This document shows positions 1 to 64,000 of a stretch of 64,000 bases of DNA, one piece after another. This DNA is from Pseudomonadota bacterium (lineage in GTDB: Bacteria > Pseudomonadota > Alphaproteobacteria > Rhodobacterales > Rhodobacteraceae). The number at the start of each line of letters is the position of its first letter. Within the stretch, counting starts at the first letter, position 1. The notes beneath the pieces are model-generated. The model did not search any database. It worked only from the letters and a program-made list of their open reading frames with translations, and was not told where the DNA came from. The stretch spans positions 1 through 64,000 of the forward strand of contig JAFEFU010000062.1 of NCBI GenBank assembly GCA_018240425.1, given 5' to 3'. Both the position numbers and the translations under genes were made by a program.

Positions 1-1
1 C

Positions 2-8
2 TAGGAGG
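2..8 (+). promoter_or_regulatory. Strong Shine-Dalgarno for the first gene
   Basis: The heptamer TAGGAGG ends five bases before the ATG at 14. It is nearly the full anti-16S complement and fixes that start. The promoter lies outside the window. Confidence 0.75.
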
Positions 9-13
9 GACGG

Positions 14-1120
14 ATGGACAGCGAAGCCCAAAGGCGGATGGCCGCCCTTCTGCACCACCGCGCCGCGCATCTTGCGCCGGGCGAACCGGTGGCACTGCCG
101 ATCATCTCGTCTTCGACCTTTCATTCGCCCGACGGGCCGGACCTCAGCCATGTCTATGGCCGCACCTCGATGCCGACCTGGGAGGCGCTCGAGGCGCAAC
201 TGGCGCTTCTCGAAGGTGCGCCCTGCGTCGCCTTCCCCTCGGGGATGGCGGCGATCTCGGCGGCGCTGGTCGCGGGACTGGCGGCCGGAAAGCGGCTGGT
301 CCTGCCGGCGGACGGCTACTATGTCGGCCGGGCGCTGGCGCACCAGATCCTCGCCCGCTACGGAGTCGAGGTGCAGGAACTGCCGACCGCCGCCTATGAG
401 AATGCGGATTTCACCGGCGCGGCGCTGGTGCTGGTCGAGACACCGTCGAACCCGCATCTCGATGTCTGCGACCTGCGCCGGGTGGCCGACCGCGCCCATG
501 CCGCCGGTGCGCTGGTGGTCGCCGACAACACCACGATGACGCCCTTGCTGCAACGCCCGCTCGACCTTGGCGCCGATGTGGTGGTCGCCGCCGATACCAA
601 GGCACCGGCCGGCCATTCCGACACGCTCTTCGGCCATGTCGCCAGCCGCGACACCGCATTCCTGAACCGGGTGCGCGACGAGCGCCGCCTGACCGGCGCG
701 GTGCCGGGATCGTTCGAGGCCTGGCTGGTCCATCGCGGGCTCGAGACGCTCGAGGTGCGGCTGGCCCGCATGTGCGCCACCGCCCAGTTGATCGCCGGAC
801 GGCTGGCCGCGCACCCGGCGGTCAGGAACGTCCGCTACCCCGGCCTGCCGAACGATCCCTCGCACGCCACGGCCCGGCAGCAGATGACCGGCTTCGGCTT
901 TCTCGTCGGGTTCGAGCTTCCCGACGCCGCCGCCGCCGAGCGGTTCCTGTCCACCTGCCCGCTGATCGCCGAGACCACATCGTTCGGCAGCACCCACACT
1001 TCGGGCGAACGCCGCATCCGCTGGGGCGACGCGGTGCCCGAGGGTTTCATACGCCTGTCGGTGGGGATCGAGCCCGCCGAACCCCTGTGGGCCGCCATCG
1101 CCGCGGCGCTGGCGCGCTGA
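14..1120 (+). CDS. Cystathionine gamma-lyase family PLP enzyme
   Basis: A 368-residue Cys/Met-metabolism PLP enzyme (fold type I), a cytosolic enzyme of transsulfuration or sulfur amino acid breakdown. Visible are the VYGRTSMPT substrate/PLP loop near residue 48, SGMAA (76-80) that contacts the cofactor phosphate, the PLP-pyridine aspartate in VADN (about 171), and the Schiff-base lysine K196 in DTKAPAGHSD. The residues after the lysine (A-P) differ from the usual aromatic-aliphatic pair of the family signature, so the exact reaction (gamma-lyase, gamma-synthase or beta-lyase) is uncertain. Length is slightly under the common 380-400. A strong ribosome site precedes the start. The GMC oxidoreductase and hydantoinase that follow lie on the same strand with short gaps. 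Confidence 0.85.
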   Translation: MDSEAQRRMAALLHHRAAHLAPGEPVALPIISSSTFHSPDGPDLSHVYGRTSMPTWEALEAQLALLEGAPCVAFPSGMAAISAALVAGLAAGKRLVLPADGYYVGRALAHQILARYGVEVQELPTAAYENADFTGAALVLVETPSNPHLDVCDLRRVADRAHAAGALVVADNTTMTPLLQRPLDLGADVVVAADTKAPAGHSDTLFGHVASRDTAFLNRVRDERRLTGAVPGSFEAWLVHRGLETLEVRLARMCATAQLIAGRLAAHPAVRNVRYPGLPNDPSHATARQQMTGFGFLVGFELPDAAAAERFLSTCPLIAETTSFGSTHTSGERRIRWGDAVPEGFIRLSVGIEPAEPLWAAIAAALAR

Positions 1121-1207
1121 CGGTACGCTTGCGACACCATGCTGTCGCTCCAGGCCATGCCGCGCGGCCGCCGGGGTGCTGTGATCGGCGCGGCAGCGGG
1201 GCGGGGC

Positions 1208-2827
1208 ATGGACGGCCAGACCTTTGATTACATCATCGTCGGCGCCGGATCGGCGGGCTGCGTGCTTGCCGAACGCCTGTCTGCGTCGGGGCGCCACAAG
1301 GTTCTGGTGCTCGAGGCCGGCGGAAGCGACCGGCGATTCTATGTCCAGTTGCCGCTCGGCTACGGCAAGCTGTTCTATGACCCCGCAGTCAACTGGATGT
1401 ACCGCACCGAGCCCGATCCGGGCCTCTATGGCGCCCGCGACCACTGGCCGCGCGGCAAGATCCTGGGCGGCTCGTCCTCGATCAACGCGATGGTCTGGAT
1501 TCGCGGCCACGCCAGCGACTACGACGACTGGGAAGCCGCCGGCAACCCGGGCTGGGGCCGGGATCCGGTCCGCGAGGCCTATTGCGCCATCGAGGACAAC
1601 GAGGCCGGCGCCGACGGCTGGCGCGGTCGGGGCGGGCCGCTGTTCATCTCGGCCAACGACCGCGACCTGCATCCCCTGTGCGAGACCTTCATCCGCGCCA
1701 CCGAGGCCACCGGCCTGCCGCGCAACCCCGACTTCAACGGCGTCGAGCAGGAAGGAGTCGGCATCTACCAGATGACCATCCGCAACGCGCGGCGCAATTC
1801 CGCCGCCCGCGCCTTCCTGCGCCCGGCGATGAAGCGGGCCAATGTCACGGTCGTGACCCGCGCCCAGGTCACGCGCGTCCTCTTCGACGGCACCCGTGCC
1901 GCGGGCGTCGAGTATTTCCGCCGCGGCCAGCGCCTGACCGCCCGCGCCGGGCGCGAGGTGATCCTGGCGGGCGGCGCCATCAACAGCCCGCAGCTTCTCA
2001 TGCTCTCGGGCGTGGGCGAGGCCGCCCATCTGCGCTCGCTGGGCCTGCCGGTGGTGATCGACAACCTGAACGTCGGACGGCATCTGAACGACCATCAGGG
2101 CATCAACTACACCTGGCGGATGACGGTCCCGACCTACAACGACATCCTGCGGCCCTGGTGGGGCAAGCTCTGGGTGGGGATGCAGTACTTCCTGGCAGGC
2201 AAGGGGCCGCTCGCCAAGTCGATCAACCACGGCGGCGGCTTCTTCCGCACCGATCCCACCTTGTCGCGGCCCAACATGCAGCTGTATTTCCAGGCCTTTT
2301 CGACCCTGATCCCGCGCGAGGGCGAAAGGCCGCTGCTGACGCCAGACCCCTTCTCGGGCCTTTCCATCGGCCTGTCGAACTGCCGCCCGACCAGCCGCGG
2401 CCAGATCACCCTGGCCTCGACCGATCCCTTCGCCCATCCGCGGATCGCCGCCAACGCCTTTTCCACCGATCACGACGTGGCCGAGATGCTGCTCGCGGTC
2501 AAATATCTGCGCCGCATCGCCGCCGAGGAGCCGATCCGCAGCCTGATCGCCGAGGAGCTGCGCCCCGGGCCGACGGTTCAGTCCGACGAGGATCTGATCG
2601 CGGACTTCCGCGCCCGTTCGGGCACCGTCTACCATCCGTCCTGCACTGCGCGCATGGGGCCTGACCCGGCCTTCTCGGTGGTGGACGCCGACCTGCGGGT
2701 GCACGGGTTGCAGGGCCTGCGGGTTTGTGACGCTTCGGTCTTTCCAACCCTGATCGGCGGCAATACCAATGCGCCCAGCATTCTCGTCGGCTGGATGGGA
2801 GCAGAGCGGATCCTGCGGTCCGCCTGA
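1208..2827 (+). CDS. GMC family FAD-dependent oxidoreductase (choline dehydrogenase-like)
   Basis: A 539-residue glucose-methanol-choline oxidoreductase, a flavoenzyme that oxidises primary or secondary alcohols. The N-terminus carries the Rossmann motif DYIIVGAGSAGCVLAERL, which fixes the ATG at 1208; the open frame extends upstream to 1139 but that part has no homology-like sequence. The GMC signature GKILGGSSSINAMVWIRGH follows near residue 90. The C-terminus has the catalytic histidine region YHPSCTARMG and the paired asparagine in GGNTNAPS. The substrate cannot be read from sequence. Choline dehydrogenase is possible, but there are no betaine genes here, and the neighbours are a PLP lyase and a hydantoinase, so a catabolic alcohol dehydrogenase is equally likely. 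Confidence 0.88.
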   Translation: MDGQTFDYIIVGAGSAGCVLAERLSASGRHKVLVLEAGGSDRRFYVQLPLGYGKLFYDPAVNWMYRTEPDPGLYGARDHWPRGKILGGSSSINAMVWIRGHASDYDDWEAAGNPGWGRDPVREAYCAIEDNEAGADGWRGRGGPLFISANDRDLHPLCETFIRATEATGLPRNPDFNGVEQEGVGIYQMTIRNARRNSAARAFLRPAMKRANVTVVTRAQVTRVLFDGTRAAGVEYFRRGQRLTARAGREVILAGGAINSPQLLMLSGVGEAAHLRSLGLPVVIDNLNVGRHLNDHQGINYTWRMTVPTYNDILRPWWGKLWVGMQYFLAGKGPLAKSINHGGGFFRTDPTLSRPNMQLYFQAFSTLIPREGERPLLTPDPFSGLSIGLSNCRPTSRGQITLASTDPFAHPRIAANAFSTDHDVAEMLLAVKYLRRIAAEEPIRSLIAEELRPGPTVQSDEDLIADFRARSGTVYHPSCTARMGPDPAFSVVDADLRVHGLQGLRVCDASVFPTLIGGNTNAPSILVGWMGAERILRSA

Positions 2828-2859
2828 CCGGCCTTCGGGGGACAGGAAGGGAACGGCAC

Positions 2860-4872
2860 ATGACTTATCTTCTGGGCGTCGATACCGGCGGCACCTATAC
2901 CGACGCGGTTGTCCTGGACGAGGGCGCCGACCGCGTCATCGCCTCGGCCAAATCGCTGACCACGCGCCCCGACCTGGCGCCGGGGGTCGGAAGCGCCATC
3001 GACGCGGCCATCGGGAAGGCCGGGATCGAGCCGAAACAGGTGGCGATGGTGTCCCTGTCCACCACTCTCGCCACCAACGCGCTGGTCGAGGGGCAGGGTG
3101 GCCGCGTCGCGCTGATCTTCATCGGCTTTGACGAGGTTGAGCTGAACCGAGCCGGCCTGACCGAGGCCCTGAAGGGTGATCCGGTCGTGCTGCTGCCTGG
3201 CGGCCACAACCATGCCGGAAACGAGGCGGCACCCCTCGATCGGGCATTGTTAGAGACTGAAATCACCCGTCTGGCGCCCGAAGTCACCGGCTTTGCCGTC
3301 GCTTCCGCCTTCGCCACCCGCAACCCCGCCCATGAAAACGCCGCGCGCGATGCGGTGCGCCGCATCGCAGGCCTGCCCGTGACCTGTTCGCACGAACTGT
3401 CGGCCGGACTGAACGGCCCCCGCCGGGCGCTGACCGCGCTGCTGAATGCGCGCCTGATCGGTATGATCGACCGTCTGATCGGCGCCTGCGAGGGGCATAT
3501 GGCCGCGCTCGGCATCGACGCGCCGCTGATGGTGGTGCGCGGCGACGGGGCGCTGGTCTCGGCGCGGCTGGCCCGCGAGCGGCCGATCGAGACGATCCTC
3601 TCCGGCCCCGCCGCCTCGATTGCCGGGGCAAGCTGGCTGACCGGCGAGCGCGACGCGCTGGTCAGCGACATCGGCGGGACCACCACCGACGTGTGCCTGC
3701 TCCGGGACGGGAAGCCGGCCATCGACCCGATGGGCGCGCGGGTCGGCGCATTCCGCACGATGGTCGAGGCGGTGGCGATGCGCACCACCGGCCTTGGCGG
3801 CGACAGCGAGGTGCACCTGATCGACGGGCTCGAGACCGGGCTGCGCCTCGGGCCGCGCCGGCTCATGCCGGTGGCGCTGATCGCCCGAGACCATCCGGGA
3901 CTGGTGCACGAGGCGCTGGACGAATGGCTGGCGATGGATGCGCCGGGCGAGCATGACGGGCGCTTTGCCCTGCCGCTGTGGCAGGATGCGCCGCCGCCTG
4001 GCCTGACCCCGCGCGAGGCCGCGGTGGCCGAACGGCTGGCGCGCGGGCCGCAGCGCCTGACTGACGCCGTGCGCACCCGGCTCGAGCATCCGGCGCTGAT
4101 GCGCCTGGTCGCGCGCGGCGCGGCGATGATCGCGGGCGTCACGCCATCCGATGCGAGCCACGTCCTTGGCCGGCTGGACAGCTGGGACGGGCAGGCGGCG
4201 CGCAAGGCCGTCGCCCTGTTCGCCCGCCGCCGCAACGGCCGCGGCGACCGGATCGCCACGGGGCCCGAGGATCTGGCCGCGCGCATCGTCGCCCGGCTGG
4301 AAAGCCAGACCGTCGATTGCCTGCTCGAGGCCGCCTTTGACGAGGACAGCCGCGACTGGGGCAACGAGACCTCGGAAAATCTCGCCCGCCACGCGCTGAC
4401 CGTCGCCGGACTGGACCGCCACCGTGGCGTCGTCCAGATGTCGCTGACCCTCGGGGTGCCGGTCATCGGGCTGGGCGCCTCGGCCCCCAGCTATTATCCG
4501 CCCTTGGGCGACCGGCTGGGCGCGCGCATGATCCTGCCTGAACATGCCGGGGTCGCCAACGCCATCGGCGCGGTGGTCGGACAGGTGTCGATGACCGCGA
4601 CCGGGGTTGTCACCGCGCCGGGGCCGGGCCTGTTCGCCGCCCACCTGCCCGAGGGTCCGCAGCGCTTTTCCGACCGCGACCAGGCGCTGGCGGCGCTGGA
4701 GCGGGTGCTGCGCGCCGAAGCCGAGGCCCGCGCCCGCGCCGCCGGGGTCGAGGAGATGCGCCTGAGCGTCGTGCGCGACCTGACCGAGATCGAGGTCGAG
4801 GGCAGCGCCATGTTCATCGAGGGTCAGGTCAGGGTCACCGCCCAGGGGCGCCCGCGCATCGCCACCGGCTGA
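2860..4872 (+). CDS. Hydantoinase/oxoprolinase family protein (HyuA-type subunit)
   Basis: A 670-residue member of the HyuA/oxoprolinase A family, ATP-dependent amidohydrolases of the ASKHA fold that open hydantoins, 5-oxoproline or similar cyclic amides. The N-terminus has the phosphate-binding DTGGTYTDAVV. A central SDIGGTTTDVCLL segment near residue 270 is the second nucleotide loop, and TTGLGGDSEV follows near residue 310. The gene starts 32 bases after the GMC oxidoreductase with a GGAAGGG ribosome site. No HyuB partner is present on either side, so it may act alone, with an unlinked partner, or on a different substrate. Family placement is firm; the reaction is not. Confidence 0.85.
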   Translation: MTYLLGVDTGGTYTDAVVLDEGADRVIASAKSLTTRPDLAPGVGSAIDAAIGKAGIEPKQVAMVSLSTTLATNALVEGQGGRVALIFIGFDEVELNRAGLTEALKGDPVVLLPGGHNHAGNEAAPLDRALLETEITRLAPEVTGFAVASAFATRNPAHENAARDAVRRIAGLPVTCSHELSAGLNGPRRALTALLNARLIGMIDRLIGACEGHMAALGIDAPLMVVRGDGALVSARLARERPIETILSGPAASIAGASWLTGERDALVSDIGGTTTDVCLLRDGKPAIDPMGARVGAFRTMVEAVAMRTTGLGGDSEVHLIDGLETGLRLGPRRLMPVALIARDHPGLVHEALDEWLAMDAPGEHDGRFALPLWQDAPPPGLTPREAAVAERLARGPQRLTDAVRTRLEHPALMRLVARGAAMIAGVTPSDASHVLGRLDSWDGQAARKAVALFARRRNGRGDRIATGPEDLAARIVARLESQTVDCLLEAAFDEDSRDWGNETSENLARHALTVAGLDRHRGVVQMSLTLGVPVIGLGASAPSYYPPLGDRLGARMILPEHAGVANAIGAVVGQVSMTATGVVTAPGPGLFAAHLPEGPQRFSDRDQALAALERVLRAEAEARARAAGVEEMRLSVVRDLTEIEVEGSAMFIEGQVRVTAQGRPRIATG

Positions 4873-4901
4873 CAGGGCTCACCGGCGCGGCGAAGACCGG
4901 G

Positions 4902-5243
4902 TCAGGCCGCGTTGGGGGTGCCGGCCTCGCGCAGGGACTCAAGCCCGGCCAGGAACGCCACCCGCGAGTTCCGATAGCTTTCCAGCGCCGCCCGCAGGTC
5001 GGGCCGCGCCGACCGCTCGGCCTCGTGGCAACGGGCGCCGAAATCGGCGAAGCCGAGGTTCCACGCGCTGCCCTTCAGGAAATGAAGGTCTTCCTCGAGC
5101 CGCGCCGGATCGGGGCGGGCCTCGAGCCGTGCCACCACCTCCTCGACCTCGTCGAGAAACAGGTCCACCACTTCGGCAAAGCCGTCGTCGCCGATCTCGT
5201 GGCGCAAATCCGCCACCCTTGTCCAGTCAATCATCTTCACCAC
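4902..5243 (-). CDS. Histidine phosphotransfer (HPt) domain protein
   Basis: About 113 residues forming a stand-alone HPt four-helix bundle. The phosphorylatable histidine sits in DLHFLKGSAWNLGF (about residue 54), matching the HPt consensus H-x-L-K-G-S. The start is uncertain: ATG 5234 has no well-placed ribosome site, while TAGGAG lies five bases before GTG 5243 and eight before GTG 5240, so a GTG start is preferred. It is transcribed divergently from the receiver-phosphatase gene at 5384, from a shared 140-base region, and probably relays phosphate between a hybrid kinase and a receiver. The neighbouring receiver lacks the acceptor aspartate, so the real partner must be elsewhere, or the interaction is non-covalent. 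Confidence 0.82.
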   Translation of the reverse strand: MVKMIDWTRVADLRHEIGDDGFAEVVDLFLDEVEEVVARLEARPDPARLEEDLHFLKGSAWNLGFADFGARCHEAERSARPDLRAALESYRNSRVAFLAGLESLREAGTPNAA

Positions 5244-5383
5244 CTTCACTCCTACCGCCTGCCAGTCTGGGCGCCGATCCTTGCCGCGCGGTTAAGCCCG
5301 GCCAGCCCCCGCCGTCCAAAAACGTTCAATTCGCCTTAACCCGTCGCGGCTATCGGTCGGGAAAGGGTGTTCCGGGGTAGCGC

Positions 5384-6658
5384 GTGCCAGAGATCCGAAC
5401 CGAACCGGCGGCCATTGCCGCCCCCGCCGCCCCCCGGCCTGTCCTCGTGGTCGACGACAGCCGGGTGCAGCGCCGGATCCTTTCCTCGCAACTGGCGCGC
5501 GCGGGCCATGCGGTGCTTGAGGCCGGCTCGGCGGAAGAGGCGCTCGACCTCTTCCGCCGGGTCGAGCCCGATCTCATCATCTCGGGATGGATGATGAACG
5601 GGCAGACCGGTCTGGACCTGTGCCGGGGGCTGCGCGCGCTCGGGCGCGACGACTACATCTATTTCATCCTGCTCACCTCCAAGTCCGAGGCCGCCGAGAT
5701 CGCGCGCGGCCTCGATGTCGGGGCCGACGACGTGCTGACGAAGCCGGTCAGCGGCGACGAGTTGCGCGCCCGGATCAGCGCCGGCCGGCGCATCCTGGCG
5801 ATGCAGCGCGAGCTCAGGGACAAGAACCGCCTGCTCGGCGCCACGCTCGGCGAATTGCAGGGTCTCTATGATTCGATCGACCGCGACCTGCTGGAGGCCC
5901 GCCGCCTACAGCAGGGCCTGGTAGGAGAGCGCCGCCGGGATTTCGGCGCGGCCGAGGTCAGCCTGCTTTGGCGGCCGTCCGGTCATGTCGGCGGCGATCT
6001 GGTCGGGCTCTTCCCGATCAACACCCGGCGGGCGGGGGTCTTCGCCATCGACGTTTCCGGTCACGGCATCACCGCGGCGCTGATGACGGCGCGGCTGGCG
6101 GGCTGCCTCTCGGGCAGCTCGCCCGATCGCAACATTGCACTGGTCCCCGATGGCCGCGGCGGATACGACGCCCGCCCGCCCGAGGATCTGGCGGCGGCCC
6201 TGAACGCCCTCGTGCTGAACGGGATGCAGGCCGAAACCTACTTCACCCTTGCCTATGCCGATATCGACCTGGTTTCGGGCCGGGTGGCGATGGTCCAGGC
6301 CGGCCATCCCCACCCGGCGCTGATCCGTGCCGGCGGGCGGATCGAGTTTGCCGGCAGCGGCGGCCTGCCGGTCGGGCTGATCGATGGCGCCGGGTACGAA
6401 CGGATCGAGGCCCGCCTGTCGCGGGGGGACCGGCTGTTTCTCATGTCCGACGGTATCACCGAGGCCGCCGACCCGAGCGGCACCCAGCTTGGCCGCGAAG
6501 GTCTGGCGGCGATGATCGGCGGCTGCATCGACCTGTCCGGCGCCGCCTTCCTCGACGCGCTCTGCCGGCGGATCGACGACCATTCCGGCGGCGAGGCCGG
6601 TGACGATGTCTCGGGCGTGCTGGTCGAGTTTCACGGGCCGGGGCGCGCGGCCGGCTGA
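5384..6658 (+). CDS. Receiver domain fused to PP2C/SpoIIE-type serine phosphatase
   Basis: A 424-residue protein of the RsbU/RbaY type: an N-terminal CheY-like receiver (about 18-135), a coiled-coil linker (about 135-175) and a SpoIIE-like PP2C phosphatase (about 185-420). The receiver has the acid pair D24-D25, T98 and K120, but the phosphoacceptor is glycine (G68 in LIISGWMM; codon GGA at 5585-5587). The phosphatase keeps the metal-binding motifs GGDLVG, DVSGHG and MSDGITEA. Such phosphatases usually dephosphorylate an anti-sigma-factor antagonist in a partner-switching stress pathway. No antagonist or anti-sigma gene is adjacent, but a divergent HPt gene is. Domain calls are firm; the pathway is inferred. 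Confidence 0.9.
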   Translation: MPEIRTEPAAIAAPAAPRPVLVVDDSRVQRRILSSQLARAGHAVLEAGSAEEALDLFRRVEPDLIISGWMMNGQTGLDLCRGLRALGRDDYIYFILLTSKSEAAEIARGLDVGADDVLTKPVSGDELRARISAGRRILAMQRELRDKNRLLGATLGELQGLYDSIDRDLLEARRLQQGLVGERRRDFGAAEVSLLWRPSGHVGGDLVGLFPINTRRAGVFAIDVSGHGITAALMTARLAGCLSGSSPDRNIALVPDGRGGYDARPPEDLAAALNALVLNGMQAETYFTLAYADIDLVSGRVAMVQAGHPHPALIRAGGRIEFAGSGGLPVGLIDGAGYERIEARLSRGDRLFLMSDGITEAADPSGTQLGREGLAAMIGGCIDLSGAAFLDALCRRIDDHSGGEAGDDVSGVLVEFHGPGRAAG

Positions 6659-6672
6659 TCGCGCGCCGCCCT

Positions 6673-7116
6673 CTACCGTCCCCCGAACAGGAGCCGCAGG
6701 AAATGCGCGTCGCCGGGATTGCCTGCCAGCGCCGCGGCCTCGCGCGCCGGCACCCAGACCGCGGAATGGCCGGCCTCGCGCGGCGGTCCCAGCCGGCGCA
6801 CCGGGCGGGCAAGGTAGACATGGCAGACCTTCTCGGCCCAGCGGTCATACTCGGGCATGTAGGCAAAGCGGCGGAAGGCGCCCAGCCGGCGCGGCGCGGC
6901 GATCGACCAGCCGGTCTCTTCGCCGACCTCGCGGTGCAGCGCCCGCACCGCCGATTCGCCCGGATCGATGCCGCCGCCCGGCAGTTGGAACTCGGGTTCC
7001 GGGGCCTCTTGCCATGTCAGCAGGACATCCCCACCTAGCAGCAGCACCGCGTAAGCGCCCGGCCTGATCCGGTATTTCTGCCCCTTTGCCGCCGGTTCGC
7101 CGAACCGCCTGATCAT
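6673..7116 (-). CDS. Nudix hydrolase
   Basis: A 147-residue Nudix pyrophosphohydrolase. The Nudix box runs from about residue 48 to 70 (GGGIDPGES...REVGEETGW) with the metal-binding REVGEE intact. The ATG at 7114-7116 opens just before the domain, giving the usual short alpha/beta/alpha protein. Substrate is unknown; the family covers nucleotide sugars, (d)NTPs, ADP-ribose and others. It is convergent with the phosphatase gene and divergent from hslO across about 70 bases, so it is probably monocistronic. Confidence 0.8.
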   Translation of the reverse strand: MIRRFGEPAAKGQKYRIRPGAYAVLLLGGDVLLTWQEAPEPEFQLPGGGIDPGESAVRALHREVGEETGWSIAAPRRLGAFRRFAYMPEYDRWAEKVCHVYLARPVRRLGPPREAGHSAVWVPAREAAALAGNPGDAHFLRLLFGGR

Positions 7117-7185
7117 GCCCGCCCGTCCCGGTTGCCCATCTGCGCCCGAAACGGTATGCCAAGGCCCGCCCCCGAAGGAAACCCC

Positions 7186-8202
7186 ATGACCCCGCCCGCC
7201 CCGCCCTCGCCTACGGAAATCGCCTGGGACGATACCGTCCTGCCGTTCCAGCTTGACCTGTCGGACATCCGCGGCCGGGTGGCGCGGCTTGACGGCACGC
7301 TTGACCGCATCCTCGGCCAGCACGCCTATCCCGCCCCGGTCGAAGCCTTGGTGGCCGAGGCCGCGCTTCTGACCGCGCTGATCGGCCAGACCGTCAAGCT
7401 GCGCTGGAAACTGTCGCTGCAGATCCGCGGCAACGGCCCGGTCAGGATCATCGCCACTGACTATTACGCCCCCGCCGAAGACGGTGCCCCCGCGCAGATC
7501 CGCGCCTGGGCCTCGTTCGATGCCGCGCGGCTTGATGATGCGGCCCAGCCCTTCGCCCAGATCGGCCAGGGCTATTTCGCCGTGCTCATCGACCAGGGCG
7601 AGGGGACGCTGCCCTACCAGGGGATCACGCCCATCGCCGGCGGCTCGCTTGCCGCCTGCGCCGGCACCTATTTCGCCCAGTCCGAACAGTTGCCGACCCG
7701 CTTCCAGCTGTCGTTCGGCAAGTCGCGGCTGAAGGGGGGTGCCGAGCGCTGGCGCGCCGGCGGCGTCATGCTGCAACTCATGCCCAAGGCCTCGCCCGCG
7801 GTGGCCGGCGAGGGCGGCTCGGGCGAGGGCGGGCTTCTCACCCATGCCGACATCCTCGATGGCGAGGAGGGCGAGAACTGGACCCGCGCCAACCTGCTTC
7901 TCGATACCGTCGAGGAACTGGAACTGATCGGCCCCTCGGTGCAGCCCACCGATCTTCTGGTGCGGCTGTTCCATGAGGAAGGCCCGCGCGTGTTCGATGC
8001 GCAGCCGGTCCGCTTCGGCTGCACCTGCTCGCCCGACAAGGTGCGCCAGAGCCTGTCGATCTATTCGGCCAAGGACATCGCGACCATGACGACCGAGGCA
8101 GGCATCGTCACCGCCGACTGCCAGTTCTGCGGCGCGCATTACGAATTCGATCCGGGCACGCTCGGGTTCGAGGCGAGGGGGGAAGAGGGTGCCAGCGCCT
8201 GA
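7186..8202 (+). CDS. hslO: Hsp33 redox-regulated chaperone
   Basis: A 338-residue Hsp33, a cytosolic holdase activated by oxidation. The zinc/redox switch is visible as C279-x-C281 (GCTCSPDK) and C312-Q-F-C315. The N-terminal domain has the family features DDTVLPFQLD and RWKLSLQIRGNGPVR. The ATG at 7186 is preferred over the in-frame ATG at 7132 because GAAGGA sits at a good distance and the extra residues look non-homologous. The stop overlaps the next Nudix gene by 14 bases, so hslO, the CoA pyrophosphatase gene and the CCA-adding enzyme gene form one operon. Confidence 0.93.
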   Translation: MTPPAPPSPTEIAWDDTVLPFQLDLSDIRGRVARLDGTLDRILGQHAYPAPVEALVAEAALLTALIGQTVKLRWKLSLQIRGNGPVRIIATDYYAPAEDGAPAQIRAWASFDAARLDDAAQPFAQIGQGYFAVLIDQGEGTLPYQGITPIAGGSLAACAGTYFAQSEQLPTRFQLSFGKSRLKGGAERWRAGGVMLQLMPKASPAVAGEGGSGEGGLLTHADILDGEEGENWTRANLLLDTVEELELIGPSVQPTDLLVRLFHEEGPRVFDAQPVRFGCTCSPDKVRQSLSIYSAKDIATMTTEAGIVTADCQFCGAHYEFDPGTLGFEARGEEGASA

Positions 8203-8800
8203 TGCGCTAGCCGCCCTGAGACGCGCGCTGGCCCGCCCGGGCCGCGACACGTCGGACCATGACCTGAACCCCCGCGTCGCGGCGGCGGGTCAGGCCCCGG
8301 GCCAGGCCCTGCGACCGGCCGCCGTCCTTCTGGGATTCCGGCCCGGTCCGGCGGGGACCAGCCTGATCCTGACCAAGCGCGCCTCGCACCTCAAGCACCA
8401 TCCCGGCCAGATCGCCTTTCCGGGCGGCAAGCTTGACCGCGGCGACCGCGACGCGACCGCCGCCGCGCTGCGCGAGGCGCAGGAAGAGATCGGCCTTGCA
8501 CCCTCGCAGGCGCGGATTCTTGGCGCCCTGCCCGCACATGAAACCGTCACCGGCTTTTGCGTGACCCCCGTTCTGGCCGAGATAGACCCTGATTTTTGCC
8601 CGGTTGCTGATGCGGGCGAGGTCGAGGAAGTGTTTTCCGTGCCCTTCGCCCATGTCGCCGATCCCGCGCATTTTCATATCGAGAGCCGGATCTGGCGCGG
8701 GCATTTGCGCCGCTATTACACGGTGCCTTACGGCCCCTATTACATCTGGGGGGCGACGGCGCGTATCCTAAGGGCGCTGGCGGACCGGATGGCGTCATGA
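8189..8800 (+). CDS. CoA pyrophosphatase-type Nudix hydrolase
   Basis: A 203-residue Nudix enzyme of the NUDT7/YeaB group that splits CoA into phosphopantetheine and 3',5'-ADP. Two family signatures are seen: the upstream CoA motif (LTKRASHLKHHPGQIAFPGGK) and the Nudix box that follows it (...REAQEEIGL, around residues 83-105). The start overlaps the last 14 bases of hslO and the stop overlaps the CCA gene by four bases (ATGA), so translation is probably coupled through the three genes. Confidence 0.88.
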   Translation: MPAPDALAALRRALARPGRDTSDHDLNPRVAAAGQAPGQALRPAAVLLGFRPGPAGTSLILTKRASHLKHHPGQIAFPGGKLDRGDRDATAAALREAQEEIGLAPSQARILGALPAHETVTGFCVTPVLAEIDPDFCPVADAGEVEEVFSVPFAHVADPAHFHIESRIWRGHLRRYYTVPYGPYYIWGATARILRALADRMAS

Positions 8801-9936
8801 GGATCACGGGCGAGTGGATCGCGGATCAGGGGTTGCAGCGGGTTCTGGCCTGCCTGACCGGGGCCGGGCAGCGCGCGCTGCTGGTCGGCGGCGCGGTGCG
8901 CAACGCGCTGCTTGGCCTGCCGGTCGCCGACATCGACATCGCCACCGACGCCCCGCCGGCGCGGGTTGCCGCCCTGGCCGGGGCGGCGGGTCTGAAGGTG
9001 GTGCCCACCGGCATCGACCACGGCACCGTGACCGTCATCGCCGACGGCGTCCCGCACGAGGTCACCACCTTTCGCCGTGACGTGAAGACCGACGGCCGCC
9101 GCGCCGTCGTCGCCTTCTCGACCCGGATCGAGGAGGACGCCGGCCGCCGCGACTTCACCATGAACGCGCTTTACGCCGATGCGGCCGGGCTGGTGATCGA
9201 CCCGCTGGGCGGCCTGCCCGACCTTCTGGCCCGGCGGGTGCGCTTTGTCGGCCGGGCGGAGGAGCGTATCCGCGAGGACTACCTGCGCATCCTGCGCTTC
9301 TTCCGCTTCCATGCCGCCTATGGCGATCCGGCCAAGGGCATCGACCCCGACGGGCTGGCCGCCTGTGCCGCGAATCTGGCCGGAATCGAGACGCTTTCCC
9401 GCGAAAGGATCGGCCACGAGATGCGCCGCCTGCTTGCCGCCCCCGATCCGGCACCGGCGCTGGCGGCGATGCGGGCGGCGGGGGTGCTGACGCTGACGCT
9501 GCCGGGCGCCGATCCGCGCCCGGTGGCACCGCTGGTCCATCTCGAGGGTGCCCTCGCGCCCGACTGGCTGCGGCGCCTGGCGGCACTGGGCGGGGCCGAC
9601 GCGGCGGGCGCGCTTCGCCTGTCGCGGGGCGAGACCCGCGACCTTACCGTCTTGCGCGACGGACTCGGATCGGGCGCCGGGGCGGGCGAGCTTGGCTGGC
9701 GGCGCGGTGCTGCGGTTGCCCGCGACGTGATCCTCCTGCGGGCTGCCGTCCTGGAAATGCCGCCCCCTGCCGGTTGGCAGGCCGCCGCCGCAAGGGGCGC
9801 GGCGGCCCGCTTTCCGGTCCGCGCCGCCGACCTTGCCCCCCTGGCGGGCGCCCCGCTCGGCCAGAGGCTGAGGGAGCTGGAGGCCCGCTGGATCGCCTCG
9901 GATTTCGAATTGTCACGGGCACAATTGCTGGCTTGA
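8797..9936 (+). CDS. cca: CCA tRNA nucleotidyltransferase
   Basis: A 379-residue class II nucleotidyltransferase that adds or repairs the 3' CCA of tRNA. The head domain has LVGGAVRNALLG and the catalytic DIDIATDAPP near residue 50, followed by FRRDVKTDGRRA and RRDFTMNALYAD near residues 85-125, then an RNA/SrmB-binding helical region (RIREDYLRILRFFRFHA). The ATG overlaps the stop of the preceding Nudix gene by four bases. Poly(A) polymerase I shares this head, but the compact length and the absence of a long basic tail favour the CCA enzyme. Confidence 0.9.
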   Translation: MRITGEWIADQGLQRVLACLTGAGQRALLVGGAVRNALLGLPVADIDIATDAPPARVAALAGAAGLKVVPTGIDHGTVTVIADGVPHEVTTFRRDVKTDGRRAVVAFSTRIEEDAGRRDFTMNALYADAAGLVIDPLGGLPDLLARRVRFVGRAEERIREDYLRILRFFRFHAAYGDPAKGIDPDGLAACAANLAGIETLSRERIGHEMRRLLAAPDPAPALAAMRAAGVLTLTLPGADPRPVAPLVHLEGALAPDWLRRLAALGGADAAGALRLSRGETRDLTVLRDGLGSGAGAGELGWRRGAAVARDVILLRAAVLEMPPPAGWQAAAARGAAARFPVRAADLAPLAGAPLGQRLRELEARWIASDFELSRAQLLA

Positions 9937-9982
9937 GTGCGACCGGGCGCCGCGGATAGCTTGCCCGCCGGAGGAAAATCCC

Positions 9983-10579
9983 ATGCCGCCCCAGTCCTTC
10001 GCCGCGCTGATCGCGCTGGCCGTCGCCACCCTGTTCACCCCCGGCCCCAACAACGCGATGCTGGCCGCGTCGGGGGCCAACTTCGGCTTTCGCCGCACCC
10101 TGCCGCATCTCATGGGTGTTGCGCTTGGCTTTCCGCTGATGCTTCTCGTCGTCGGGCTGGTGCTCGGCGGCCTTTTCCAGGCCAGCGCGCTTCTGCGCGA
10201 GACCCTGCGCTGGGGCGGGGCGGCGATCCTGATCTGGATCGCCTGGAAGGTGGCCTTTTCCGCCGGGACCGAGACGAAAGCCGCCGACAGCCGCCCGATG
10301 TCCTTTGCCGAGGCCTCGGCCTTCCAGTGGGTCAATCCCAAGGGCTGGTCGATGGCCATCGCCGCCACCTCGCAGTTCATCCTGCCCGAGGCCCCCTGGC
10401 GGACGGCCGCGATCACCGCGCTGGCCTTCACCATCCTCGGGCTCGGTTCGGCGGCGACATGGGTGGGGCTGGGCCAGGCGATTGCCCGCTGGCTGACCAC
10501 CGACCGGCGGCGGCGGCTGTTCAACGCGGTAATGGCGGCGCTCATCATCCTGTCGACCCTGGGTCTGCTGCGCCACTGA
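9983..10579 (+). CDS. LysE family amino acid exporter
   Basis: A 198-residue inner-membrane protein of the LysE/RhtB superfamily. The signature TPGPNNAMLAASGANFGF follows the first membrane helix, and about six hydrophobic segments can be traced. A second family motif, QWVNPKGW, sits near residue 115. Exporters of this family excrete lysine, homoserine/threonine, cysteine or leucine; the substrate cannot be told here. GGAGG lies eight bases before the ATG. It is same-strand with the ABC exporter genes downstream but separated by 57 bases. Confidence 0.87.
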   Translation: MPPQSFAALIALAVATLFTPGPNNAMLAASGANFGFRRTLPHLMGVALGFPLMLLVVGLVLGGLFQASALLRETLRWGGAAILIWIAWKVAFSAGTETKAADSRPMSFAEASAFQWVNPKGWSMAIAATSQFILPEAPWRTAAITALAFTILGLGSAATWVGLGQAIARWLTTDRRRRLFNAVMAALIILSTLGLLRH

Positions 10580-10636
10580 CATTCCCCTTGCCGGCAAGAC
10601 CGGCTAAGCTGGCCTGCAACCCGAAAGGCCCGTGCC

Positions 10637-12490
10637 ATGTTCCGGTTCTTCGAGAACCTTGTCGATCCGTTCTGCGACTATCGCGAAACCGATAATCCGC
10701 CCCGCCGGCTCCTGCCGTTCCTGATGGACTACGCCCGTCCGTTCCGCGCCGTCTTTGTCTGGTCGGTCGCGCTGAAGATCCTCGTCGCCTCGTTCGAGAT
10801 CGCGCTGATCTGGTATATGGGCCGGCTGGTCGACCTCCTGTCCTCGGCCACCCCGCAAGAGGTGGTCCGCACCCACTGGCCCGAGTTCGCCGCCGCGGGC
10901 TTTGCCGTCCTGATCCTGCGCACCATCGTCTCGGGGATCGACGTGGCGCTTCTGCACAACACGATCCTGCCCAACTTCGGCACCCTGATCCGCTGGCGGG
11001 CGCACCGGCACGTCCTGCGCCAGCCGGTCGGCTGGTTCGAGAACGACTTCGCCGGCCGCATCGCCAACCGCATCATGCAGACGCCCCCTGCCGCCGGTGA
11101 CGCGGTGTTCCAGGTGTTCGACGCCGTGGCCTTCGCGGTGACGACCCTGATCGGGTCCGTCGCGATGCTGTCGGGCGCCGATCCCCGGCTCGTGCTGCCG
11201 CTCCTGGTGTGGATTGCGCTCTACCTCGCACTCATGCGCTGGACGATCCGGCGCGCCGGACCGGCCTCGACCGCCTCGTCGGATGCGCGCTCGGCGATCA
11301 CCGGACGGGTGGTGGACAGCTATGCCAACATCCACTCGGTCAAGATGTTCGCCCACCACGACCGCGAGATCGCCTATGCCGGCGAGGCGATCCGCCATGC
11401 CCGCACCACCTTCATCAAGGAGATGCGCATCGTCACCCGCATGGATGTGGCGCTGACCTTCCTGAACGGGGGGCTGATCCTGTCGGTCACCGCGCTGGCC
11501 CTGTGGCTCTGGTATCACGGAGAGGCCAGCGTCGGCACCGTCGCGGCCTCGACCGCGCTGGTCCTCAGGCTGAACAACATGACCTACTGGATCATGTGGG
11601 CGATGACCAACCTGGTGCAGTCGCTGGGGGTGGTGGCCGAGGGGATGGAAACCATCGCCCAGCCGGTCGGCCTGACCGACGCGCCCGGTGCCCCGGCGCT
11701 GGCTTTCCGGTCCGGGCAGGTCGAGATCCAGAACCTTTCGCACCATTACGGCCGCGGCGCCGGCGGGCTCGACAACCTGTCGCTGGCCATCCGCCCCGGC
11801 GAAAGGATCGGCCTCGTCGGCCGGTCGGGCTCGGGCAAGACCACGCTGGTCAAGCTTCTGCTGCGCTTCTACGATCCCGAAGGCGGGCGCATCCTGATCG
11901 ACGGGCAGGACATCACCCTTGTCCGCCAGGACAGCCTGCGCCGCCGGATCGGCATGGTCCAGCAGGATTCGAGCCTGCTGCACCGCTCGGTGCGCGACAA
12001 CATCCTTTATGGCCGCCCCGAGGCGAGCGAGGCCGAGATGGTCGAGGCCGCCCGGCGGGCCGAGGCCCATGACTTCATCCTCGACCTGCGCGACCCCGAG
12101 GGACACGCGGGCTATGACGCGCAGGTCGGCGAGAGGGGCGTCAAGCTGTCCGGCGGCCAGCGGCAGCGGGTGGCGCTGGCCCGCGTCATCCTCAAGGACG
12201 CGCCCATCCTCATCCTCGACGAGGCGACCAGCGCCCTAGACAGCGAGGTGGAGGCCGCGATCCAGGACACGCTTTACGGGGTGATGAAGGGCAAGACCGT
12301 CATCGCCATCGCCCACCGCCTGTCCACCATCGCCCAGATGGACCGGATCGTGGTGCTGGACGAAGGCCGGGTGGCCGAGGACGGCACCCATGCCGAGCTC
12401 CTGGCCCGGCGCGGTCTCTACGCCCGTTTCTGGGACCGCCAGTCCGGCGGCTTCATCGGCACCGAGGAGGAGGCGCTCACCCAGACCTGA
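10637..12490 (+). CDS. ABC exporter, fused membrane and ATPase domains (first of pair)
   Basis: A 617-residue half-transporter: a six-helix type I exporter membrane domain (about 30-335) followed by a nucleotide-binding domain (about 350-600). Walker A GRSGSGKTTL (about 395-404), the LSGGQRQR signature and Walker B ILILDEATSALDSE are all canonical, and the H-loop is in IAIAHRLST. It is strongly similar to the next gene through both domains, including matching tails ending RQSGGFIGT. The two probably form a heterodimeric exporter (inference); the cargo (lipid, peptide or drug) is not readable. Confidence 0.9.
   Translation: MFRFFENLVDPFCDYRETDNPPRRLLPFLMDYARPFRAVFVWSVALKILVASFEIALIWYMGRLVDLLSSATPQEVVRTHWPEFAAAGFAVLILRTIVSGIDVALLHNTILPNFGTLIRWRAHRHVLRQPVGWFENDFAGRIANRIMQTPPAAGDAVFQVFDAVAFAVTTLIGSVAMLSGADPRLVLPLLVWIALYLALMRWTIRRAGPASTASSDARSAITGRVVDSYANIHSVKMFAHHDREIAYAGEAIRHARTTFIKEMRIVTRMDVALTFLNGGLILSVTALALWLWYHGEASVGTVAASTALVLRLNNMTYWIMWAMTNLVQSLGVVAEGMETIAQPVGLTDAPGAPALAFRSGQVEIQNLSHHYGRGAGGLDNLSLAIRPGERIGLVGRSGSGKTTLVKLLLRFYDPEGGRILIDGQDITLVRQDSLRRRIGMVQQDSSLLHRSVRDNILYGRPEASEAEMVEAARRAEAHDFILDLRDPEGHAGYDAQVGERGVKLSGGQRQRVALARVILKDAPILILDEATSALDSEVEAAIQDTLYGVMKGKTVIAIAHRLSTIAQMDRIVVLDEGRVAEDGTHAELLARRGLYARFWDRQSGGFIGTEEEALTQT
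12435..12465 (+). repeat. 31-base direct repeat, copy 1 (end of first ABC gene)
   Basis: A 31-base stretch near the 3' end of the first ABC exporter gene, encoding the NRQ/DRQSGGFIGT tail, recurs exactly at 14336-14366 in the paralogous gene. The surrounding sequence has diverged more, so this is either a conserved coding tail or a recent gene-conversion patch. Confidence 0.75.
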
Positions 12491-12537
12491 CCGGCCGTCG
12501 CGTTGACAAGGCTGGCCTGCTCTGGCTTGGTCGGACC

Positions 12538-14409
12538 ATGAAGTTCTCCCCCACCATAGCGCCCTTCCGCCCCGCCGAGGGCCCGCCGCCGGGGCGCATC
12601 TGGCCCTTCCTGCGATGGGCGCTGATGGGGGCGTGGAAGGGCGTCCTGTGGGCGACCTTCTGGTCGGCCTGCGCAGGCTCGCTCGAGGCGATCTCGGCCA
12701 CCATCCTCGGGCGGGTGATCGACGCGGCCAACACCGCCACGCCCGCGACGCTGATGGCGCTGCACTGGCCGCTCTTCACCTTCTTCCTGGTCTTCTATCT
12801 GGTGGCGCGGCCGCTGATCTTCGGCCTTTCGACGGCATCGCAAAGCATCGTGATCGAGCCCGGCCTGTTTCCGCTGATCCTGTCGCGGCTGCACCGCTGG
12901 ACCATCGGCCAGGCCGTGACCTTCTTCGACAACGACTTCGCCGGCCGCATCGCGCAAAAGCAGATGCAGACCGCCCGCGCCGCGACCGACGTGGTCTCGG
13001 GCGCGATCGAGACCGTGGCCTTCTCGATGGCCTCGGTCCTCGGCTCGCTGTTCCTGCTTTTGGCCATCGACCGCTGGGTGGCGGCGTTGCTCTTGTTGTG
13101 GGTTGCGGCCTATGCCTTCCTGATCCGGTCCTTCCTGCGCCGCGTCCGCCGAGCCAGCGCCGAACGTGCCGGGGCGCGGGCGATGGTCACCGGCCAGATC
13201 GTCGATACCGTCACCAACATGAAGACGGTCAAGCTCTTCGCCCATTCCAGCCACGAGGACCGGGTGGCGCTCGAGGCGATGGAGAACTTCCGGGTGCGGG
13301 CGATCACCTACGGGCGCATCTCGTCATGGTTCCGCCTCACGCTGATGGCGCTGGCCGGCGTCCTGCCGGTGATGCTGGTCGGCGGCACCGTCTGGCTGTG
13401 GACCAGGGGCGGTGCCACCGCCGGCGACATCGCCGCGGCGGGGGCGATCTCGTTCCGGCTGGCGCAGATGACCGGCTGGGTCAGCTTTTCGCTGATGTCG
13501 ATCTTCGGCAATCTGGGCGAGGTTGAGGACGGCATCCGCACCCTGTCGCCCGCCTATACGCTGACCGACGCGCCAGGCGCCGGGGAAATGCCCAAGGTCC
13601 GGGGCGAGGTGCGGTTCGAGGGCGTCACCTTCTCGTACGGGCGCAAGACCGCCGACGGGCGCGGAGGCGTGGCCGACATTGACCTGACGATCCGCGCCGG
13701 GGAAAGGATCGGGGTGGTCGGGGCCTCGGGCGCCGGGAAATCGACGCTGGTGGCGCTGCTCCTGCGTCTCTATGACACCGAAAAGGGCCGTATCCTGATC
13801 GACGGCATCGACCTGCGCGCGGTCACGCAAGAGTCGCTGCGCCGCCAGATCGGCATGGTCACCCAGGAGACCGCCATGTTCAACCGCACCGCGCGCGAGA
13901 ACATCCTCTATGGCCGCCCCGAGGCGGGCGAGGCCGAGATGTTCGCCGCCGCCCGAATGGCCGAGGCGCATGACTTCATCCTCGGGCTGCGTGACGCCAA
14001 CGGGCGAATGGGCTATGACGCCTATCTCGGCGAACGCGGGGTCAAGCTGTCGGGGGGGCAGCGCCAGCGCATCGCACTGGCCCGCGCCTTCCTCAAGGAT
14101 GCGCCGATCCTTGTCCTTGACGAGGCGACCAGCGCCCTTGACAGCGAGGTCGAGGCCTCGATCCAGGGGGCGCTCCAGCGGATCATGCGCGGCAAGACAG
14201 TGCTGGCCATCGCCCACCGGCTGTCGACCATCGCCGAGATGGACCGGATCGTGGTCATGGACCAGGGCCGTATCGTCGAACAGGGCAGCCACGCCGACCT
14301 GCTTGCCCAGAACGGGCTTTATGCCCGCTACTGGAACCGCCAGTCCGGCGGCTTCATCGGCACCGACGACGCGCCCGAGGACGCCCGCGCCGACGAGGCG
14401 GCCGAGTGA
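12538..14409 (+). CDS. ABC exporter, fused membrane and ATPase domains (second of pair)
   Basis: A 623-residue paralogue of the preceding half-transporter, 47 bases downstream. The membrane domain (about 35-335) is followed by an ATPase with Walker A GASGAGKSTL (about 395-404), signature LSGGQRQRIALARA and Walker B ILVLDEATSALDSE. Both ATPase sites therefore look competent, unlike many heterodimeric exporters that have one degenerate site. Both proteins share the tail RQSGGFIGT. The stop overlaps the RNA methyltransferase start by four bases (GTGA). Confidence 0.9.
   Translation: MKFSPTIAPFRPAEGPPPGRIWPFLRWALMGAWKGVLWATFWSACAGSLEAISATILGRVIDAANTATPATLMALHWPLFTFFLVFYLVARPLIFGLSTASQSIVIEPGLFPLILSRLHRWTIGQAVTFFDNDFAGRIAQKQMQTARAATDVVSGAIETVAFSMASVLGSLFLLLAIDRWVAALLLLWVAAYAFLIRSFLRRVRRASAERAGARAMVTGQIVDTVTNMKTVKLFAHSSHEDRVALEAMENFRVRAITYGRISSWFRLTLMALAGVLPVMLVGGTVWLWTRGGATAGDIAAAGAISFRLAQMTGWVSFSLMSIFGNLGEVEDGIRTLSPAYTLTDAPGAGEMPKVRGEVRFEGVTFSYGRKTADGRGGVADIDLTIRAGERIGVVGASGAGKSTLVALLLRLYDTEKGRILIDGIDLRAVTQESLRRQIGMVTQETAMFNRTARENILYGRPEAGEAEMFAAARMAEAHDFILGLRDANGRMGYDAYLGERGVKLSGGQRQRIALARAFLKDAPILVLDEATSALDSEVEASIQGALQRIMRGKTVLAIAHRLSTIAEMDRIVVMDQGRIVEQGSHADLLAQNGLYARYWNRQSGGFIGTDDAPEDARADEAAE
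14336..14366 (+). repeat. 31-base direct repeat, copy 2 (end of second ABC gene)
   Basis: Exact match to 12435-12465, in the same reading frame and the same position relative to the protein C-terminus of the second ABC exporter. Confidence 0.75.
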
Positions 14410-15635
14410 GGCTGACCATCGACCGGCTGGGCCATCTGGGCGACGGCATCGGGCAGGGGGGGCCGGACGGCGCGCCGGTCTATGTGGCCCGCGTCCTGCC
14501 CGGCGAGGTGGTCGAAGGCGAGGCGGTGGGCGGCCGCATGGATCGCCCGGCGATCGTCGCCCCGTCGCCCGACCGCCGCCGTCCGCCCTGCCCGCATTAC
14601 GCCGCCTGCGGAGGCTGTGCGCTGATGCATGCGACCGACGGCTTCGTCGCCGGCTGGAAGGCCGGGGTGGTGGCCGCTGCGCTGGCGGGGCAGGGGCTGG
14701 AGGCGCCGGTCCTGCCCGCCGACACCTCGCCCGAACGGTCGCGCCGGCGCGCGACGCTGGCCGGGCGGCGGACAAAGAAGGGCGCGATCGTCGGTTTCCA
14801 CGGCCGCGCCTCGGGCACCCTGGTCGAGGTGAAGGACTGTGCCCTTCTCCTGCCGTCGCTGAACGCCGTGCTGCCCCTTTTCGCGCGGATCACCGAGGCC
14901 GGGGCTTCGCGCAAGGCCGAACTCGCCCTGACCGTCACCGCCACCGAAGGCGGGATCGACCTTGCGGCGGTCGGGGGCAAGGACATGGACGCGCCCCTGT
15001 TCACCGCCCTGGCGGGGCTGGCTGATGCAGGCGACCTCGCCCGCCTGGCCTGGAACGGCGAGGTGGTCGTCGCCCGCCGCCCCGCGCGTCAGGGCCTTGG
15101 CCGCGCACTGGTCGCGATCCCGCCCGGCGCCTTCCTGCAGGCCACCCGCGAGGGCGAGGCCGCCCTTCTTGCCGAAGTGCGCGCCACCGCCGGCGCGGCC
15201 CGTCGCGTCGCCGATCTCTTTTCCGGCGCCGGCACCTTTGCCCTGCCCCTGGCCGAAGCGGCCGAGGTTCACGCCGCCGAGGCCGATCCCGCGCTCATCG
15301 CCGCCCTGCGCGCCGCCGCACGCGCCACCCCCGGCCTGCACCCGGTCAGTGCCGAGGCCCGCGACCTTTTCCGCCGGCCGCTCCTGGCGGGCGAACTGAA
15401 CCGCTTCGATGCCGTCATCCTCGACCCGCCCCGGGCCGGGGCCGAAGCGCAGGTGCAGGAACTGGCCCGGTCGCGCGTGCCGGTCGTCGCCTATGTCTCG
15501 TGCAACCCCGTCACCTTCGCTCGCGACGCCCGCATCCTGACCGGCGCCGGCTACCGGCTTGAGCGCGTGCTGCCTGTCGATCAGTTCCGCTGGTCCCCGC
15601 ATGTCGAGCTGGCCGCCCGCTTCCGGCGCCCGTAA
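14406..15635 (+). CDS. 23S rRNA (uracil-C5) methyltransferase-like protein, RlmD/RumA family
   Basis: A 409-residue class I RNA m5U methyltransferase. An N-terminal TRAM-like RNA-binding part (about 1-55) is followed by a 4Fe-4S cysteine set (CPHYAACGGC plus a later VKDC). The SAM domain has ADLFSGAGTFALPLA near residue 275, the DPPRAG loop, and the nucleophile in YVSCNP near residue 365. The family modifies U1939 or U747 of 23S rRNA, or U54 of tRNA; which one cannot be decided here. A GTG at 14406 overlaps the ABC gene stop, so translation is coupled. Confidence 0.87.
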   Translation: MRLTIDRLGHLGDGIGQGGPDGAPVYVARVLPGEVVEGEAVGGRMDRPAIVAPSPDRRRPPCPHYAACGGCALMHATDGFVAGWKAGVVAAALAGQGLEAPVLPADTSPERSRRRATLAGRRTKKGAIVGFHGRASGTLVEVKDCALLLPSLNAVLPLFARITEAGASRKAELALTVTATEGGIDLAAVGGKDMDAPLFTALAGLADAGDLARLAWNGEVVVARRPARQGLGRALVAIPPGAFLQATREGEAALLAEVRATAGAARRVADLFSGAGTFALPLAEAAEVHAAEADPALIAALRAAARATPGLHPVSAEARDLFRRPLLAGELNRFDAVILDPPRAGAEAQVQELARSRVPVVAYVSCNPVTFARDARILTGAGYRLERVLPVDQFRWSPHVELAARFRRP

Positions 15636-15735
15636 TTCTGCACCCCCGGGCCGCGACGGGCCTTTTGCCAGGGCGGCGGAAGGTGTAGGACCGGGAAAAA
15701 ACCAACGCGAACAAGAACCAAGGCAGACACAGGCA

Positions 15736-16233
15736 ATGAACCGTCGAACCCTTCTCGTGACCGCCGCCGCCGGGCTGACCCTGACGGCCTGCGGCCACAA
15801 CAAGTTCCTGCGCTACGACGGCCCGCCCGTCACCGCGGTCGTGGTGCAGAAGGCCAACCGCAAGATGTTCCTTCTCGACGGCAATCAGGTGCTGAAACAG
15901 TATGACATGCATCTGGGCGGCGATCCGGTCGGCGCCAAGCAGTTCGAGGGCGACATGAAGACCCCGGAAGGGCAGTATTTCATCAGCCACCGCAACCCGA
16001 ACAGCCGCTATTACCTGTCGCTGGGCATCTCCTACCCCAACGACAAGGACCGCGCCTTCGCCGAGGCCGCCGGCAAGCCGCCGGGGGGCGATATCTTCAT
16101 CCACGGCCAGGACCCCAAGGTGAAAGCCAAGGGCGGCGACTGGACGGCGGGCTGCATCGCCGTCACCGACCGCGAGATGGAGCAGGTCTATGCGATGGTG
16201 CAGCCCGGCACCCCGATCTTCCTCTATCCCTGA
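15736..16233 (+). CDS. L,D-transpeptidase (YkuD) lipoprotein
   Basis: A 165-residue envelope protein. The N-terminus is a short signal with a lipobox-like TLTAC (cysteine about residue 19), so it is probably a lipoprotein. The YkuD catalytic region shows the histidine in IFIHGQD (about 121) and the cysteine in WTAGCIAV (about 139). Such enzymes make 3-3 peptidoglycan crosslinks or attach proteins to the wall. The ATG at 15736 is chosen because the signal peptide begins there; upstream frame sequence is not signal-like. A CAP-domain lipoprotein and a second L,D-transpeptidase follow. Confidence 0.85.
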   Translation: MNRRTLLVTAAAGLTLTACGHNKFLRYDGPPVTAVVVQKANRKMFLLDGNQVLKQYDMHLGGDPVGAKQFEGDMKTPEGQYFISHRNPNSRYYLSLGISYPNDKDRAFAEAAGKPPGGDIFIHGQDPKVKAKGGDWTAGCIAVTDREMEQVYAMVQPGTPIFLYP

Positions 16234-16241
16234 CAGCGGAA

Positions 16242-16260
16242 GGGCGGCCGCTCGCCGCCC
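16242..16260. terminator. GC hairpin between convergent genes
   Basis: A 7-bp perfect stem, GGGCGGC/GCCGCCC, with a five-base loop lies eight bases after the L,D-transpeptidase stop and just before the end of the convergent CAP gene. No U-tract follows, so intrinsic termination is uncertain. Confidence 0.4.
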
Positions 16261-16271
16261 CCGTGCCCCGG

Positions 16272-16781
16272 TCAGCCGCCGGTGACCAGCGTCCACCAGA
16301 TCTTGCCCGACGGTTCCTGATACCAGGCAAAGCCCACATCCTTCGCGGCGGGATCGACGATGACCGTCCGCGTGGACTTGACCTGCATCCAGGCGGTCAG
16401 CGTCTCGATCTCGTTCTCGTAGGTCTCCGAGATATTCTCGCCCAGCATCTTGCCCGGATAACCGGTGCGCTGGACCCGCAGGATCGGCGAGGAGCCGTCC
16501 GAACCGAAGTGCCAGGGCCGGTTCTGCACCGCCATGTCGCGTGAATGGGTGGCGGCGGCGGCGGTCAGCTGGGCATTCAGCGTCAGGGGCGCGAGACCGC
16601 CCTTGGCGCGCACGCTGTTGATCGAATCAAGCATGGAATAGGTGACGCGGCTGACATCGCCCGGTCCGATCACATAGGGCGTCGGCAGCGGCCGCCCGTC
16701 CGGCCCAAGCTCCTTCTGGCCCGAAACGCAGGCGGAAAGCAGCGCGAGTGCAGTCAGGACTGCGCCGATATTGGTCTTCAT
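16272..16781 (-). CDS. CAP-domain (SCP/PR1-like) lipoprotein
   Basis: A 169-residue secreted protein with a lipoprotein signal (lipobox LLSAC, cysteine about residue 18). The CAP fold follows: SINSVRAKGGLAPLTLNAQLTAAA, then SRDMA and HFG carrying the first conserved histidine, GENI near residue 120, and the terminal WWTLVTGG. Bacterial CAP proteins of this size are extracytoplasmic and of unclear enzymology. Its place between two L,D-transpeptidases suggests a wall-related role (inference). It is divergent from the second transpeptidase across 196 bases. Confidence 0.82.
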   Translation of the reverse strand: MKTNIGAVLTALALLSACVSGQKELGPDGRPLPTPYVIGPGDVSRVTYSMLDSINSVRAKGGLAPLTLNAQLTAAAATHSRDMAVQNRPWHFGSDGSSPILRVQRTGYPGKMLGENISETYENEIETLTAWMQVKSTRTVIVDPAAKDVGFAWYQEPSGKIWWTLVTGG

Positions 16782-16977
16782 CTGGAGGCTGTCCCCTCTT
16801 CTGGTGCAGGGGTGCTTTACAGTCTCGCCAAACGGTGTTCAAACGCCAAATCATCCCGCAGGCGGCCGGTCGCAGAGCTTTGATTTGCCTGACCCGCCGC
16901 GGTGCGCGACAGGACAAGGTGACGCCGGGGACGCGGCGGATCGGGCGAAAGGCCCCAAGAAGAAGCGGAGAGAGGAC

Positions 16978-17613
16978 ATGAGCAGAGACGACGAAACCAG
17001 GTTCAATCGCCGGGCGCTTCTGGGCACGGCGGCGGCCCTTGCGGCCTCGTCGCTGGCGGCGCCGGCCCTGGCGCAGGTGGTCAGCACCACCACCGACCAG
17101 AACGACGCCAGCACCACCGAGATGGACGCCGACATCAGCAGCAACATCCGCCGCAATGTCTCGAGCTTCCGCTCGTTGAACTGGCAGGACTATTTCCAGA
17201 ACACCCGCAAGGGCGCGATCCTTGTCGACATCACCTCGCGCGCGCTGCACTTCTGGAACGAGGATCAGACGATCTACAAGCTTTACCCCTGCTCGGTGGC
17301 GCTGACCGACGACCTGACCCGCCGCGGCACGACCGAGGTGGTGGAAAAGGTCGTCAATCCGCCGTGGCGCCCGACGCCCTCGATGCGGGAACGCTATCCC
17401 GACTGGCCCGAGTTCGTGGCCGGCGGCGACCCGAAGAACCCGCTCGGGCCGCGGGCGCTGTATCTGTCCTGGCAATATTACCGCATCCACGGCACCCAGG
17501 ACACGCGCAAGATCGGGAGGCGTTCGTCGAACGGCTGCGTCGGCCTTTACAACGAACATATCCTCGAACTGTTCGGGCTGGCCAACGTCGGAACCCAGGT
17601 GTTGCTGATTTGA
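16978..17613 (+). CDS. Secreted L,D-transpeptidase (YkuD domain)
   Basis: A 211-residue periplasmic YkuD enzyme. The N-terminus reads FNRRALLGTAAALAASSLAAPALA, with a twin-arginine pair but a Tat motif that is only approximate, cleaving after ALA near residue 35. The catalytic region shows the histidine in YRIHGTQD and the cysteine in SSNGCVGLYNEHILEL, close to the standard SHGC motif, and ends in the typical GTQVLLI. The ATG at 16978 has GAGAGGAC upstream; the longer open frame from 16771 is not signal-like. It is the second such enzyme in 2 kb and is followed by two small membrane-protein genes. Confidence 0.87.
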   Translation: MSRDDETRFNRRALLGTAAALAASSLAAPALAQVVSTTTDQNDASTTEMDADISSNIRRNVSSFRSLNWQDYFQNTRKGAILVDITSRALHFWNEDQTIYKLYPCSVALTDDLTRRGTTEVVEKVVNPPWRPTPSMRERYPDWPEFVAGGDPKNPLGPRALYLSWQYYRIHGTQDTRKIGRRSSNGCVGLYNEHILELFGLANVGTQVLLI

Positions 17614-17727
17614 CGCCATAGGCCCCGGGGCGGCGTGCGCAGCAGAAAAAGCTGGAAAAAATCCTGCGCCCACCGCACCCTGTGGCCAGGGAAGCAGGCT
17701 GCCCCGGCCGTCCCGCCTGAAAAATTC

Positions 17728-17746
17728 GGGGCGCGGATGGAGACAT
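17728..17746 (+). repeat. Conserved 19-base leader, copy 1
   Basis: A 19-base block with a GGAG ribosome site lies directly before the first 60-residue protein gene and is repeated exactly at 18223-18241 before the second. It shows that the duplicated unit included the translation-initiation region. Confidence 0.8.
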
Positions 17747-17750
17747 TGAG

Positions 17751-17933
17751 ATGAAGAAGATCGTTCTTGCTGCGGCTCTGTCGCTGGCCGCCACCACCGC
17801 TTTCGCCGGCGGCATGGCCGAGCCGGTGATGGAACCGGCCCCGGTCGAGGCCAAGGCCGCCTCGTCGTCGAGCGGCATCCTCATTCCGGTGCTGCTGCTT
17901 CTGGTCGTCGCTGCGGCCGTCGCCAGCAACTGA
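17751..17933 (+). CDS. Small secreted/membrane protein, tandem copy 1
   Basis: A 60-residue protein of unknown function. Residues 1-19 form a Sec signal peptide ending AFA. Residues 20-42 are Ala/Pro/Glu-rich with a run of four serines, and residues 44-58 are a hydrophobic, Leu/Val-rich helix ending VASN, so the mature product is probably a very small single-pass membrane protein. The second copy at 18245 has an identical mature part; only signal residues 5, 11 and 13 differ. The DNA differs at many synonymous positions, so both copies are under protein-level selection. I recognise no family. Confidence 0.8.
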   Translation: MKKIVLAAALSLAATTAFAGGMAEPVMEPAPVEAKAASSSSGILIPVLLLLVVAAAVASN

Positions 17934-17961
17934 TTGCTGCCTGACGCGCTGATGCGCGCTT

Positions 17962-17991
17962 CCGCTTGCGGCGGACCTCCGCCGCAAGCGG
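17962..17991. terminator. Perfect 13-bp stem-loop after small gene copy 1
   Basis: CCGCTTGCGGCGG and its exact complement flank a four-base loop (ACCT at 17975-17978), 28 bases after the stop at 17933. The stem is very stable but is followed by CTCTCT, not a U-run. It may be a terminator, a 3' stabilising hairpin, or part of a small RNA. Confidence 0.55.
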
Positions 17992-18222
17992 CTCTCTACT
18001 GCCCGCGCCCGCCTGTCGCGAGCGCGTCCAAATCCACGTTTTCGCTGGCAATTCCGCCCTCCGCACCGGCCCGTCCGGGACGGAGTGTTGCTTATTTGAC
18101 AAAATGGGCGAAACCTTCGCCGTTCGCGCACAAGACGTGTTGCAAATATCAGACTCTTCGCGCTACTCGACAACACGAGGTAACGATAATTGCCCCAGTT
18201 ATCCTCACTTGAATCCTATGCT

Positions 18223-18241
18223 GGGGCGCGGATGGAGACAT
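18223..18241 (+). repeat. Conserved 19-base leader, copy 2
   Basis: Exact copy of 17728-17746, ending three bases before the ATG at 18245, with the GGAG ribosome site at the same register within one base. Confidence 0.8.
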
Positions 18242-18244
18242 ACA

Positions 18245-18427
18245 ATGAAGAAAATCGCGCTTGCTGCCGCTCTCGCCCTTACCGCCACGACCGCTTTCGC
18301 TGGTGGCATGGCTGAGCCCGTCATGGAACCGGCGCCCGTCGAAGCCAAAGCCGCTTCGTCGTCGAGCGGCATCCTGATTCCGGTGCTCCTGCTGCTCGTG
18401 GTTGCCGCGGCCGTCGCCAGCAACTGA
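18245..18427 (+). CDS. Small secreted/membrane protein, tandem copy 2
   Basis: A 60-residue paralogue of the gene at 17751. The signal peptide ends at A19 and the 41-residue mature part is identical to copy 1, although 16 of its codons differ synonymously. The ATG at 18245 is set by the repeated leader; the frame extends upstream to 17966 without homology. A good terminator follows 27 bases after the stop. Retention of two protein-identical copies suggests dosage or differential expression. Function unknown. Confidence 0.8.
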   Translation: MKKIALAAALALTATTAFAGGMAEPVMEPAPVEAKAASSSSGILIPVLLLLVVAAAVASN

Positions 18428-18453
18428 TCCTTTCGGATCACCTTGATAAGGAA

Positions 18454-18482
18454 AAGGCGACGGATTCCCGTCGCCTTTTTCT
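18454..18482. terminator. Bidirectional intrinsic terminator
   Basis: A 10-bp perfect stem AAGGCGACGG/CCGTCGCCTT with a four-base loop is followed by TTTCTTT on the plus strand. On the minus strand it is followed by TTTTCCTT, so it can end both the small gene and hemH, whose stop lies 19 bases away. Confidence 0.85.
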
Positions 18483-18500
18483 TTGCCTCGGTTGCCGTGC

Positions 18501-19568
18501 TCAGACCCAGCCCGACAGGTTCTGGCGCACCACCGCCATCAGCGCCCTGATGTGGGCCTCCTCGTCGTTCAGGCAGGGGATATAGGCAAAGTTCTCGCCG
18601 CCCGCGTGCAGGAAGGCCTCGCGGATTTCGCCCTGGATCTCTTCCAGCGTCTCGATGCAGTCGGCCGAGAAGGCGGGCGAGATGACCGCGATCCGCCGTT
18701 TTCCCGCCCGCGCCAGCTCGGCCACATGCCTGACCGTGTAGGGCTTCAGCCATTCCTCGGGACCAAAGACCGACTGGAAGGTCGTGTCGATCGTGCCCTC
18801 GCCCCAGCCCAACCGCTCGCGCAGAAGCCGCGTCGTCCGCTGGCACTGGCAATGATAGGGATCGCCCTCGCGCAGGTAGCGTTCCGGCATCCCGTGGTAG
18901 GAGGCGACAAGAACGTCCGGCCGGTGCTCCAGCCCGGCAAAGGCGCGCTCGACCGAGCCGGCCAGCGCGTCGATATAGAGCGGATGATCGAAATAGGGGG
19001 CCACGGTGCGCGCCGCAGGCTGATGGCGTTCCTTCATCAGCGCCCGGAAGAACTGGTCGTTGGCGGTGGCCACGGTCGCGCCGGCATATTGGGGATAGAG
19101 CGGGAAGAACAGGATCTTCTCGCAGCCCGCCGCCACCATCGCCCGCACCCGCGCCTCGGTCGAGGGGTTGCCGTAGCGCATGCAGAAATCGACGATCACT
19201 CCCTCGCCCCATTCCGCCAGCGCCGCCTCGCGCAGCCGGTCGGTCTGCTGGCGGGTGATGGTCATCAGCGGGCTTTCGTCGCGCTCGCGGTTCCAGATCG
19301 TCCGGTAGTCGCGGCCCTTGGCCTGCGGCCTGCGGCTGAGGATGACAAGTTGAAGGATCGGCTGCCACTTCCAGGCCGGGTAGTCGATGACCCGCTTGTC
19401 CGAGAGGAACTCGGACAGATAGCGCCGCATCGACCAGTAGTCGGTGCCGTCCGGGGTGCCGAGGTTGGCCAGCAGCACGCCAATCTTCGGCTGCGGCCGG
19501 GCCGGATGGCCGGCGGGCGCATGAGGAAGGGCGCGGGGGGGCATCGCGGGATCGAGGGGGTTGTTCAT
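18501..19568 (-). CDS. hemH: Ferrochelatase
   Basis: A 355-residue ferrochelatase, which inserts Fe2+ into protoporphyrin IX in the last step of heme synthesis. Clear features are GVLLANLGTPDG near residue 35, the metal-site histidine in ASYHGMPERYL near residue 205, the FQSVFGPEEWLKPYT segment, and VISPAFSADCIETLEEI with the second active-site acid. The ATG at 19566-19568 has AGGACAGG upstream and overlaps the stop of the upstream methyltransferase by four bases. A bidirectional terminator lies just beyond the stop. Confidence 0.95.
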   Translation of the reverse strand: MNNPLDPAMPPRALPHAPAGHPARPQPKIGVLLANLGTPDGTDYWSMRRYLSEFLSDKRVIDYPAWKWQPILQLVILSRRPQAKGRDYRTIWNRERDESPLMTITRQQTDRLREAALAEWGEGVIVDFCMRYGNPSTEARVRAMVAAGCEKILFFPLYPQYAGATVATANDQFFRALMKERHQPAARTVAPYFDHPLYIDALAGSVERAFAGLEHRPDVLVASYHGMPERYLREGDPYHCQCQRTTRLLRERLGWGEGTIDTTFQSVFGPEEWLKPYTVRHVAELARAGKRRIAVISPAFSADCIETLEEIQGEIREAFLHAGGENFAYIPCLNDEEAHIRALMAVVRQNLSGWV

Positions 19569-20401
19569 TCGCCTGTCCTCGCCGTGCCGGGGTTCAGAGC
19601 GTCGGCCAGCCGGGTAATGGCCGATCCGGGGCGCAGCGGCTTCTGCTGGCCGGGATGGGGGGCCCATCCGGTCAGGAAGATCAGATCGAAGGTGGCGGCG
19701 ATCCGGCCGCCCTCCGCCGGATAGGTTTCGCGATAGATCCGCGCGGCCTCGGCAAAGAGCGCGCGCCGCGCCGGGCGGCGGCTGCGTGCCGCAAGGGCAT
19801 TGCCCTCGCCCATCGCCCTCAGGTCGGCGGCCAGATGCCCAAGGTCGCGGTAGCTTGCGCTCAGCGTCACCGCGTCGGCCACCGGCAAGGCCAGCCCGGC
19901 GCGCGACAGAAGCCCGCCGAGGTCGCGGATTTCCCCCATCGGCAGCACCCTGGGCGACAGGCCGCCGGACAGGCGGCTTTCGGCCTCGGCGAGGCAGGCC
20001 CGCAACTCGTGCAGGGTCCGCCCGCCGGGCAGGACCGCGAGGAACAGCCCGTCCGGCCTCAGCGCCCGGGCCGACTGGATGATCTGGCCCACCGGATCGT
20101 CGGCCCAGTGCAGTGCCAGCGCGTGAATGACCAGATCATGCGCGCCCGGCGCCAGGGCCAGCACCTTGTCATCGCTGACGACCCGCGTGCCTGGCAGGCA
20201 TATGTGCAGCCTTTCCCGCCAGAAATCAGGAAAACCCGCCACCACGGCGGCGGCCGTAAACCGTCTGTTAACCTCGGAGAGTCTTTCCTCGATCTCGTCG
20301 GCGGCGGCGCGGTGCAGGAACAGGTCCGGTCCCTGGGTGCAGGCGCGGGCGCGCTGGCGGGCAAGGGCGGTCCGGTCGGTCAGGGGTGCGGGGTCGGGCA
20401 T
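19565..20401 (-). CDS. SAM-dependent methyltransferase, BioC/NDUFAF5-like
   Basis: A 278-residue class I methyltransferase-like protein. It opens with the group's LTDRTALARQRARA segment, reads AAADEIEERLSEVNRRF near residue 30, and has the post-motif IHALALHWADDPVGQIIQSARALRPDGLFLAVLPGG typical of the BioC/NDUFAF5 group. The usual glycine-rich SAM loop (DxGxG) is hard to see, so binding may be altered. NDUFAF5 acts on a complex I subunit; BioC on malonyl-ACP. It overlaps hemH by four bases and faces comF across 24 bases. Confidence 0.72.
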   Translation of the reverse strand: MPDPAPLTDRTALARQRARACTQGPDLFLHRAAADEIEERLSEVNRRFTAAAVVAGFPDFWRERLHICLPGTRVVSDDKVLALAPGAHDLVIHALALHWADDPVGQIIQSARALRPDGLFLAVLPGGRTLHELRACLAEAESRLSGGLSPRVLPMGEIRDLGGLLSRAGLALPVADAVTLSASYRDLGHLAADLRAMGEGNALAARSRRPARRALFAEAARIYRETYPAEGGRIAATFDLIFLTGWAPHPGQQKPLRPGSAITRLADALNPGTARTGE

Positions 20402-20425
20402 GGCAGGGGACCATAAGGGCAAGAG

Positions 20426-21148
20426 ATGGCAATAGAAAGCGTGCTCCGGGCGATTTTTCCGCCCTCCTGCGTCGGATGCGGGGCGCAGGTCGCCTCGGAC
20501 TTCGGGCTGTGCGGCGACTGCCGGCGCGAGACCGCCTTCATCGGCGGACTTGTCTGCGACCGCTGCGGCACGCCGCTCGCCGGTGAGGACGAGGGTCGCC
20601 CCGAAGTCTGCGACGACTGCCTGAGCCTCGCGCGCCCCTGGGCGCGGGGCCGCGCGGTGCTTCTCTACAAGGGCCGGGGCCGCGACATGGTCCTTGCCCT
20701 CAAGCACGCCGACCGGCTTGACCTAGTGCGGCCGATGGCGGGCTGGCTGGCGCGCGCCGCCGCCCCGATCCTCGAACCCGGCATGGTGCTGGCGCCGGTG
20801 CCCCTTCACTGGCGGCGACTCCTGCGCCGGCGCTACAATCAGTCGGCGCTACTTTCGCGGGCGCTGGCCCGGGCGGCGGAGCTCGATCATTGCCCGGACC
20901 TCCTGGTCCGCCAGCGCGCCACCGCCAGCCAGGACGGCAAGGGCCGGGATGAGCGTCACGCCAACCTCGCCGGCGCGCTGGCCGCCCATCCGCGCCGCCG
21001 CCACCATCTTCTGGGGCGGCATGTCCTGCTGGTCGATGACGTGATGACATCGGGCGCGACCCTTGCCGCTGCCGCCGACGCCTGCCTTGCCGCCGGTGCA
21101 GGGCAGGTATCGGTTCTGGCGCTGGCGCGCGTTGCGAAGGATGCCTAA
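20426..21148 (+). CDS. ComF family phosphoribosyltransferase
   Basis: A 240-residue ComF-like protein. The N-terminal zinc-finger part has paired cysteines (CVGCG, CGDC, CDRCG, CDDC between about 12 and 68). The C-terminal type I phosphoribosyltransferase domain has the PRPP loop VLLVDDVMTSGATL near residue 200 and RRRYNQSALLSRALA near residue 135. ComF/GntX proteins are tied to DNA uptake or purine-like salvage, but the substrate is unknown. It heads comF-grxC-nitrilase-marR, all in one direction with small gaps. Confidence 0.87.
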   Translation: MAIESVLRAIFPPSCVGCGAQVASDFGLCGDCRRETAFIGGLVCDRCGTPLAGEDEGRPEVCDDCLSLARPWARGRAVLLYKGRGRDMVLALKHADRLDLVRPMAGWLARAAAPILEPGMVLAPVPLHWRRLLRRRYNQSALLSRALARAAELDHCPDLLVRQRATASQDGKGRDERHANLAGALAAHPRRRHHLLGRHVLLVDDVMTSGATLAAAADACLAAGAGQVSVLALARVAKDA

Positions 21149-21182
21149 ATCCCTATAGTCGGCGCCAGCCAGGGGATCGCGC

Positions 21183-21440
21183 ATGTTGCCAGTCGAAATC
21201 TACACCACGCCCACCTGTTCCTATTGCCATGCCGCCAAGCGGCTTCTGGCCAGGAAGGGCGTCGCCTACACCGAGATCGACGTCTCGCACGACCCGGCGC
21301 TGCGCCAGGCAATGACCGCGCGCGCCGGCGGAAGGCGCACGGTGCCGCAGATCTTCATCGGCGGCCGGCCGGTGGGCGGCTCGGACGAGATCCACGCCCT
21401 CGATCGTGCCGGCCGGCTCGACGCGCTTCTGGCGGGCTAG
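21183..21440 (+). CDS. grxC: Glutaredoxin 3
   Basis: An 85-residue dithiol glutaredoxin that reduces disulfides and glutathione adducts in the cytosol. The active site CSYC lies in TTPTCSYCHAAKRLL near residue 13. The cis-proline is in RTVPQIFIGG and the glutathione site is GGSDE. The length is the normal minimum for the family. Only three bases separate it from the nitrilase gene. Confidence 0.93.
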   Translation: MLPVEIYTTPTCSYCHAAKRLLARKGVAYTEIDVSHDPALRQAMTARAGGRRTVPQIFIGGRPVGGSDEIHALDRAGRLDALLAG

Positions 21441-21443
21441 GCG

Positions 21444-22274
21444 ATGCGCACCGCCCTTGTCCAGCTTTCTGTAAGCGACGATCCGGCCCAGAACCTGCCG
21501 GTGACGCTGGGCCTTGTCCGGCAGGCGGCGGCGGGCGGGGCAGGCTTTGTCCTGACGCCCGAGGTGACGAACTGCCTCTCGTCCGACCGCGCCCATCAGC
21601 GGGCGGTGCTGCGGCACGAAGAGGACGATCCGACCCTTGCGGCGCTGGCGGCCGAGGCCGCGGTGCAGAAGATCTGGCTTCTGGTCGGCTCGCTCGGCCT
21701 TCTGACCGGGGATGCGGACGGGCGCTTTGCCAACCGCTCGTTCCTGATCGCGCCGGACGGGACCGTCCGGGCGCGCTACGACAAGATCCACATGTTCGAC
21801 GTGAACGTGTCCGAGACCGAGCAATATCGCGAATCGGCCGGCTACCGTCCCGGTGACCGCGCCGTCCTGGCCGAGACCCCCTTCGGCACCATCGGCCTCA
21901 GCATCTGCTACGACGTGCGCTTTCCCCATCTCTACCGGCGCCTCGCGCAAGGGGGCGCGACCATCCTGACCGTGCCGGCGGCCTTCAACGACACCACCGG
22001 CGCCGCGCACTGGGAAAGCCTCCTGCGGGCCAGGGCGATCGAGAATGGCGCCTGGGTTCTCGCCCCGGCCCAGTGCGGCAGCCACGCCAGCCACAACGGC
22101 CGCCCGCGCCGCACCCACGGCCACTCGCTGGCGGTCTCGCCCTGGGGCGAGGTCCTGGCCGATGGTGGCGAGCAGGTGGGCCTGACCTTCCTGGACATCG
22201 ACCCCGCCGCGGTCGACCGGGCACGCGGCCGCGTCCCCTCGCTTTCCCACGACCGACCCTTCACGGGGCCCTGA
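21444..22274 (+). CDS. Carbon-nitrogen hydrolase family protein (Nit-type amidase)
   Basis: A 276-residue nitrilase-superfamily amidohydrolase with the full catalytic triad: glutamate in LTPEVTNC (about residue 37), lysine in ARYDKIHMFDV (about 112) and cysteine in ISICYDVRFPHLYR-like context (GLSICYDVRF, about 154). The nearest branch is the Nit1/Nit2 group, which includes deaminated-glutathione amidase and omega-amidase. Adjacency to a glutaredoxin fits glutathione metabolism, but that is inference. Its stop shares one base with the marR start. Confidence 0.88.
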   Translation: MRTALVQLSVSDDPAQNLPVTLGLVRQAAAGGAGFVLTPEVTNCLSSDRAHQRAVLRHEEDDPTLAALAAEAAVQKIWLLVGSLGLLTGDADGRFANRSFLIAPDGTVRARYDKIHMFDVNVSETEQYRESAGYRPGDRAVLAETPFGTIGLSICYDVRFPHLYRRLAQGGATILTVPAAFNDTTGAAHWESLLRARAIENGAWVLAPAQCGSHASHNGRPRRTHGHSLAVSPWGEVLADGGEQVGLTFLDIDPAAVDRARGRVPSLSHDRPFTGP

Positions 22275-22714
22275 TGTCTGAGCAGACCGAAAAACTGGCG
22301 ATCGCCCTCTTTTCCGAGGTGTTCACCGCCGACCAGCTGGCGCGCAACCTGATCTCGCGGGTGCTGCCCCGGGGGATGGAACTGTCGCACTTCGCGGTCC
22401 TGAACCATCTGGCGCACCTGAACGACGAGCGCACGCCGGCGCAGCTGGCCGACACGTTCCACGTCACCAGGGGCGCGATGACCAACACCCTGGCCAAGCT
22501 CGAATGGGCCGGCCATGTCCATATTCGCCCCGACTGGGACGATGCGCGGCGCAAGTGCGTGTCGATCAGCCCTTCGGGCAGGGCGGCGCGCGACGCCGCC
22601 CTTTCCGCGGTCGCCCCGGTGATCGGCGACGTGGTCACCGCCATCGGCGCCCAGAAGATCAAGGCGGTCCTGCCGGTGTTGCGCGACCTGCGCCTGCGGC
22701 TGGGCGGCGACTGA
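22274..22714 (+). CDS. MarR family transcriptional regulator
   Basis: A 146-residue winged-helix regulator. The DNA-binding part reads RTPAQLADTFHVTRGAMTNTLAKLEWAGHVHIRPDWDDAR (about 58-95), with the wing followed by RRKCVSISPSGRAARD, as is standard for MarR. The ATG shares one base with the nitrilase stop (TGATG), so it is translationally coupled and may sense a ligand related to that operon. No operator is obvious at comF. Confidence 0.88.
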   Translation: MSEQTEKLAIALFSEVFTADQLARNLISRVLPRGMELSHFAVLNHLAHLNDERTPAQLADTFHVTRGAMTNTLAKLEWAGHVHIRPDWDDARRKCVSISPSGRAARDAALSAVAPVIGDVVTAIGAQKIKAVLPVLRDLRLRLGGD

Positions 22715-22725
22715 CGGGCAAAGGG

Positions 22726-22745
22726 GCGAGGCGCCGGCCCCTCGC
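22726..22745. terminator. Short hairpin between convergent marR and ubiG
   Basis: A 6-bp stem GCGAGG/CCTCGC with an eight-base loop sits 11 bases after the marR stop. There is no U-tract, so it may act only as a weak or Rho-assisted end. Confidence 0.3.
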
Positions 22746-22782
22746 GCTCCCCGGGATGTTTCAGCCAGAGCGGAGGAACGGC

Positions 22783-23520
22783 TCAGCGCCGAAGCGCGGT
22801 CGCCGCGTAGTTGACCGACAGGTCGCGATCCGACAGCGACCAGTGCCAGCCGACCGGGCTGAAGACCATGCCCTTGCGATCCACCGGGTCGAGGCCGGCC
22901 GTGCGCATGAGGGCGCACAGCTCATCGGGCTGGATGAATCTCGACCAGTCGTGGGTGCCGCGCGGCAGCCAGCGCATCACCCATTCGGCGCCGACGATGG
23001 CGGCAAGAAAGCTTTTCGCGGTGCGGTTCAGCGTCGACATGATCAGCATCCCCCCCGGCCTCAGCAGGCCGCGGCAGGTGGTCACGAACCCCTGGGGGTC
23101 GGCGACATGCTCGACGATCTCCATTGCCAGAACCACGTCGAACCCCTCGCCTGCCGCAGCCAGCGCTTCGGCGGTGGTGTGGCGGTAGTCGATGGTCAGG
23201 CCCGCCTGACCGGCATGAAGGCGTGCCACCGGGATGTTGGCCTCGGCCGCGTCCGCCCCCATCACCTCGGCCCCGAGCCGCGCCATCGGCTCGGACAGAA
23301 GGCCGCCGCCACAGCCGATGTCGAGAAGACGCAGCCCGGTAAAGGGACGGGGCAGGGTCAGGTCGCGCCCGAACTCGGCGGCGATCTGGCGGGTGATGTA
23401 GTCCAGCCGCACCGGGTTCATCATGTGCAGCGGCTTGAACTTTCCCTCGGTGTCCCACCATTCGGCGGCCATCGCCTCGAACTTGGCGACTTCGGCGGGA
23501 TCGACGGTATTGAGGCTCAT
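22783..23520 (-). CDS. ubiG: Ubiquinone biosynthesis O-methyltransferase
   Basis: A 245-residue SAM methyltransferase that performs both O-methylations of ubiquinone. UbiG hallmarks are [18 protein letters not shown] at the N-terminus, [15 protein letters not shown] near residue 28, the SAM loop [20 protein letters not shown] near residue 65, and the late membrane-associating part [13 protein letters not shown]. Length matches the family. It is monocistronic and divergent from pip across 66 bases. Confidence 0.95.
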
Positions 23521-23586
23521 GGCGGCATCCTTCCGGGGCGCGGGGGCAGGGTGGCGGCCCCCGGCAAAGGCTTATATAGTCGCATC

Positions 23587-24555
23587 ATGGACCGGATCGC
23601 AGGCCAAAAGCGCGCAGGAAACCTTCTTTATCCGCAGATCGAACCCTTCGATCAGCGGATGCTGGCGGTATCGGGCGGCCACCGCATCCATGTCGAACAA
23701 TGCGGCCACCCCCAGGGCCAGCCGGTCGTGGTCCTGCACGGCGGGCCGGGCGGCGGCTCGTCCCCGGCGATGCGCCGCTATTTCGATCCCGCCCACTACC
23801 GGATCATCCTCTTCGACCAGCGCGGTTGCGGCCGATCGCGCCCCCATGCCTCGGTCGAGGCCAACACCACCCTCGATCTCGTCGCCGACATCGAGACGAT
23901 CCGCCGGACGCTCGGCATCGACCGCTGGGCGGTGTTCGGCGGCAGCTGGGGGGCGACGCTCGCGCTGCTCTACGCCCAGGCCCACCCCGAGCGTGTCACC
24001 GGCCTGATCCTGCGCGGCGTCTTCCTGATGATGGAGCGCGAGCTGGCGTGGTTCTACGGCGGCGGTGCCGGCGACTTCTGGCCCGACCAGTGGCGCGCCT
24101 TCAGCGGCATGGTCCCCGAGGCCGAGCGCGCTGACCTGATCGCCGCCTATCACCGGCGGCTCTTTTCCGGCGACCCGATCGAAGAGGCGCGCTTTGCCCG
24201 AGCCTGGGTCGGCTGGGAGAATGCGCTGGCCTCGATCGAGAACGACGGGGCCACCGGCGACGCGCCCGGCGACTATGCCCGCGCCTTCGCCCGGCTCGAG
24301 AACCATTATTTCCTGAACCGGGGCTTTCTCGACTGCGACGGCCAGATCCTGCGCGACCGGCCGCTGATCGAGCATATCCCCGCGGTGATCGTGCAGGGCC
24401 GCTATGACATGATCTGCCCGCCGCTTTCGGCATGGCGCCTGGCCCAGGGCTGGCGCCGCGCCGACCTGCGCATGGTTCCCGCAGCCGGTCACGCCCTGTC
24501 CGAGGCCGGAATCACCGCCGAACTCTTGCGGGTGATGGACCGGCTCCGGTCCTGA
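23587..24555 (+). CDS. pip: Proline iminopeptidase
   Basis: A 322-residue alpha/beta hydrolase of peptidase family S33 that releases N-terminal proline. The oxyanion motif HGGPGGGSSP is near residue 50, followed by LFDQRGCGRSRPHA. The nucleophile is in GGSWGATLALLYAQ near residue 120, the catalytic acid in GRYDMICPP and the histidine in AAGHALSE. The ATG at 23587 gives a normal N-terminus. A conserved unknown gene follows 20 bases later. Confidence 0.93.
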   Translation: MDRIAGQKRAGNLLYPQIEPFDQRMLAVSGGHRIHVEQCGHPQGQPVVVLHGGPGGGSSPAMRRYFDPAHYRIILFDQRGCGRSRPHASVEANTTLDLVADIETIRRTLGIDRWAVFGGSWGATLALLYAQAHPERVTGLILRGVFLMMERELAWFYGGGAGDFWPDQWRAFSGMVPEAERADLIAAYHRRLFSGDPIEEARFARAWVGWENALASIENDGATGDAPGDYARAFARLENHYFLNRGFLDCDGQILRDRPLIEHIPAVIVQGRYDMICPPLSAWRLAQGWRRADLRMVPAAGHALSEAGITAELLRVMDRLRS

Positions 24556-24575
24556 CCCCCCTTCCCGAGGACAAG

Positions 24576-24950
24576 ATGAGCCAGGATCAGACCGGCAAAC
24601 CGGAGAAAACCAGGCGCCCGCAGCAGGCCTACACCCTTCTGGTCGAGGTCGGGCGCAAGGAGGGCGACGGCCTGCCCAAGGGCGCGACCGGCGCCGCGCT
24701 TCTGTGCTATTCGACCGGCGTGACCGAGGAAGAGGCGGTGCGCGAATGCGTGGCGGTGCTGAAGCAGGCCGACATGGCACCCCTTGACGTGACCGGCTAC
24801 GGTACGCTTGACGAGCGCCTGGCCCAGGGGCACGAGGTGGCCGAGGACGAGCGCGCGTTGATGGCGCAGGCGCTGGCCGACAATGCCGTGGTTGTCGCGC
24901 AGGTCACGCCCTTCTTCGGTGACGACGACCGCGCCCGCACCCTTCACTGA
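24576..24950 (+). CDS. Conserved-looking hypothetical protein
   Basis: A 124-residue soluble protein I do not recognise. It begins with a charged tail (residues 1-17), then [19 protein letters not shown], a hydrophobic core LLCYSTG, and an acidic helix [16 protein letters not shown], followed by a second compact segment. There are no membrane helices and no clear catalytic motif. It fits tightly between pip (20 bases upstream) and dapE (13 bases downstream), with GAGGACAAG as ribosome site, so it is very probably expressed as part of that operon. Confidence 0.7.
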
Positions 24951-24963
24951 CCCCGAGGATTCC

Positions 24964-26127
24964 ATGCCCAGCCAAGCGCCCTTCGCCCCCGTCGATCCGG
25001 TCGCCCTGACCGCCGACCTGATCCGCTGCCCCTCGGTCACGCCCGAGGAAGGAGGGGCGCTGCTTCTTCTTGAACGGCTTCTGTCCGGGGCGGGGTTCGA
25101 GTGCCGGCGGGTGGATCGCAACGGCACCCCCAATCTCTTCGCCCGCTGGGGCCGCAAGGGCGCCAACCGCAGCTTCGGCTTCAATGGCCATACCGATGTG
25201 GTGCCGGTGGGCGATGCCGCCCTCTGGAGCCGCGATCCCTTCGGGGGCGAGATCCATGACGGCTGGCTCTGGGGACGAGGCGCCACCGACATGAAGTCCG
25301 GGGTCGCGGCCTTTGCCGCCGCCGCCGTCGATTTCGTCCGCCAGACCCCGCCCGACGGGGCGGTCATCCTGACCATCACCGGCGATGAGGAAGGCGCGGG
25401 CACCGACGGCACCACGGCGCTTCTCGACTGGATGCGCGCCAACGGCGAGGCGATGACCGACTGCCTGGTGGGCGAGCCGACCTGCCCCGAGATCATGGGC
25501 GACATGATGAAGATCGGCCGGCGCGGCTCGCTCACCTGCCGGTTTTCGGCCCAGGGGGTGCAGGGCCATTCCGCCTATCCCCACCGGGCGAAGAACCCGC
25601 TTCATGCGCTGGTGCGGCTGATGGACAATCTCGCCAGCCATGTCCTGGACGAAGGCACCGATCATTTCGACGCCTCGACGCTGGCCATTACCACCATCGA
25701 CACCGGCAATCCGGCGACGAACGTGATCCCCGCCCGCGCCCGGGCGACGGTAAACATCCGCTTCAACGATGCCCACAGCCCGCAAAGCCTGACCGACTGG
25801 CTGCGCGCCGAGGCCGCCGAGGTCGAGGCCGCGACCGGCGTTGCGTTCACGCTGGGGATCGAGGTCGCGGGCGACAGTTTCGTGACCCCTCCCGGCCCCT
25901 TCACCGACCTCGTGGCCCGCGCGGTCAGCGCCGAAACCGGGGTGAAGCCGAAACTGTCAACCTCGGGCGGCACCTCGGACGCGCGCTTCGTCAAGGATCA
26001 TTGCCCGGTGGTGGAGTTCGGCCTGGTCGGCAAGACCATGCACCAGGTCGACGAGCGGGTCGAGGTGGCGCAGATCGGCCAGCTGAAATCCGTCTATTCC
26101 CGCATCCTGCGCGACTATTTCGCCTGA
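24964..26127 (+). CDS. dapE: Succinyl-diaminopimelate desuccinylase
   Basis: A 387-residue M20 metallopeptidase-like enzyme that releases L,L-diaminopimelate for lysine and peptidoglycan synthesis. Metal-site motifs are visible: [11 protein letters not shown] near residue 70, [13 protein letters not shown] near residue 105, [12 protein letters not shown] with the catalytic EE near residue 140, and [10 protein letters not shown] with HQVDE near the end. The ATG at 24964 follows a GAGGATTCC site. dapB is also in this window but 20 kb away, so the pathway genes are dispersed. Confidence 0.94.
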
Positions 26128-26162
26128 GGCCGGAGCGCCCGCGAAGGTGGCTGCCAAAAGAA

Positions 26163-26190
26163 AACGGACCCGGAAACCGGGTCCGTTATT
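26163..26190. terminator. Bidirectional terminator after dapE
   Basis: An 11-bp perfect stem AACGGACCCGG/CCGGGTCCGTT with a three-base loop is flanked by AAAA and TTATT. It lies 35 bases after dapE and 26 bases beyond the stop of the convergent VPLPA-tailed gene, so it can serve both. Confidence 0.8.
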
Positions 26191-26216
26191 CGTGGTGTCG
26201 GCGTGACGAAGCGGGA

Positions 26217-26906
26217 TCAGGCCCGCTTGCGGCGGGCGAGCGCGCCCAGCCCGCCAAGGCCCGCCATCAGCATCAGCCCCGCCGCCGGCAGCGGCACCGG
26301 CGCCACCGAAACCGAGGCCAGCGCCCCGTCGGCCGCGCCCTGCAGGTCGTTGGTCAGGCCCATGTAGATGGTGATCGACCTGGTCTTGGTCCCGAGCGTC
26401 GACAGGGCCGCATAACCGGCGCGGAAGGTCTTGCCGGGGATGTTGGCCAGATCGGTCGCTGCCACCGAGAAGATCGTGCCGTCGGTCAGCTTGGCAAAGC
26501 CGACTTCGCCGGGCGCGCCGGTCTTGCGCTGGTTGTAGAGGTCAAGGAACGAGATGCCGGTGAACAGGACCGGCTTGGCGAAGGTGATCGTCACCGCCTC
26601 CATCCCGGCCGCGATGCTGGTGATCTCGTCATCGTTGCGCTGCTTGTCAAATTTGCTGCGCACCCCGTAGCCGTCGGTCTGGAAGGCGAGGCCGGTCCCC
26701 GCCAGCGACGCCAGCGAATCCTGCCCGTCGAACTTCTGCGCATTGTTCAGCGTGCCGACGTTCGAGGTCATCGCCCAGGACGTGCCGGCGATGGTGCCGG
26801 TGGTGCCGGTCTTGAATGCGGTGAAGTCGATGGTCGCCGCCGAGGCCGGCAAGGCAACCGATGTCAGCAGCGCCGCGACCACAAATCCCTTTGTCATTTT
26901 CGTCAT
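26217..26906 (-). CDS. VPLPA-CTERM secreted surface protein
   Basis: A 229-residue secreted protein. The N-terminus is a Sec signal ending ALPASA near residue 23. The body is rich in Thr/Gly/Ala (residues 24-200) with no enzyme motif. The C-terminus has the sorting tail VPLPAAGLMLMAGLGGLGALARRKRA: a VPLPA motif, a hydrophobic helix and a basic end. This PEP-CTERM-like tail is processed by an exosortase in many Rhodobacteraceae. The ATG at 26904-26906 has AGGGACAGGG upstream. It is a single gene; no exosortase is nearby. Confidence 0.85.
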   Translation of the reverse strand: MTKMTKGFVVAALLTSVALPASAATIDFTAFKTGTTGTIAGTSWAMTSNVGTLNNAQKFDGQDSLASLAGTGLAFQTDGYGVRSKFDKQRNDDEITSIAAGMEAVTITFAKPVLFTGISFLDLYNQRKTGAPGEVGFAKLTDGTIFSVAATDLANIPGKTFRAGYAALSTLGTKTRSITIYMGLTNDLQGAADGALASVSVAPVPLPAAGLMLMAGLGGLGALARRKRA

Positions 26907-26947
26907 ACCCTGTCCCTGCGAGTCAAAACACAATTCACCCTGCCCCC

Positions 26948-26975
26948 AAAATACCACTCAGCCGCCCGAATTCAA
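26948..26975 (-). promoter_or_regulatory. Candidate sigma-70 promoter for the VPLPA gene
   Basis: On the minus strand TTGAAT, a 16-base spacer and TATTTT lie about 42 bases upstream of the ATG, in an AT-richer stretch. Each hexamer matches consensus at four of six positions. The 271-base gap 26907-27177 otherwise shows no gene; it must also hold the rnr promoter. Confidence 0.4.
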
Positions 26976-27177
26976 TCGTCTTTATGCCGCAATTTTGCCA
27001 CTGTCCCTTTTTCGTCAACGGTCACGGCAAATCTGTGTCATCCTTCCGCGATTGGCTCGCCTTGGCGCGACAATCACGCCGAATCACCGTTTCGTGAAGC
27101 GCGCCACGGCCGCCGTAAGCGCCCGGATTGTCGCCATTTCCACATGACGGCCCCGTCGCGCCATGCTACGGCGGGGC

Positions 27178-29430
27178 ATGGCACGCATTCCCTCACGAGA
27201 TGAAATCCTGCAATGGGTCGCCGAGAATCCCGGCCAGGCGGCCCGCCGCGACATCGCCAAGGCCTTTGGCCTGAAGGGCGCCGAGCGGATCGAGTTGAAG
27301 CGGATTTTGAAGGAGATGGAAGGCGACGGCGCCCTTGAACGGCGGCGCAAGACCGTCCGCGAGACAGGGGATCTGCCTCCGGTCGCCGTTCTGGTGATCG
27401 ACCGCCCCGACCGCGACGGCGATCTCTTCGCCCGCCTGCTTGACTGGCAGGGCGAGGGCCCGGCGCCGCGCATCCTCTATCTGGCGCGAAAGGCCGACGC
27501 GGCGCTTGCGGCAGGCGACCGCATCCTTGCCCGCCTTGCCCCGGTGAAGGCCCCGGACCATCAGTACGAGGCCCGCCTGATCCGCAAGATCGGCACCAAC
27601 CCGGTCCGCATCCTCGGACTGTTCCGCAAGACGGCCGAGGGCGGGCGCATCCTCCCGGTGGACAAGGGTGCCGACAAGGAATGGCTGGTCGCCGCCGACG
27701 CCACCCAGGGGGCCCGCGACGGCGAACTGGTCGAGGCCGAGCTGGCGGGGCCCAAGGCCCGCCTTGGCCTGCCGCGCGCCCGCATCGTCGAGCGGCTGGG
27801 CGATCCCGGCGCCCCGCGCGCCGTGTCGCTGATCGCCATCCACCAGCACGGCATCCCCGACCATTTCCCCGACGCCGCCATCGCCGAGGCCGACGCGATG
27901 GCCGCCGCCCCCCTGGGCGCGCGCGAAGATCTGCGCGGCCTTCCCTTCCTGACCATCGACCCCGCCGACGCCCGTGACCGCGACGATGCCGTTCATGCCC
28001 ACCCCGACGACGACCCGGCCAATCCCGGCGGCCATATTCTCTGGGTGGCGATCGCCGATGTCGCCCATTACGTCACCCCGCAGTCGGCGCTGGACCGCGA
28101 GGCGCGCAACCGCGGCAATTCCACCTATTTCCCCGACCGGGTGGTGCCGATGCTGCCCGACCGGCTGTCGAACGATCTCTGTTCCCTGCATGAAAACGCC
28201 GACCGGCCGGTGCTGGCGGTCTGCATGATTCTCGACGCCCGCGGCCAGAAGCGCAGCCACCGCTTCACCCGTGCCCTGATCCGTTCCGCCGCGGCACTGG
28301 CCTACGAGGAGGTGCAGGCGACGCGAGACGGCGCGCCCAACCCCCGCACCCTGCCGCTCGCGGACCAGATCGGCGCGCTTTATGCCGCCTACGAGGCGCT
28401 GAAGCAGGCCCGCGACGCCCGCCAGCCCCTTGACCTCGACCTGCCCGAGCGGCGGATCGAACTGTCGCCCGAGGGCCGCGTCACCTCGGTCGCCTTCAAG
28501 GAGCGGCTTGACGCCCACCGGCTGATCGAAGAGGCGATGATCCTCGCCAATGTCTCGGCGGCGGAGGAACTGATCCGCCTGCGCCGGCCGCTGTTGTTCC
28601 GCGTGCACGAGGAGCCCAGCCCCGAAAAGATCGACGCCCTGCGCGAGACCGCCGAGGCCGCGGGCTTCACCCTGGCGAAGGGCCAGGTGCTGAAAACCTC
28701 GTCCCTCAACCGGCTTCTGGCCCAGTCGCAGGGCACCGAGTTCGACGAGCTGATGAACGTCACCATGCTGCGCGCCATGACCCAGGCCTATTACAACCCG
28801 CAGAACTTCGGCCATTTCGGTCTGGCGCTGACCAATTACGCGCATTTCACCTCGCCCATCCGCCGCTATTCCGACCTGATCGTGCACCGGGCGCTGATCT
28901 CGGGGCACGGCTGGGGCAAGGACGGGCTGTCGGTCGCCGACATCGAGATGCTGGACGAGACCGCCCAGCAGATCTCGGATACCGAGCGGCGCAGCATGGC
29001 GGCCGAGCGTGACACGACCGACCGCTATCTTGCCGCCTACCTCGCCGACCGGGTGGGGGCCGAGTTCTCGGGCCGCATCAGCGGCGTCGCCCGGTTCGGC
29101 CTGTTCGTGCGGCTGGACGAGACCGGCGCCGACGGGCTGGTGCCCATACGCAGCCTGGGGCGCGAGTTCTTCCATTTCGACGCCGACAGCCAGTCCCTGA
29201 CCGGAGCCGATACCGGCACCGTGATCCGGCTGGGCCAGCGCGTCACCGTGCGGCTGGCCGAAGCGGTGCCGGTGACGGGCGGGCTGATGCTGGAACTCTT
29301 GGAGATCGAGGGCGGAGCCATGCCCGGCGGGCCTGCCGCGCGGCCTGGGCGGCGGCTGCCGCGCAAGCCGGGTCTGGCCAAGGCCAAGGCCGCGAAACTC
29401 AAGCGCAAGGTCGAGCGGCGTCGGCGCTGA
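27178..29430 (+). CDS. rnr: Ribonuclease R
   Basis: A 750-residue 3'-5' exoribonuclease of the RNB family. Order: an N-terminal winged helix (about 1-65), cold-shock domains, the RNB catalytic domain with TIDPADARDRDDAV (about residues 260-275, the metal-binding aspartates), the HFTSPIRRYSDLIVHR signature near residue 560, an S1 domain (about 620-705) and a Lys/Arg-rich tail. It degrades structured RNA and aids quality control. The ATG at 27178 is preferred to 27163 because it opens directly on the helix. Confidence 0.94.
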   Translation: MARIPSRDEILQWVAENPGQAARRDIAKAFGLKGAERIELKRILKEMEGDGALERRRKTVRETGDLPPVAVLVIDRPDRDGDLFARLLDWQGEGPAPRILYLARKADAALAAGDRILARLAPVKAPDHQYEARLIRKIGTNPVRILGLFRKTAEGGRILPVDKGADKEWLVAADATQGARDGELVEAELAGPKARLGLPRARIVERLGDPGAPRAVSLIAIHQHGIPDHFPDAAIAEADAMAAAPLGAREDLRGLPFLTIDPADARDRDDAVHAHPDDDPANPGGHILWVAIADVAHYVTPQSALDREARNRGNSTYFPDRVVPMLPDRLSNDLCSLHENADRPVLAVCMILDARGQKRSHRFTRALIRSAAALAYEEVQATRDGAPNPRTLPLADQIGALYAAYEALKQARDARQPLDLDLPERRIELSPEGRVTSVAFKERLDAHRLIEEAMILANVSAAEELIRLRRPLLFRVHEEPSPEKIDALRETAEAAGFTLAKGQVLKTSSLNRLLAQSQGTEFDELMNVTMLRAMTQAYYNPQNFGHFGLALTNYAHFTSPIRRYSDLIVHRALISGHGWGKDGLSVADIEMLDETAQQISDTERRSMAAERDTTDRYLAAYLADRVGAEFSGRISGVARFGLFVRLDETGADGLVPIRSLGREFFHFDADSQSLTGADTGTVIRLGQRVTVRLAEAVPVTGGLMLELLEIEGGAMPGGPAARPGRRLPRKPGLAKAKAAKLKRKVERRRR

Positions 29431-29511
29431 GCCGCCGCCGGCGCGCGCGGTTCTTTCCTGGCGTGTCAAAGCCCGCTAGGGTTCGCCGAAAGAGCAACAG
29501 GCGGTTTCCCC

Positions 29512-30768
29512 ATGCGTTCCCATCTGGCCGGTCTGGTCCTGGCATTTGCCGGCGGCGAAGCCCTGGCGGTCAATCCGGCCCCGCCGCCGCCACTGGCAGG
29601 ACATCAGATGACCGACGGACCCGAGCATATTTTCACCGCAGGCTCCGAAGCCGGATTCGAGCACTGGCTGGATGGCTTCCGCGCCCGCGCCAGGGCGCAC
29701 GGGATCAGTGCCGCGGTCATCCGGGCGGCGTTCGCCCATGTGGCCTATGACCCGGCGGTGATCGAGAAGGACCGCAACCAGGGTGAATTCGTCAAGCCGA
29801 TCTGGGAATATCTCGACCGGGCGGTGTCTGACGAACGGGTGGCCAACGGCCGCGCCGCGCTGAAGCGTCATGCCCGGCTGCTGGAGCGGATCGAGGCCAC
29901 CTATGGCGTCGACAAGGAAGTGGTGGTCGCGGTCTGGGGGCTGGAAAGTTCCTATGGCGAGAACCGGGGCAACCTGCCCCTGGTGCAGTCGCTGGCCACC
30001 CTGGCTTATGACGGCCGGCGCGGGGCCTTCTTCGAACAGCAGCTGATCGCGGCATTGAAGATCATCCAGGCCGGCAATGTCCGGCCCGAGGACATGACCG
30101 GAAGCTGGGCGGGCGCAATGGGCCATACCCAGTTCATCCCGACCTCCTACCTTGCCTTCGCCGTCGATTTCACCGGCGACGGGCGGCGCGACATCTGGTC
30201 GGACGATCCGGCGGACGCGCTGGCCTCGACCGCGTCCTATCTGGCCCGATCGGGCTGGAAGGTCGGGCGCCGCTGGGGGGTCGAGGTGCAACTGCCCGCC
30301 AATTTCGACCTGGGCCTGGCCGGTCATGGCCACCACAAGTCGGCGGCGGACTGGGCGGCGCTCGGCGTGCGCGGCATGGACGGACGGCCTGTGGCCGAGC
30401 CGGGGCCGGCCTCGATCCTGCTGCCGGCTGGCGCGCGCGGCGCGGCCTTCATGATCTTTCCTAATTTTCGGGCAATCGAGAAGTACAACGCCGCCGATGC
30501 CTATGTGATCGCCGTGGGTCACCTGTCCGACCGGCTGAAGGGCGGCGGGCCGATCGTGGCCGGCTGGCCGCGCGACGACCGTGCCCTTTACCTGGCCGAG
30601 CGGCGGGAATTGCAGGAACGGCTGACAGCGGCGGGGTTCGACACCGGCGGTGCCGATGGCCGGATCGGCCCCAGGACCATCGCCGCGATCCGGGCCTTCC
30701 AGCGCAGCATCGGCGAGCGGCCCGACGGTTACGCGAGCCTCGACATCCTCAAGCGGCTGCGCGGCTGA
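29512..30768 (+). CDS. Lytic murein transglycosylase, MltB-like, with peptidoglycan-binding domain
   Basis: A 418-residue envelope enzyme that cleaves glycan strands to 1,6-anhydro products. The N-terminus is a short hydrophobic signal (LAGLVLAFAGGEALA). The MltB-type (GH103) domain shows the catalytic glutamate in VWGLESSYGE near residue 145 and the pair GAMGHTQFIPTSYLAFAVDFTGDG. The C-terminal 60 residues form a PG_binding_1 domain (LQERLTAAGFDTGGADGRIG). It stands alone, followed by a palindrome before convergent gabT. Confidence 0.92.
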   Translation: MRSHLAGLVLAFAGGEALAVNPAPPPPLAGHQMTDGPEHIFTAGSEAGFEHWLDGFRARARAHGISAAVIRAAFAHVAYDPAVIEKDRNQGEFVKPIWEYLDRAVSDERVANGRAALKRHARLLERIEATYGVDKEVVVAVWGLESSYGENRGNLPLVQSLATLAYDGRRGAFFEQQLIAALKIIQAGNVRPEDMTGSWAGAMGHTQFIPTSYLAFAVDFTGDGRRDIWSDDPADALASTASYLARSGWKVGRRWGVEVQLPANFDLGLAGHGHHKSAADWAALGVRGMDGRPVAEPGPASILLPAGARGAAFMIFPNFRAIEKYNAADAYVIAVGHLSDRLKGGGPIVAGWPRDDRALYLAERRELQERLTAAGFDTGGADGRIGPRTIAAIRAFQRSIGERPDGYASLDILKRLRG

Positions 30769-30793
30769 AGGCAGCCCCCGCGCTTTCGGGACG

Positions 30794-30830
30794 CTTTGGC
30801 CGGGATGAAAGTCTATCAACCCGGCCAAAG
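30794..30830. terminator. 11-bp inverted repeat between transglycosylase and gabT
   Basis: CTTTGGCCGGG and its exact complement are separated by 15 bases, midway between the two convergent stops (30768 and 30850). No U-run is present on either strand, so termination by this structure is probable but not certain. Confidence 0.5.
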
Positions 30831-30849
30831 GAGTATGTGCGCGACGACC

Positions 30850-32127
30850 TCAGGCGGCGCGCGCCGCCCGGATCGCCTCGTCCAACTTGCCGAGCGCCTC
30901 GGTGAACACGCCATCCTGGATGGTCAGCGGCGACAGGAAGCGGATGACGTTGCCATGCACGCCGCAGGTCAGCAGCAGAAGGCCGCGCGCCAGCGCCTCG
31001 ACCCGCACCCGATTGGCGAAGTCGGCCGAGGGCTTGCCGGTTTTGGCGTCCTTGAACTCGACCGCGTTCATGAAGCCGGGGCCGCGGATGTCCGCGATTT
31101 CCGGTACCTCGTCGCGCAGCATCTCGAGATGCTGCTTGAGGCGCGAACCAAGCTGGTTGGCGCGGTCGCAAAGCCCTTCTTCCTCGATGACATCCAGAAC
31201 CGCATTTGCCGCCGCGATCCCGATGGGCGAGCCGCCATAGGTGCCGCCCAGCCCGCCGGGGCCGGGGGCGTCCATGATCTCGGCCCGGCCGGTGACGGCG
31301 GCGAGCGGGAAGCCGCCGGCAAGCGCCTTGGCCATCGTCATCAGGTCGGGCTGCACCTCGTGATGTTCCATCGCGAACATCTTGCCGGTCCGGGCAAAGC
31401 CGGTCTGCACCTCGTCGGCGATGAGAAGGATCCCGTGTTCGTCGCAGATCGCGCGCAGCGCCTTGAAGAACTCGCGCGGCGCCTCGTAGAAGCCGCCTTC
31501 GCCCTGCACGGGTTCGAGGATGATCGCCGCGACCCGCTTGGGGTCGACATCGGCCTTGAAGAGATAGTTCAGCGTGTCCAGCGACTGTTCGACCGAAACG
31601 CCATGCAGCGGCACCGGGAAGGGCACATGGAACACGTCGTTCGGCATGGCGCCGAAGCCGACCTTGTAGGGCACGACCTTGCCGGTCAGCGCCATGCCCA
31701 TGAAGGTGCGGCCGTGGAAGGCGCCGGTAAAGGCGATCACCGCCTGCCGGCCGGTGGCGGCACGGGCGATCTTGATGGCGTTCTCGACCGCCTCGGCGCC
31801 GGTGGTGACGAAGATCGACTTCTTTTCGCCCTTGATCGGCACCATCGCGTTCAGCCGTTCGGCCAGTCGCACATAATTCTCATAGGGAACGACCTGGTGG
31901 CAGGTGTGGGTGAAATGGTCGATCTGGTCCTTGACCGCCGCGACCACCTTGGGGTGGCGATGGCCGGTGTTCACCACCGCGATCCCGGCGGCGAAGTCGA
32001 TATAGCGGTTGCCTTCCTTGTCCCAGATCTCGGCGTTCTCGGCCTTGTCCACATAGATCTGCGTCATCACTCCGACACCGCGCGACATGGCGGCCTTGCG
32101 GCGGGCTTCGATTTCGGCGTTCTTCAT
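30850..32127 (-). CDS. gabT: 4-aminobutyrate aminotransferase
   Basis: A 425-residue class III PLP aminotransferase converting GABA and 2-oxoglutarate to succinate semialdehyde and glutamate. It shows FAAGIAVVNTGHRHPKVV near residue 45, the phosphate loop VTTGAEAVENAIKIAR near residue 108, LIADEVQTGFARTGK near residue 235 with the PLP-binding aspartate, and the Schiff-base lysine in TMAKALAGGFPLAAV near residue 265. An ornithine or putrescine substrate cannot be fully excluded. The XRE-cupin regulator is divergent, a layout typical of PuuR-like control of amine catabolism. Confidence 0.9.
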   Translation of the reverse strand: MKNAEIEARRKAAMSRGVGVMTQIYVDKAENAEIWDKEGNRYIDFAAGIAVVNTGHRHPKVVAAVKDQIDHFTHTCHQVVPYENYVRLAERLNAMVPIKGEKKSIFVTTGAEAVENAIKIARAATGRQAVIAFTGAFHGRTFMGMALTGKVVPYKVGFGAMPNDVFHVPFPVPLHGVSVEQSLDTLNYLFKADVDPKRVAAIILEPVQGEGGFYEAPREFFKALRAICDEHGILLIADEVQTGFARTGKMFAMEHHEVQPDLMTMAKALAGGFPLAAVTGRAEIMDAPGPGGLGGTYGGSPIGIAAANAVLDVIEEEGLCDRANQLGSRLKQHLEMLRDEVPEIADIRGPGFMNAVEFKDAKTGKPSADFANRVRVEALARGLLLLTCGVHGNVIRFLSPLTIQDGVFTEALGKLDEAIRAARAA

Positions 32128-32198
32128 CGGCGATCCCCCAAGCTGGCCCCGCGAGAGCAGACAGGCCGTTGCGAATTTTGCTCAATATCATATATACT

Positions 32199-32223
32199 GA
32201 CGACAAATAAATTTATCTTCGTC
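32199..32223. promoter_or_regulatory. AT-rich palindromic element between gabT and its regulator
   Basis: A perfect 10-bp palindrome ATAAATTTAT (32207-32216) is flanked by GACGA and TCGTC as an outer inverted repeat. It lies in the 138-base divergent gap, just after the AT-rich block 32185-32197. It is a good candidate operator for the XRE-cupin regulator acting on both promoters (inference). Confidence 0.45.
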
Positions 32224-32265
32224 GCGGCGGGGCTGCAAGCCCTTTCGCAGCCACCGGGGGTGCGG

Positions 32266-32829
32266 ATGAGTTTCGACACGGGCGCGCGGCTGAAGGCCGA
32301 ACGGGAGGCGCGGAAACTGTCGCAGCGCCAGCTGGCGGCGGTCGCCGGGGTGACGGCGGCGATGATCTCGATGATCGAGCAGAACCGCACCAGCCCCTCG
32401 ATCGCCACGATGAAGAAGATCCTGTCGGGCCTGAACATGCCGCTCAGCGCCTTTTTCGCCGAGGACGAGCCGCCGGCGACCAAGTGGCACTTCACCCCCG
32501 ATGAGTTCCGCGAAATCACGCCCCCCGCCTCAGGTGCCGGACCCGGCATCCGCTTTCTGCGCCTGGGCCAGGCCATCGACAGCGCGCTTCTGGTCCTGTC
32601 CGAGACCTACCCGCCCGGCGCCGACACCGGCCCCGAGCTTTACAGCCACGAGGCCGAGGAGGCCGGCATCGTCCTTGAAGGCCAGATCGAGATCACGGTC
32701 GGCAGCGAATCCCGGATCCTGCACAAGGGTGACGGCTACCATTTCAACAGCCGCCTGCCGCACCGGTTCCGCAATCCCGGCCGCGAGGAATGCCGCATCG
32801 TCAGCGCCAGCACCCCGCCCACGTTCTGA
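32266..32829 (+). CDS. XRE-cupin transcriptional regulator (PuuR-like)
   Basis: A 187-residue regulator. An N-terminal helix-turn-helix of the XRE type (about 6-62; LSQRQLAAVAGVTAAMISMIEQNRTSPS) is joined to a C-terminal cupin (about 115-182; HEAEEAGIVLEGQIEITV and HKGDGYHFNSRLPHRFRN) that probably binds a small ligand or metal. PuuR-type members repress putrescine/GABA genes, which agrees with divergent gabT. The ATG at 32266 begins the helix-turn-helix; the much longer open frame upstream is antisense to gabT. thpR starts one base after its stop. Confidence 0.9.
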   Translation: MSFDTGARLKAEREARKLSQRQLAAVAGVTAAMISMIEQNRTSPSIATMKKILSGLNMPLSAFFAEDEPPATKWHFTPDEFREITPPASGAGPGIRFLRLGQAIDSALLVLSETYPPGADTGPELYSHEAEEAGIVLEGQIEITVGSESRILHKGDGYHFNSRLPHRFRNPGREECRIVSASTPPTF

Positions 32830-32830
32830 G

Positions 32831-33373
32831 ATGCGCGCCTTCCTGGCCATCGACCTGCCCGACGAGGCCGCAGCGCGGCTGGCCGACCTTCAGGCCCGGC
32901 TGCGCGTGGGTCATGCCGTGCCACCGGAGAACCTGCACCTGACCGTGGCCTTCCTGGGCGAACAGGGGGACGGGGCGCTGGAAGAGCTGCATTTCCTGCT
33001 GGAACGGCTGCCGGCCCGCCCGTTCACCCTGTCCTTCGGTCCGCTGGCCTGCTTCGGCGGTGGTGCGCCCCGGTCGCTCCACGCCGAGATCCGTCCGACG
33101 CCGGAACTGGCGGCGCTGCACCGGCAGGTCATGGGCGCCCTGCATTCGGCCGGGATCGAGACCGAGCGGCGGCGGTTCCGGCCGCATGTGACCCTTTCCC
33201 GCCTGCCGCCGCGGATGACAGCCGAGGAAAACGCGGCACTCGTCCGCTATCTTGCGACGTTCGCGGCCGCGCCCCTGCCCGATTTCACGGCAGCGTCGCT
33301 GACGCTCTACCGATCGACCCTGCGGCCGGAGGGCGCGGTCCATGACATGCTTGCGGACTATCCGTTCGGCTGA
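32831..33373 (+). CDS. thpR: RNA 2',3'-cyclic phosphodiesterase
   Basis: A 180-residue 2H phosphoesterase. Both catalytic H-x-T motifs are present: NLHLTVAFLGE near residue 38 and RPHVTLSRLP near residue 118. The N-terminus MRAFLAIDLPDE is typical. The enzyme opens 2',3'-cyclic phosphates and shows ligase activity in vitro; its cellular role is unclear. It starts one base after the regulator stop, so it is co-transcribed with a gene of seemingly unrelated function. Confidence 0.92.
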   Translation: MRAFLAIDLPDEAAARLADLQARLRVGHAVPPENLHLTVAFLGEQGDGALEELHFLLERLPARPFTLSFGPLACFGGGAPRSLHAEIRPTPELAALHRQVMGALHSAGIETERRRFRPHVTLSRLPPRMTAEENAALVRYLATFAAAPLPDFTAASLTLYRSTLRPEGAVHDMLADYPFG

Positions 33374-33382
33374 GGCGCCGCG

Positions 33383-33868
33383 TCAGGCCAGATGGGCGCG
33401 AAAGGCGCGGACCACCTGTTCATAGACCGCGCGCTTGAAGGGCACGATGGCCGCGATCATCTCGTCGGCATCGATCCACTTCCAGTGCGAGAATTCGGGA
33501 TGTTCGGTGGCGATGTCGATCTGCCCGTCGCGTCCGAGAAAGCGGTAGAGGAACCATTTCTGCCGCTGGCCGCGATAGCGCCCGCCCCAGACCTTGCCCA
33601 GAAGGTCGGCGGGCAGGTCGTAGGTGATCCAGTGATGGGTCTTGCCGACGAACTCGACCAGATCGGCGGTGATCCCCGTCTCCTCGCGCAGCTCGCGCAG
33701 GGCGGCGGCGCGCGGCTTTTCGCCGTCGTCGATGCCGCCCTGCGGCATCTGCCAGGCCGGGCTGTCGCTGTCCCGGCGCTGGCCGGCGAAGATCAGCCCC
33801 TGCGGGTTGACAAGGACGACGCCCACACAGGGCCGGTAGGGCAGGGCTTGCGGATCGCTGGCACTCAT
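33383..33868 (-). CDS. rppH: RNA pyrophosphohydrolase
   Basis: A 161-residue Nudix enzyme that removes pyrophosphate from mRNA 5' ends and starts decay. It has [21 protein letters not shown] at the N-terminus and the Nudix box [23 protein letters not shown] near residue 45-67, plus the RppH-type tail with WKWIDADEM. The ATG at 33866-33868 is preferred over an in-frame upstream start because the domain begins there. It is the last gene of gpmI-envC-ctpA-rppH, 35 bases after ctpA. Confidence 0.92.
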
Positions 33869-33903
33869 CGTCGAACGGGGCCGGTCGCCCGGCCCCCTCC
33901 TCC

Positions 33904-35265
33904 TCATTCGGCGGGCTTGATGACGGTCAGGCCCTTGAGGATATCGACCGCATAGGCCAGCTGGTAATCGTCCTGCCGGCGCTTGGCGGCCTCTTCGGCC
34001 TGGGCCTGTTCTTCCTTGTAGACCTTCTTTTCGTCGTCGGTCATCGAATCGTTGGTCAGCGATCCGCGCAGGTCGGCTTCGGAGCGCAGTTGGTTGTCTG
34101 CACCGTTGTCCGCGCCGCCGTCCGCGCCCGCCTTGGCGGCATCCTTGGCCGCATCCGGCTTGGGCTGTTCGACCACGATGTCGGGCGAGATGCCGAGCGC
34201 CTGGATCGAGCGGCCCGAGGGCGTGTAGTAGCGCGCCGTGGTCAGGCGCATGGCGGCGTCGCCCTTCAGGGGGATCACGGTCTGGACCGAGCCCTTGCCG
34301 AAGCTCTTGGTGCCGACCACGATCGCCCGGTGGTGGTCCTGAAGCGCGCCGGTCACGATTTCCGAGGCCGAGGCCGAGCCGCCGTTGATGAGGACGACGA
34401 TCGGCTTGCCCTGGGCCAGATCGCCCGGCGTCGCGTTGAACCGTTCGGTGTCCTGCGGGTTGCGCCCGCGGGTCGAGACGATCTCGCCCTTGTCGAGGAA
34501 GGCGTCCGAGACGGCGATGGCCTGGTTCAAGAGCCCGCCGGGGTTGTTGCGCAGGTCGATGACAAAGCCGTCGACCTTGTCCATGCCGCCCGCGTCCGCG
34601 ACCGCCTTCTTGATCCCGGCCTCGAGGTCGGGGAAGGTCTGGTCGCTGAAGGTGGTGATGCGCAGGACGACGGCATTGTCCTCGACCTTGGCCTTGACCG
34701 CGGCGATCTTGATCGTGTCGCGGGTCAGGGTCACGTCAAAGGGCTGGTCGACCCCCTTGCGGGCGATGGTGATTGTGATTTCCGATCCGACCGGGCCGCG
34801 CATCTTGTCGACCGCCTGATCCAGCGTCAGGCCGACCATGCTTTCGCCGTTGACCTTGGTGATGTAGTCGCCGGTCTGGATTCCGGCCGCCGCCGCCGGG
34901 GTGCCGTCGATGGGCGAGACCACCTTGATGACGCCTTCTTCCTGCGTCACCTCGATCCCGAGGCCGCCGAACTCGCCGTGGGTCTGCTCGCGCATCGCGG
35001 CGAAGTCCTCGGCATTCATGTAGTTGGAATGGGGATCGAGCGAGGTTAGCATCCCGTTGATCGCGGCCTCGATCAGCTTTTTCGGATCGACCGGCTCGAC
35101 ATACTGGGCGCGGATCCGCTCGAAAATGTCGCCGAACAGGTCCAGCTGTTCATAGACCGAGTCGGGTTTCTTGGTTTCTTCCGCGACCAGCGGCCCGGCG
35201 ACCTGCGTGGTCAGCAGGACGCCAAGCAGCGTCCCGCCAAGCGCCGAGCAGAGAAATTTCTTCAT
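33904..35265 (-). CDS. ctpA: C-terminal processing peptidase (S41 family)
   Basis: A 453-residue periplasmic serine protease. A signal/anchor (about 1-25) is followed by a helical cap ([21 protein letters not shown]), a PDZ domain (about 95-175), and the S41 catalytic core with serine in [11 protein letters not shown] near residue 300 and lysine in [12 protein letters not shown] near residue 325. The C-terminal 60 residues are charged and disordered-looking. CtpA proteases trim or degrade envelope hydrolases, and its direct linkage to the EnvC-like gene (three bases) supports joint control of wall hydrolysis. Confidence 0.93.
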
Positions 35266-35268
35266 TGC

Positions 35269-36408
35269 CTACCTGTCCTTCGTTTCGGCGAACCACGGAC
35301 CAGGATCGATGGTCGCGCCATTCTGTCTGAGTTCGATATAAAGCGTTTCCGGCCGGTCGGCGCCACTGCCTTGTTTGCCGCTTCCGCCCAGGGAGGCGTC
35401 GACAGTGTCCTTTCCGCCCATCAGCCCGACCGGCGCACCCGCCGCCAGCACGTCGCCCGTTTCGCCGAACACGCTGTCCATGCCGGCAAGAACCAGAAGA
35501 TAGCCGGATGCAGGTTCGAGAATCATCACATTTCCGTAGTCCAGAAGCGGCCCGCGATAACGGATGGTGGCCGGCCAGGGCGTCGTGACCAGGGCCGCGG
35601 GCCGGGTGGCGACCAGCAGGCCCGGCCGGACGATCCCTGCCGCATCGGCCTCGCCGGCGCGGCGCAACAGCTTGCCGAAGACCGGCAGCGGCAGCCGGCC
35701 CCGCGCGCCAGCGAAATCCTCGACCGGGGGGCCGATGTCGCTTTCCATCCGGGCCAGCCCGGTTGCGAAGGCGTCGAGGGTGTCGGCATTGTCGGCGAGG
35801 GTGCGCAGTTCCTCGGGGTCGTCCTGATAGCGCTTGGGCAGGTCGGTGCGGTCCTGCATCGCCTGGGCCAGCGCGGTCCGCGCCTCCTGCACCGCATTCA
35901 GGCCCTTTTGCAGCATGTCGGCGGTCTCTTGCTGAAGGGCGCGGATATTGCGGATTTCGGTCAGCCTGGCCTTCAGCGCCTCGGCCCGGGCCTGAAGCGC
36001 GGGCGTGACCGCCGACAGGATCATCCCCGACCGCGCCGTCCCGAGCGGCCCCGAGGGATGCAGCAGGAGAAGCGGCGCGGGCGAACGCTGCATCGAGGTC
36101 ATCACCCCCAGAAGCTGGCCGATCTCCTGCCGCTGGGCGTCGAACTGGCCGCGGATCGCGGCCTCGCGCACCGCCGCCGCGCGCAGGGCGTCGCGCAGCG
36201 CCGCGAGGCCGGCCTCGTAGGAGCGGATGGTGGCGGTCAGGGCCGCGATCCGGTCCTTGCCGGTCTCTGCGGTCTTGAGCGATTCGATGGCGGCGCGGAG
36301 GTCGGCGGCGGCGCGGGCGGCCGCGTCGGCAGGCGCCGTCGTCTCGGCCCGGGCCGCGGCCGCCAGAAGCGCAAGGCAGGCGAGGATGGCCGCGACGCGC
36401 CGGATCAT
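35269..36408 (-). CDS. EnvC-like murein hydrolase activator with degenerate LytM domain
   Basis: A 379-residue periplasmic protein: signal peptide (1-21), long coiled coils (about 25-105 and 140-205) and a C-terminal LytM/M23-like domain (about 240-375). The domain lacks the zinc ligands of active M23 enzymes; where the HxH motif would be it reads YLLVLAGMDSVFGETG. EnvC-type proteins are known to lack these ligands and instead activate amidases at division sites. It overlaps gpmI by four bases and ctpA follows after three. Confidence 0.86.
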   Translation of the reverse strand: MIRRVAAILACLALLAAAARAETTAPADAAARAAADLRAAIESLKTAETGKDRIAALTATIRSYEAGLAALRDALRAAAVREAAIRGQFDAQRQEIGQLLGVMTSMQRSPAPLLLLHPSGPLGTARSGMILSAVTPALQARAEALKARLTEIRNIRALQQETADMLQKGLNAVQEARTALAQAMQDRTDLPKRYQDDPEELRTLADNADTLDAFATGLARMESDIGPPVEDFAGARGRLPLPVFGKLLRRAGEADAAGIVRPGLLVATRPAALVTTPWPATIRYRGPLLDYGNVMILEPASGYLLVLAGMDSVFGETGDVLAAGAPVGLMGGKDTVDASLGGSGKQGSGADRPETLYIELRQNGATIDPGPWFAETKDR

Positions 36409-37946
36409 GCGGCGTTCCCGCCGGTGGCCGCCAGGATCAGCGAGCGGCCGGTCATCTCGGGCGGCAGCGGCAGGCCCATCAGGTCGAGGATGGTCGGCGC
36501 CAGGTCGGCCAGACGCCCGCCGCGCAGGCGCGCGCCCGGCGGCCCGCCGACCAGCGCCACGACGACCGGATTGGTCGTGTGCGCGGTATGCGGCCCGCCG
36601 GTCACCGGATCGACCATCAGTTCGGCATTGCCGTGGTCGGCGGTGACGACCATCGCGCCCCCCGCCCGTTCCAGCGCGGCCAGCACCCGGACCAGCCCGC
36701 GGTCCACGGCCTCGCAGGCGGCGATGGCGGCGGGCAGGCTGCCGGTATGGCCGACCATGTCGGGGTTGGCGTAGTTGACCACGATCAGGTCATAGCCCGC
36801 CTCGATCGCGGCCACGAAATGATCGGTGACCTCGGTCGAGGACATCTCGGGCTGAAGGTCATAGGTCGCGACCTTGGGCGAGGGCGCCATATAGCGGTCC
36901 TCGCCGGCCTCGGGCACTTCCTTGCCGCCGTTCAGGAAGAAGGTGACATGCGGATATTTTTCGGTCTCGGCCAGGCGGAACTGGCGCAGCCCGCGTGCCG
37001 CGACCCAGGCGCCCAGCGTGTTGACCACCGGCCGCTTGGGATAGGCCGCAGCCATGAAGGCGTCGTGGGTGCGGGAATAGTCGACCATGCCCAAGAGCGC
37101 CGCCCAGTGCGGGCGCGGGCCGCGCTGAAAGCCGGTGAATGCGTCCTCGCCCACGGCGAGCAGGATCTCGCGCGCCCGGTCGGCGCGGAAGTTCAGGCAG
37201 AAGAATCCGTCGCCGTCGCGCGCCCCGGCGTAGCCGTCCAGCACCGTGGGGCGGATGAACTCGTCAGTCTCACCCCGTCCTGCCGCCTCGCGGACGGCGC
37301 TGGCGGCGTCGGCGGACCGCTCGCCCTCGGCCCGGACCATCGCCGCGTAGGCTTTCGCCACCCGTTCCCAGCGGTTGTCGCGGTCCATCGCATAGAAACG
37401 CCCCGAGACGGTGGCGACGCGCGCCCCCGCCGGCAGGCGGCGCACCAGGTCGGCGATGAAGCCGCCGGCCGAGGTCGGCGCGACATCGCGCCCGTCGGTG
37501 ACGGCATGGAGCGCCACCGGCACGCCCATGCCCGTCAGCGCCTCGGCCGCCGCGATCACATGGTCGATATGGCCATGCACCCCCCCGTCCGAGATGACGC
37601 CCATCAGATGCGCCGTTCCGCCCGAGGCCTTCAGCGTCTGTCCGAAGGCGAGAATCGCCGCGTTCGAGAAGAAGCTGCGGTCCTCGATCGCCAGGTCGAT
37701 CTGGCCCAGATCCATCGCCACCACCCGACCGGCGCCGATGTTGGTGTGGCCGACCTCGGAATTGCCCATCTGCCCGGCGGGCAGCCCCACGTCCGGCCCG
37801 TGGGTGACGAGGAGCGCATGGGGACAGGTCGCCATGATCCGGTCCCAGGCGGGCGTATCGGCCAGCGCCACGGCGTTGGCTTCGCTCTCGGCCCGGTATC
37901 CCCAGCCGTCGAGGATGCACAGGACCACGGGTCTGGGACGGGGCAT
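36405..37946 (-). CDS. gpmI: Cofactor-independent phosphoglycerate mutase
   Basis: A 513-residue alkaline-phosphatase-superfamily enzyme interconverting 3- and 2-phosphoglycerate. The N-terminus has the metal-binding VVLCILDGWGYR; the phospho-serine lies in GQMGNSEVGHTNIGAGRVV near residue 63; the second metal cluster appears as NYANPDMVGHTG and VTADHGNAELM near residues 395-450. Length matches the family. It heads the operon with envC, ctpA and rppH. The divergent gene at 38112 lies across a 165-base region that should hold both promoters. Confidence 0.95.
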   Translation of the reverse strand: MPRPRPVVLCILDGWGYRAESEANAVALADTPAWDRIMATCPHALLVTHGPDVGLPAGQMGNSEVGHTNIGAGRVVAMDLGQIDLAIEDRSFFSNAAILAFGQTLKASGGTAHLMGVISDGGVHGHIDHVIAAAEALTGMGVPVALHAVTDGRDVAPTSAGGFIADLVRRLPAGARVATVSGRFYAMDRDNRWERVAKAYAAMVRAEGERSADAASAVREAAGRGETDEFIRPTVLDGYAGARDGDGFFCLNFRADRAREILLAVGEDAFTGFQRGPRPHWAALLGMVDYSRTHDAFMAAAYPKRPVVNTLGAWVAARGLRQFRLAETEKYPHVTFFLNGGKEVPEAGEDRYMAPSPKVATYDLQPEMSSTEVTDHFVAAIEAGYDLIVVNYANPDMVGHTGSLPAAIAACEAVDRGLVRVLAALERAGGAMVVTADHGNAELMVDPVTGGPHTAHTTNPVVVALVGGPPGARLRGGRLADLAPTILDLMGLPLPPEMTGRSLILAATGGNAA

Positions 37947-38111
37947 CGGTGACTCCTGCCTGAAACCGCGCTCCTTCTAAGCGGTGGGCGGCCGGGCGGC
38001 AACCGGGGTTGCGGGGACGGGCGCGATCTGACCGGGAAACCGCGCGACAAAGCTCGTGTGGCTTTTCGGCGAATTCGGGCGCAGGCTCCTGGCAAGGATG
38101 GATGGTGTCAC

Positions 38112-39287
38112 ATGAACATTCTTTCCGAACGCGCACATTCCACCGCCGGGGCCATCGGAACGGCACTCGACTTCTTCAGCACCTATCGCGCGGGGATCGA
38201 CGACCGCGACGTTCGCGCCGACCTCACCTTCGGCAATCCCAACGAAATGCCCCTGCCGGAGCTGGTCGCGGCGATCAGGGCGCGGATCGAGCCGCAGGCC
38301 CCGAACTGGTTTGCCTACAAGACCAGCGAGGCGGAACCGCGCGGCGTGATCGCGGCGACGCTTGGCACCGAACTTGGCCTGCCCTTCGCGCCCGAGGACA
38401 TCGCGATGACGCGGGGGGCCTTCGGCGCCATCGGCCTGGCCTTCTCGCTGCTGCTCGACCCCGGCGACGAATGCGTCATCCCGCTACCGGGCTGGTTCTG
38501 CTATGCCACCACGCTCCGCGCACTGAACGCAGTGCCGGTGGAGGCGCCGCTCGCCGAGGGCACGTTCGACCTCGACATCGCCGCCATCGAGGCGGCGATC
38601 ACGCCGCGCACCCGCATCGTCGTCGTCAACACCCCGCACAACCCGACCGGTGTCATCTACAGCCGCGACCGCCTCGCGGAACTCGCCGCCATGCTGACGC
38701 GCAAGTCGGCAGACAACGGCCGTCCGATCTTCATCCTCTCGGACGAGCCCTACCGCCGCATCCGGTTCGATGGCGCGCCCTTCACCAGTCCCGCAGCCCT
38801 CTATCCGCACACCCTGATCGACTACAGCTACGGCAAGATCCTGCTCGCGCCGGGTCTGCGCATCGGCTATCTCGCGATCTGCCCCACCATGCCCGAGGCC
38901 GAGAGGGAGGCTCTGCGCGCGGCGGCGATCTCGTCACAGGTTGCGGGTGGCTGGAACTTTCCCGACGCGCCCCTGCAGTATGCCGTCGGCGATCTGGAGC
39001 GCATCGGAATCGACATCGCCGAACTTCAGCGCAAGCGCGACCGGCTGCATGGCGCGCTGACCCAGTGGGGCTACGGCATGACCAGGCCGCAGGGAACCTT
39101 CTATCTGTGGGGGCGCGCACCCGGCGGCGACTCGGTCGGCCTTACCCGCAGGCTTGCCCGAGAGGGTGTCCTGGTGATGCCCGGCACGCTGTTCCAGCGG
39201 CCTGCGGATTTCCGCGTCAGCCTGACCGGCAGCGCGGCGATGATCGAGGCGAGTCTTCCGGCATTCGAGGCCGCGGTCAGCGGCTGA
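38112..39287 (+). CDS. Class I/II PLP aminotransferase
   Basis: A 391-residue fold-type I aminotransferase. Visible are FGNPNEMPLPELVAAI near residue 42, the nucleotide-like N-terminal anchor WFAYKTSEAEP, NTPHNPTGVIYSRDRL near residue 175 (asparagine contacting PLP), the aspartate in ILSDEPYRRIRF near residue 212 and the Schiff-base lysine in YSYGKILLAPGLRIGYL near residue 240. Substrate is unknown; aspartate or aromatic amino acids are possible. The ATG at 38112 is favoured over 38058 for its standard N-terminus. It is on the opposite strand to gpmI and rlmH on either side. Confidence 0.86.
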   Translation: MNILSERAHSTAGAIGTALDFFSTYRAGIDDRDVRADLTFGNPNEMPLPELVAAIRARIEPQAPNWFAYKTSEAEPRGVIAATLGTELGLPFAPEDIAMTRGAFGAIGLAFSLLLDPGDECVIPLPGWFCYATTLRALNAVPVEAPLAEGTFDLDIAAIEAAITPRTRIVVVNTPHNPTGVIYSRDRLAELAAMLTRKSADNGRPIFILSDEPYRRIRFDGAPFTSPAALYPHTLIDYSYGKILLAPGLRIGYLAICPTMPEAEREALRAAAISSQVAGGWNFPDAPLQYAVGDLERIGIDIAELQRKRDRLHGALTQWGYGMTRPQGTFYLWGRAPGGDSVGLTRRLAREGVLVMPGTLFQRPADFRVSLTGSAAMIEASLPAFEAAVSG

Positions 39288-39298
39288 CCTCCGGGGCC

Positions 39299-39769
39299 TC
39301 ACGCCCGGTGATAGGGAGCCCCGGCAAGGATCGAGGCCGCGCGGTACAGCTGTTCGGCCAGCATCGCGCGGGCCAGCAGGTGCGGCCAGACCATCCGGCC
39401 GAAGGACAGGGACAGGTCGGCCCGGCTGCGCAGGGCGGGCGCGATCCCGTCGGCGCCACCGATGACGAACGCCATTTCCGGCCGGCCGTGGTCGCGCCAG
39501 CGGCCGAGTTCGGCGGCAAATTCGGGCGAGGTCATCAAGGCTCCGCGCTCGTCGAGCACCGCCAGACAGGCGCCGGCGGGAATCGCCCGGTCGAGAAGGT
39601 CGGCTTCGGCGGCCATGCCGCCGCCCTTGCGGTCATCGACCTCGATCACGCGGGCGGGACCAAGGCCCAGACCCCGGCCGATGCGGTCGAATCTGTGCAG
39701 GTAGTCGGTGATCAGCTCATGCTCGGGACCGGCGCGCAGGCGCCCGACCGCCACGATGGCGACCTTCAT
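39299..39769 (-). CDS. rlmH: 23S rRNA (pseudouridine1915-N3)-methyltransferase
   Basis: A 156-residue SPOUT methyltransferase acting on helix 69 of 23S rRNA in assembled ribosomes. The knot region shows ACLAVLDERGALMTSPEFA near residue 70, FVIGGADGIAPALRSRADLSLSFG near residue 105 and the terminal LLARAMLAEQLYRAASILAGAPYHR. The ATG shares one base with the rsfS stop. Length is the family norm. Confidence 0.95.
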   Translation of the reverse strand: MKVAIVAVGRLRAGPEHELITDYLHRFDRIGRGLGLGPARVIEVDDRKGGGMAAEADLLDRAIPAGACLAVLDERGALMTSPEFAAELGRWRDHGRPEMAFVIGGADGIAPALRSRADLSLSFGRMVWPHLLARAMLAEQLYRAASILAGAPYHRA

Positions 39770-40143
39770 CAGATGGTCTTGGACGCCTGCGCCGCCGCTC
39801 CGGCGGGCATCCACATCTTTTCAAGCTGATAGAATTCGCGGACCTCGGGGCGGAAGACATGGACGATCACGTCCGCGGTGTCGATCAGCACCCAGTCGCC
39901 CTGGTCCTTGCCCTCGATCTTCGAGTTGCGCCCCATCTCGTCCTTCAGCCGCTGGACCAGCTTTTCGGCGATCGCCGTCACCTGGCGCGACGAACGGCCG
40001 GAACAGACGACCATGAAGTCGGCCACGGACGATCGCCCGCGCAGGTCGATGGTGACCACGTTCTCGGCCTTGTCATCGTCGAGGGAGGAAAGAATCCGGG
40101 CAAGCAGAGCCTCGCTTTGCCCGTCGGAGGGCCGCGCCATCAT
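39769..40143 (-). CDS. rsfS: Ribosome silencing factor
   Basis: A 124-residue RsfS/Iojap protein that binds uL14 and blocks subunit joining during starvation. Diagnostic segments are SLDDDKAENVVTIDLRGRSSVADFMVVCSGRSSRQV near residues 20-55 and GDWVLIDTADVIVHVFRPEVREFYQLEKMW near residues 80-110. Three ATGs (40149, 40143, 40140) are possible and no strong ribosome site separates them. The stop overlaps rlmH by one base. The 171 bases upstream, before the DeoR-type gene, hold its promoter and a hairpin. Confidence 0.92.
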   Translation of the reverse strand: MMARPSDGQSEALLARILSSLDDDKAENVVTIDLRGRSSVADFMVVCSGRSSRQVTAIAEKLVQRLKDEMGRNSKIEGKDQGDWVLIDTADVIVHVFRPEVREFYQLEKMWMPAGAAAQASKTI

Positions 40144-40301
40144 CGGCACCGCCCGCGCAGCCGCTGAGGGGGCTGCTTCATGAAGACTGGACAGATCATC
40201 GTCCTCCTGTGCTGCACGCCGATCCCTGCCCCGGCGCCGGGCCTGGGTTCAGGGTAACACCAGATTTGCAAAAGCTCAATGAAGGCTGGCCGGTGCCGGC
40301 G

Positions 40302-40323
40302 CCTGCCTGCCCCTTCAGGCAGG
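40302..40323. terminator. Hairpin over the end of the DeoR-type gene
   Basis: An 8-bp stem CCTGCCTG/CAGGCAGG with a six-base loop overlaps the stop codon (40315-40317) of the regulator. No U-run follows on the minus strand, so function as a terminator is weakly supported. Confidence 0.3.
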
Positions 40324-41076
40324 AAGGCAGACCTTGGTGCCCCATTCGGCGCAGAGCGCGGCAAGGCGCGCGCCGAGCGGCCGGTCGGTGAAGATCGTCG
40401 CGACATCGCGCAGCGAGCCGATGCGGACCGGCGCGGCGCGGCCGAACTTGGAATGGTCGGCGACCAGAAACGCGCGCCGGGCCTGCCGCAGGATCGTGCG
40501 GCTGACCCGCACCTCCTGGCCGTCGAAATCGAGAAGGTCGCCGTCCTCGTCCAGCGCCGAGGTGCCGATCACCGCGAAATCGACCTTGAAGGCGGCAATC
40601 GCCTCGCTCGTCAGGTCGCCCACCAGCCCGCCGTCCGACTTGCGCAGGATGCCGCCGGCCACGATCACCTGGCAGCTGTCGCTGGTGGCAAGAATGTTGG
40701 CCACGTTCAGGTTGTTGGTCACCACCGTCAGGTTGCGATGCGCGAGAAGCGCGCGGGCCACCGCCTCGGTGGTGGTGCCGATGTTGAGAAACAGCGACGA
40801 ACCGTCGGGGATCGCCGCCGCGCAGGTGCGTCCGATCGCGGCCTTGGCTGCGGCGTTCAGGGTGCGCCGTTCGGCATAGCCGATGTTGGCCGCCCCGGCC
40901 TTCAGGACCGCCCCGCCGTGGACCCGCTCCAGCCGGCCCTCGTCCGCCAGCTCGCCCAGGTCGCGGCGGATGGTCTGGAGCGTGACGCCAAAGCGCCGGG
41001 CAAGCGTGTCCACCGCCACCCGGCCCTCGGTCAGGGCCAGGTCGAGGATGTCATTCTGTCGTAGGCTTCGGGCCAT
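40315..41076 (-). CDS. DeoR/GlpR family transcriptional regulator
   Basis: A 253-residue sugar-phosphate-responsive regulator. The N-terminal helix-turn-helix reads RVAVDTLARRFGVTLQTIRRDLGELADEGRLERVHGGAV (about 18-58), the DeoR signature. The C-terminal effector domain (about 75-235) shows IGTTTEAVARAL and LVADHSKFGR. It is divergent from glpD-glpK, so it most likely represses glycerol use and responds to glycerol 3-phosphate (inference). A TATACA hexamer at 41114-41119 (minus) is a candidate -10, and the tandem operator overlaps the region of its -35. Confidence 0.9.
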   Translation of the reverse strand: MARSLRQNDILDLALTEGRVAVDTLARRFGVTLQTIRRDLGELADEGRLERVHGGAVLKAGAANIGYAERRTLNAAAKAAIGRTCAAAIPDGSSLFLNIGTTTEAVARALLAHRNLTVVTNNLNVANILATSDSCQVIVAGGILRKSDGGLVGDLTSEAIAAFKVDFAVIGTSALDEDGDLLDFDGQEVRVSRTILRQARRAFLVADHSKFGRAAPVRIGSLRDVATIFTDRPLGARLAALCAEWGTKVCLPA

Positions 41077-41128
41077 GTCGGTTCCTTTTCCGGCGATTCT
41101 AGCAATTCTTGCCTGTATAGCCAGCATA

Positions 41129-41148
41129 AACGAAAATTAACGAACATT
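41129..41148. promoter_or_regulatory. Tandem 10-bp operator for the DeoR/GlpR-type regulator
   Basis: Two contiguous direct repeats, AACGAAAATT and AACGAACATT, differ at one base. They lie four bases upstream of the glpD -35 box. The second copy resembles a half-site of the enterobacterial GlpR operator (AACGAACAT). Direct rather than inverted arrangement is unusual for GlpR, though known for other DeoR-type sites. Confidence 0.55.
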
Positions 41149-41152
41149 TTCT

Positions 41153-41181
41153 TTGACAGTTCGCGCATGACTGCGTTCAAT
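41153..41181 (+). promoter_or_regulatory. Sigma-70 promoter of glpD-glpK
   Basis: A consensus TTGACA (41153-41158), a 17-base spacer and TTCAAT (41176-41181, four of six) end 27 bases before the glpD ATG at 41209. The upstream in-frame ATG at 41167 falls inside this promoter, which supports 41209 as the true start. Confidence 0.65.
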
Positions 41182-41208
41182 TCACCGCGCAACCGTGAAG
41201 GGCGAGCA

Positions 41209-42774
41209 ATGGATTCGGACAGGCTCTACGATGTTTTCGTCATCGGCGGCGGGATCAACGGCTGCGGCATCGCCCGCGACGCGGCGGGGCGCGGCCTGAC
41301 GGTGGCGCTGGCGGAAATGGGCGATCTCGCCTCGGCCACCTCGTCGGCCTCGACCAAGCTGTTTCACGGAGGGCTGCGCTATCTCGAATATTTCGAGTTC
41401 TCGCTGGTGCGCAAGGCGCTGGCCGAGCGCGAGGTTCTCTTGCGCGCCATGCCCCACATCTCGTGGCCGATGCGCTTTGTCCTGCCCTATCATCCCGATA
41501 TGCGGTTCGAGGGCGAGACCCCGACCTCGCGGCTTCTCGACCGGTTCATGCCATGGATGAAGGGCAGGCGGCCCGCGTGGCTGATCCGCCTGGGCCTTTT
41601 CCTTTACGACAATCTGGGCGGGCGGAAGATCCTGCCGGGCACGGCGACGCTGGATCTGACGCAGGATCCGGCTGGGGCGCCGCTCGATCCGAAATTCCGC
41701 CATGCCTACGAATATTCCGACTGCTGGGTCGAGGATGCGCGGCTGGTGGCGCTGAATGCCCGCGACGCGGCCGAGCGCGGCGCCACCATCCTGACCCGCG
41801 CCCGCGTCACCGCTGCCGTCCGGTCCGGCGATCTCTGGCAGGTGACGGTCGCCATCGGCGCAACGACGCAGATCTTCCGCGCCAAGGTGCTGGTCAATGC
41901 CGGCGGACCCTGGGTTGAGCAGGTGGTGCGCGGCATCGCCCATGTCGATACGAAGGAATCGATCCGCCTGGTACGCGGCAGCCATATCGTCACGAGGCGG
42001 CTGTTCGACCACGGCAAATGCTATTTCTTCCAGGGCCACGACGGCCGCATCATCTTCGCCATTCCCTACGAGGAAGACTTCACCCTGATCGGCACCACCG
42101 ACATGGATCATCACGGCGACCCCGCCAACCCGACCTGCACCGAGGCGGAAGAGGACTATCTCTGCACCTTCGCCAGCCAGTATTTCCGCCGCCCGGTTGC
42201 GCGCAAGGATGTAGTCTGGACCTATTCCGGCGTCCGCCCCCTGCACGAGGACGGGGCGAAGTCGGCGCAGGCCGCGACCCGCGACTACGTGCTGTCGCTG
42301 GACAGCGAGGGTCCGCCGATCCTGTCGGTATTCGGCGGCAAGATCACCACCTACCGCAAGCTGGCCGAGGCGGCGCTGGACAGGATCACACCGTTCCTCG
42401 CCCCCGAAAGGGGCGGCTGGACGGCGGGTGTGCCGCTGGCCGGTGGCGATTTCCCGGTGGGCGACGCGCCGCGCCTGACCCGCGAGATGAAACTACGCTA
42501 TCCGTTCCTGGACGATTACAGATGCCGGCGCCTCGTGCGCGCCTACGGGACAGAGGCGCCCGCGGTTCTCGGGCCGGCGCGATCACCCGAGGATCTCGGT
42601 CGCAGCTTCGGCGCCGGCCTGACCGAACGCGAAGTGGCGTGGCTGATGCGGCACGAATTCGCGCGCCGTGCCGAGGATGTGGTCTGGCGCCGCTCGAAAC
42701 TGGGCCTGAGGATGGAGGCGGGCGAGATCGCCGAGCTTGACCTCTGGATGCAGGCTCAAGGTGCAGGTCCGTGA
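41209..42774 (+). CDS. glpD: Glycerol-3-phosphate dehydrogenase (aerobic)
   Basis: A 521-residue FAD enzyme at the inner membrane that oxidises glycerol 3-phosphate to dihydroxyacetone phosphate and feeds the quinone pool. The FAD loop [22 protein letters not shown] is at the N-terminus, [20 protein letters not shown] near residue 48 is the GlpD signature, and [11 protein letters not shown] and [16 protein letters not shown] follow near residues 345-390. The ATG at 41209 has AAGGGCGAG upstream. The stop overlaps the glpK GTG by four bases. Confidence 0.95.
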
Positions 42775-44255
42775 GCCACGTCGTCGCCATCGACCAGGGC
42801 ACCACCTCGTCGCGCGCCATCGTCTTTGACCGCGACATGCGCCCCGTGGCCAGCGCCCAGCAGGAGTTTCCCCAGCATTTCCCCGCCTCTGGCTGGGTCG
42901 AGCATGACCCTGGCGACATCTGGGCCAGCGTCCTTGCCACCGTGCACGGCGCGATCGGCCGCGCGGGCATCACGGCGGCCGGCGTTGCCGCGATCGGCAT
43001 CACCAACCAGCGCGAGACCACCCTGGTCTGGGACCGCCTGACCGGCGAGCCGATCCACCGGGCGATCGTCTGGCAGGACCGCCGCACCGCCGGCCTCTGC
43101 GCCCGCCTGAGGGCCGAGGGCCACGAGTCGATGGTGACGCGCAAGACCGGCCTGCTGCTTGACCCCTACTTCTCGGGCACCAAGCTCGCCTGGATTCTGG
43201 ACCAGGTGCCGGGCGCGAGGGCGCGTGCCGGGCGGGGCGAGCTTCTGTTCGGAACCATCGACACATTTCTGATCTGGCGGCTGACCGGGGGCAGGGTCCA
43301 CGCAACCGACGCCACCAATGCCGCGCGCACCCTTCTGTTCGACATCCGCGAAAACCGCTGGGACGCCGAAATCCTCGGCCTTCTCGATATTCCCGCCGCC
43401 ATGCTGCCCGAGGTCCGGGACTGCGCCGCCGATTTCGGCGCCACCGACGCCGGCCTGTTCGGCCGGCCGATCCCCATCCTGGGCGTGGCGGGCGACCAGC
43501 AGGCGGCGACCATCGGCCAGGCCTGCTTTGCCCCCGGGATGATGAAATCCACCTACGGGACCGGCTGCTTTGCCCTTCTCAACACCGGGGGCGAGCTGAT
43601 CGAAAGCCGCAGCCGCCTTCTGGGGACCATCGCCTACCGGCTGGACGGACGGACGACCTATGCGCTCGAGGGTTCGATCTTCATCGCCGGTGCGGTGGTC
43701 CAGTGGCTGCGCGACGGGCTGAAGATCATCGGTGCAGCGGTCGAGACCCGCGCCCTCGCCGAAGCCGCCGATCCGGGGCAGGATCTGATCCTTGTCCCGG
43801 CCTTCACCGGGCTGGGCGCCCCCTACTGGAACGCCGACTGCCGGGGGGCGATCTTCGGGCTGACCCGCAACTCCGGCCCAGCCGAGCTTGCCCGCGCAGC
43901 GCTGGAAAGCGTCGGCTTCCAGACGCTTGACCTGCTCAAGGCGATGCGCGCCGACTGGGTGGGCGCGGCCGGGGGCGTGTTGCGCGTCGACGGCGGAATG
44001 GCGGCCTCGGACTGGACCATGCAGTTCCTGGCCGACATCATCGGTGCGCCCGTCGACCGGCCGGGGGTGACCGAGACCACCGCCCTCGGCGCCGCCTGGC
44101 TGGCGGGGATGCAGGCCGGCCTTTACCCCGATGCCGAAGGCTTTGCCCAAGGATGGACGTGCGAGCGCCGGTTCGAGCCGCGCATGGATGCGGCCGAGCG
44201 CGAACGCCGGCACGCGCGCTGGCAGCGCGCGGTCCGCGCGGCGATTTCGGTGTGA
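42771..44255 (+). CDS. glpK: Glycerol kinase
   Basis: A 494-residue FGGY kinase that phosphorylates glycerol. The N-terminus has the phosphate loop [48 protein letters not shown] near residue 80 binds glycerol; [11 protein letters not shown] near residue 265 and [16 protein letters not shown] near residue 405 complete the site. The start is GTG, overlapping the glpD stop (GTGA), so the two are translationally coupled. No glycerol facilitator gene is next to it. Confidence 0.95.
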
Positions 44256-44256
44256 T

Positions 44257-45156
44257 CTACAGGTTGAACACCCGGCTTGGGTGGACCTCGCCGCCGCGAT
44301 AGGTGCCGATGGCTATGGGGCGGCCCTGGTGGCTGACCCAGACCTCGTCGCCGAACTCGGCCCCGGTCAGCACCTGCCCGGGATTGCCGTTCCTCAGCCG
44401 CGCCGCGCCTTCGGCGCTGGCCCGCACCTCGGTCATGCCCTCCAGTCCGGCCTGAAGCGGCAAGAGCAGGGCATCGAGCGCCCCGGTCCGGGCCAGCGCC
44501 TCGATCCGGTCCATCGTCACCCCCTCGCTGGCCGCGAAAGGGCCGGACCATTCGCGCCTGAGCCACAGGACATGGCCAAGACAGCCAAGCGCCCGCCCCA
44601 GATCGCGGGCGATGGCACGCACATATCCGCCCTTGCCGCACACCATTTCCAGCGTGACGGTGTCGCGGTCCGGGCGGGCGATCACCGCCAGGCTTTCGAC
44701 CCGGAGCGGCCGGGCCGCGAGGTCGAGGATCTCGCCTTCCCGGGCCAGGTCATAGGCGCGGGCGCCCTCGACCTTGACCGCCGAAAACTGCGGCGGCACC
44801 TGCAGGATGTCGCCGCGAAAGGCGCCGAGCGCCTGCGCGATCTCCTCGTCCGAAGGCCGCGCGTCCGACCGGGCGATCACGTCGCCCTCGGCGTCGTCGG
44901 TCGCGGTCGCCGCGCCCAGCCTGACGGCGAAGCGATAGCATTTCAGCGCGTCGGTGATATGGGGAATGGTCTTGGTCGCCTCGCCAAGCGCCACGGCCAG
45001 AACCCCGGTCGCCGCCGGATCGAGCGTGCCGGCATGGCCGGCCTTCGCGGCGTCGAAGGCCCACCGCACCTTGCCGACCACCGCCGTCGAGGTGATCCCC
45101 GCCGGCTTGTCGACCACCAGCCAGCCGGATATGTCCCGTCCCTTCTTGCGCGCCAT
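44257..45156 (-). CDS. truB: tRNA pseudouridine55 synthase
   Basis: A 299-residue TruB that makes pseudouridine 55 in the T-loop. The N-terminus has [18 protein letters not shown], the catalytic aspartate is in [16 protein letters not shown] near residue 45, and [22 protein letters not shown] follows near residue 120. Two adjacent ATGs (45159, 45156) are possible; GGGAG is better spaced for 45156. It is the last gene of rbfA-(glycosidase)-truB and is convergent with glpK, one base away. Confidence 0.94.
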
Positions 45157-45190
45157 CATCTCTCCCGGGTTTGCCGTGCCTTGCGGGCGG

Positions 45191-45934
45191 TCAGCCGGCC
45201 GGAACCACCAGCCCGACGATCGGGCCCATCTGGAACCCGAAATCGTCGCGCCCGAGGTCCGGCGCATAGAGCCGCGAGATCGTCCCGTCCAGAAACAGCG
45301 CGTCCGGCGCCCCGAGGCCGTCGCGGAACAGCCGGGCGAAGGTGTCGAAGTTCACCGGATCGTTCGAAATCGCGAAATAGGCGGTCTTGCCGTCGGCCGA
45401 GACGCCCACGCCGTTGCGGATGTTGACTGCCTCGGAAAAGGGCGAGAACTTGGGGTGCAGCTTGCCGGCAATGACCAGCATCGGCCCGGACTGGGTGGCG
45501 AACTGGCACTCTGGCCGCTGCGCGTCGAAGGCCAGCGTTTCGGTCACCTGGAACCCGTCGCGGCGGATGCAGAAGACGCCGTTCGGCTGGAGGCCGAAGT
45601 TCCCCGGGCCCGCCCGCTTCTGCAGGTCGGCCATCTGGCGGCCCTTCTCGATGTAAAGCCCGACGGGCCTGCGGTCGGGATGATACATTCCGGCGTTCAT
45701 CGCGAAGGCAAGGCGGCGGCCCTCGCCGGCCAGGGCGGTGCTGACCGCGTCGAAGCTGCCGAGGACCGTGCCGTCCGGCCCGTTCAGGAACAGGCGCAGG
45801 TCGGCGCCGGCCGAGGCTTCGCAGACGCTGAAGTCGGCGCCGTCGAACTGCATCTCGCGGCACGAGTCGGCGCGCGCCGCCAGGGGCAGGCACAGCAGGC
45901 AGAGGGCAAGGGCCGCCTCAACCCAGGTGCGCAT
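45191..45934 (-). CDS. Phosphodiester glycosidase (NAGPA-like) secreted protein
   Basis: A 247-residue exported protein with a Sec signal ending LAARA near residue 21 and the NAGPA-type domain behind it. Characteristic segments are [22 protein letters not shown] near residue 75, [13 protein letters not shown] near residue 150, [17 protein letters not shown] near residue 175 and the terminal [15 protein letters not shown]. Such domains cleave sugar-phosphate diesters; the bacterial substrate is unknown. The start overlaps rbfA by 17 bases (an ATG at 45946 is the alternative). It is placed between rbfA and truB without obvious functional link to translation. Confidence 0.82.
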
Positions 45935-46355
45935 CGTCGTCCGCATCGTCGTTTCCGTCGCCGCCCTTGACATCGCGCCGGACGCGCTCGTCGGCAAAAA
46001 GGCGGCGCGTCTCGTCCAGGCGGTCGAAGGTCTCGTCCAGCTGGAACCGCAGTTCGGGCGCGAACTTCAGGGTCATCGCCTTGGCCACCAGCCGGCGCAG
46101 TTCGCCCCGGTTGCGGCGCAGGGCCGCAAGCGCCGCCTCCGCCCCGGTGCCGCCGAGCGGCAGGACATAGGCCGTCGCCACCTTGAGGTCGGGCGAGGTG
46201 CGCACTTCCCCCACGGTGATCGAGAATCGCTGCAATTCGGGGTCGTGCACGTCACCGCGCGCCAGAACCCCGGCCAGCGTGTGGCGGATCAGTTCGCCCA
46301 CGCGAAGCTGGCGCTGCGACGGGCCCGGGCCCTGGGAAAAGCGGTTCTGTGCCAT
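45918..46355 (-). CDS. rbfA: 30S ribosome-binding factor A
   Basis: A 145-residue KH-like factor needed for 16S rRNA 5' maturation. Typical segments are [29 protein letters not shown] near residue 12 and [22 protein letters not shown] near residue 45, then [19 protein letters not shown]. The C-terminus is an Asp/Gly-rich tail. ATGs at 46373 and 46364 are also in frame; MAQNRF at 46355 fits family N-termini best. It is divergent from dapB over 96 bases. Confidence 0.92.
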
Positions 46356-46451
46356 GCGCCCCATGTAGGCCAAGCCCGCGCCCCCCGCAACGGCCCTTTG
46401 CCAAGGCGCGGGCGGCGGGCTATGGAATGCCGGTCAGCAGGAGCGCGCGCC

Positions 46452-47270
46452 ATGAGCCAGACCCAAGATCTTCCAGGCATTGTCGTTACCGGCGCGTCGG
46501 GCCGCATGGGGCGGATGCTGGCCTCGATGATCCTCGGGTCGGATCGCGCCCGTCTGGCCGGGGCGGTCGAGCGCGCCGGCCACGCCTGGATCGGCCGGGA
46601 CGTGGGCGAGGCGATGGGGGGTGCCGCGGCCGGGGTGCGCGTCACCGACGATCCGCTCGAGGCCTTCGCGCGGGCGCAGGCGGTGATCGACTTCACCGCC
46701 CCCGCCGCCACCGTCGAGTTCGCGGCCCTGGCCGCGCAGGCCCGCGCCGTCCATGTGATCGGCACCACCGGGCTGGAAGCCGCGCACCTGGCCCGGATCG
46801 CCGCCGCCGCCCGCCATGCCGTCATCATCCGCGCCGGCAACATGAGCCTTGGCGTCAACCTCCTGGCGCGGCTGACCCGCAAGGTGGCCCAGGCGCTGGA
46901 TGCCGACTGGGACATCGAGATCGTCGAGGCCCATCACCGGATGAAGGTCGACGCCCCCTCGGGGACCGCGCTGATGCTGGGGCAGGCGGCGGCCGAGGGG
47001 CGCGGCGTTGCCCTGGACCAGCACAGGGACAGCGGCCGCGACGGGCTGACCGGGGCGCGGACGCGGGGTGACATCGGCTTTTCCTCGGTCAGGGGCGGCG
47101 ACATCGTCGGCGAGCATGACGTGATCTTCGCCGCCGATGGCGAGCGGATCGTTCTGCGCCACATCGCCACCGACCGGGCGATCTTCGCGCGCGGCGCGCT
47201 GCGGGCGGCGCTGTGGGGGCAGGCGCGAGAGCCGGGCGAATACGACATGGCCGACGTTCTGGGGCTCTGA
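46452..47270 (+). CDS. dapB: 4-hydroxy-tetrahydrodipicolinate reductase
   Basis: A 272-residue NAD(P)H reductase of lysine/diaminopimelate synthesis. The nucleotide loop [12 protein letters not shown] is at residues 12-23, [17 protein letters not shown] near residue 78, the catalytic pair in [21 protein letters not shown] near residues 155-175, and the substrate-binding [19 protein letters not shown] near residue 200. The start at 46452 is the ATG next to the family N-terminus. It is convergent with the DUF1674 gene, 15 bases away. Confidence 0.95.
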
Positions 47271-47285
47271 CCGCCTCGAGCCCGG

Positions 47286-47462
47286 TCAGAAATCGACCGC
47301 GATCCCCTTCTTCTCCCAGTCGCCGAACCGCACCGGATCGGGACCATCGCGCCCGCCCAGTTCCGGCGGCAGGGGCGGGGCGGCCTTGCGGCGACGCTCC
47401 TCGGCCTCGGCCAGGGCGCGGCGGGCGGCGGGGGAAAGCGGGTTCTGGCGGGCTTCGTCCAA
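47286..47462 (-). CDS. DUF1674 (SDHAF4-like) small protein, TTG start
   Basis: A 58-residue protein of the DUF1674 family, related to the eukaryotic succinate dehydrogenase assembly factor SDHAF4. The core reads LSPAARRALAEAEERR and ends with the conserved ELGGRDGPDPVRFGDWEKKGIAVDF. No ATG or GTG precedes the domain in frame. A TTG at 47460-47462 with GAGG five bases upstream gives the normal family length, and a CTG at 47487 is the other option. It is convergent with dapB and divergent from the RsmB-like gene. Confidence 0.78.
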   Translation of the reverse strand: MDEARQNPLSPAARRALAEAEERRRKAAPPLPPELGGRDGPDPVRFGDWEKKGIAVDF

Positions 47463-47543
47463 CGCGACCTCGGGCTTTGCTTGTGCGGGCGACAGCCCTG
47501 ATATAGGCCGCGCCCAGCCGGGGGCAAGCGGACAGGTGGCGCG

Positions 47544-48827
47544 ATGGAATCGGGAACCGGGGCAAGGATGGCCGCCGCCCTCATGGTCGAAGGGGTCGTC
47601 GCGCGGCGCCTGTCCCTTGCCGACCAGTCGGGCGAGGGGGCGATGGCGGGCCTTTCGCCGGCGGACCGGGCGCGGGCCCAGAGGCTGGCGCTGGCGACGC
47701 TGCGCCGCCTCGACGCCGCCGACCTCATCCTGAAGTCGTTCCTGCGCAAGGAGCCGCCGGCCTTCATCCATGCCCTGTTGCGGCTTGCCGTCACCGAGAT
47801 GCTGGCCGAAGGGGCGCCGGCCCATGCCGTCGTCCATGACGCCGTGACGATCGCGCGCGGGGCGGGCCAGCGGACCGAGGCTTTTGCCGGACTGGTCAAC
47901 GCGGTCCTGAGGCGGGCGGCCGAGACCGACCCGGCGCGGTTCGCCGCCCTGCCGCCGCAGGCGCTGCCGGGCTGGCTGCGCGGGCGGCTGATGTCGGCCT
48001 GGGGCAAGGCCGCCACCCTAGCGATCGAGGCCGCCCACGTCAGGGGAGCCGCCCTCGACCTGACGCCGCGCGATGGCGATGCGGAGGGTCTTGCGGCGCG
48101 GCTCGGCGGGGCTGCCCTGCCGACGGGATCGGTGCGCCTCGCGGGCTTTCCGCCGCTGGCCGAGCTGCCGGGCTATGCCGAGGGCGACTGGTGGGTGCAG
48201 GATGCCGCCGCCGCGCTGGCCGCCCGGGCGCTGGCGCCCCGGCCGGGCGAGCGGGTGCTTGACCTTTGTGCGGCGCCGGGGGGCAAGACCCTGCAGCTGG
48301 CCGCGGCGGGTGCCGATGTCACTGCGCTGGACATTTCGGCGCAGCGCATGGCGCGGGTCGGGGAAAACCTGAAGCGCTGCCGCCTGAGCGCCCGCACCAT
48401 CGTCGCCGATGCGCTGGACTGGCAGCCGGACCATCCGTTCGACGCGATCCTTCTTGATGCGCCGTGCTCGGCCACCGGCACCATCCGCCGCCATCCCGAC
48501 CTGCCCTTCGTGCGCGATGCGGGCGGGTTGAAGGACATCTTCGCCCTGCAATCGGCCCTGATCGACCGCGCGGTCGCCCTGCTGAGGCCGGGCGGCCGGC
48601 TGGTCTATGCCACCTGCTCGCTTCTGCCCGAGGAAGGCGAGCGCCAGATGGGCGCGGCGCTGACCCGGCACGAGGTGCTGGAGGCCGACCCTGCGGCGAT
48701 GTCGCTTCCCGGGCTGGAGCCGGGCTGGATCGGAGCGGAGGGCGGCCTTCGGCTGCGCCCCGACCATTGGCCTGACCGCGGCGGAATGGACGGATTCTTC
48801 ATCGCCGTGCTGCGCCGGCGGGCTTAA
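47544..48827 (+). CDS. RsmB/NOP family rRNA (cytosine-C5) methyltransferase
   Basis: A 427-residue protein with an N-terminal NusB-like helical domain (about 10-140) and a C-terminal Nop2/RsmB methyltransferase. The SAM loop is VLDLCAAPGGKTLQLAAAGA near residue 235. The two active cysteines are in LLDAPCSATGTIRRHPD near residue 310 and VYATCSLLPEEGE near residue 355. E. coli RsmB methylates C967 of 16S rRNA; the N-terminal NusB fold makes this the closest match. Its stop overlaps the stop of the convergent permease gene. Confidence 0.9.
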   Translation: MESGTGARMAAALMVEGVVARRLSLADQSGEGAMAGLSPADRARAQRLALATLRRLDAADLILKSFLRKEPPAFIHALLRLAVTEMLAEGAPAHAVVHDAVTIARGAGQRTEAFAGLVNAVLRRAAETDPARFAALPPQALPGWLRGRLMSAWGKAATLAIEAAHVRGAALDLTPRDGDAEGLAARLGGAALPTGSVRLAGFPPLAELPGYAEGDWWVQDAAAALAARALAPRPGERVLDLCAAPGGKTLQLAAAGADVTALDISAQRMARVGENLKRCRLSARTIVADALDWQPDHPFDAILLDAPCSATGTIRRHPDLPFVRDAGGLKDIFALQSALIDRAVALLRPGGRLVYATCSLLPEEGERQMGAALTRHEVLEADPAAMSLPGLEPGWIGAEGGLRLRPDHWPDRGGMDGFFIAVLRRRA

Positions 48828-49645
48828 TGCGCGAACCAGCTGCGCGACACATGCTTGCGGCTGAAGAATTCGCCCATCATCCCCAGGACGAACAGCGCGA
48901 ATGACACTTCGTAGACATAGGCCACGTCCGAATTGCGCGGCATGTAGTTCAGGAAAACCGCGCCGCGCATCTGGTCGATGATGTGGAAGAGCGGGTTCCA
49001 GTCGAAGAACTTCAGAAGCGAGAAGCTGAGCGCATTGCCCACCACCATCTTGCCCGAGGCGAAGATGTTCACCCGCGCCACGATCAGCATCATGATCGGC
49101 GCGAGCTTCGGCGCCCAGGGCTTGATCGCCATCAGCACAAGGCCGGTCGCGATGCCGAACACCCAGGCCGACAGCATCATGAACAGCGCATAGCTGGGGC
49201 TGGCGATTTCCAGCGGCTTGAAGGCGACGTGGTAGACGAACAGGATGACGATGACCGAAAACATCTGGATGTAGAGCGCGCTGAGCGCCGACGAGGCGAT
49301 CGCGACGATCGTGTTCATCGGCGCGTGCAGCATCATCGCCGAGGTCGGGCCCTCGGCCCCGTAGACCGCGCGCATGGTCTTGTTGAAGGTCATGTAGGAC
49401 GTGACGCCGGTCATCAGGAACATCACGAAGTCGCCGCGGAACTGGTTCGACTTCATCCCCATGATGGTCATGGTCACATAGAGCGTCAGGATGAACAGGG
49501 CGATGAACACCACGTTCATCATCAGGCCGAACAGCGCGTTCGACTGCGCCCCGCGCGCCGAGCGCACCGTCGCGTGATAGGTCACTTCGCACATTTCAAG
49601 CGCCGCGGTCAGCCGCGTCCGCCGCCTTTTCTCGATCCTGAACAT
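48824..49645 (-). CDS. ABC-2 polysaccharide export permease (KpsM/Wzm type)
   Basis: A 273-residue inner-membrane protein of the ABC-2 group that exports capsule or O-antigen glycans. About six hydrophobic segments are seen (starting about residues 40, 75, 115, 145, 175, 245), with ALFGLMMNVVFIALFILTLY as the first and the late WNPLFHIIDQMRG typical of KpsM/RbcA-type permeases. No KpsT-like ATPase or KpsE-like periplasmic partner lies in the window, so the rest of the exporter must be encoded elsewhere. Stops overlap with the upstream methyltransferase. It is divergent from cysQ by about 104 bases. Confidence 0.86.
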   Translation of the reverse strand: MFRIEKRRRTRLTAALEMCEVTYHATVRSARGAQSNALFGLMMNVVFIALFILTLYVTMTIMGMKSNQFRGDFVMFLMTGVTSYMTFNKTMRAVYGAEGPTSAMMLHAPMNTIVAIASSALSALYIQMFSVIVILFVYHVAFKPLEIASPSYALFMMLSAWVFGIATGLVLMAIKPWAPKLAPIMMLIVARVNIFASGKMVVGNALSFSLLKFFDWNPLFHIIDQMRGAVFLNYMPRNSDVAYVYEVSFALFVLGMMGEFFSRKHVSRSWFAH

Positions 49646-49749
49646 GCCCGGCCCGTGGTTCGCGACACCATTGTAATTGCGGCAGTCTTGCCTTTTCCTT
49701 GCTACCTATCACAAGGTTGCCCGGTCAGGGGGCGAAATCTGGCCGAAAG

Positions 49750-50556
49750 ATGGGGGAAGTCGTGGATTTTGAGCATCTGATGCAGGTGATGCGCTGGCTG
49801 GCACTGTCTGCGGGCGAGCGGATCATGGAAATCTACGATGCCGCCGATTTCGAGGTGCGTGCCAAGTCGGACGCCAGCCCGGTCACCGCAGCCGACGAGG
49901 CGGCCGATGCGCTGATCGCCGAAGGGCTGGCCGAGGCATTCCCCGGCCTTCCCATCGTCACCGAGGAGCAGGCCGACAGCCACGCCCAGGCGGTCTCGAC
50001 CTTCCTGATCGTCGATCCCCTGGACGGGACCAAGGAATTCGTGCAGCGGCGCGGCGACTTCACCGTCAACATCGCCTATGTCGAAGACGGCGTGCCCCTG
50101 CGCGGCGTCGTCTATGCGCCGGCCAAGGGCCGTCTGTTCTATACGCTGGCGGACGGTCGTTCGGTCGAGGAAACCGGCCCGTTCGACAAGGACCATCCCG
50201 GCGCGCTGCGCCACCTGTCGGTCTCGGTTCCCGACAACCGGGCGCTGATGGTGGTGGCGTCGAAGTCCCACCGCGATCAGGCGACCGACGACTACATCTC
50301 GCAATATGCCGTGGCCGACATGACCAGTGCCGGATCGTCGCTGAAGTTCTGCCTGGTGGCGGCGGGCGAGGCCGACCTTTACCCGCGCGTTGGCCGGACG
50401 ATGGAGTGGGACACGGCGGCGGGTGACGCGGTCCTGCGCGGCGCGGGCGGCGAGATGGTCCGTTTCGACGATCACTCACCCTTCGCCTACGGCAAGCCCG
50501 GCTTCGAGAACCCCTTCTTCATCGCCTACGCCCCGGGCGTCCTTCTGGTGAAATAG
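49750..50556 (+). CDS. cysQ: 3'(2'),5'-bisphosphate nucleotidase
   Basis: A 268-residue inositol-monophosphatase-fold enzyme that hydrolyses PAP (and PAPS) to AMP, preventing inhibition of sulfotransferases. Metal motifs are present: IVTEEQADS (about 69-77) and VDPLDGTKEFVQRRGDFTVNIA (about 88-109), with WDTAAGDAVLRGAGG near residue 220. The start may instead be GTG 49762, which has GGGGGA four bases upstream. It is the first gene of the glycan locus and the stop shares one base with kdsB. A sulfotransferase-like gene ends the same locus. Confidence 0.9.
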   Translation: MGEVVDFEHLMQVMRWLALSAGERIMEIYDAADFEVRAKSDASPVTAADEAADALIAEGLAEAFPGLPIVTEEQADSHAQAVSTFLIVDPLDGTKEFVQRRGDFTVNIAYVEDGVPLRGVVYAPAKGRLFYTLADGRSVEETGPFDKDHPGALRHLSVSVPDNRALMVVASKSHRDQATDDYISQYAVADMTSAGSSLKFCLVAAGEADLYPRVGRTMEWDTAAGDAVLRGAGGEMVRFDDHSPFAYGKPGFENPFFIAYAPGVLLVK

Positions 50557-51356
50557 TGTCTGTCCTGATCGTCATTCCCGCCCGCTATGCCTCGACCCGC
50601 TATCCGGGCAAGCCGCTGGTCGAACTGAAGGGCGCCGGCGGGCAGCCGCGCAGCCTGATCCGCCGCAGCTGGGAGGCGGCGATGCAGGTCAGGGACGCCG
50701 ACCGCGTGGTCGTCGCCACCGACGACGAACGCATCCGTCGCCATGCCGAAGGGTTCGGCGCCGAGGTGGTGATGACCTCGGAAGCCTGCCAGAATGGCAC
50801 CGAGCGCTGCGCCGAGGCGCAGGCGGTGCTGGGGTGGGCCCATGAGGTCGTGGTCAACCTGCAGGGCGACGCGCCGCTGACCCCCGCCTGGTTCGTCGAG
50901 GATCTGGTGGCCGGGCTGCGCGCCCATCCCGACGCCGAAGTGGCCACCCCGGTCCTGCGCTGCGACGGCCGGGCGCTGAACGGTTTTCTCGACGACCGCC
51001 GCAACGGCCGGGTCGGCGGGACCACCGCGGTCTTTGGCGAGGGTGGGCGGGCGCTCTACTTTTCCAAGGAAGTGATTCCCTATACCGGACGCCCCTATGC
51101 CGACGGCGAAATCACGCCGGTCTTTCATCACGTCGGCGTCTATGCCTATCGGCCAGAGGCGCTGAAATCCTACGCATCCTGGCCGGTGGGCCCGCTGGAG
51201 ACGCTGGAGGGGCTGGAGCAGCTGCGCTTCCTGGAGCGCGGACGGCAGGTCCTGTGTGTCGTGGTCGAGGCGCGCGGCCGGCAGTTCTGGGAGTTGAACA
51301 ACCCCTCCGACGTCGCCCGGATCGAGGCGATGATGGCGGACATGGGGATGGCATGA
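50556..51356 (+). CDS. kdsB: Divergent 3-deoxy-manno-octulosonate cytidylyltransferase
   Basis: A 266-residue CMP-sugar synthetase of the KdsB family, which activates Kdo with CTP. IPARYASTRYPGKPL opens the protein; YFSKEVIPY (about residues 169-177) and LETLEGLEQLRFLERG (about residue 225) are typical. Two usual motifs are altered: QGDEP is QGDAP (A106) and GTDR is GTER (residues 81-84), and the region before residue 35 carries a short insertion. It may serve the capsule or use a related sugar. GTG start overlaps the cysQ stop by one base; stop overlaps the next gene by four. Confidence 0.85.
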   Translation: MSVLIVIPARYASTRYPGKPLVELKGAGGQPRSLIRRSWEAAMQVRDADRVVVATDDERIRRHAEGFGAEVVMTSEACQNGTERCAEAQAVLGWAHEVVVNLQGDAPLTPAWFVEDLVAGLRAHPDAEVATPVLRCDGRALNGFLDDRRNGRVGGTTAVFGEGGRALYFSKEVIPYTGRPYADGEITPVFHHVGVYAYRPEALKSYASWPVGPLETLEGLEQLRFLERGRQVLCVVVEARGRQFWELNNPSDVARIEAMMADMGMA

Positions 51357-52576
51357 CCGCCGCCCCGGCGGTCAGCGTGATCGTCGTGTCGCGCCGCCGG
51401 CCCGGCCCCCTGCGCCGCTGCCTGCTGGGGTTGATGCAACTGGACTACCCCGCCTGCGAGGTCATCGTCGCGGCCGATCCCCCGGGACTGGCGGTGGCGC
51501 GCGGCTTTCCGGTCCGCACCGTCGCCTTCGACCTGGCCAACATCTCGGCCGCCCGCAACGCGGGGATCTGCGCCGCCGCCGGCGAGGTGGTGGCCTTCAT
51601 CGACGATGATGCGGTGCCCGAGCCGCAATGGCTGTGCCACCTCGCGCGGCCCTTCGCCGACCCGCTGGTCGCGGCGGCGGGCGGGTTCGTGCTGGGGACC
51701 AACGGAATTTCCCTGCAATGGGCCGGCGGAACCGTTGACCGGCTGCTTGTCCCCGGCCTGCTTGCCCTGCCGGACGACGCCCCCAGCCTGCACCGGGCCA
51801 GCCCCGGAAAGGCGATCGAAATCAAGGGCGTGAACTGCGCCTATCGCCGGTCCCTGCTGCTCGGGATGGGCGGTTTTGACCCGGAGTTGCGCTATTATCT
51901 CGACGAAACCGAACTGAACCTGCGGCTTGCGGCGCTGGGTGCGGTGACGGCCATCGTCCCCGAGGCGCGGGTGCACCACCTGAAGGCCCCAAGCGACCTG
52001 CGCCACGGCGACCGGACCCCGCTCGACCTGGCGATGATCGGCGCCAGCACCACCATCACCCTGCGCCGCCACGGCGCCACCCCTGCCGAGGTCGCGCACG
52101 CCGGAAACCAGTTTGCGAGCGAGCAGGAAGCAAGGCTTGCCGGCCTTGTCGCGGCGCGCAGGCTGACGCGGGCCGAGGCGGACCGGCTGATGGCGACCTT
52201 GCGGTCGGGGCTGGCCGAGGGTGCGGCGCGCGCCCTGGCGGCGCTTGCGCCGCTGCGCCCGGAGACCGCCGCCTTCATGCCCCTTCCCGCAAGGACCGCC
52301 GGAACCGTGGTGCTGGCCGGCCGCCCCTGGCAGCGGGCGCGGCTGAGCCGTGAAGCGGCCCGGCGGGCCGCAGCGGGCCAGGTCGTCCGTCTGTTCCTGT
52401 TCGGCCCTACCGCCCTTTTCCACCGCCGCCGGTTCACCGACGAAGGGTTCTGGCTTCACACCGGCGGGCTGTTCGGCAAGTCCGACCGCGCCGACCCCTG
52501 GTTCCGGTTTTGGCGGTTCTCCGCCCGCCTGCGCCGCGAGTCGGCAAGATTCAGCACCGGCTACGGGAATTCCTGA
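51353..52576 (+). CDS. Family 2 glycosyltransferase
   Basis: A 407-residue GT-A glycosyltransferase. The N-terminal domain starts VSVIVVSRRRPGPLRRCLLGLMQL, with the nucleotide-sugar DxD-like motif VVAFIDDDAVPEPQW near residue 82 and the acceptor-side acid in YYLDETELNLRL near residue 182. Residues 225-407 form a helical, Arg/Ala-rich extension with no membrane segment and no recognised domain. The start is ATG 51353 at a four-base overlap with kdsB. The donor and acceptor sugars cannot be read. Confidence 0.85.
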   Translation: MTAAPAVSVIVVSRRRPGPLRRCLLGLMQLDYPACEVIVAADPPGLAVARGFPVRTVAFDLANISAARNAGICAAAGEVVAFIDDDAVPEPQWLCHLARPFADPLVAAAGGFVLGTNGISLQWAGGTVDRLLVPGLLALPDDAPSLHRASPGKAIEIKGVNCAYRRSLLLGMGGFDPELRYYLDETELNLRLAALGAVTAIVPEARVHHLKAPSDLRHGDRTPLDLAMIGASTTITLRRHGATPAEVAHAGNQFASEQEARLAGLVAARRLTRAEADRLMATLRSGLAEGAARALAALAPLRPETAAFMPLPARTAGTVVLAGRPWQRARLSREAARRAAAGQVVRLFLFGPTALFHRRRFTDEGFWLHTGGLFGKSDRADPWFRFWRFSARLRRESARFSTGYGNS

Positions 52577-52678
52577 CTCCACGGTTTCCACAAGATCAAC
52601 TAAAATGGCAGGGAGTGAGCATTCCGGCGCGAAATTCCCCCTGCGCCGGAGGTGGCAAGCCTTATGTTGGTCCGGCCC

Positions 52679-52707
52679 TTGTTGGCCTTTCTGCAAGGGC
52701 GTAGAAG
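52679..52707 (+). promoter_or_regulatory. Candidate promoter of galU
   Basis: TTGTTG, a 17-base spacer and TAGAAG (52702-52707) end 47 bases before the galU ATG in the 178-base gap 52577-52754. Both hexamers are imperfect. The gap shows nothing else, and it is the only sizeable one inside the glycan locus, so an internal promoter here is reasonable. Confidence 0.3.
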
Positions 52708-52754
52708 CGAAAAAACCCTGTCCTGCAAGGGACTGAACTAACCAAGGTGCCTGA

Positions 52755-53648
52755 ATGACACGCAAGGTCTCGAAAGCGATTTTCCCGGTAGCGGGGCTCG
52801 GAACCCGTTTCCTGCCCGCGACCAAGTCGATTCCGAAGGAAATCATGACGCTCGTCGACCGCCCGCTGATCCAGTATGCGATCGACGAGGCGCGGGCGGC
52901 CGGAATCGAGGAATTCATCTTCGTCACCTCGCGCGGCAAGGGCGCGCTCGAGGATTACTTCGACCATGCGCACGAGCTGGAGGCGAACCTGACCCGGGCC
53001 GGCAAGAAGGATCTTCTGGCCGTGCTTCAGGCGACCAACATGGATTCGGGCGCGATCGCCTATGTCCGCCAGCACAAGGCCCTTGGTCTTGGCCATGCGG
53101 TCTGGTGCGCCAGCCGCCTGATCGGCGACGAACCCTTTGCCGTTCTCTTGCCCGACGACGTCATCGCCGCCGAAAAGCCCTGCCTGCAACAGATGGTCGA
53201 GGCCTATGCCGAAACCGGCGGCAACATGGTCGCTGCGATGGAAGTTCCGGCGGAAAAGGCCTCGTCCTACGGCGTGCTCGACATCCGCGAGGACATGGGG
53301 GCGCTGGTCTCGGTCAAGGGCATGGTGGAAAAGCCCAAGGCCAGCGAGGCGCCGTCGAACCTGGCGGTCATCGGCCGCTACATCCTGTCGTCGGGCGTGC
53401 TGCGCAACCTCGAGGCCAAGCAGCAGGGCGCCGGCGGCGAGATCCAGCTGACCGACGCGATCGCCAAGGAAATCGCCACCTCGGACAATGTCTATGGCTA
53501 TCGCTTCCGCGGCCAGCGTTTCGACTGCGGATCGAAGGCGGGTTTCCTGCAGGCGACGGTGGCCTTCGGCCTGGCGCGCCCCGAGTTGCGCGATGAGTTC
53601 CAGCAGTTCCTGGAAGAAATGACCACGATGCGCAAGGCGGCCGAGTAG
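52755..53648 (+). CDS. galU: UTP-glucose-1-phosphate uridylyltransferase
   Basis: A 297-residue enzyme making UDP-glucose. The signature AGLGTRFLPATKSIPKEIM is at the N-terminus, followed by RPLIQYAIDEARAAGIEEFIFVTSRGK near residue 40, PFAVLLPDDVI near residue 125 and VEKPKASEAPSNLAVIGRYIL near residue 195. Length is normal for the prokaryotic type. galE follows after six bases, so the two supply UDP-glucose and UDP-galactose to the glycosyltransferases around them. Confidence 0.95.
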   Translation: MTRKVSKAIFPVAGLGTRFLPATKSIPKEIMTLVDRPLIQYAIDEARAAGIEEFIFVTSRGKGALEDYFDHAHELEANLTRAGKKDLLAVLQATNMDSGAIAYVRQHKALGLGHAVWCASRLIGDEPFAVLLPDDVIAAEKPCLQQMVEAYAETGGNMVAAMEVPAEKASSYGVLDIREDMGALVSVKGMVEKPKASEAPSNLAVIGRYILSSGVLRNLEAKQQGAGGEIQLTDAIAKEIATSDNVYGYRFRGQRFDCGSKAGFLQATVAFGLARPELRDEFQQFLEEMTTMRKAAE

Positions 53649-53654
53649 GGCCGC

Positions 53655-54641
53655 ATGACCCGAACCGTTCTGGTGACCGGCGGCGCGGGCTATATCGGCT
53701 CGCACGCCTGCAAGGTCCTGAAAGGGGCGGGCTATCTGCCGGTCACCTATGACAGCCTGGTGACCGGCTGGCAGGACGCGGTGAAGTTCGGCCCGTTCGA
53801 GCAGGGAGACCTTGCCGACCGCGGGCGGCTGGACGAGGTGTTCGCGCGCTGGAAGCCCGATGCCGTCATGCATTTCGCCGCCCTGTCGCTGGTGGGCGAT
53901 GCCATGCGCGATCCGGGGCTCTATTGGCGGGCGAATGTCCTGTCGGCGCTTAACCTGGCCGAGGCCGCGGTGGCGGCGGGCTGCCTCGACTTCGTCTTTT
54001 CCTCGACCTGCGCGACCTATGGCGACCAGGACGGCGTGGTGCTGGACGAGGAAACCCCGCAGGCGCCGATCAATGCCTATGGCAAGTCCAAGCTGGCGAT
54101 CGAGCAGATGCTGGGCGACTTCGCCGCCGCCCACGGGCTGCGCCCGGTGATCTTCCGCTATTTCAACGTGGCCGGCGCCGACCCTGAGGGCGAGGTGGGC
54201 GAACATCACCGCCCCGAGTCGCACCTCGTGCCCCTGATGCTGGACGCGGTCGCGGGCCAGCGGCCGGCGCTGACCGTGTTCGGCACCGACTATCCGACCG
54301 CCGACGGAACCTGTGTGCGCGACTATGTGCATGTGATGGATCTGGTCGAGGCCCACGTTCTCGGGCTGAAGTGGCTTCAGGCGGGCAGGGCGCCGCAGGT
54401 CTTCTGCCTGGGCACCGGCAAGGGCTTTTCGGTGCGCGAGGTCATCGACCAGTCGCGCCGGGTGACGAACCGCGACGTGCCGGTGGTCTATGGCGACCGG
54501 CGGGCGGGGGACGCGGTGACGCTGGTGTGCGGCTCGGACCGGGCGGTGCGCGAACTGGGCTGGCGGCCCGCGCGGTCGACGATGGGCGACATGATCGCCG
54601 ATGCCTGGCGCTGGCACCAGACCGGGCGCTATGAGCGCTGA
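53655..54641 (+). CDS. galE: UDP-glucose 4-epimerase
   Basis: A 328-residue short-chain dehydrogenase-type epimerase. The NAD loop VTGGAGYIGSHACKVLKGAG is at residues 5-24, the catalytic serine/threonine in FSSTCATYGDQ near residue 117, and the catalytic tyrosine-lysine pair in NAYGKSKLAIEQM near residue 142. The late HHRPESHLVPLML and RDYVHVMDLVEAHVLGL segments are typical of GalE. The stop lies 11 bases inside the next glycosyltransferase gene. Confidence 0.95.
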   Translation: MTRTVLVTGGAGYIGSHACKVLKGAGYLPVTYDSLVTGWQDAVKFGPFEQGDLADRGRLDEVFARWKPDAVMHFAALSLVGDAMRDPGLYWRANVLSALNLAEAAVAAGCLDFVFSSTCATYGDQDGVVLDEETPQAPINAYGKSKLAIEQMLGDFAAAHGLRPVIFRYFNVAGADPEGEVGEHHRPESHLVPLMLDAVAGQRPALTVFGTDYPTADGTCVRDYVHVMDLVEAHVLGLKWLQAGRAPQVFCLGTGKGFSVREVIDQSRRVTNRDVPVVYGDRRAGDAVTLVCGSDRAVRELGWRPARSTMGDMIADAWRWHQTGRYER

Positions 54642-55839
54642 GGCGCCGGGCGCGCTGTGCCTTGACATCACCCGGCTGGTACAGCGGACCGATGGCGGCC
54701 CGCCGACCGGGATCGACCGGGTCGAGCGCGCCTATCTGGCCGCGCTGTGCGCCGCGCGACAGCCGGTTCATTTCCTGTGCCGGACCGCGCTTGGCTGGCT
54801 GGTTCTTGACCGCGCGGCGGGCCAGGCGTTCCTGGGCTGGATCGGCGGTGCGCCGCTGCCGCGGACCGGCGCTGTCGCCCGCCTGATCGCCCGCCGCCGC
54901 CGATCGCCGGGGATCGAGGCCGCCCTGCGCGGCAGGGCCGAGGGTGTTCTTCCCGAACGTGCGCTTTCGGGCTGGCTGCGGCGGGCCTGCGGCGGCGGCG
55001 TCTGGCTGAGCGTCGGCCACACCAACCTGACCGGCGGCGTCCTGGGACAGGCCGCCGCTGCCGGGCTGAAGGTCGCGGTGATGATCCACGACACGATCCC
55101 GCTTGATCATCCCGAATGGTCGGGGCCGGGCGCGCCCGAGCGCTTTCGTGCCGCTCTCGGTGCCGCCCTGCGCCATGCCGACCTGATCCTCTGCCCCTCG
55201 CGCAGCGTGATGGCCGCCATCGCGCGCCACGGGGCCGGCGCGGGGCGGCTACCGCCGCTGCGGGCAGTGCCCCTGGGCGTGGCGCCGGCCGCGCCGGATC
55301 CCGGCCTGCTGCCGCCGGGGATCGACATCTCGGGGCGGTTCTTCGTCGCGCTGGGCACTATTGAGCCGCGCAAGGATCACGGGCTGCTTCTCGATGTCTG
55401 GCGGGGGCTGTGCGCCGGCCTGCCCGCCGCCCGCGTCCCGCGCCTTTTCATCTGCGGCAGGCCGGGCTGGGCGGATGCCGGCCTTCTGGACCGTCTTGCC
55501 CGGACGCGCGCGTCCGGTGGTGTGGTCGACGTCCATTCCGGCTTGCCCGACGGCGCGGTCGGTGCGCTGCTGGTCGGGTCGGCGGGGCTACTCGCCCCCA
55601 GCCGCGCCGAAGGCTTTGGCCTGCCCGCCGCCGAGGCCGCCGCACTCGGGGTGCCGGTCCTTGCCAGCGACCTGCCGGTGACGCGCGAAGTCCTCGGCGA
55701 CTGGCCAACCTATCTCCCGGCCGGGATGGTCTCGGACTGGTCGCGCGCGATCCTGTCGGATTCGCCCGCCCCGCGACGGCCGCCCCTCCTCTCGGACTGG
55801 ACAGCGCATTTCAACTGCGTTCTTAATTTTCTCGGTTAA
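54631..55839 (+). CDS. Family 1 (GT4-type) glycosyltransferase
   Basis: A 402-residue GT-B glycosyltransferase. The C-terminal domain has FFVALGTIEPRKDHGLLLDVW near residue 232 and the donor-binding LLAPSRAEGFGLPAAEAAALGVPVLASDLPVTREVLG near residue 325, with the family EGFGLP. The N-terminus shows the PTGIDRVERAYL acceptor-side motif. The start overlaps galE by 11 bases. The final segment ends WTAHFNCVLNFLG, with no membrane helix. Confidence 0.88.
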   Translation: MSAEAPGALCLDITRLVQRTDGGPPTGIDRVERAYLAALCAARQPVHFLCRTALGWLVLDRAAGQAFLGWIGGAPLPRTGAVARLIARRRRSPGIEAALRGRAEGVLPERALSGWLRRACGGGVWLSVGHTNLTGGVLGQAAAAGLKVAVMIHDTIPLDHPEWSGPGAPERFRAALGAALRHADLILCPSRSVMAAIARHGAGAGRLPPLRAVPLGVAPAAPDPGLLPPGIDISGRFFVALGTIEPRKDHGLLLDVWRGLCAGLPAARVPRLFICGRPGWADAGLLDRLARTRASGGVVDVHSGLPDGAVGALLVGSAGLLAPSRAEGFGLPAAEAAALGVPVLASDLPVTREVLGDWPTYLPAGMVSDWSRAILSDSPAPRRPPLLSDWTAHFNCVLNFLG

Positions 55840-55878
55840 GACGATTGCAGCGCCCCGGGAGAGGGCAGGGAGTACCCA

Positions 55879-56889
55879 GTGCGGCTTTGGGACAGATACC
55901 GGCTGAGGATCCGGCGCAGGCGGCTGCGCCTGCGGTCCTTGCGCAAGGGACGCGAGCTGTCGGCGGTCAGCGTCCACCCGAAGGCCATCGCGGCGGCAGG
56001 CGTCACGCTTGCTGCCACTGTCCGGAACGAGAGGCTGCGCCTGCCCTACTTCATCGACTACTACCGCCGTCTCGGGATCGGGCATTTCCTGATAGTCGAC
56101 AACGGATCGGACGACGGAACCGGCGAATGGCTGGCGGCGCAGCCCGACGTGTCGGTCTGGCGCACAACCGCCAGCTATGGGGGATCGCGCTTCGGGATCG
56201 ACTGGATCAATGCGCTGCTTGGCCGCCATCGCCACGACCGCTGGATCCTTGTCGTCGATGTGGACGAGTTCCTGGTCTTTCCCTTCGGCGACGCCCGACC
56301 CATCGGCGCCCTGACCGACTGGCTGGACAGCTGCGCCATCCGGTCCTTTCCGGCGATGATGGTGGACATGTATCCCAAGGGTCCGGTCTCGGCCCGGCCC
56401 TACCGCGAGGGGCAGGACCCGTTCGAGATTGCCAGCTGGTTCGACAGCGCCAACTACATGATTTCGCGCAATCCGCTCTACGGCAATCTCTGGATACAGG
56501 GGGGGCCGCGGGCGCGCGTCTTCTTCCCCGACCGGCCCGCGGATGCACCGGCCCTGAACAAGATCCCGCTGGTCAGGTGGGACCGGCGCTATGTCTTCGT
56601 CAACTCGACCCACATGCTTTTGCCACGCGGCCTCAACTTCACCTACGATTCGGCGGGGGGCGAGATGATCTCGGGCTGCTTGCTGCACGCCAAGTTCCTG
56701 TCGACCTTTCCCGCAAAGGTCGCCGAGGAGGTCGCGCGGGTCGAACATTTCGCGCGGGGCCGGGAATATCGCGTCTATGCCGAGGCCAGCCCCGACCAGA
56801 CCGATCTCTGGTGCAAGTGGAGCGAGAAATACATCAACTGGCGGCAGCTCGAGATTCTGGGGCTGATGTCCAAGGGCAATTGGGCCTAG
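55879..56889 (+). CDS. Glycosyltransferase, GT2/GT92-like
   Basis: A 336-residue protein starting at GTG 55879 with GGGAG ahead of it. A basic N-terminus (MRLWDRYRLRIRRRRLRL) is followed by a GT-A-like core: TVRNERLRLPYFIDYYRRLGIGHFLIVDNGSDDGT near residue 48, then ILVVDVDEFLVFP near residue 128 as the metal-binding DxD. The end WCKWSEKYINWRQLEILGLMSKG is family-like. Proteins of this type are common in Rhodobacteraceae surface-glycan loci. The sugar is unknown. Confidence 0.82.
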   Translation: MRLWDRYRLRIRRRRLRLRSLRKGRELSAVSVHPKAIAAAGVTLAATVRNERLRLPYFIDYYRRLGIGHFLIVDNGSDDGTGEWLAAQPDVSVWRTTASYGGSRFGIDWINALLGRHRHDRWILVVDVDEFLVFPFGDARPIGALTDWLDSCAIRSFPAMMVDMYPKGPVSARPYREGQDPFEIASWFDSANYMISRNPLYGNLWIQGGPRARVFFPDRPADAPALNKIPLVRWDRRYVFVNSTHMLLPRGLNFTYDSAGGEMISGCLLHAKFLSTFPAKVAEEVARVEHFARGREYRVYAEASPDQTDLWCKWSEKYINWRQLEILGLMSKGNWA

Positions 56890-56898
56890 GGTGCGGGC

Positions 56899-58596
56899 AT
56901 GAGCGTCGGGATCATCCTTCTGTGCCACACGGCCCTGGACCGCGCCGCCGAGGCCGCGCGGTTCTGGGCCGCTTCCGGCGCGCCGGTGGTCATCCATGTC
57001 GACCGGCGCACCGCCGACCCCGAGATGGAAGCGTTCCGGGCGGCGCTGGACGGTGTGCCGGGCATCGCCTTCTCGCCGCGCTTCGCCTGCCCCTGGGGCA
57101 CCTTCGGGCTGGTCGAGGCGACCCTGACCGCCGCCGGGCAGCTGATGCGCACCCATCCCGGCCTTGACCATGTCTATCTGGCCTCGGGCGCCTGCCTTCC
57201 GCTGCGGCCGCTCTCCGACCTGCAGGACTACCTTGCCGCCCATCCCGACACGGACTTCATCGAAAGCGTGACCACCGACGATGTGCCCTGGATCGTCGAC
57301 GGCCTGGCGATGGAGCGGTTCACCCTGCGCTTTCCCTTTACCTGGCAGACGCAGCGGACCCTGTTCGACGGCTATGTCCGCCTCCAGCGCCGCCTGGGGC
57401 TGAGGCGGCGGATTCCCCAGGGACTCGTCCCCCACCTCGGGTCGCAATGGTGGTGCCTGACGCGGCGCACGCTCCTGTCGATCCTGAGCGACCCGCGCCG
57501 GGCCGAGTTCGACCGCTATTTCCGCCGGGTCTGGATCCCCGACGAGAGCTACTTCCAGACCCTTGCCCGGCTGTACTCGACGCGCATCGAAAGCCGGTCT
57601 CTGACCCTGTCCAAGTTCGATGTGAAGGGCAGGCCCTACACATTCTATGATGACCACCTGCAACTGCTGCGCCGGTCGGATTGTTTTGTCGCCCGCAAGA
57701 TCTGGCCGCAGGCCGGCCGGCTCTACCGGGCATTCCTGCACGCCGGCCCGACCGGCGCGGCCCAGGCAGACCCCCAGCCCGGCAAGATCGACCGGCTGTT
57801 CGACAAGGCGGTCGAACGGCGAAGGATGGGGCGCGCCGGGCTTTACATGCAAAGCCGCTTTCCGGCGCAGGACCGCGAAAATGGCAAGACGGGTGCCCCC
57901 TATTCGGTCTTTCACGGGTTTTCCGATCTTTTCGAGCATTTCGACGGCTGGCTGGCCAAGACCGCCGGCGGGCGTGTTCACGGGCACCTCTTTGCCGCCG
58001 ACCGGGTCGAGTTCGCGGGCAACGAGCCGGTCTTCAACGGTGCCCTCTCGTCCTCGGCCGCCTTGCGCGACTATGACCCCCGGGCCTTCCTGACCAACCT
58101 GATCTGGGCGACGCGCGGCGAGCGGCAGTGCTTCCAGTTCAGCCCCCGCGACGGGCAGGAGTGCAACCGGTTCATCGCCACCGATGCCAATGCCCAGATT
58201 TCGGTCATCTCGGGGGCCTGGGCGATCCCGCTGTTCCACGGCGACGGCAGTTTTGCCGATATCCGGGCCGAGGCGGCGCGGCTGCAACGGATCGAGACGG
58301 CGCACCTTGCGTTGTTGCGCGGCGCCGCCGTCAAGGCCCGGGTCCGCATCTGGCCCCTGGCCGAGTTCCTGGAGGGCCCGATGGAGAACCTTCAGCTGAT
58401 CCTTGACGAGATCAGTCCGCGGATGCCGCGCCGGCTGAGCGAGGCGCCGAGGATGGTGGCGCTGGACGGCTTTGGCCAGTTCCTCCAGAACCTGAAGAAC
58501 CAGGGGATGCAGCCGACGCTGACCGGCGATTTTCCGGTCAGCCGCGACTGGCGGCCGCAGCCGCCGGCGCGGGGCCGGCCCTATCTGGTGCGCTGA
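56899..58596 (+). CDS. Core-2/I-branching-like beta-1,6-N-acetylglucosaminyltransferase
   Basis: A 565-residue protein of two halves. Residues 1-270 match the GT14 (core-2/I-branching) fold: GIILLCHTALDRAAEAARFW, then VVIHVDRRTADPEMEAF, DHVYLASGACLPLRPLSDLQDYLAAHPDTDFIES and VWIPDESYFQTLARLYSTRIES (about residues 210-235). The second half (about 290-565) has no recognised motif and looks globular, with STAT-like SSSAALRDYDPRAFLTNLIW and WAIPLFHGDGSFADI segments. It is nine bases downstream of the previous glycosyltransferase and presumably adds branching GlcNAc-type residues. Confidence 0.85.
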   Translation: MSVGIILLCHTALDRAAEAARFWAASGAPVVIHVDRRTADPEMEAFRAALDGVPGIAFSPRFACPWGTFGLVEATLTAAGQLMRTHPGLDHVYLASGACLPLRPLSDLQDYLAAHPDTDFIESVTTDDVPWIVDGLAMERFTLRFPFTWQTQRTLFDGYVRLQRRLGLRRRIPQGLVPHLGSQWWCLTRRTLLSILSDPRRAEFDRYFRRVWIPDESYFQTLARLYSTRIESRSLTLSKFDVKGRPYTFYDDHLQLLRRSDCFVARKIWPQAGRLYRAFLHAGPTGAAQADPQPGKIDRLFDKAVERRRMGRAGLYMQSRFPAQDRENGKTGAPYSVFHGFSDLFEHFDGWLAKTAGGRVHGHLFAADRVEFAGNEPVFNGALSSSAALRDYDPRAFLTNLIWATRGERQCFQFSPRDGQECNRFIATDANAQISVISGAWAIPLFHGDGSFADIRAEAARLQRIETAHLALLRGAAVKARVRIWPLAEFLEGPMENLQLILDEISPRMPRRLSEAPRMVALDGFGQFLQNLKNQGMQPTLTGDFPVSRDWRPQPPARGRPYLVR

Positions 58597-58608
58597 GGGG
58601 ACGTCGGG

Positions 58609-59991
58609 TTGGCGGGTCCGTTCACCTCGTTCGTCCTTCTGGCGGCCATGCGCACCGGCTCGAACCTGCTTGAGGACAGCCTCAACCGGATCGAGGGCGT
58701 TCAGTGCCACGGCGAGGCCTTCAACCCGGTGTTCATCGCCTATCCCGACCGCACGGACCTTCTCGGCGTCAGCCAGGCGGATCGCGACCGCGATCCCCGG
58801 CCGCTTCTTGAGCGGATTCGCCGGCAGCCGGGGCTGAACGGGTTTCGCTATTTTCCCGACCATGATCCGCGCATTCTGGACGAGGTGCTGGACGATCCCG
58901 CCTGCGCCAAGATCGTGCTCAGCCGCAATCCGCTGGACAGCTACATCAGCCTGAAGATCGCGCGCGAAACCGGCCAGTGGCGGCTGGGCGGCCCGGGCCG
59001 GCGGGTGGCGCGCGTGCCCTTCGACGGCGACGAGTTTGCCGGCCATCTCGACCTGCTGGCCGGGTTCCACGGGCGGATCCTGCGGGCGTTGCAGGTCAGC
59101 GGCCAGACCGCCTTCCATCTTGATTACGACGATCTCGGCGATGCCGGGGTGCTGGCCGGGCTGGCGCGGTTTCTGGGGCGAGCGGGCAGCGCCCTGCCGC
59201 CTTTGCGCAAGACCCTGCCGCAGAACCCGGAACCGGCCGAGGAAAAGGTCACGAACCCGGCGGAAATGGCGGCGGCGCTAGCCAGGCTTGATCCGTTCCG
59301 GCTGGGGCGACCCCCGAGCTTCGAGCCGCGCCGCGGACCGGGGGTGCCGGATTTCCGGGTGGCATTGGGCGCGCGGCTTCTGTTCATGCCGATCCCTGGC
59401 AACCCGGCCGCGGGGATCACCGGCTGGCTTGACCGGATCGGCGGCGGCAGCCGCAACGGGCTGACGCAATCCGAGCTGCGCCAATGGATGAAGGACAGCG
59501 CGCCATTTCGCAGCCTTACCTTGCTGTGCCATCCGGCTGACCGCGCCTGGGCGGCGTTCTCGCGGCTGTTCATCGATGGGGCCGATCCGGCGCTTGCCGC
59601 GCTGATCCGCCGCCAATGGGCGATCCCTCTGTCCGATCCTTCGGACCCGGCGGCGCTGAAGGCGGCCTTCCGCGCCTTTCTCGTGTTCCTGAAGGCCAGC
59701 CTGAGCGGCCAGACCAACCTGCGCGTCGATCCGGCCTGGGCCAGCCAGTCGGCGCATCTGCAGGGATTCAGCCAGTTCGCGGTGCCCGACGTGATCCTGA
59801 GGCCGCAAACACTGGAGTCTGGCCTGCGCCACCTGTGCGCGGATCTTGGCCTTGACTGTCCGCCGGTCGAGTGCCCCAGGCCGGGGGTGCCGGAGAACCT
59901 TCGCGACGACGATATCGCCCGCCTGCTTCGGCAGGCCTGTGCCCGCGACTATGTGGCCTTCGGATTTCGCGACTGGCCGCCGGTCGCCTGA
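58609..59991 (+). CDS. Two-domain sulfotransferase-like protein
   Basis: A 460-residue protein starting at TTG 58609 with GAGGGGA six bases upstream. Domain 1 (about 1-240) has a PAPS 5'-phosphosulfate loop in LAAMRTGSNLLEDSL (residues 11-25) and the 3'-phosphate motif SRNPLDSYISLK (105-116, with R106 and S114). Domain 2 (about 245-460) repeats the plan in degenerate form: PIPGNPAAGITGWL (261-274) and CHPADRAWAAFSRLF (307-321). The NodH/Stf0-like first domain suggests glycan sulfation. It ends the locus, and convergent ptsN is eight bases away. Confidence 0.82.
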   Translation: MAGPFTSFVLLAAMRTGSNLLEDSLNRIEGVQCHGEAFNPVFIAYPDRTDLLGVSQADRDRDPRPLLERIRRQPGLNGFRYFPDHDPRILDEVLDDPACAKIVLSRNPLDSYISLKIARETGQWRLGGPGRRVARVPFDGDEFAGHLDLLAGFHGRILRALQVSGQTAFHLDYDDLGDAGVLAGLARFLGRAGSALPPLRKTLPQNPEPAEEKVTNPAEMAAALARLDPFRLGRPPSFEPRRGPGVPDFRVALGARLLFMPIPGNPAAGITGWLDRIGGGSRNGLTQSELRQWMKDSAPFRSLTLLCHPADRAWAAFSRLFIDGADPALAALIRRQWAIPLSDPSDPAALKAAFRAFLVFLKASLSGQTNLRVDPAWASQSAHLQGFSQFAVPDVILRPQTLESGLRHLCADLGLDCPPVECPRPGVPENLRDDDIARLLRQACARDYVAFGFRDWPPVA

Positions 59992-59999
59992 CGGGCCGG

Positions 60000-60464
60000 T
60001 CAGGCCGCCTGGGTCGAGCGGCGTTCGGTCAGCACGGCATGAAGCGCGGCCGGATCGCTGTTCTGGCGCAGCTTCATGCGCATGGATTCGTCGCGGAACG
60101 TCCGCGACACCATTGCCAGAGCCTTCAGATGCTCGACCCCCGCCGCCTTGGGCGCAAAGAGCGCGAAGATCAGATCGACGGGCAGGCGGTCCACCGCATC
60201 GAAGTCCATCGGCTTTTCCAGGCGGATGAAGATCCCGGCCATCCGGTCCAGCCCGTGCAGGCGGGCGTGGGGCAGGGCCACGCCATGCCCCACGCCGGTC
60301 GGGCCCAGAATCTCGCGTTCCTGCAGGGCATCGACAGTCGCGGCGGCATCAAGGCCATAGATCGCCGCCGCCATGTCCCCGATATCGTGGAACAGGCGCT
60401 TCTTGCCGGTCGATCCTGCCATGACCCGCACTGCGTTCGGGCGCAGAAAGCTCGAAAGGTCCAT
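60000..60464 (-). CDS. ptsN: PTS IIA-like nitrogen regulatory protein
   Basis: A 154-residue EIIA-Ntr protein. The phosphorylated histidine is in GVGHGVALPHARLHGLDRMAG near residue 66. The N-terminus MDLSSFLRPNAVRV and the late DRLPVDLIFALFAPKAAGVEHLKALAMVSR are typical. It passes phosphate from PtsP/PtsO and affects potassium and nitrogen control. hpf is 36 bases upstream on the same strand, in the standard lptB-hpf-ptsN order. Confidence 0.93.
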   Translation of the reverse strand: MDLSSFLRPNAVRVMAGSTGKKRLFHDIGDMAAAIYGLDAAATVDALQEREILGPTGVGHGVALPHARLHGLDRMAGIFIRLEKPMDFDAVDRLPVDLIFALFAPKAAGVEHLKALAMVSRTFRDESMRMKLRQNSDPAALHAVLTERRSTQAA

Positions 60465-60500
60465 ACGTCACGTTTCCTGTTGCCGCCGAAGCGGCGGCCT

Positions 60501-61076
60501 TCAGCCCCGCCCCGCCGGATCGATCCAGCCGACATTCCGGTCTTCGCGCCGGTAGACGACGTTCACCCCGCCATGTTTCTCGTTGCGAAAGACCAGAAGC
60601 GGCACACCCGCCAGCTCCATCTGCATGACCGCCTCGCCGACCGACAGCGACGGGATCTTCGCCTCGGTCTCGGCAATGATGATCGGCTGGAGAGTGTCGG
60701 GCTCGGCCTCGTCGGTTCCTTCGTTGGCGGCCAGCACATACAGGGGCGCCTCGGCGAATTCAACCGGGCTGCGGCGGTCACGGTGATGGTCGCGCAGCCG
60801 GCGCTTGTAGCGGCGCACCTGCTTGTCCATCCGTTCGCGCGCCGCCTCGAAGGCGGCATAGACATCATGCGACTGGCCCTTGGCGGCGACGGTCAGCCCG
60901 GTGGACAGATGAACGTTCGCCTCGCAGAGGTAGGCGCTGGAATCGCGCGAAAAGACCACGGTCGCATCCGTCGGCCGCTGGGCATACTTGTCGAAGGTCT
61001 CGCCCAGTTCCGATTTCACATGAGTCTGAAGCGCCTCGCCCACGTCGATCTGCTTGCCGCTGATCTGGTACCGCAT
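60501..61076 (-). CDS. hpf: Ribosome hibernation promoting factor, long form
   Basis: A 191-residue long HPF that dimerises 70S ribosomes into inactive 100S particles. The N-terminal part begins MRYQISGKQIDVGEALQTHVKSELGETFDKYAQRP (about 1-100), a linker follows, and the C-terminal dimerisation domain reads SVGEAVMQMELAGVPLLVFRNEKHGGVNVVYRREDRNVGWIDP (about 145-190). AGAGGAG lies right before ATG 61082 but six bases before ATG 61076, so the latter is preferred. The 400-base upstream gap holds its promoter. Confidence 0.94.
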   Translation of the reverse strand: MRYQISGKQIDVGEALQTHVKSELGETFDKYAQRPTDATVVFSRDSSAYLCEANVHLSTGLTVAAKGQSHDVYAAFEAARERMDKQVRRYKRRLRDHHRDRRSPVEFAEAPLYVLAANEGTDEAEPDTLQPIIIAETEAKIPSLSVGEAVMQMELAGVPLLVFRNEKHGGVNVVYRREDRNVGWIDPAGRG

Positions 61077-61476
61077 GGTCATCTCCTCTGTGTGGCATCA
61101 ATTCGCCGCCCTGCGCCTGCGGGCGCCGGGTCGGGCAAGGGGCATTCGGGGGGCGTTCGGTGCGCGGGCCGGGGGCCTGCCGGCGCCGAGTTTCTTCGGC
61201 GGATCGCGTCCGTTTCTGGCGTCGGGCTGAAAGCGGCAAGCGTGGGCATTTGTCTCATTTGGCGACAGATCGGCGCGGCCTGTCAACGCTTTCGTTGATA
61301 GGTGGGCATGGCCCGGCAACTTGGCAAGTGCGCCTGGGCGGATGCGCGCGACAATGGGGCGGAAAACGCGCCGACAGGCGCCCGGACCGGAACCCGGCTC
61401 GGCGGATATCGACGCATACGGCAACGAACTGTTGCGGATTTCCGCCCAATGCGCCCGCCATTCGTCCGGCCATTCG
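61077..61476. promoter_or_regulatory. 400-base gap between lptB and hpf
   Basis: I see no gene here. On the minus strand a TTGACA (complement at 61281-61286) precedes hpf but has only a weak CCAAAT-like -10. The same bases form a 6-bp hairpin TCAACG/CGTTGA at 61283-61298 with a CTTT loop. A 12-base tandem repeat (CCATTCGTCCGG, CCATTCGTCAGG) lies at 61458-61481, overlapping the lptB stop. In many alphaproteobacteria rpoN occupies this position; it is absent. Confidence 0.5.
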
Positions 61477-62241
61477 TCAGGATATGCGGAAGCTCTGCCC
61501 CAGATAGACCCGGCGCACGTTCTCGTCGCGCACCACCTCTTCGGTCGTCCCGCTCATCAGCACCGCGCCGTCATGGAGGATATAGGCGCGATCGACGATC
61601 TCGAGCGTTTCGCGGACATTGTGGTCGGTGACCAGAACCCCGATGCCGCGCGACTTCAGGTCATGCACCAGGGTGCGGATATCGCCGACCGAGATCGGAT
61701 CGACCCCGGCGAAAGGCTCGTCGAGCAGCAGGTATTTCGGATCGGCGGCGAGGCAGCGGGCGATCTCGACGCGCCGCCGCTCGCCCCCCGACAGCGCCAG
61801 CGCCGGGGCGCGGCGCAGATGTTCGATCGAGAAGTCGGACATCAGCTCTTCCAGCCGCTCGCGCCGCTTGTGGCTGTCGGCGACGGTGATCTCGAGCACC
61901 GCGAGGATGTTGTCCTCGACCGACAGGCCGCGAAAGATCGACACTTCCTGCGGCAGGTAGCCGATCCCCAGGCGTGCGCGGCGATACATCGGCAGGCCGG
62001 TCACATCCTGGCCGTCGATCAGGATCTCGCCGCTGTCGGGGGTGATGAGGCCGGCGATGTTGTAAAAGCAGGTGGTCTTGCCCGAGCCGTTGGGCCCGAG
62101 CAGTGCCACCACCTCGCCGCGGTTCAGTTCGAGCGAGACATCGCGGATCACCGGGCGGCGGCGGTAGCTTTTCCGCAGATGGCTGACCTTCAGCCCGGCG
62201 CTGCCCGCGGCGACCGTCAGTTGCGGCTGCTGGGCGGCCAT
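61477..62241 (-). CDS. lptB: LPS export ABC transporter ATP-binding protein
   Basis: A 254-residue ATPase of the LptB2FGC complex that drives LPS extraction from the inner membrane. Walker A is LLGPNGSGKTTCF near residue 50, the signature is ALALSGGERRRVEIAR near residue 150, and Walker B YLLLDEPFAGVDPISV near residue 175. The ATG at 62239-62241 gives a 20-residue N-terminal extension before the domain. It starts one base after the lptA stop; lptF/lptG are not in the window. Confidence 0.95.
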   Translation of the reverse strand: MAAQQPQLTVAAGSAGLKVSHLRKSYRRRPVIRDVSLELNRGEVVALLGPNGSGKTTCFYNIAGLITPDSGEILIDGQDVTGLPMYRRARLGIGYLPQEVSIFRGLSVEDNILAVLEITVADSHKRRERLEELMSDFSIEHLRRAPALALSGGERRRVEIARCLAADPKYLLLDEPFAGVDPISVGDIRTLVHDLKSRGIGVLVTDHNVRETLEIVDRAYILHDGAVLMSGTTEEVVRDENVRRVYLGQSFRIS

Positions 62242-62242
62242 C

Positions 62243-62740
62243 TCATTTGCCTCCGGGTTGCAGCAGGGTCTTGACCCGGCCGTCCATGTGCCCGGTGCCG
62301 GCGTCGAGATCGACGACAAGGCGATTGCCGCTCATCACGCTGGTGCCCTGGGTCAGGACCACGTCGCCCGTCACCTCGATCTGGCGGCCGGTCAGCGAAT
62401 AGACGGCCTTGGCGCCCTGGGCGGCCTCGGTCGGCGTGGACATCAGCACGTTGCCGGTGGCGGTCAGCGTGTCGATCCTCGACTTCTCGCCCTTGACATA
62501 GACGGCAAGCAGCGAGTCCGACGACAGTTTCAGATCGCCCTGCACGGCCAGCACATGCCCGGTGAAGGTGGCGGTCGAGGCCTGTTCGTCCACGGCGAGC
62601 GAATCCGCGGTGATCTCGACCGGCTGGCCCGCGCCGGCCTTGAGGCCCTTGAAGGCGATTGCCGTCTGCTGCGCATCCGCCGCCTGCCCCAGGACAAGGA
62701 TGCAACCGGCCAGCCAGAACAATTGACGGATTTTGCGCAT
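62243..62740 (-). CDS. lptA: Lipopolysaccharide periplasmic transport protein LptA
   Basis: A 165-residue periplasmic bridge protein. A Sec signal ending ADA near residue 23 precedes the OstA-type fold with PVEITADSLAVDEQASTATFTGHVLAVQGDLKLSSDSL near residues 40-80 and a second strand set ending GTGHMDGRVKTLL. It carries LPS from LptC toward LptD. It lies between lptC (7 bases) and lptB (1 base) on the same strand. Confidence 0.92.
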   Translation of the reverse strand: MRKIRQLFWLAGCILVLGQAADAQQTAIAFKGLKAGAGQPVEITADSLAVDEQASTATFTGHVLAVQGDLKLSSDSLLAVYVKGEKSRIDTLTATGNVLMSTPTEAAQGAKAVYSLTGRQIEVTGDVVLTQGTSVMSGNRLVVDLDAGTGHMDGRVKTLLQPGGK

Positions 62741-62747
62741 TCGCTCC

Positions 62748-63347
62748 TCAGTTCTGCGGCTTGTATACTAGGCGGACGCGGTCTTTGAAAACCAAATGAT
62801 GCTGGCCCGTCGGCCCCTTCAGCTCCATCCGGTCGGCAGTGATCCGCCCGAGCGGCATGTCGCCCGCCACGTTCCCCTCGGCGATCAGGTCCTGGCTGTG
62901 CAGGTCGGCGCGTATCCGGTCGGCGCTCAGGTCGTATCCGTCGGCGGTCGTCATCCGTGCCGACCCCCGCAGGTCGATGGTGCCGCCCGCCGTGTCGAAG
63001 ATGCCGGACGCGCCGGTGACACGGACCGAGGGCCGCCCGCCCTTGCTGTATTCGGCGACCACGTCGGTCGCGGTCGCCGGGCTGCCGGGCCCCTTGCCGG
63101 GCCGCGCCTCGGCGGCGGTGACGCTGACCGACGCGCCATCGTTGGTCATGCCGCCATAGTCCGGCCGGGTCAGGCGTGGGTCGCTGGCGCGCGAGTCGAT
63201 GCTTTCCTGCACATAGGGCAGGGCGCCCTCGTAGTCGATGCGCCGGGCCAGGAGGAAGATCGTGGACAGGATCGCCAGCGCCAGGATGGGCAGGGTGATC
63301 TTCAGCCAGAAGACCAGGCGCGAATGGGCGCTCAGCGATCCGGCCAT
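62748..63347 (-). CDS. lptC: LPS export system protein LptC
   Basis: A 199-residue bitopic protein: a cytoplasmic N-terminus, one membrane helix (about 14-32, WLKITLPILALAILSTIFLL) and a periplasmic beta-jellyroll. The jellyroll shows SGIFDTAGGTIDLRGSARMTTADGYDLSADRIRADL and GRITADRMELKG near residues 120-175. It hands LPS from LptBFG to LptA. It starts three bases after the kdsD stop, giving kdsD-lptC-lptA-lptB. Confidence 0.9.
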   Translation of the reverse strand: MAGSLSAHSRLVFWLKITLPILALAILSTIFLLARRIDYEGALPYVQESIDSRASDPRLTRPDYGGMTNDGASVSVTAAEARPGKGPGSPATATDVVAEYSKGGRPSVRVTGASGIFDTAGGTIDLRGSARMTTADGYDLSADRIRADLHSQDLIAEGNVAGDMPLGRITADRMELKGPTGQHHLVFKDRVRLVYKPQN

Positions 63348-63350
63348 GTC

Positions 63351-64000
63351 TCAGACCACTCCGGCGCGCAGGCAGTCGTGGATGTTGAGGATGCCGAGAG
63401 GGCGGCCGTCCGGGTCGTCGCCGACCACGAACAGGCTGGTGATCTTGCGGTCCTTCATCAGCGCCACCGCCTTTTCGGCGACCGCGCCCGGCGCGATGGT
63501 GCGGGGGCCGCGGGTCATGACTTCGGCGGCCCGGTGCGAGAGAAGCCCATCCATGTGCCGCCTGAGGTCGCCGTCGGTGACGATGCCGGTCAGCCGCCCG
63601 GCGGCGTCCACCACCCCGGCCACGCCGAAACCCTTGCGGCTCATCTCGACCAGGACCTCGGCCATCGGGGCGGCCTCGCCGACCAGCGGCAGGGTCTCGC
63701 CGCCGTGCATCAAGTCGGCGACCTTGAGGAGCCTCGCCCCCAGCTTGCCGCCGGGATGGAAGGCGCGGAAATGGTCAGGGGTGAAGCGGCGATGTTCCAT
63801 CAGCGCCACTGCCAGCGCATCGCCAAGCGCCAGCGTCATCGTCGTCGAGGTGGTGGGCACGATGCCGGTGCCGCAGGCTTCGTCGGCCCTGGGGAGAAGG
63901 ATCGCCACGTCCGCCTGGGTCAGCAGGGTCGATCCCGCGCGGCCGGCCACGCCGATCAGCGGGATGCCGAAGCGGCGGGTGTGGGCAACGATGTCGGCCA
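63351..64000 (-). CDS. kdsD: Arabinose-5-phosphate isomerase, partial
   Basis: The C-terminal 216 residues of a KdsD (usual length about 320); the N-terminus lies beyond 64000 and the frame is open through the edge. The retained SIS part has RFGIPLIGVAGRAGSTL and STTMTLALGDALAVALMEHRRFTPDHFRAFHPGGKLGARL. Two CBS domains follow (about residues 95-150 and 160-216 of this fragment). The enzyme makes arabinose 5-phosphate for Kdo. It heads the LPS-transport operon; the Kdo-activating kdsB-like gene is 13 kb away. Confidence 0.9.
   Translation of the reverse strand, partial: ADIVAHTRRFGIPLIGVAGRAGSTLLTQADVAILLPRADEACGTGIVPTTSTTMTLALGDALAVALMEHRRFTPDHFRAFHPGGKLGARLLKVADLMHGGETLPLVGEAAPMAEVLVEMSRKGFGVAGVVDAAGRLTGIVTDGDLRRHMDGLLSHRAAEVMTRGPRTIAPGAVAEKAVALMKDRKITSLFVVGDDPDGRPLGILNIHDCLRAGVV

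Follow-up and report, generated by a model that had tools for sequence, protein, structure and literature searches.

Two small-protein genes lie directly downstream of an L,D-transpeptidase gene

The window, by which we mean the whole 64,000-nucleotide stretch of DNA that was analysed, carries two tandem genes on the forward strand, copy 1 at 17751..17933 and copy 2 at 18245..18427, each encoding a protein of 60 amino acids. As stated in the initial annotation, the proteins differ only at residues 5 (V/A), 11 (S/A) and 13 (A/T), all within the signal peptide, and residues 20–60 (41 codons) are identical while 16 of these codons differ, all synonymously. The exact 19-base leader described there, GGGGCGCGGATGGAGACAT, was located at 17728-17746 and at 18223-18241, a few bases upstream of each start codon. 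Both proteins consist of a signal peptide (residues 1–19), a leash (20–42) and a transmembrane helix (43–60), and an AlphaFold2 model places helices at residues 2–22 and 40–59 with a low-confidence coil between them. Neither copy contains the cysteine or lipobox of the Braun lipoprotein, a C-terminal lysine for attachment is absent (both copies end in ASN), and no beta-barrel domain follows the leash, as judged from the lack of a Pfam match and the single helix in the model. No Pfam or NCBIfam match was obtained for the small protein at E≤1, in agreement with the earlier statement that it belongs to no recognised family.

Two L,D-transpeptidases were said to lie nearby, and both are present as YkuD proteins, one immediately upstream of the pair and one two genes away. 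The nearer, LDT2 (16978..17613, forward strand; Pfam YkuD E 2.2e-24), has a twin-arginine-type signal and is, by position, the counterpart of R. sphaeroides RSP_1199. Among 31 LDT2 orthologues H171, G172, T173 and C187 are invariant, and the YkuD HGT and S-x-G-C motifs are present. The farther one (15736..16233, forward strand; Pfam YkuD E 8.2e-20) has a lipobox and is the positional counterpart of RSP_1201. On the reverse strand at 16272..16781, divergent from LDT2, lies dalA, encoding a divisome-associated lipoprotein that exceeds the NCBIfam equivalog cut-off (NF052539, 254.5 vs 200 bits). On the other side of the pair the convergent neighbour is the ferrochelatase gene hemH (18501..19568, reverse strand), whose function is probably unrelated to that of the small protein.

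RSP_1199 has been co-precipitated with the division lipoprotein DalA (PMC10470522), and CenR activates it (PMC9275681). The R. sphaeroides neighbourhood is that of the window, with dalA divergent from the transpeptidase gene and the second YkuD gene beyond, and the small protein is not mentioned in the searched part of the text describing the complex (PMC10470522). A CenR-like site, TCGCAGAGCTTTGAT (16870..16884, forward strand; 11.5 bits), is found 5' of LDT2 in the window and is kept there in relatives. Using a matrix built from 31 published CenR sites, we found that the regions upstream of 64 LDT2 genes score a mean of 9.8 bits, compared with 4.9 bits in shuffles. CenR-like sites 5' of the small protein itself had weak scores and we make no claim for them.

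The gene order rlmD, YkuD gene, dalA (on the opposite strand), LDT2, small protein and convergent hemH is nearly invariant, with one to six copies of the small protein at this place among the loci compared. In 61 of 68 distinct loci the gene directly upstream of the small protein, on its strand, is LDT2, at a median gap of about 150 bases, and in Litoreibacter and Phaeobacter loci, where hemH is elsewhere, LDT2 and the small protein are still together. Since LDT2 and not hemH is the constant neighbour, a hemH-related role in haem or iron metabolism was set aside. Five genomes without LDT2 are also without the small protein. Several genomes carry LDT2 and no recognised small protein, and in several of these seemingly negative genomes a divergent protein of the same architecture is encoded right behind LDT2. 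The longest arrays, of six copies (L015) and five copies (L018), are accompanied by duplication of LDT2 itself. These arrays belong to Fuscibacter oryzae and Tabrizicola sp. SY72 (L015:1271-4198, L018:1197-4198).

The small protein belongs to a widespread Rhodobacteraceae family

A search of Rhodobacteraceae for the mature sequence had been proposed. We found the small protein in 315 of 395 sampled Rhodobacteraceae genomes, with at least one copy in each and up to eleven in some, so the family is widespread and absence from other genomes was not borne out. The tandem pair is present in all five genomes of the window's genus. This genus is probably Frigidibacter, since the two small proteins of G001, one of its genomes, are also those of Frigidibacter sp. 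RF13 (L016). Across the class the protein was found in only 4 of 190 sampled genomes, three of them of the window's own family (the source genome included) and one an incomplete genome of another family. No match was found in plasmid or phage collections, and a match inside a 510-aa frame of the source genome (L003) was judged to be chance. By these sequence comparisons the small protein is a real, conserved, uncharacterised and uncatalogued Rhodobacteraceae family.

The highest copy numbers, 7 to 11 per genome, were seen in G206, G386, G288, G328 and G245. Tabrizicola oligotrophica encodes the same small-protein sequence twice, once at the usual locus and once at an unrelated site, where it has a leader of its own (L017:4001-4177, L020:4001-4177).

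We then compared 95 distinct family members. The predicted signal-peptidase site has alanine at −1 in 95/95 and at −3 in 84/95, and the residue that follows A-x-A is glycine in every one of the 95. The second mature residue is Gly in 76, Asn in 14 and Ser in 5; mature position 6 is Pro in 91/95 and mature position 9 is Glu in 89/95. In a background set of 154 crudely predicted exported proteins from four Rhodobacteraceae genomes, a small sample, glycine stands at +1 in 10%, glycine followed by G, N or S in 1.3%, and the full motif in none. The common architecture read from these alignments is a Sec signal, an N-terminal glycine, an acidic Pro/Glu leash of ~23 residues and a C-terminal transmembrane helix. 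At two other loci (L019, L033) the signal peptides are quite different and the leash is kept. In a few divergent proteins that share this architecture and are encoded downstream (L159, L164, L166), the start is E, Q or T and not G[GNS]. Some C-terminal tails are acidic, which is not favoured by the positive-inside rule.

Several further variants were observed. At L278 (G046:C21) the leash AFA|GGYSEPVMVAPVVV is followed by a longer, different C-terminal part ending YSNNKDD. L166, L143, L147 and L167 encode relatives in architecture only, of quite different sequence and some with acidic C-terminal tails; among such relatives is GGFADEIVEAPVVVVEP..SGDDSDDEED, of which three stand in tandem on one contig.

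The leash is shared with Omp25-like beta-barrels

When a 26-residue leash query was run against 26 genomes, almost the only matches besides the small protein itself were Omp25-like beta-barrels (PF13505). A second leash query against 61 genomes left this picture unchanged and added a few noise or ambiguous matches. In the Omp25-like barrel of the source genome the sequence reads ALA|GGLGAPVTEPPVAAPAPVAAPLANGDWTG, and related barrels without the linker, which start directly at the barrel, occur in the same genomes. The leash has a median length of 23 residues (22-28) in the small protein and 24 residues (21-26) in the barrels. In all 18 genomes in which both could be read, the class of the second residue agrees between small protein and barrel: GG small proteins occur with GG barrels in 12/12, and GN/GS small proteins with GN/GS barrels in 6/6 (Fisher p 5e-5, a value that ignores kinship, the GG and GN/GS classes being confounded with phylogeny).

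Purifying selection alone does not account for the identity of the copies

The initial annotation read the identical mature parts as the result of strong purifying selection and proposed an estimate of dN/dS. By the Nei-Gojobori method the mature regions of the two copies show 16 synonymous and 0 nonsynonymous differences over 34.7 synonymous and 88.3 nonsynonymous sites (dS 0.72, dN 0), and the whole genes give dS 0.75 and dN 0.024, a dN/dS of about 0.03 and not near 1. The mature peptide is constrained, as claimed; however, constraint by itself is insufficient for identity, because orthologues of equal synonymous divergence do change the mature sequence. Between the source genome (G000) and G003, a genome of the same genus, LDT2 and hemH have dS values of 0.48 and 0.65. 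The small-protein copies, both of which occupy the same places in G003, are about as old as the split of these two genomes or older. The mature parts of the G000-G003 orthologues have 10-14 nonsynonymous differences, compared with 0 between the two G000 copies (Fisher p 0.0005-0.007, copy comparisons of this kind resting on a small number of sites).

Across 13 multi-copy genomes or loci we found that helices are 96% identical within a genome and 65% between genomes, leashes 79% and 57%, and signal peptides 83% and 69%, while the codons of copies within a genome have diverged as far as between species. This pattern points to concerted evolution of the helix within genomes. Two processes would each yield identity: selection for matching copies, as in helices that associate, and local gene conversion with later synonymous drift. 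Low helix divergence in G003 and G004 suggests conversion. In G000 the data do not support gene conversion as the sole recent cause, dS being even along the whole gene (0.6-0.85); an old conversion event may have taken place there.

A conserved hairpin precedes the small-protein genes

The identical 19-base leader proved to be the 3' arm of a hairpin together with the Shine-Dalgarno sequence. The copy 1 leader (17701..17750, forward strand) has the shorter stem, with arms GCCCCG at 17701-17706 and CGGGGC at 17727-17732 and the Shine-Dalgarno GGAG at 17739-17742, and this stem is also present at copy 1 of the genus relatives. Copy 2 carries the full form (18175..18244, forward strand), in which ACGAGG at the presumed transcript start is followed by arms at about 18191-18198 and 18221-18228, a CCTC loop and the Shine-Dalgarno GGAG at 18234-18237. 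A putative promoter for copy 2 lies upstream (18140..18168, forward strand), with the −35-like TTGCAA at 18140-18145 and a −10-like element near 18161-18168; this pair was not picked up in a generic scan for sigma-70 promoters. The same elements, TTGCAA and CTGnTTA, are conserved 5' of the leader in about 60 loci, and family leaders combine this promoter-like pair with ACGAGGTA at about the position where the transcript should begin and a hairpin directly ahead of the Shine-Dalgarno sequence. The hairpin with the ACGAGGTA start and CCTC loop is also seen at L014:3924-4003, L072:1424-1503 and in other relatives.

In an alignment of 33 leaders, 15 tested pairs (11 of the hairpin and 4 of a possible pseudoknot) were formed in 93% of cases, compared with 36-49% when the positions were slid. 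Two-sided changes numbered 57, compared with 18 +/- 6 in shuffles, and all fell within the hairpin. The pairs of the pseudoknot between ACGAGG and the CCTC loop do not covary and many roseobacter leaders are without the CCTC loop; we make no claim for it. We discarded the idea of a conserved upstream ORF in this region, since the leaders differ in length by amounts that break the reading frame. A search of Rfam 15 gave no match in the small-protein locus, and for the leader no credible one either in the window or in the eight relatives searched. A covariance model searched against 26 genomes gave matches before the small protein and none convincing elsewhere, this model being too insensitive for the divergent variant of the window's genus. 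The covarying 5' UTR is a candidate new cis-regulatory RNA conserved across Rhodobacteraceae, and it probably affects the stability of the mRNA or its translation.

The small protein as a putative tether between inner membrane and peptidoglycan

In Brucella, L,D-transpeptidases attach Omp25 covalently to peptidoglycan at its N-terminus; in Coxiella, enzymes of the same class join barrels to it via an N-terminal Gly-Gly (PMC12729407, PMC10787603). Because the leash of the small protein is that of the Omp25-like barrels, which are cousins of these transpeptidase-linked proteins, we read the small protein as a substrate of the same reaction. The constant glycine start, the matching second residue and the linkage to LDT2 also favour this reading. 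The product of both genes would be exported and lose its signal peptide by cleavage at AFA|GG. The mature protein would extend a leash with a free N-terminal glycine into the periplasm and be held by one transmembrane helix in the inner membrane. An L,D-transpeptidase would then couple the N-terminal amine to the diaminopimelate of a peptidoglycan stem; the enzyme would most likely be the upstream LDT2/RSP_1199, which works with DalA, and could be another L,D-transpeptidase. The outer membrane would be fastened to the wall by the barrel and the inner membrane by the small protein, on leashes of equal length. The helix probably self-associates, and for that reason the copies within one genome would stay alike. 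We put the probability of this tether reading, with the small protein as an L,D-transpeptidase substrate that anchors the inner membrane to peptidoglycan, at roughly 0.55.

The fixed linkage to LDT2 and dalA, together with the co-precipitation of RSP_1199 and DalA, would also fit a non-covalent role, in which the small protein would keep LDT2/DalA at the inner membrane as a regulator or scaffold and its leash would bind the transpeptidase with no bond to peptidoglycan. Such a role leaves the presence of the glycine-led leash on Omp25-like barrels and the matching second residue unexplained, and we consider it unlikely. Those two features could instead reflect nothing but a signal peptidase or Sec preference or a flexible spacer with a Gly-Pro start, the small protein having some unrelated membrane role; both protein classes are exported and share a lineage-specific composition, and related linker-less barrels are found in the same genomes. 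However, a G[GNS] start is rare among other exported proteins and the leash outlives replacement of the signal peptide at L019 and L033, which makes this explanation distinctly unlikely.

The acidic or neutral C-terminal tails, and the fact that LDT2's partner DalA is an outer-membrane lipoprotein, could be taken to place the hydrophobic C-terminal segment in the outer membrane or in a periplasmic assembly, as a second outer-membrane tether or a filament. The small protein has neither lipobox nor barrel, and a Leu/Val/Ala helix of 17-20 residues that follows a Sec signal normally acts as a stop-transfer segment in the inner membrane; we regard this placement as very improbable. Small hydrophobic proteins in tandem behind a structured 5' UTR also recall type I toxin-like or holin-like arrays of membrane peptides. 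Type I toxins have a patchy, often mobile distribution, whereas these genes are chromosomal and occur at one syntenic place in about 80% of the sampled family genomes, unmatched in the plasmid and phage collections. Their periplasmic leash is strongly conserved, and a toxin or holin array seems scarcely credible.

Relation to known envelope tethers

The tether reading would make the small protein probably an inner-membrane variant of the transpeptidase-anchored envelope proteins. It resembles the Omp25/AopA- and BbpA-type barrels of Brucella, Agrobacterium and Coxiella in its Sec export, in its presumed free N-terminal residue (Gly or Ala in the barrels) and in its flexible leash, and the enzyme that joins those barrels, an L,D-transpeptidase, is the one proposed here. 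The two differ in the anchor, which is a beta-barrel in the one and a single C-terminal helix in the small protein, whose link is putative. By analogy with the Brucella and Coxiella relatives, the Omp25-like barrels of Rhodobacteraceae are candidates for attachment to peptidoglycan. Braun's lipoprotein Lpp is likewise a small membrane-to-wall tether made by an L,D-transpeptidase; compared with Lpp, however, the small protein has no lipobox, no cysteine and no C-terminal Lys, and would be anchored in reversed orientation in the inner and not the outer membrane.

Hardly any protein is known to tether the inner membrane covalently to the wall, and the sole precedent that we found is OutB, an inner-membrane protein of Dickeya dadantii that can be linked covalently to peptidoglycan by L,D-transpeptidases (PMC12274547), as proposed here for the small protein. 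OutB serves as a scaffold of a secretion system; its membrane segment is N-terminal, an Lpp-like box stands at its C-terminus, and it has no sequence relation to the small protein. Somewhat short of even odds, we would extend the tether reading to a wider model in which Rhodobacteraceae have a specialised counterpart of Braun's lipoprotein in the inner membrane, tiny and often multi-copy, whose Omp25-like leash is joined by the DalA-associated transpeptidase. Both membranes would then be pinned by equal leashes, and the new structured 5' UTR would control expression.

According to the DalA study (PMC10470522), it is not known which outer-membrane proteins of R. sphaeroides are bound to peptidoglycan. 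The present analysis offers candidates for both membranes, a likely enzyme and N-terminal peptides for mass spectrometry, so that direct tests in a genetically tractable bacterium become possible. An uncharacterised small protein found family-wide gains a testable function, and one candidate cis-regulatory RNA is added. In the source genome the Omp25-like barrel is encoded at G000:C50, about 85100-85709 (L093); with its mature start GGLGAPVTEPPVAAP, it is a candidate peptidoglycan-linked outer-membrane protein.
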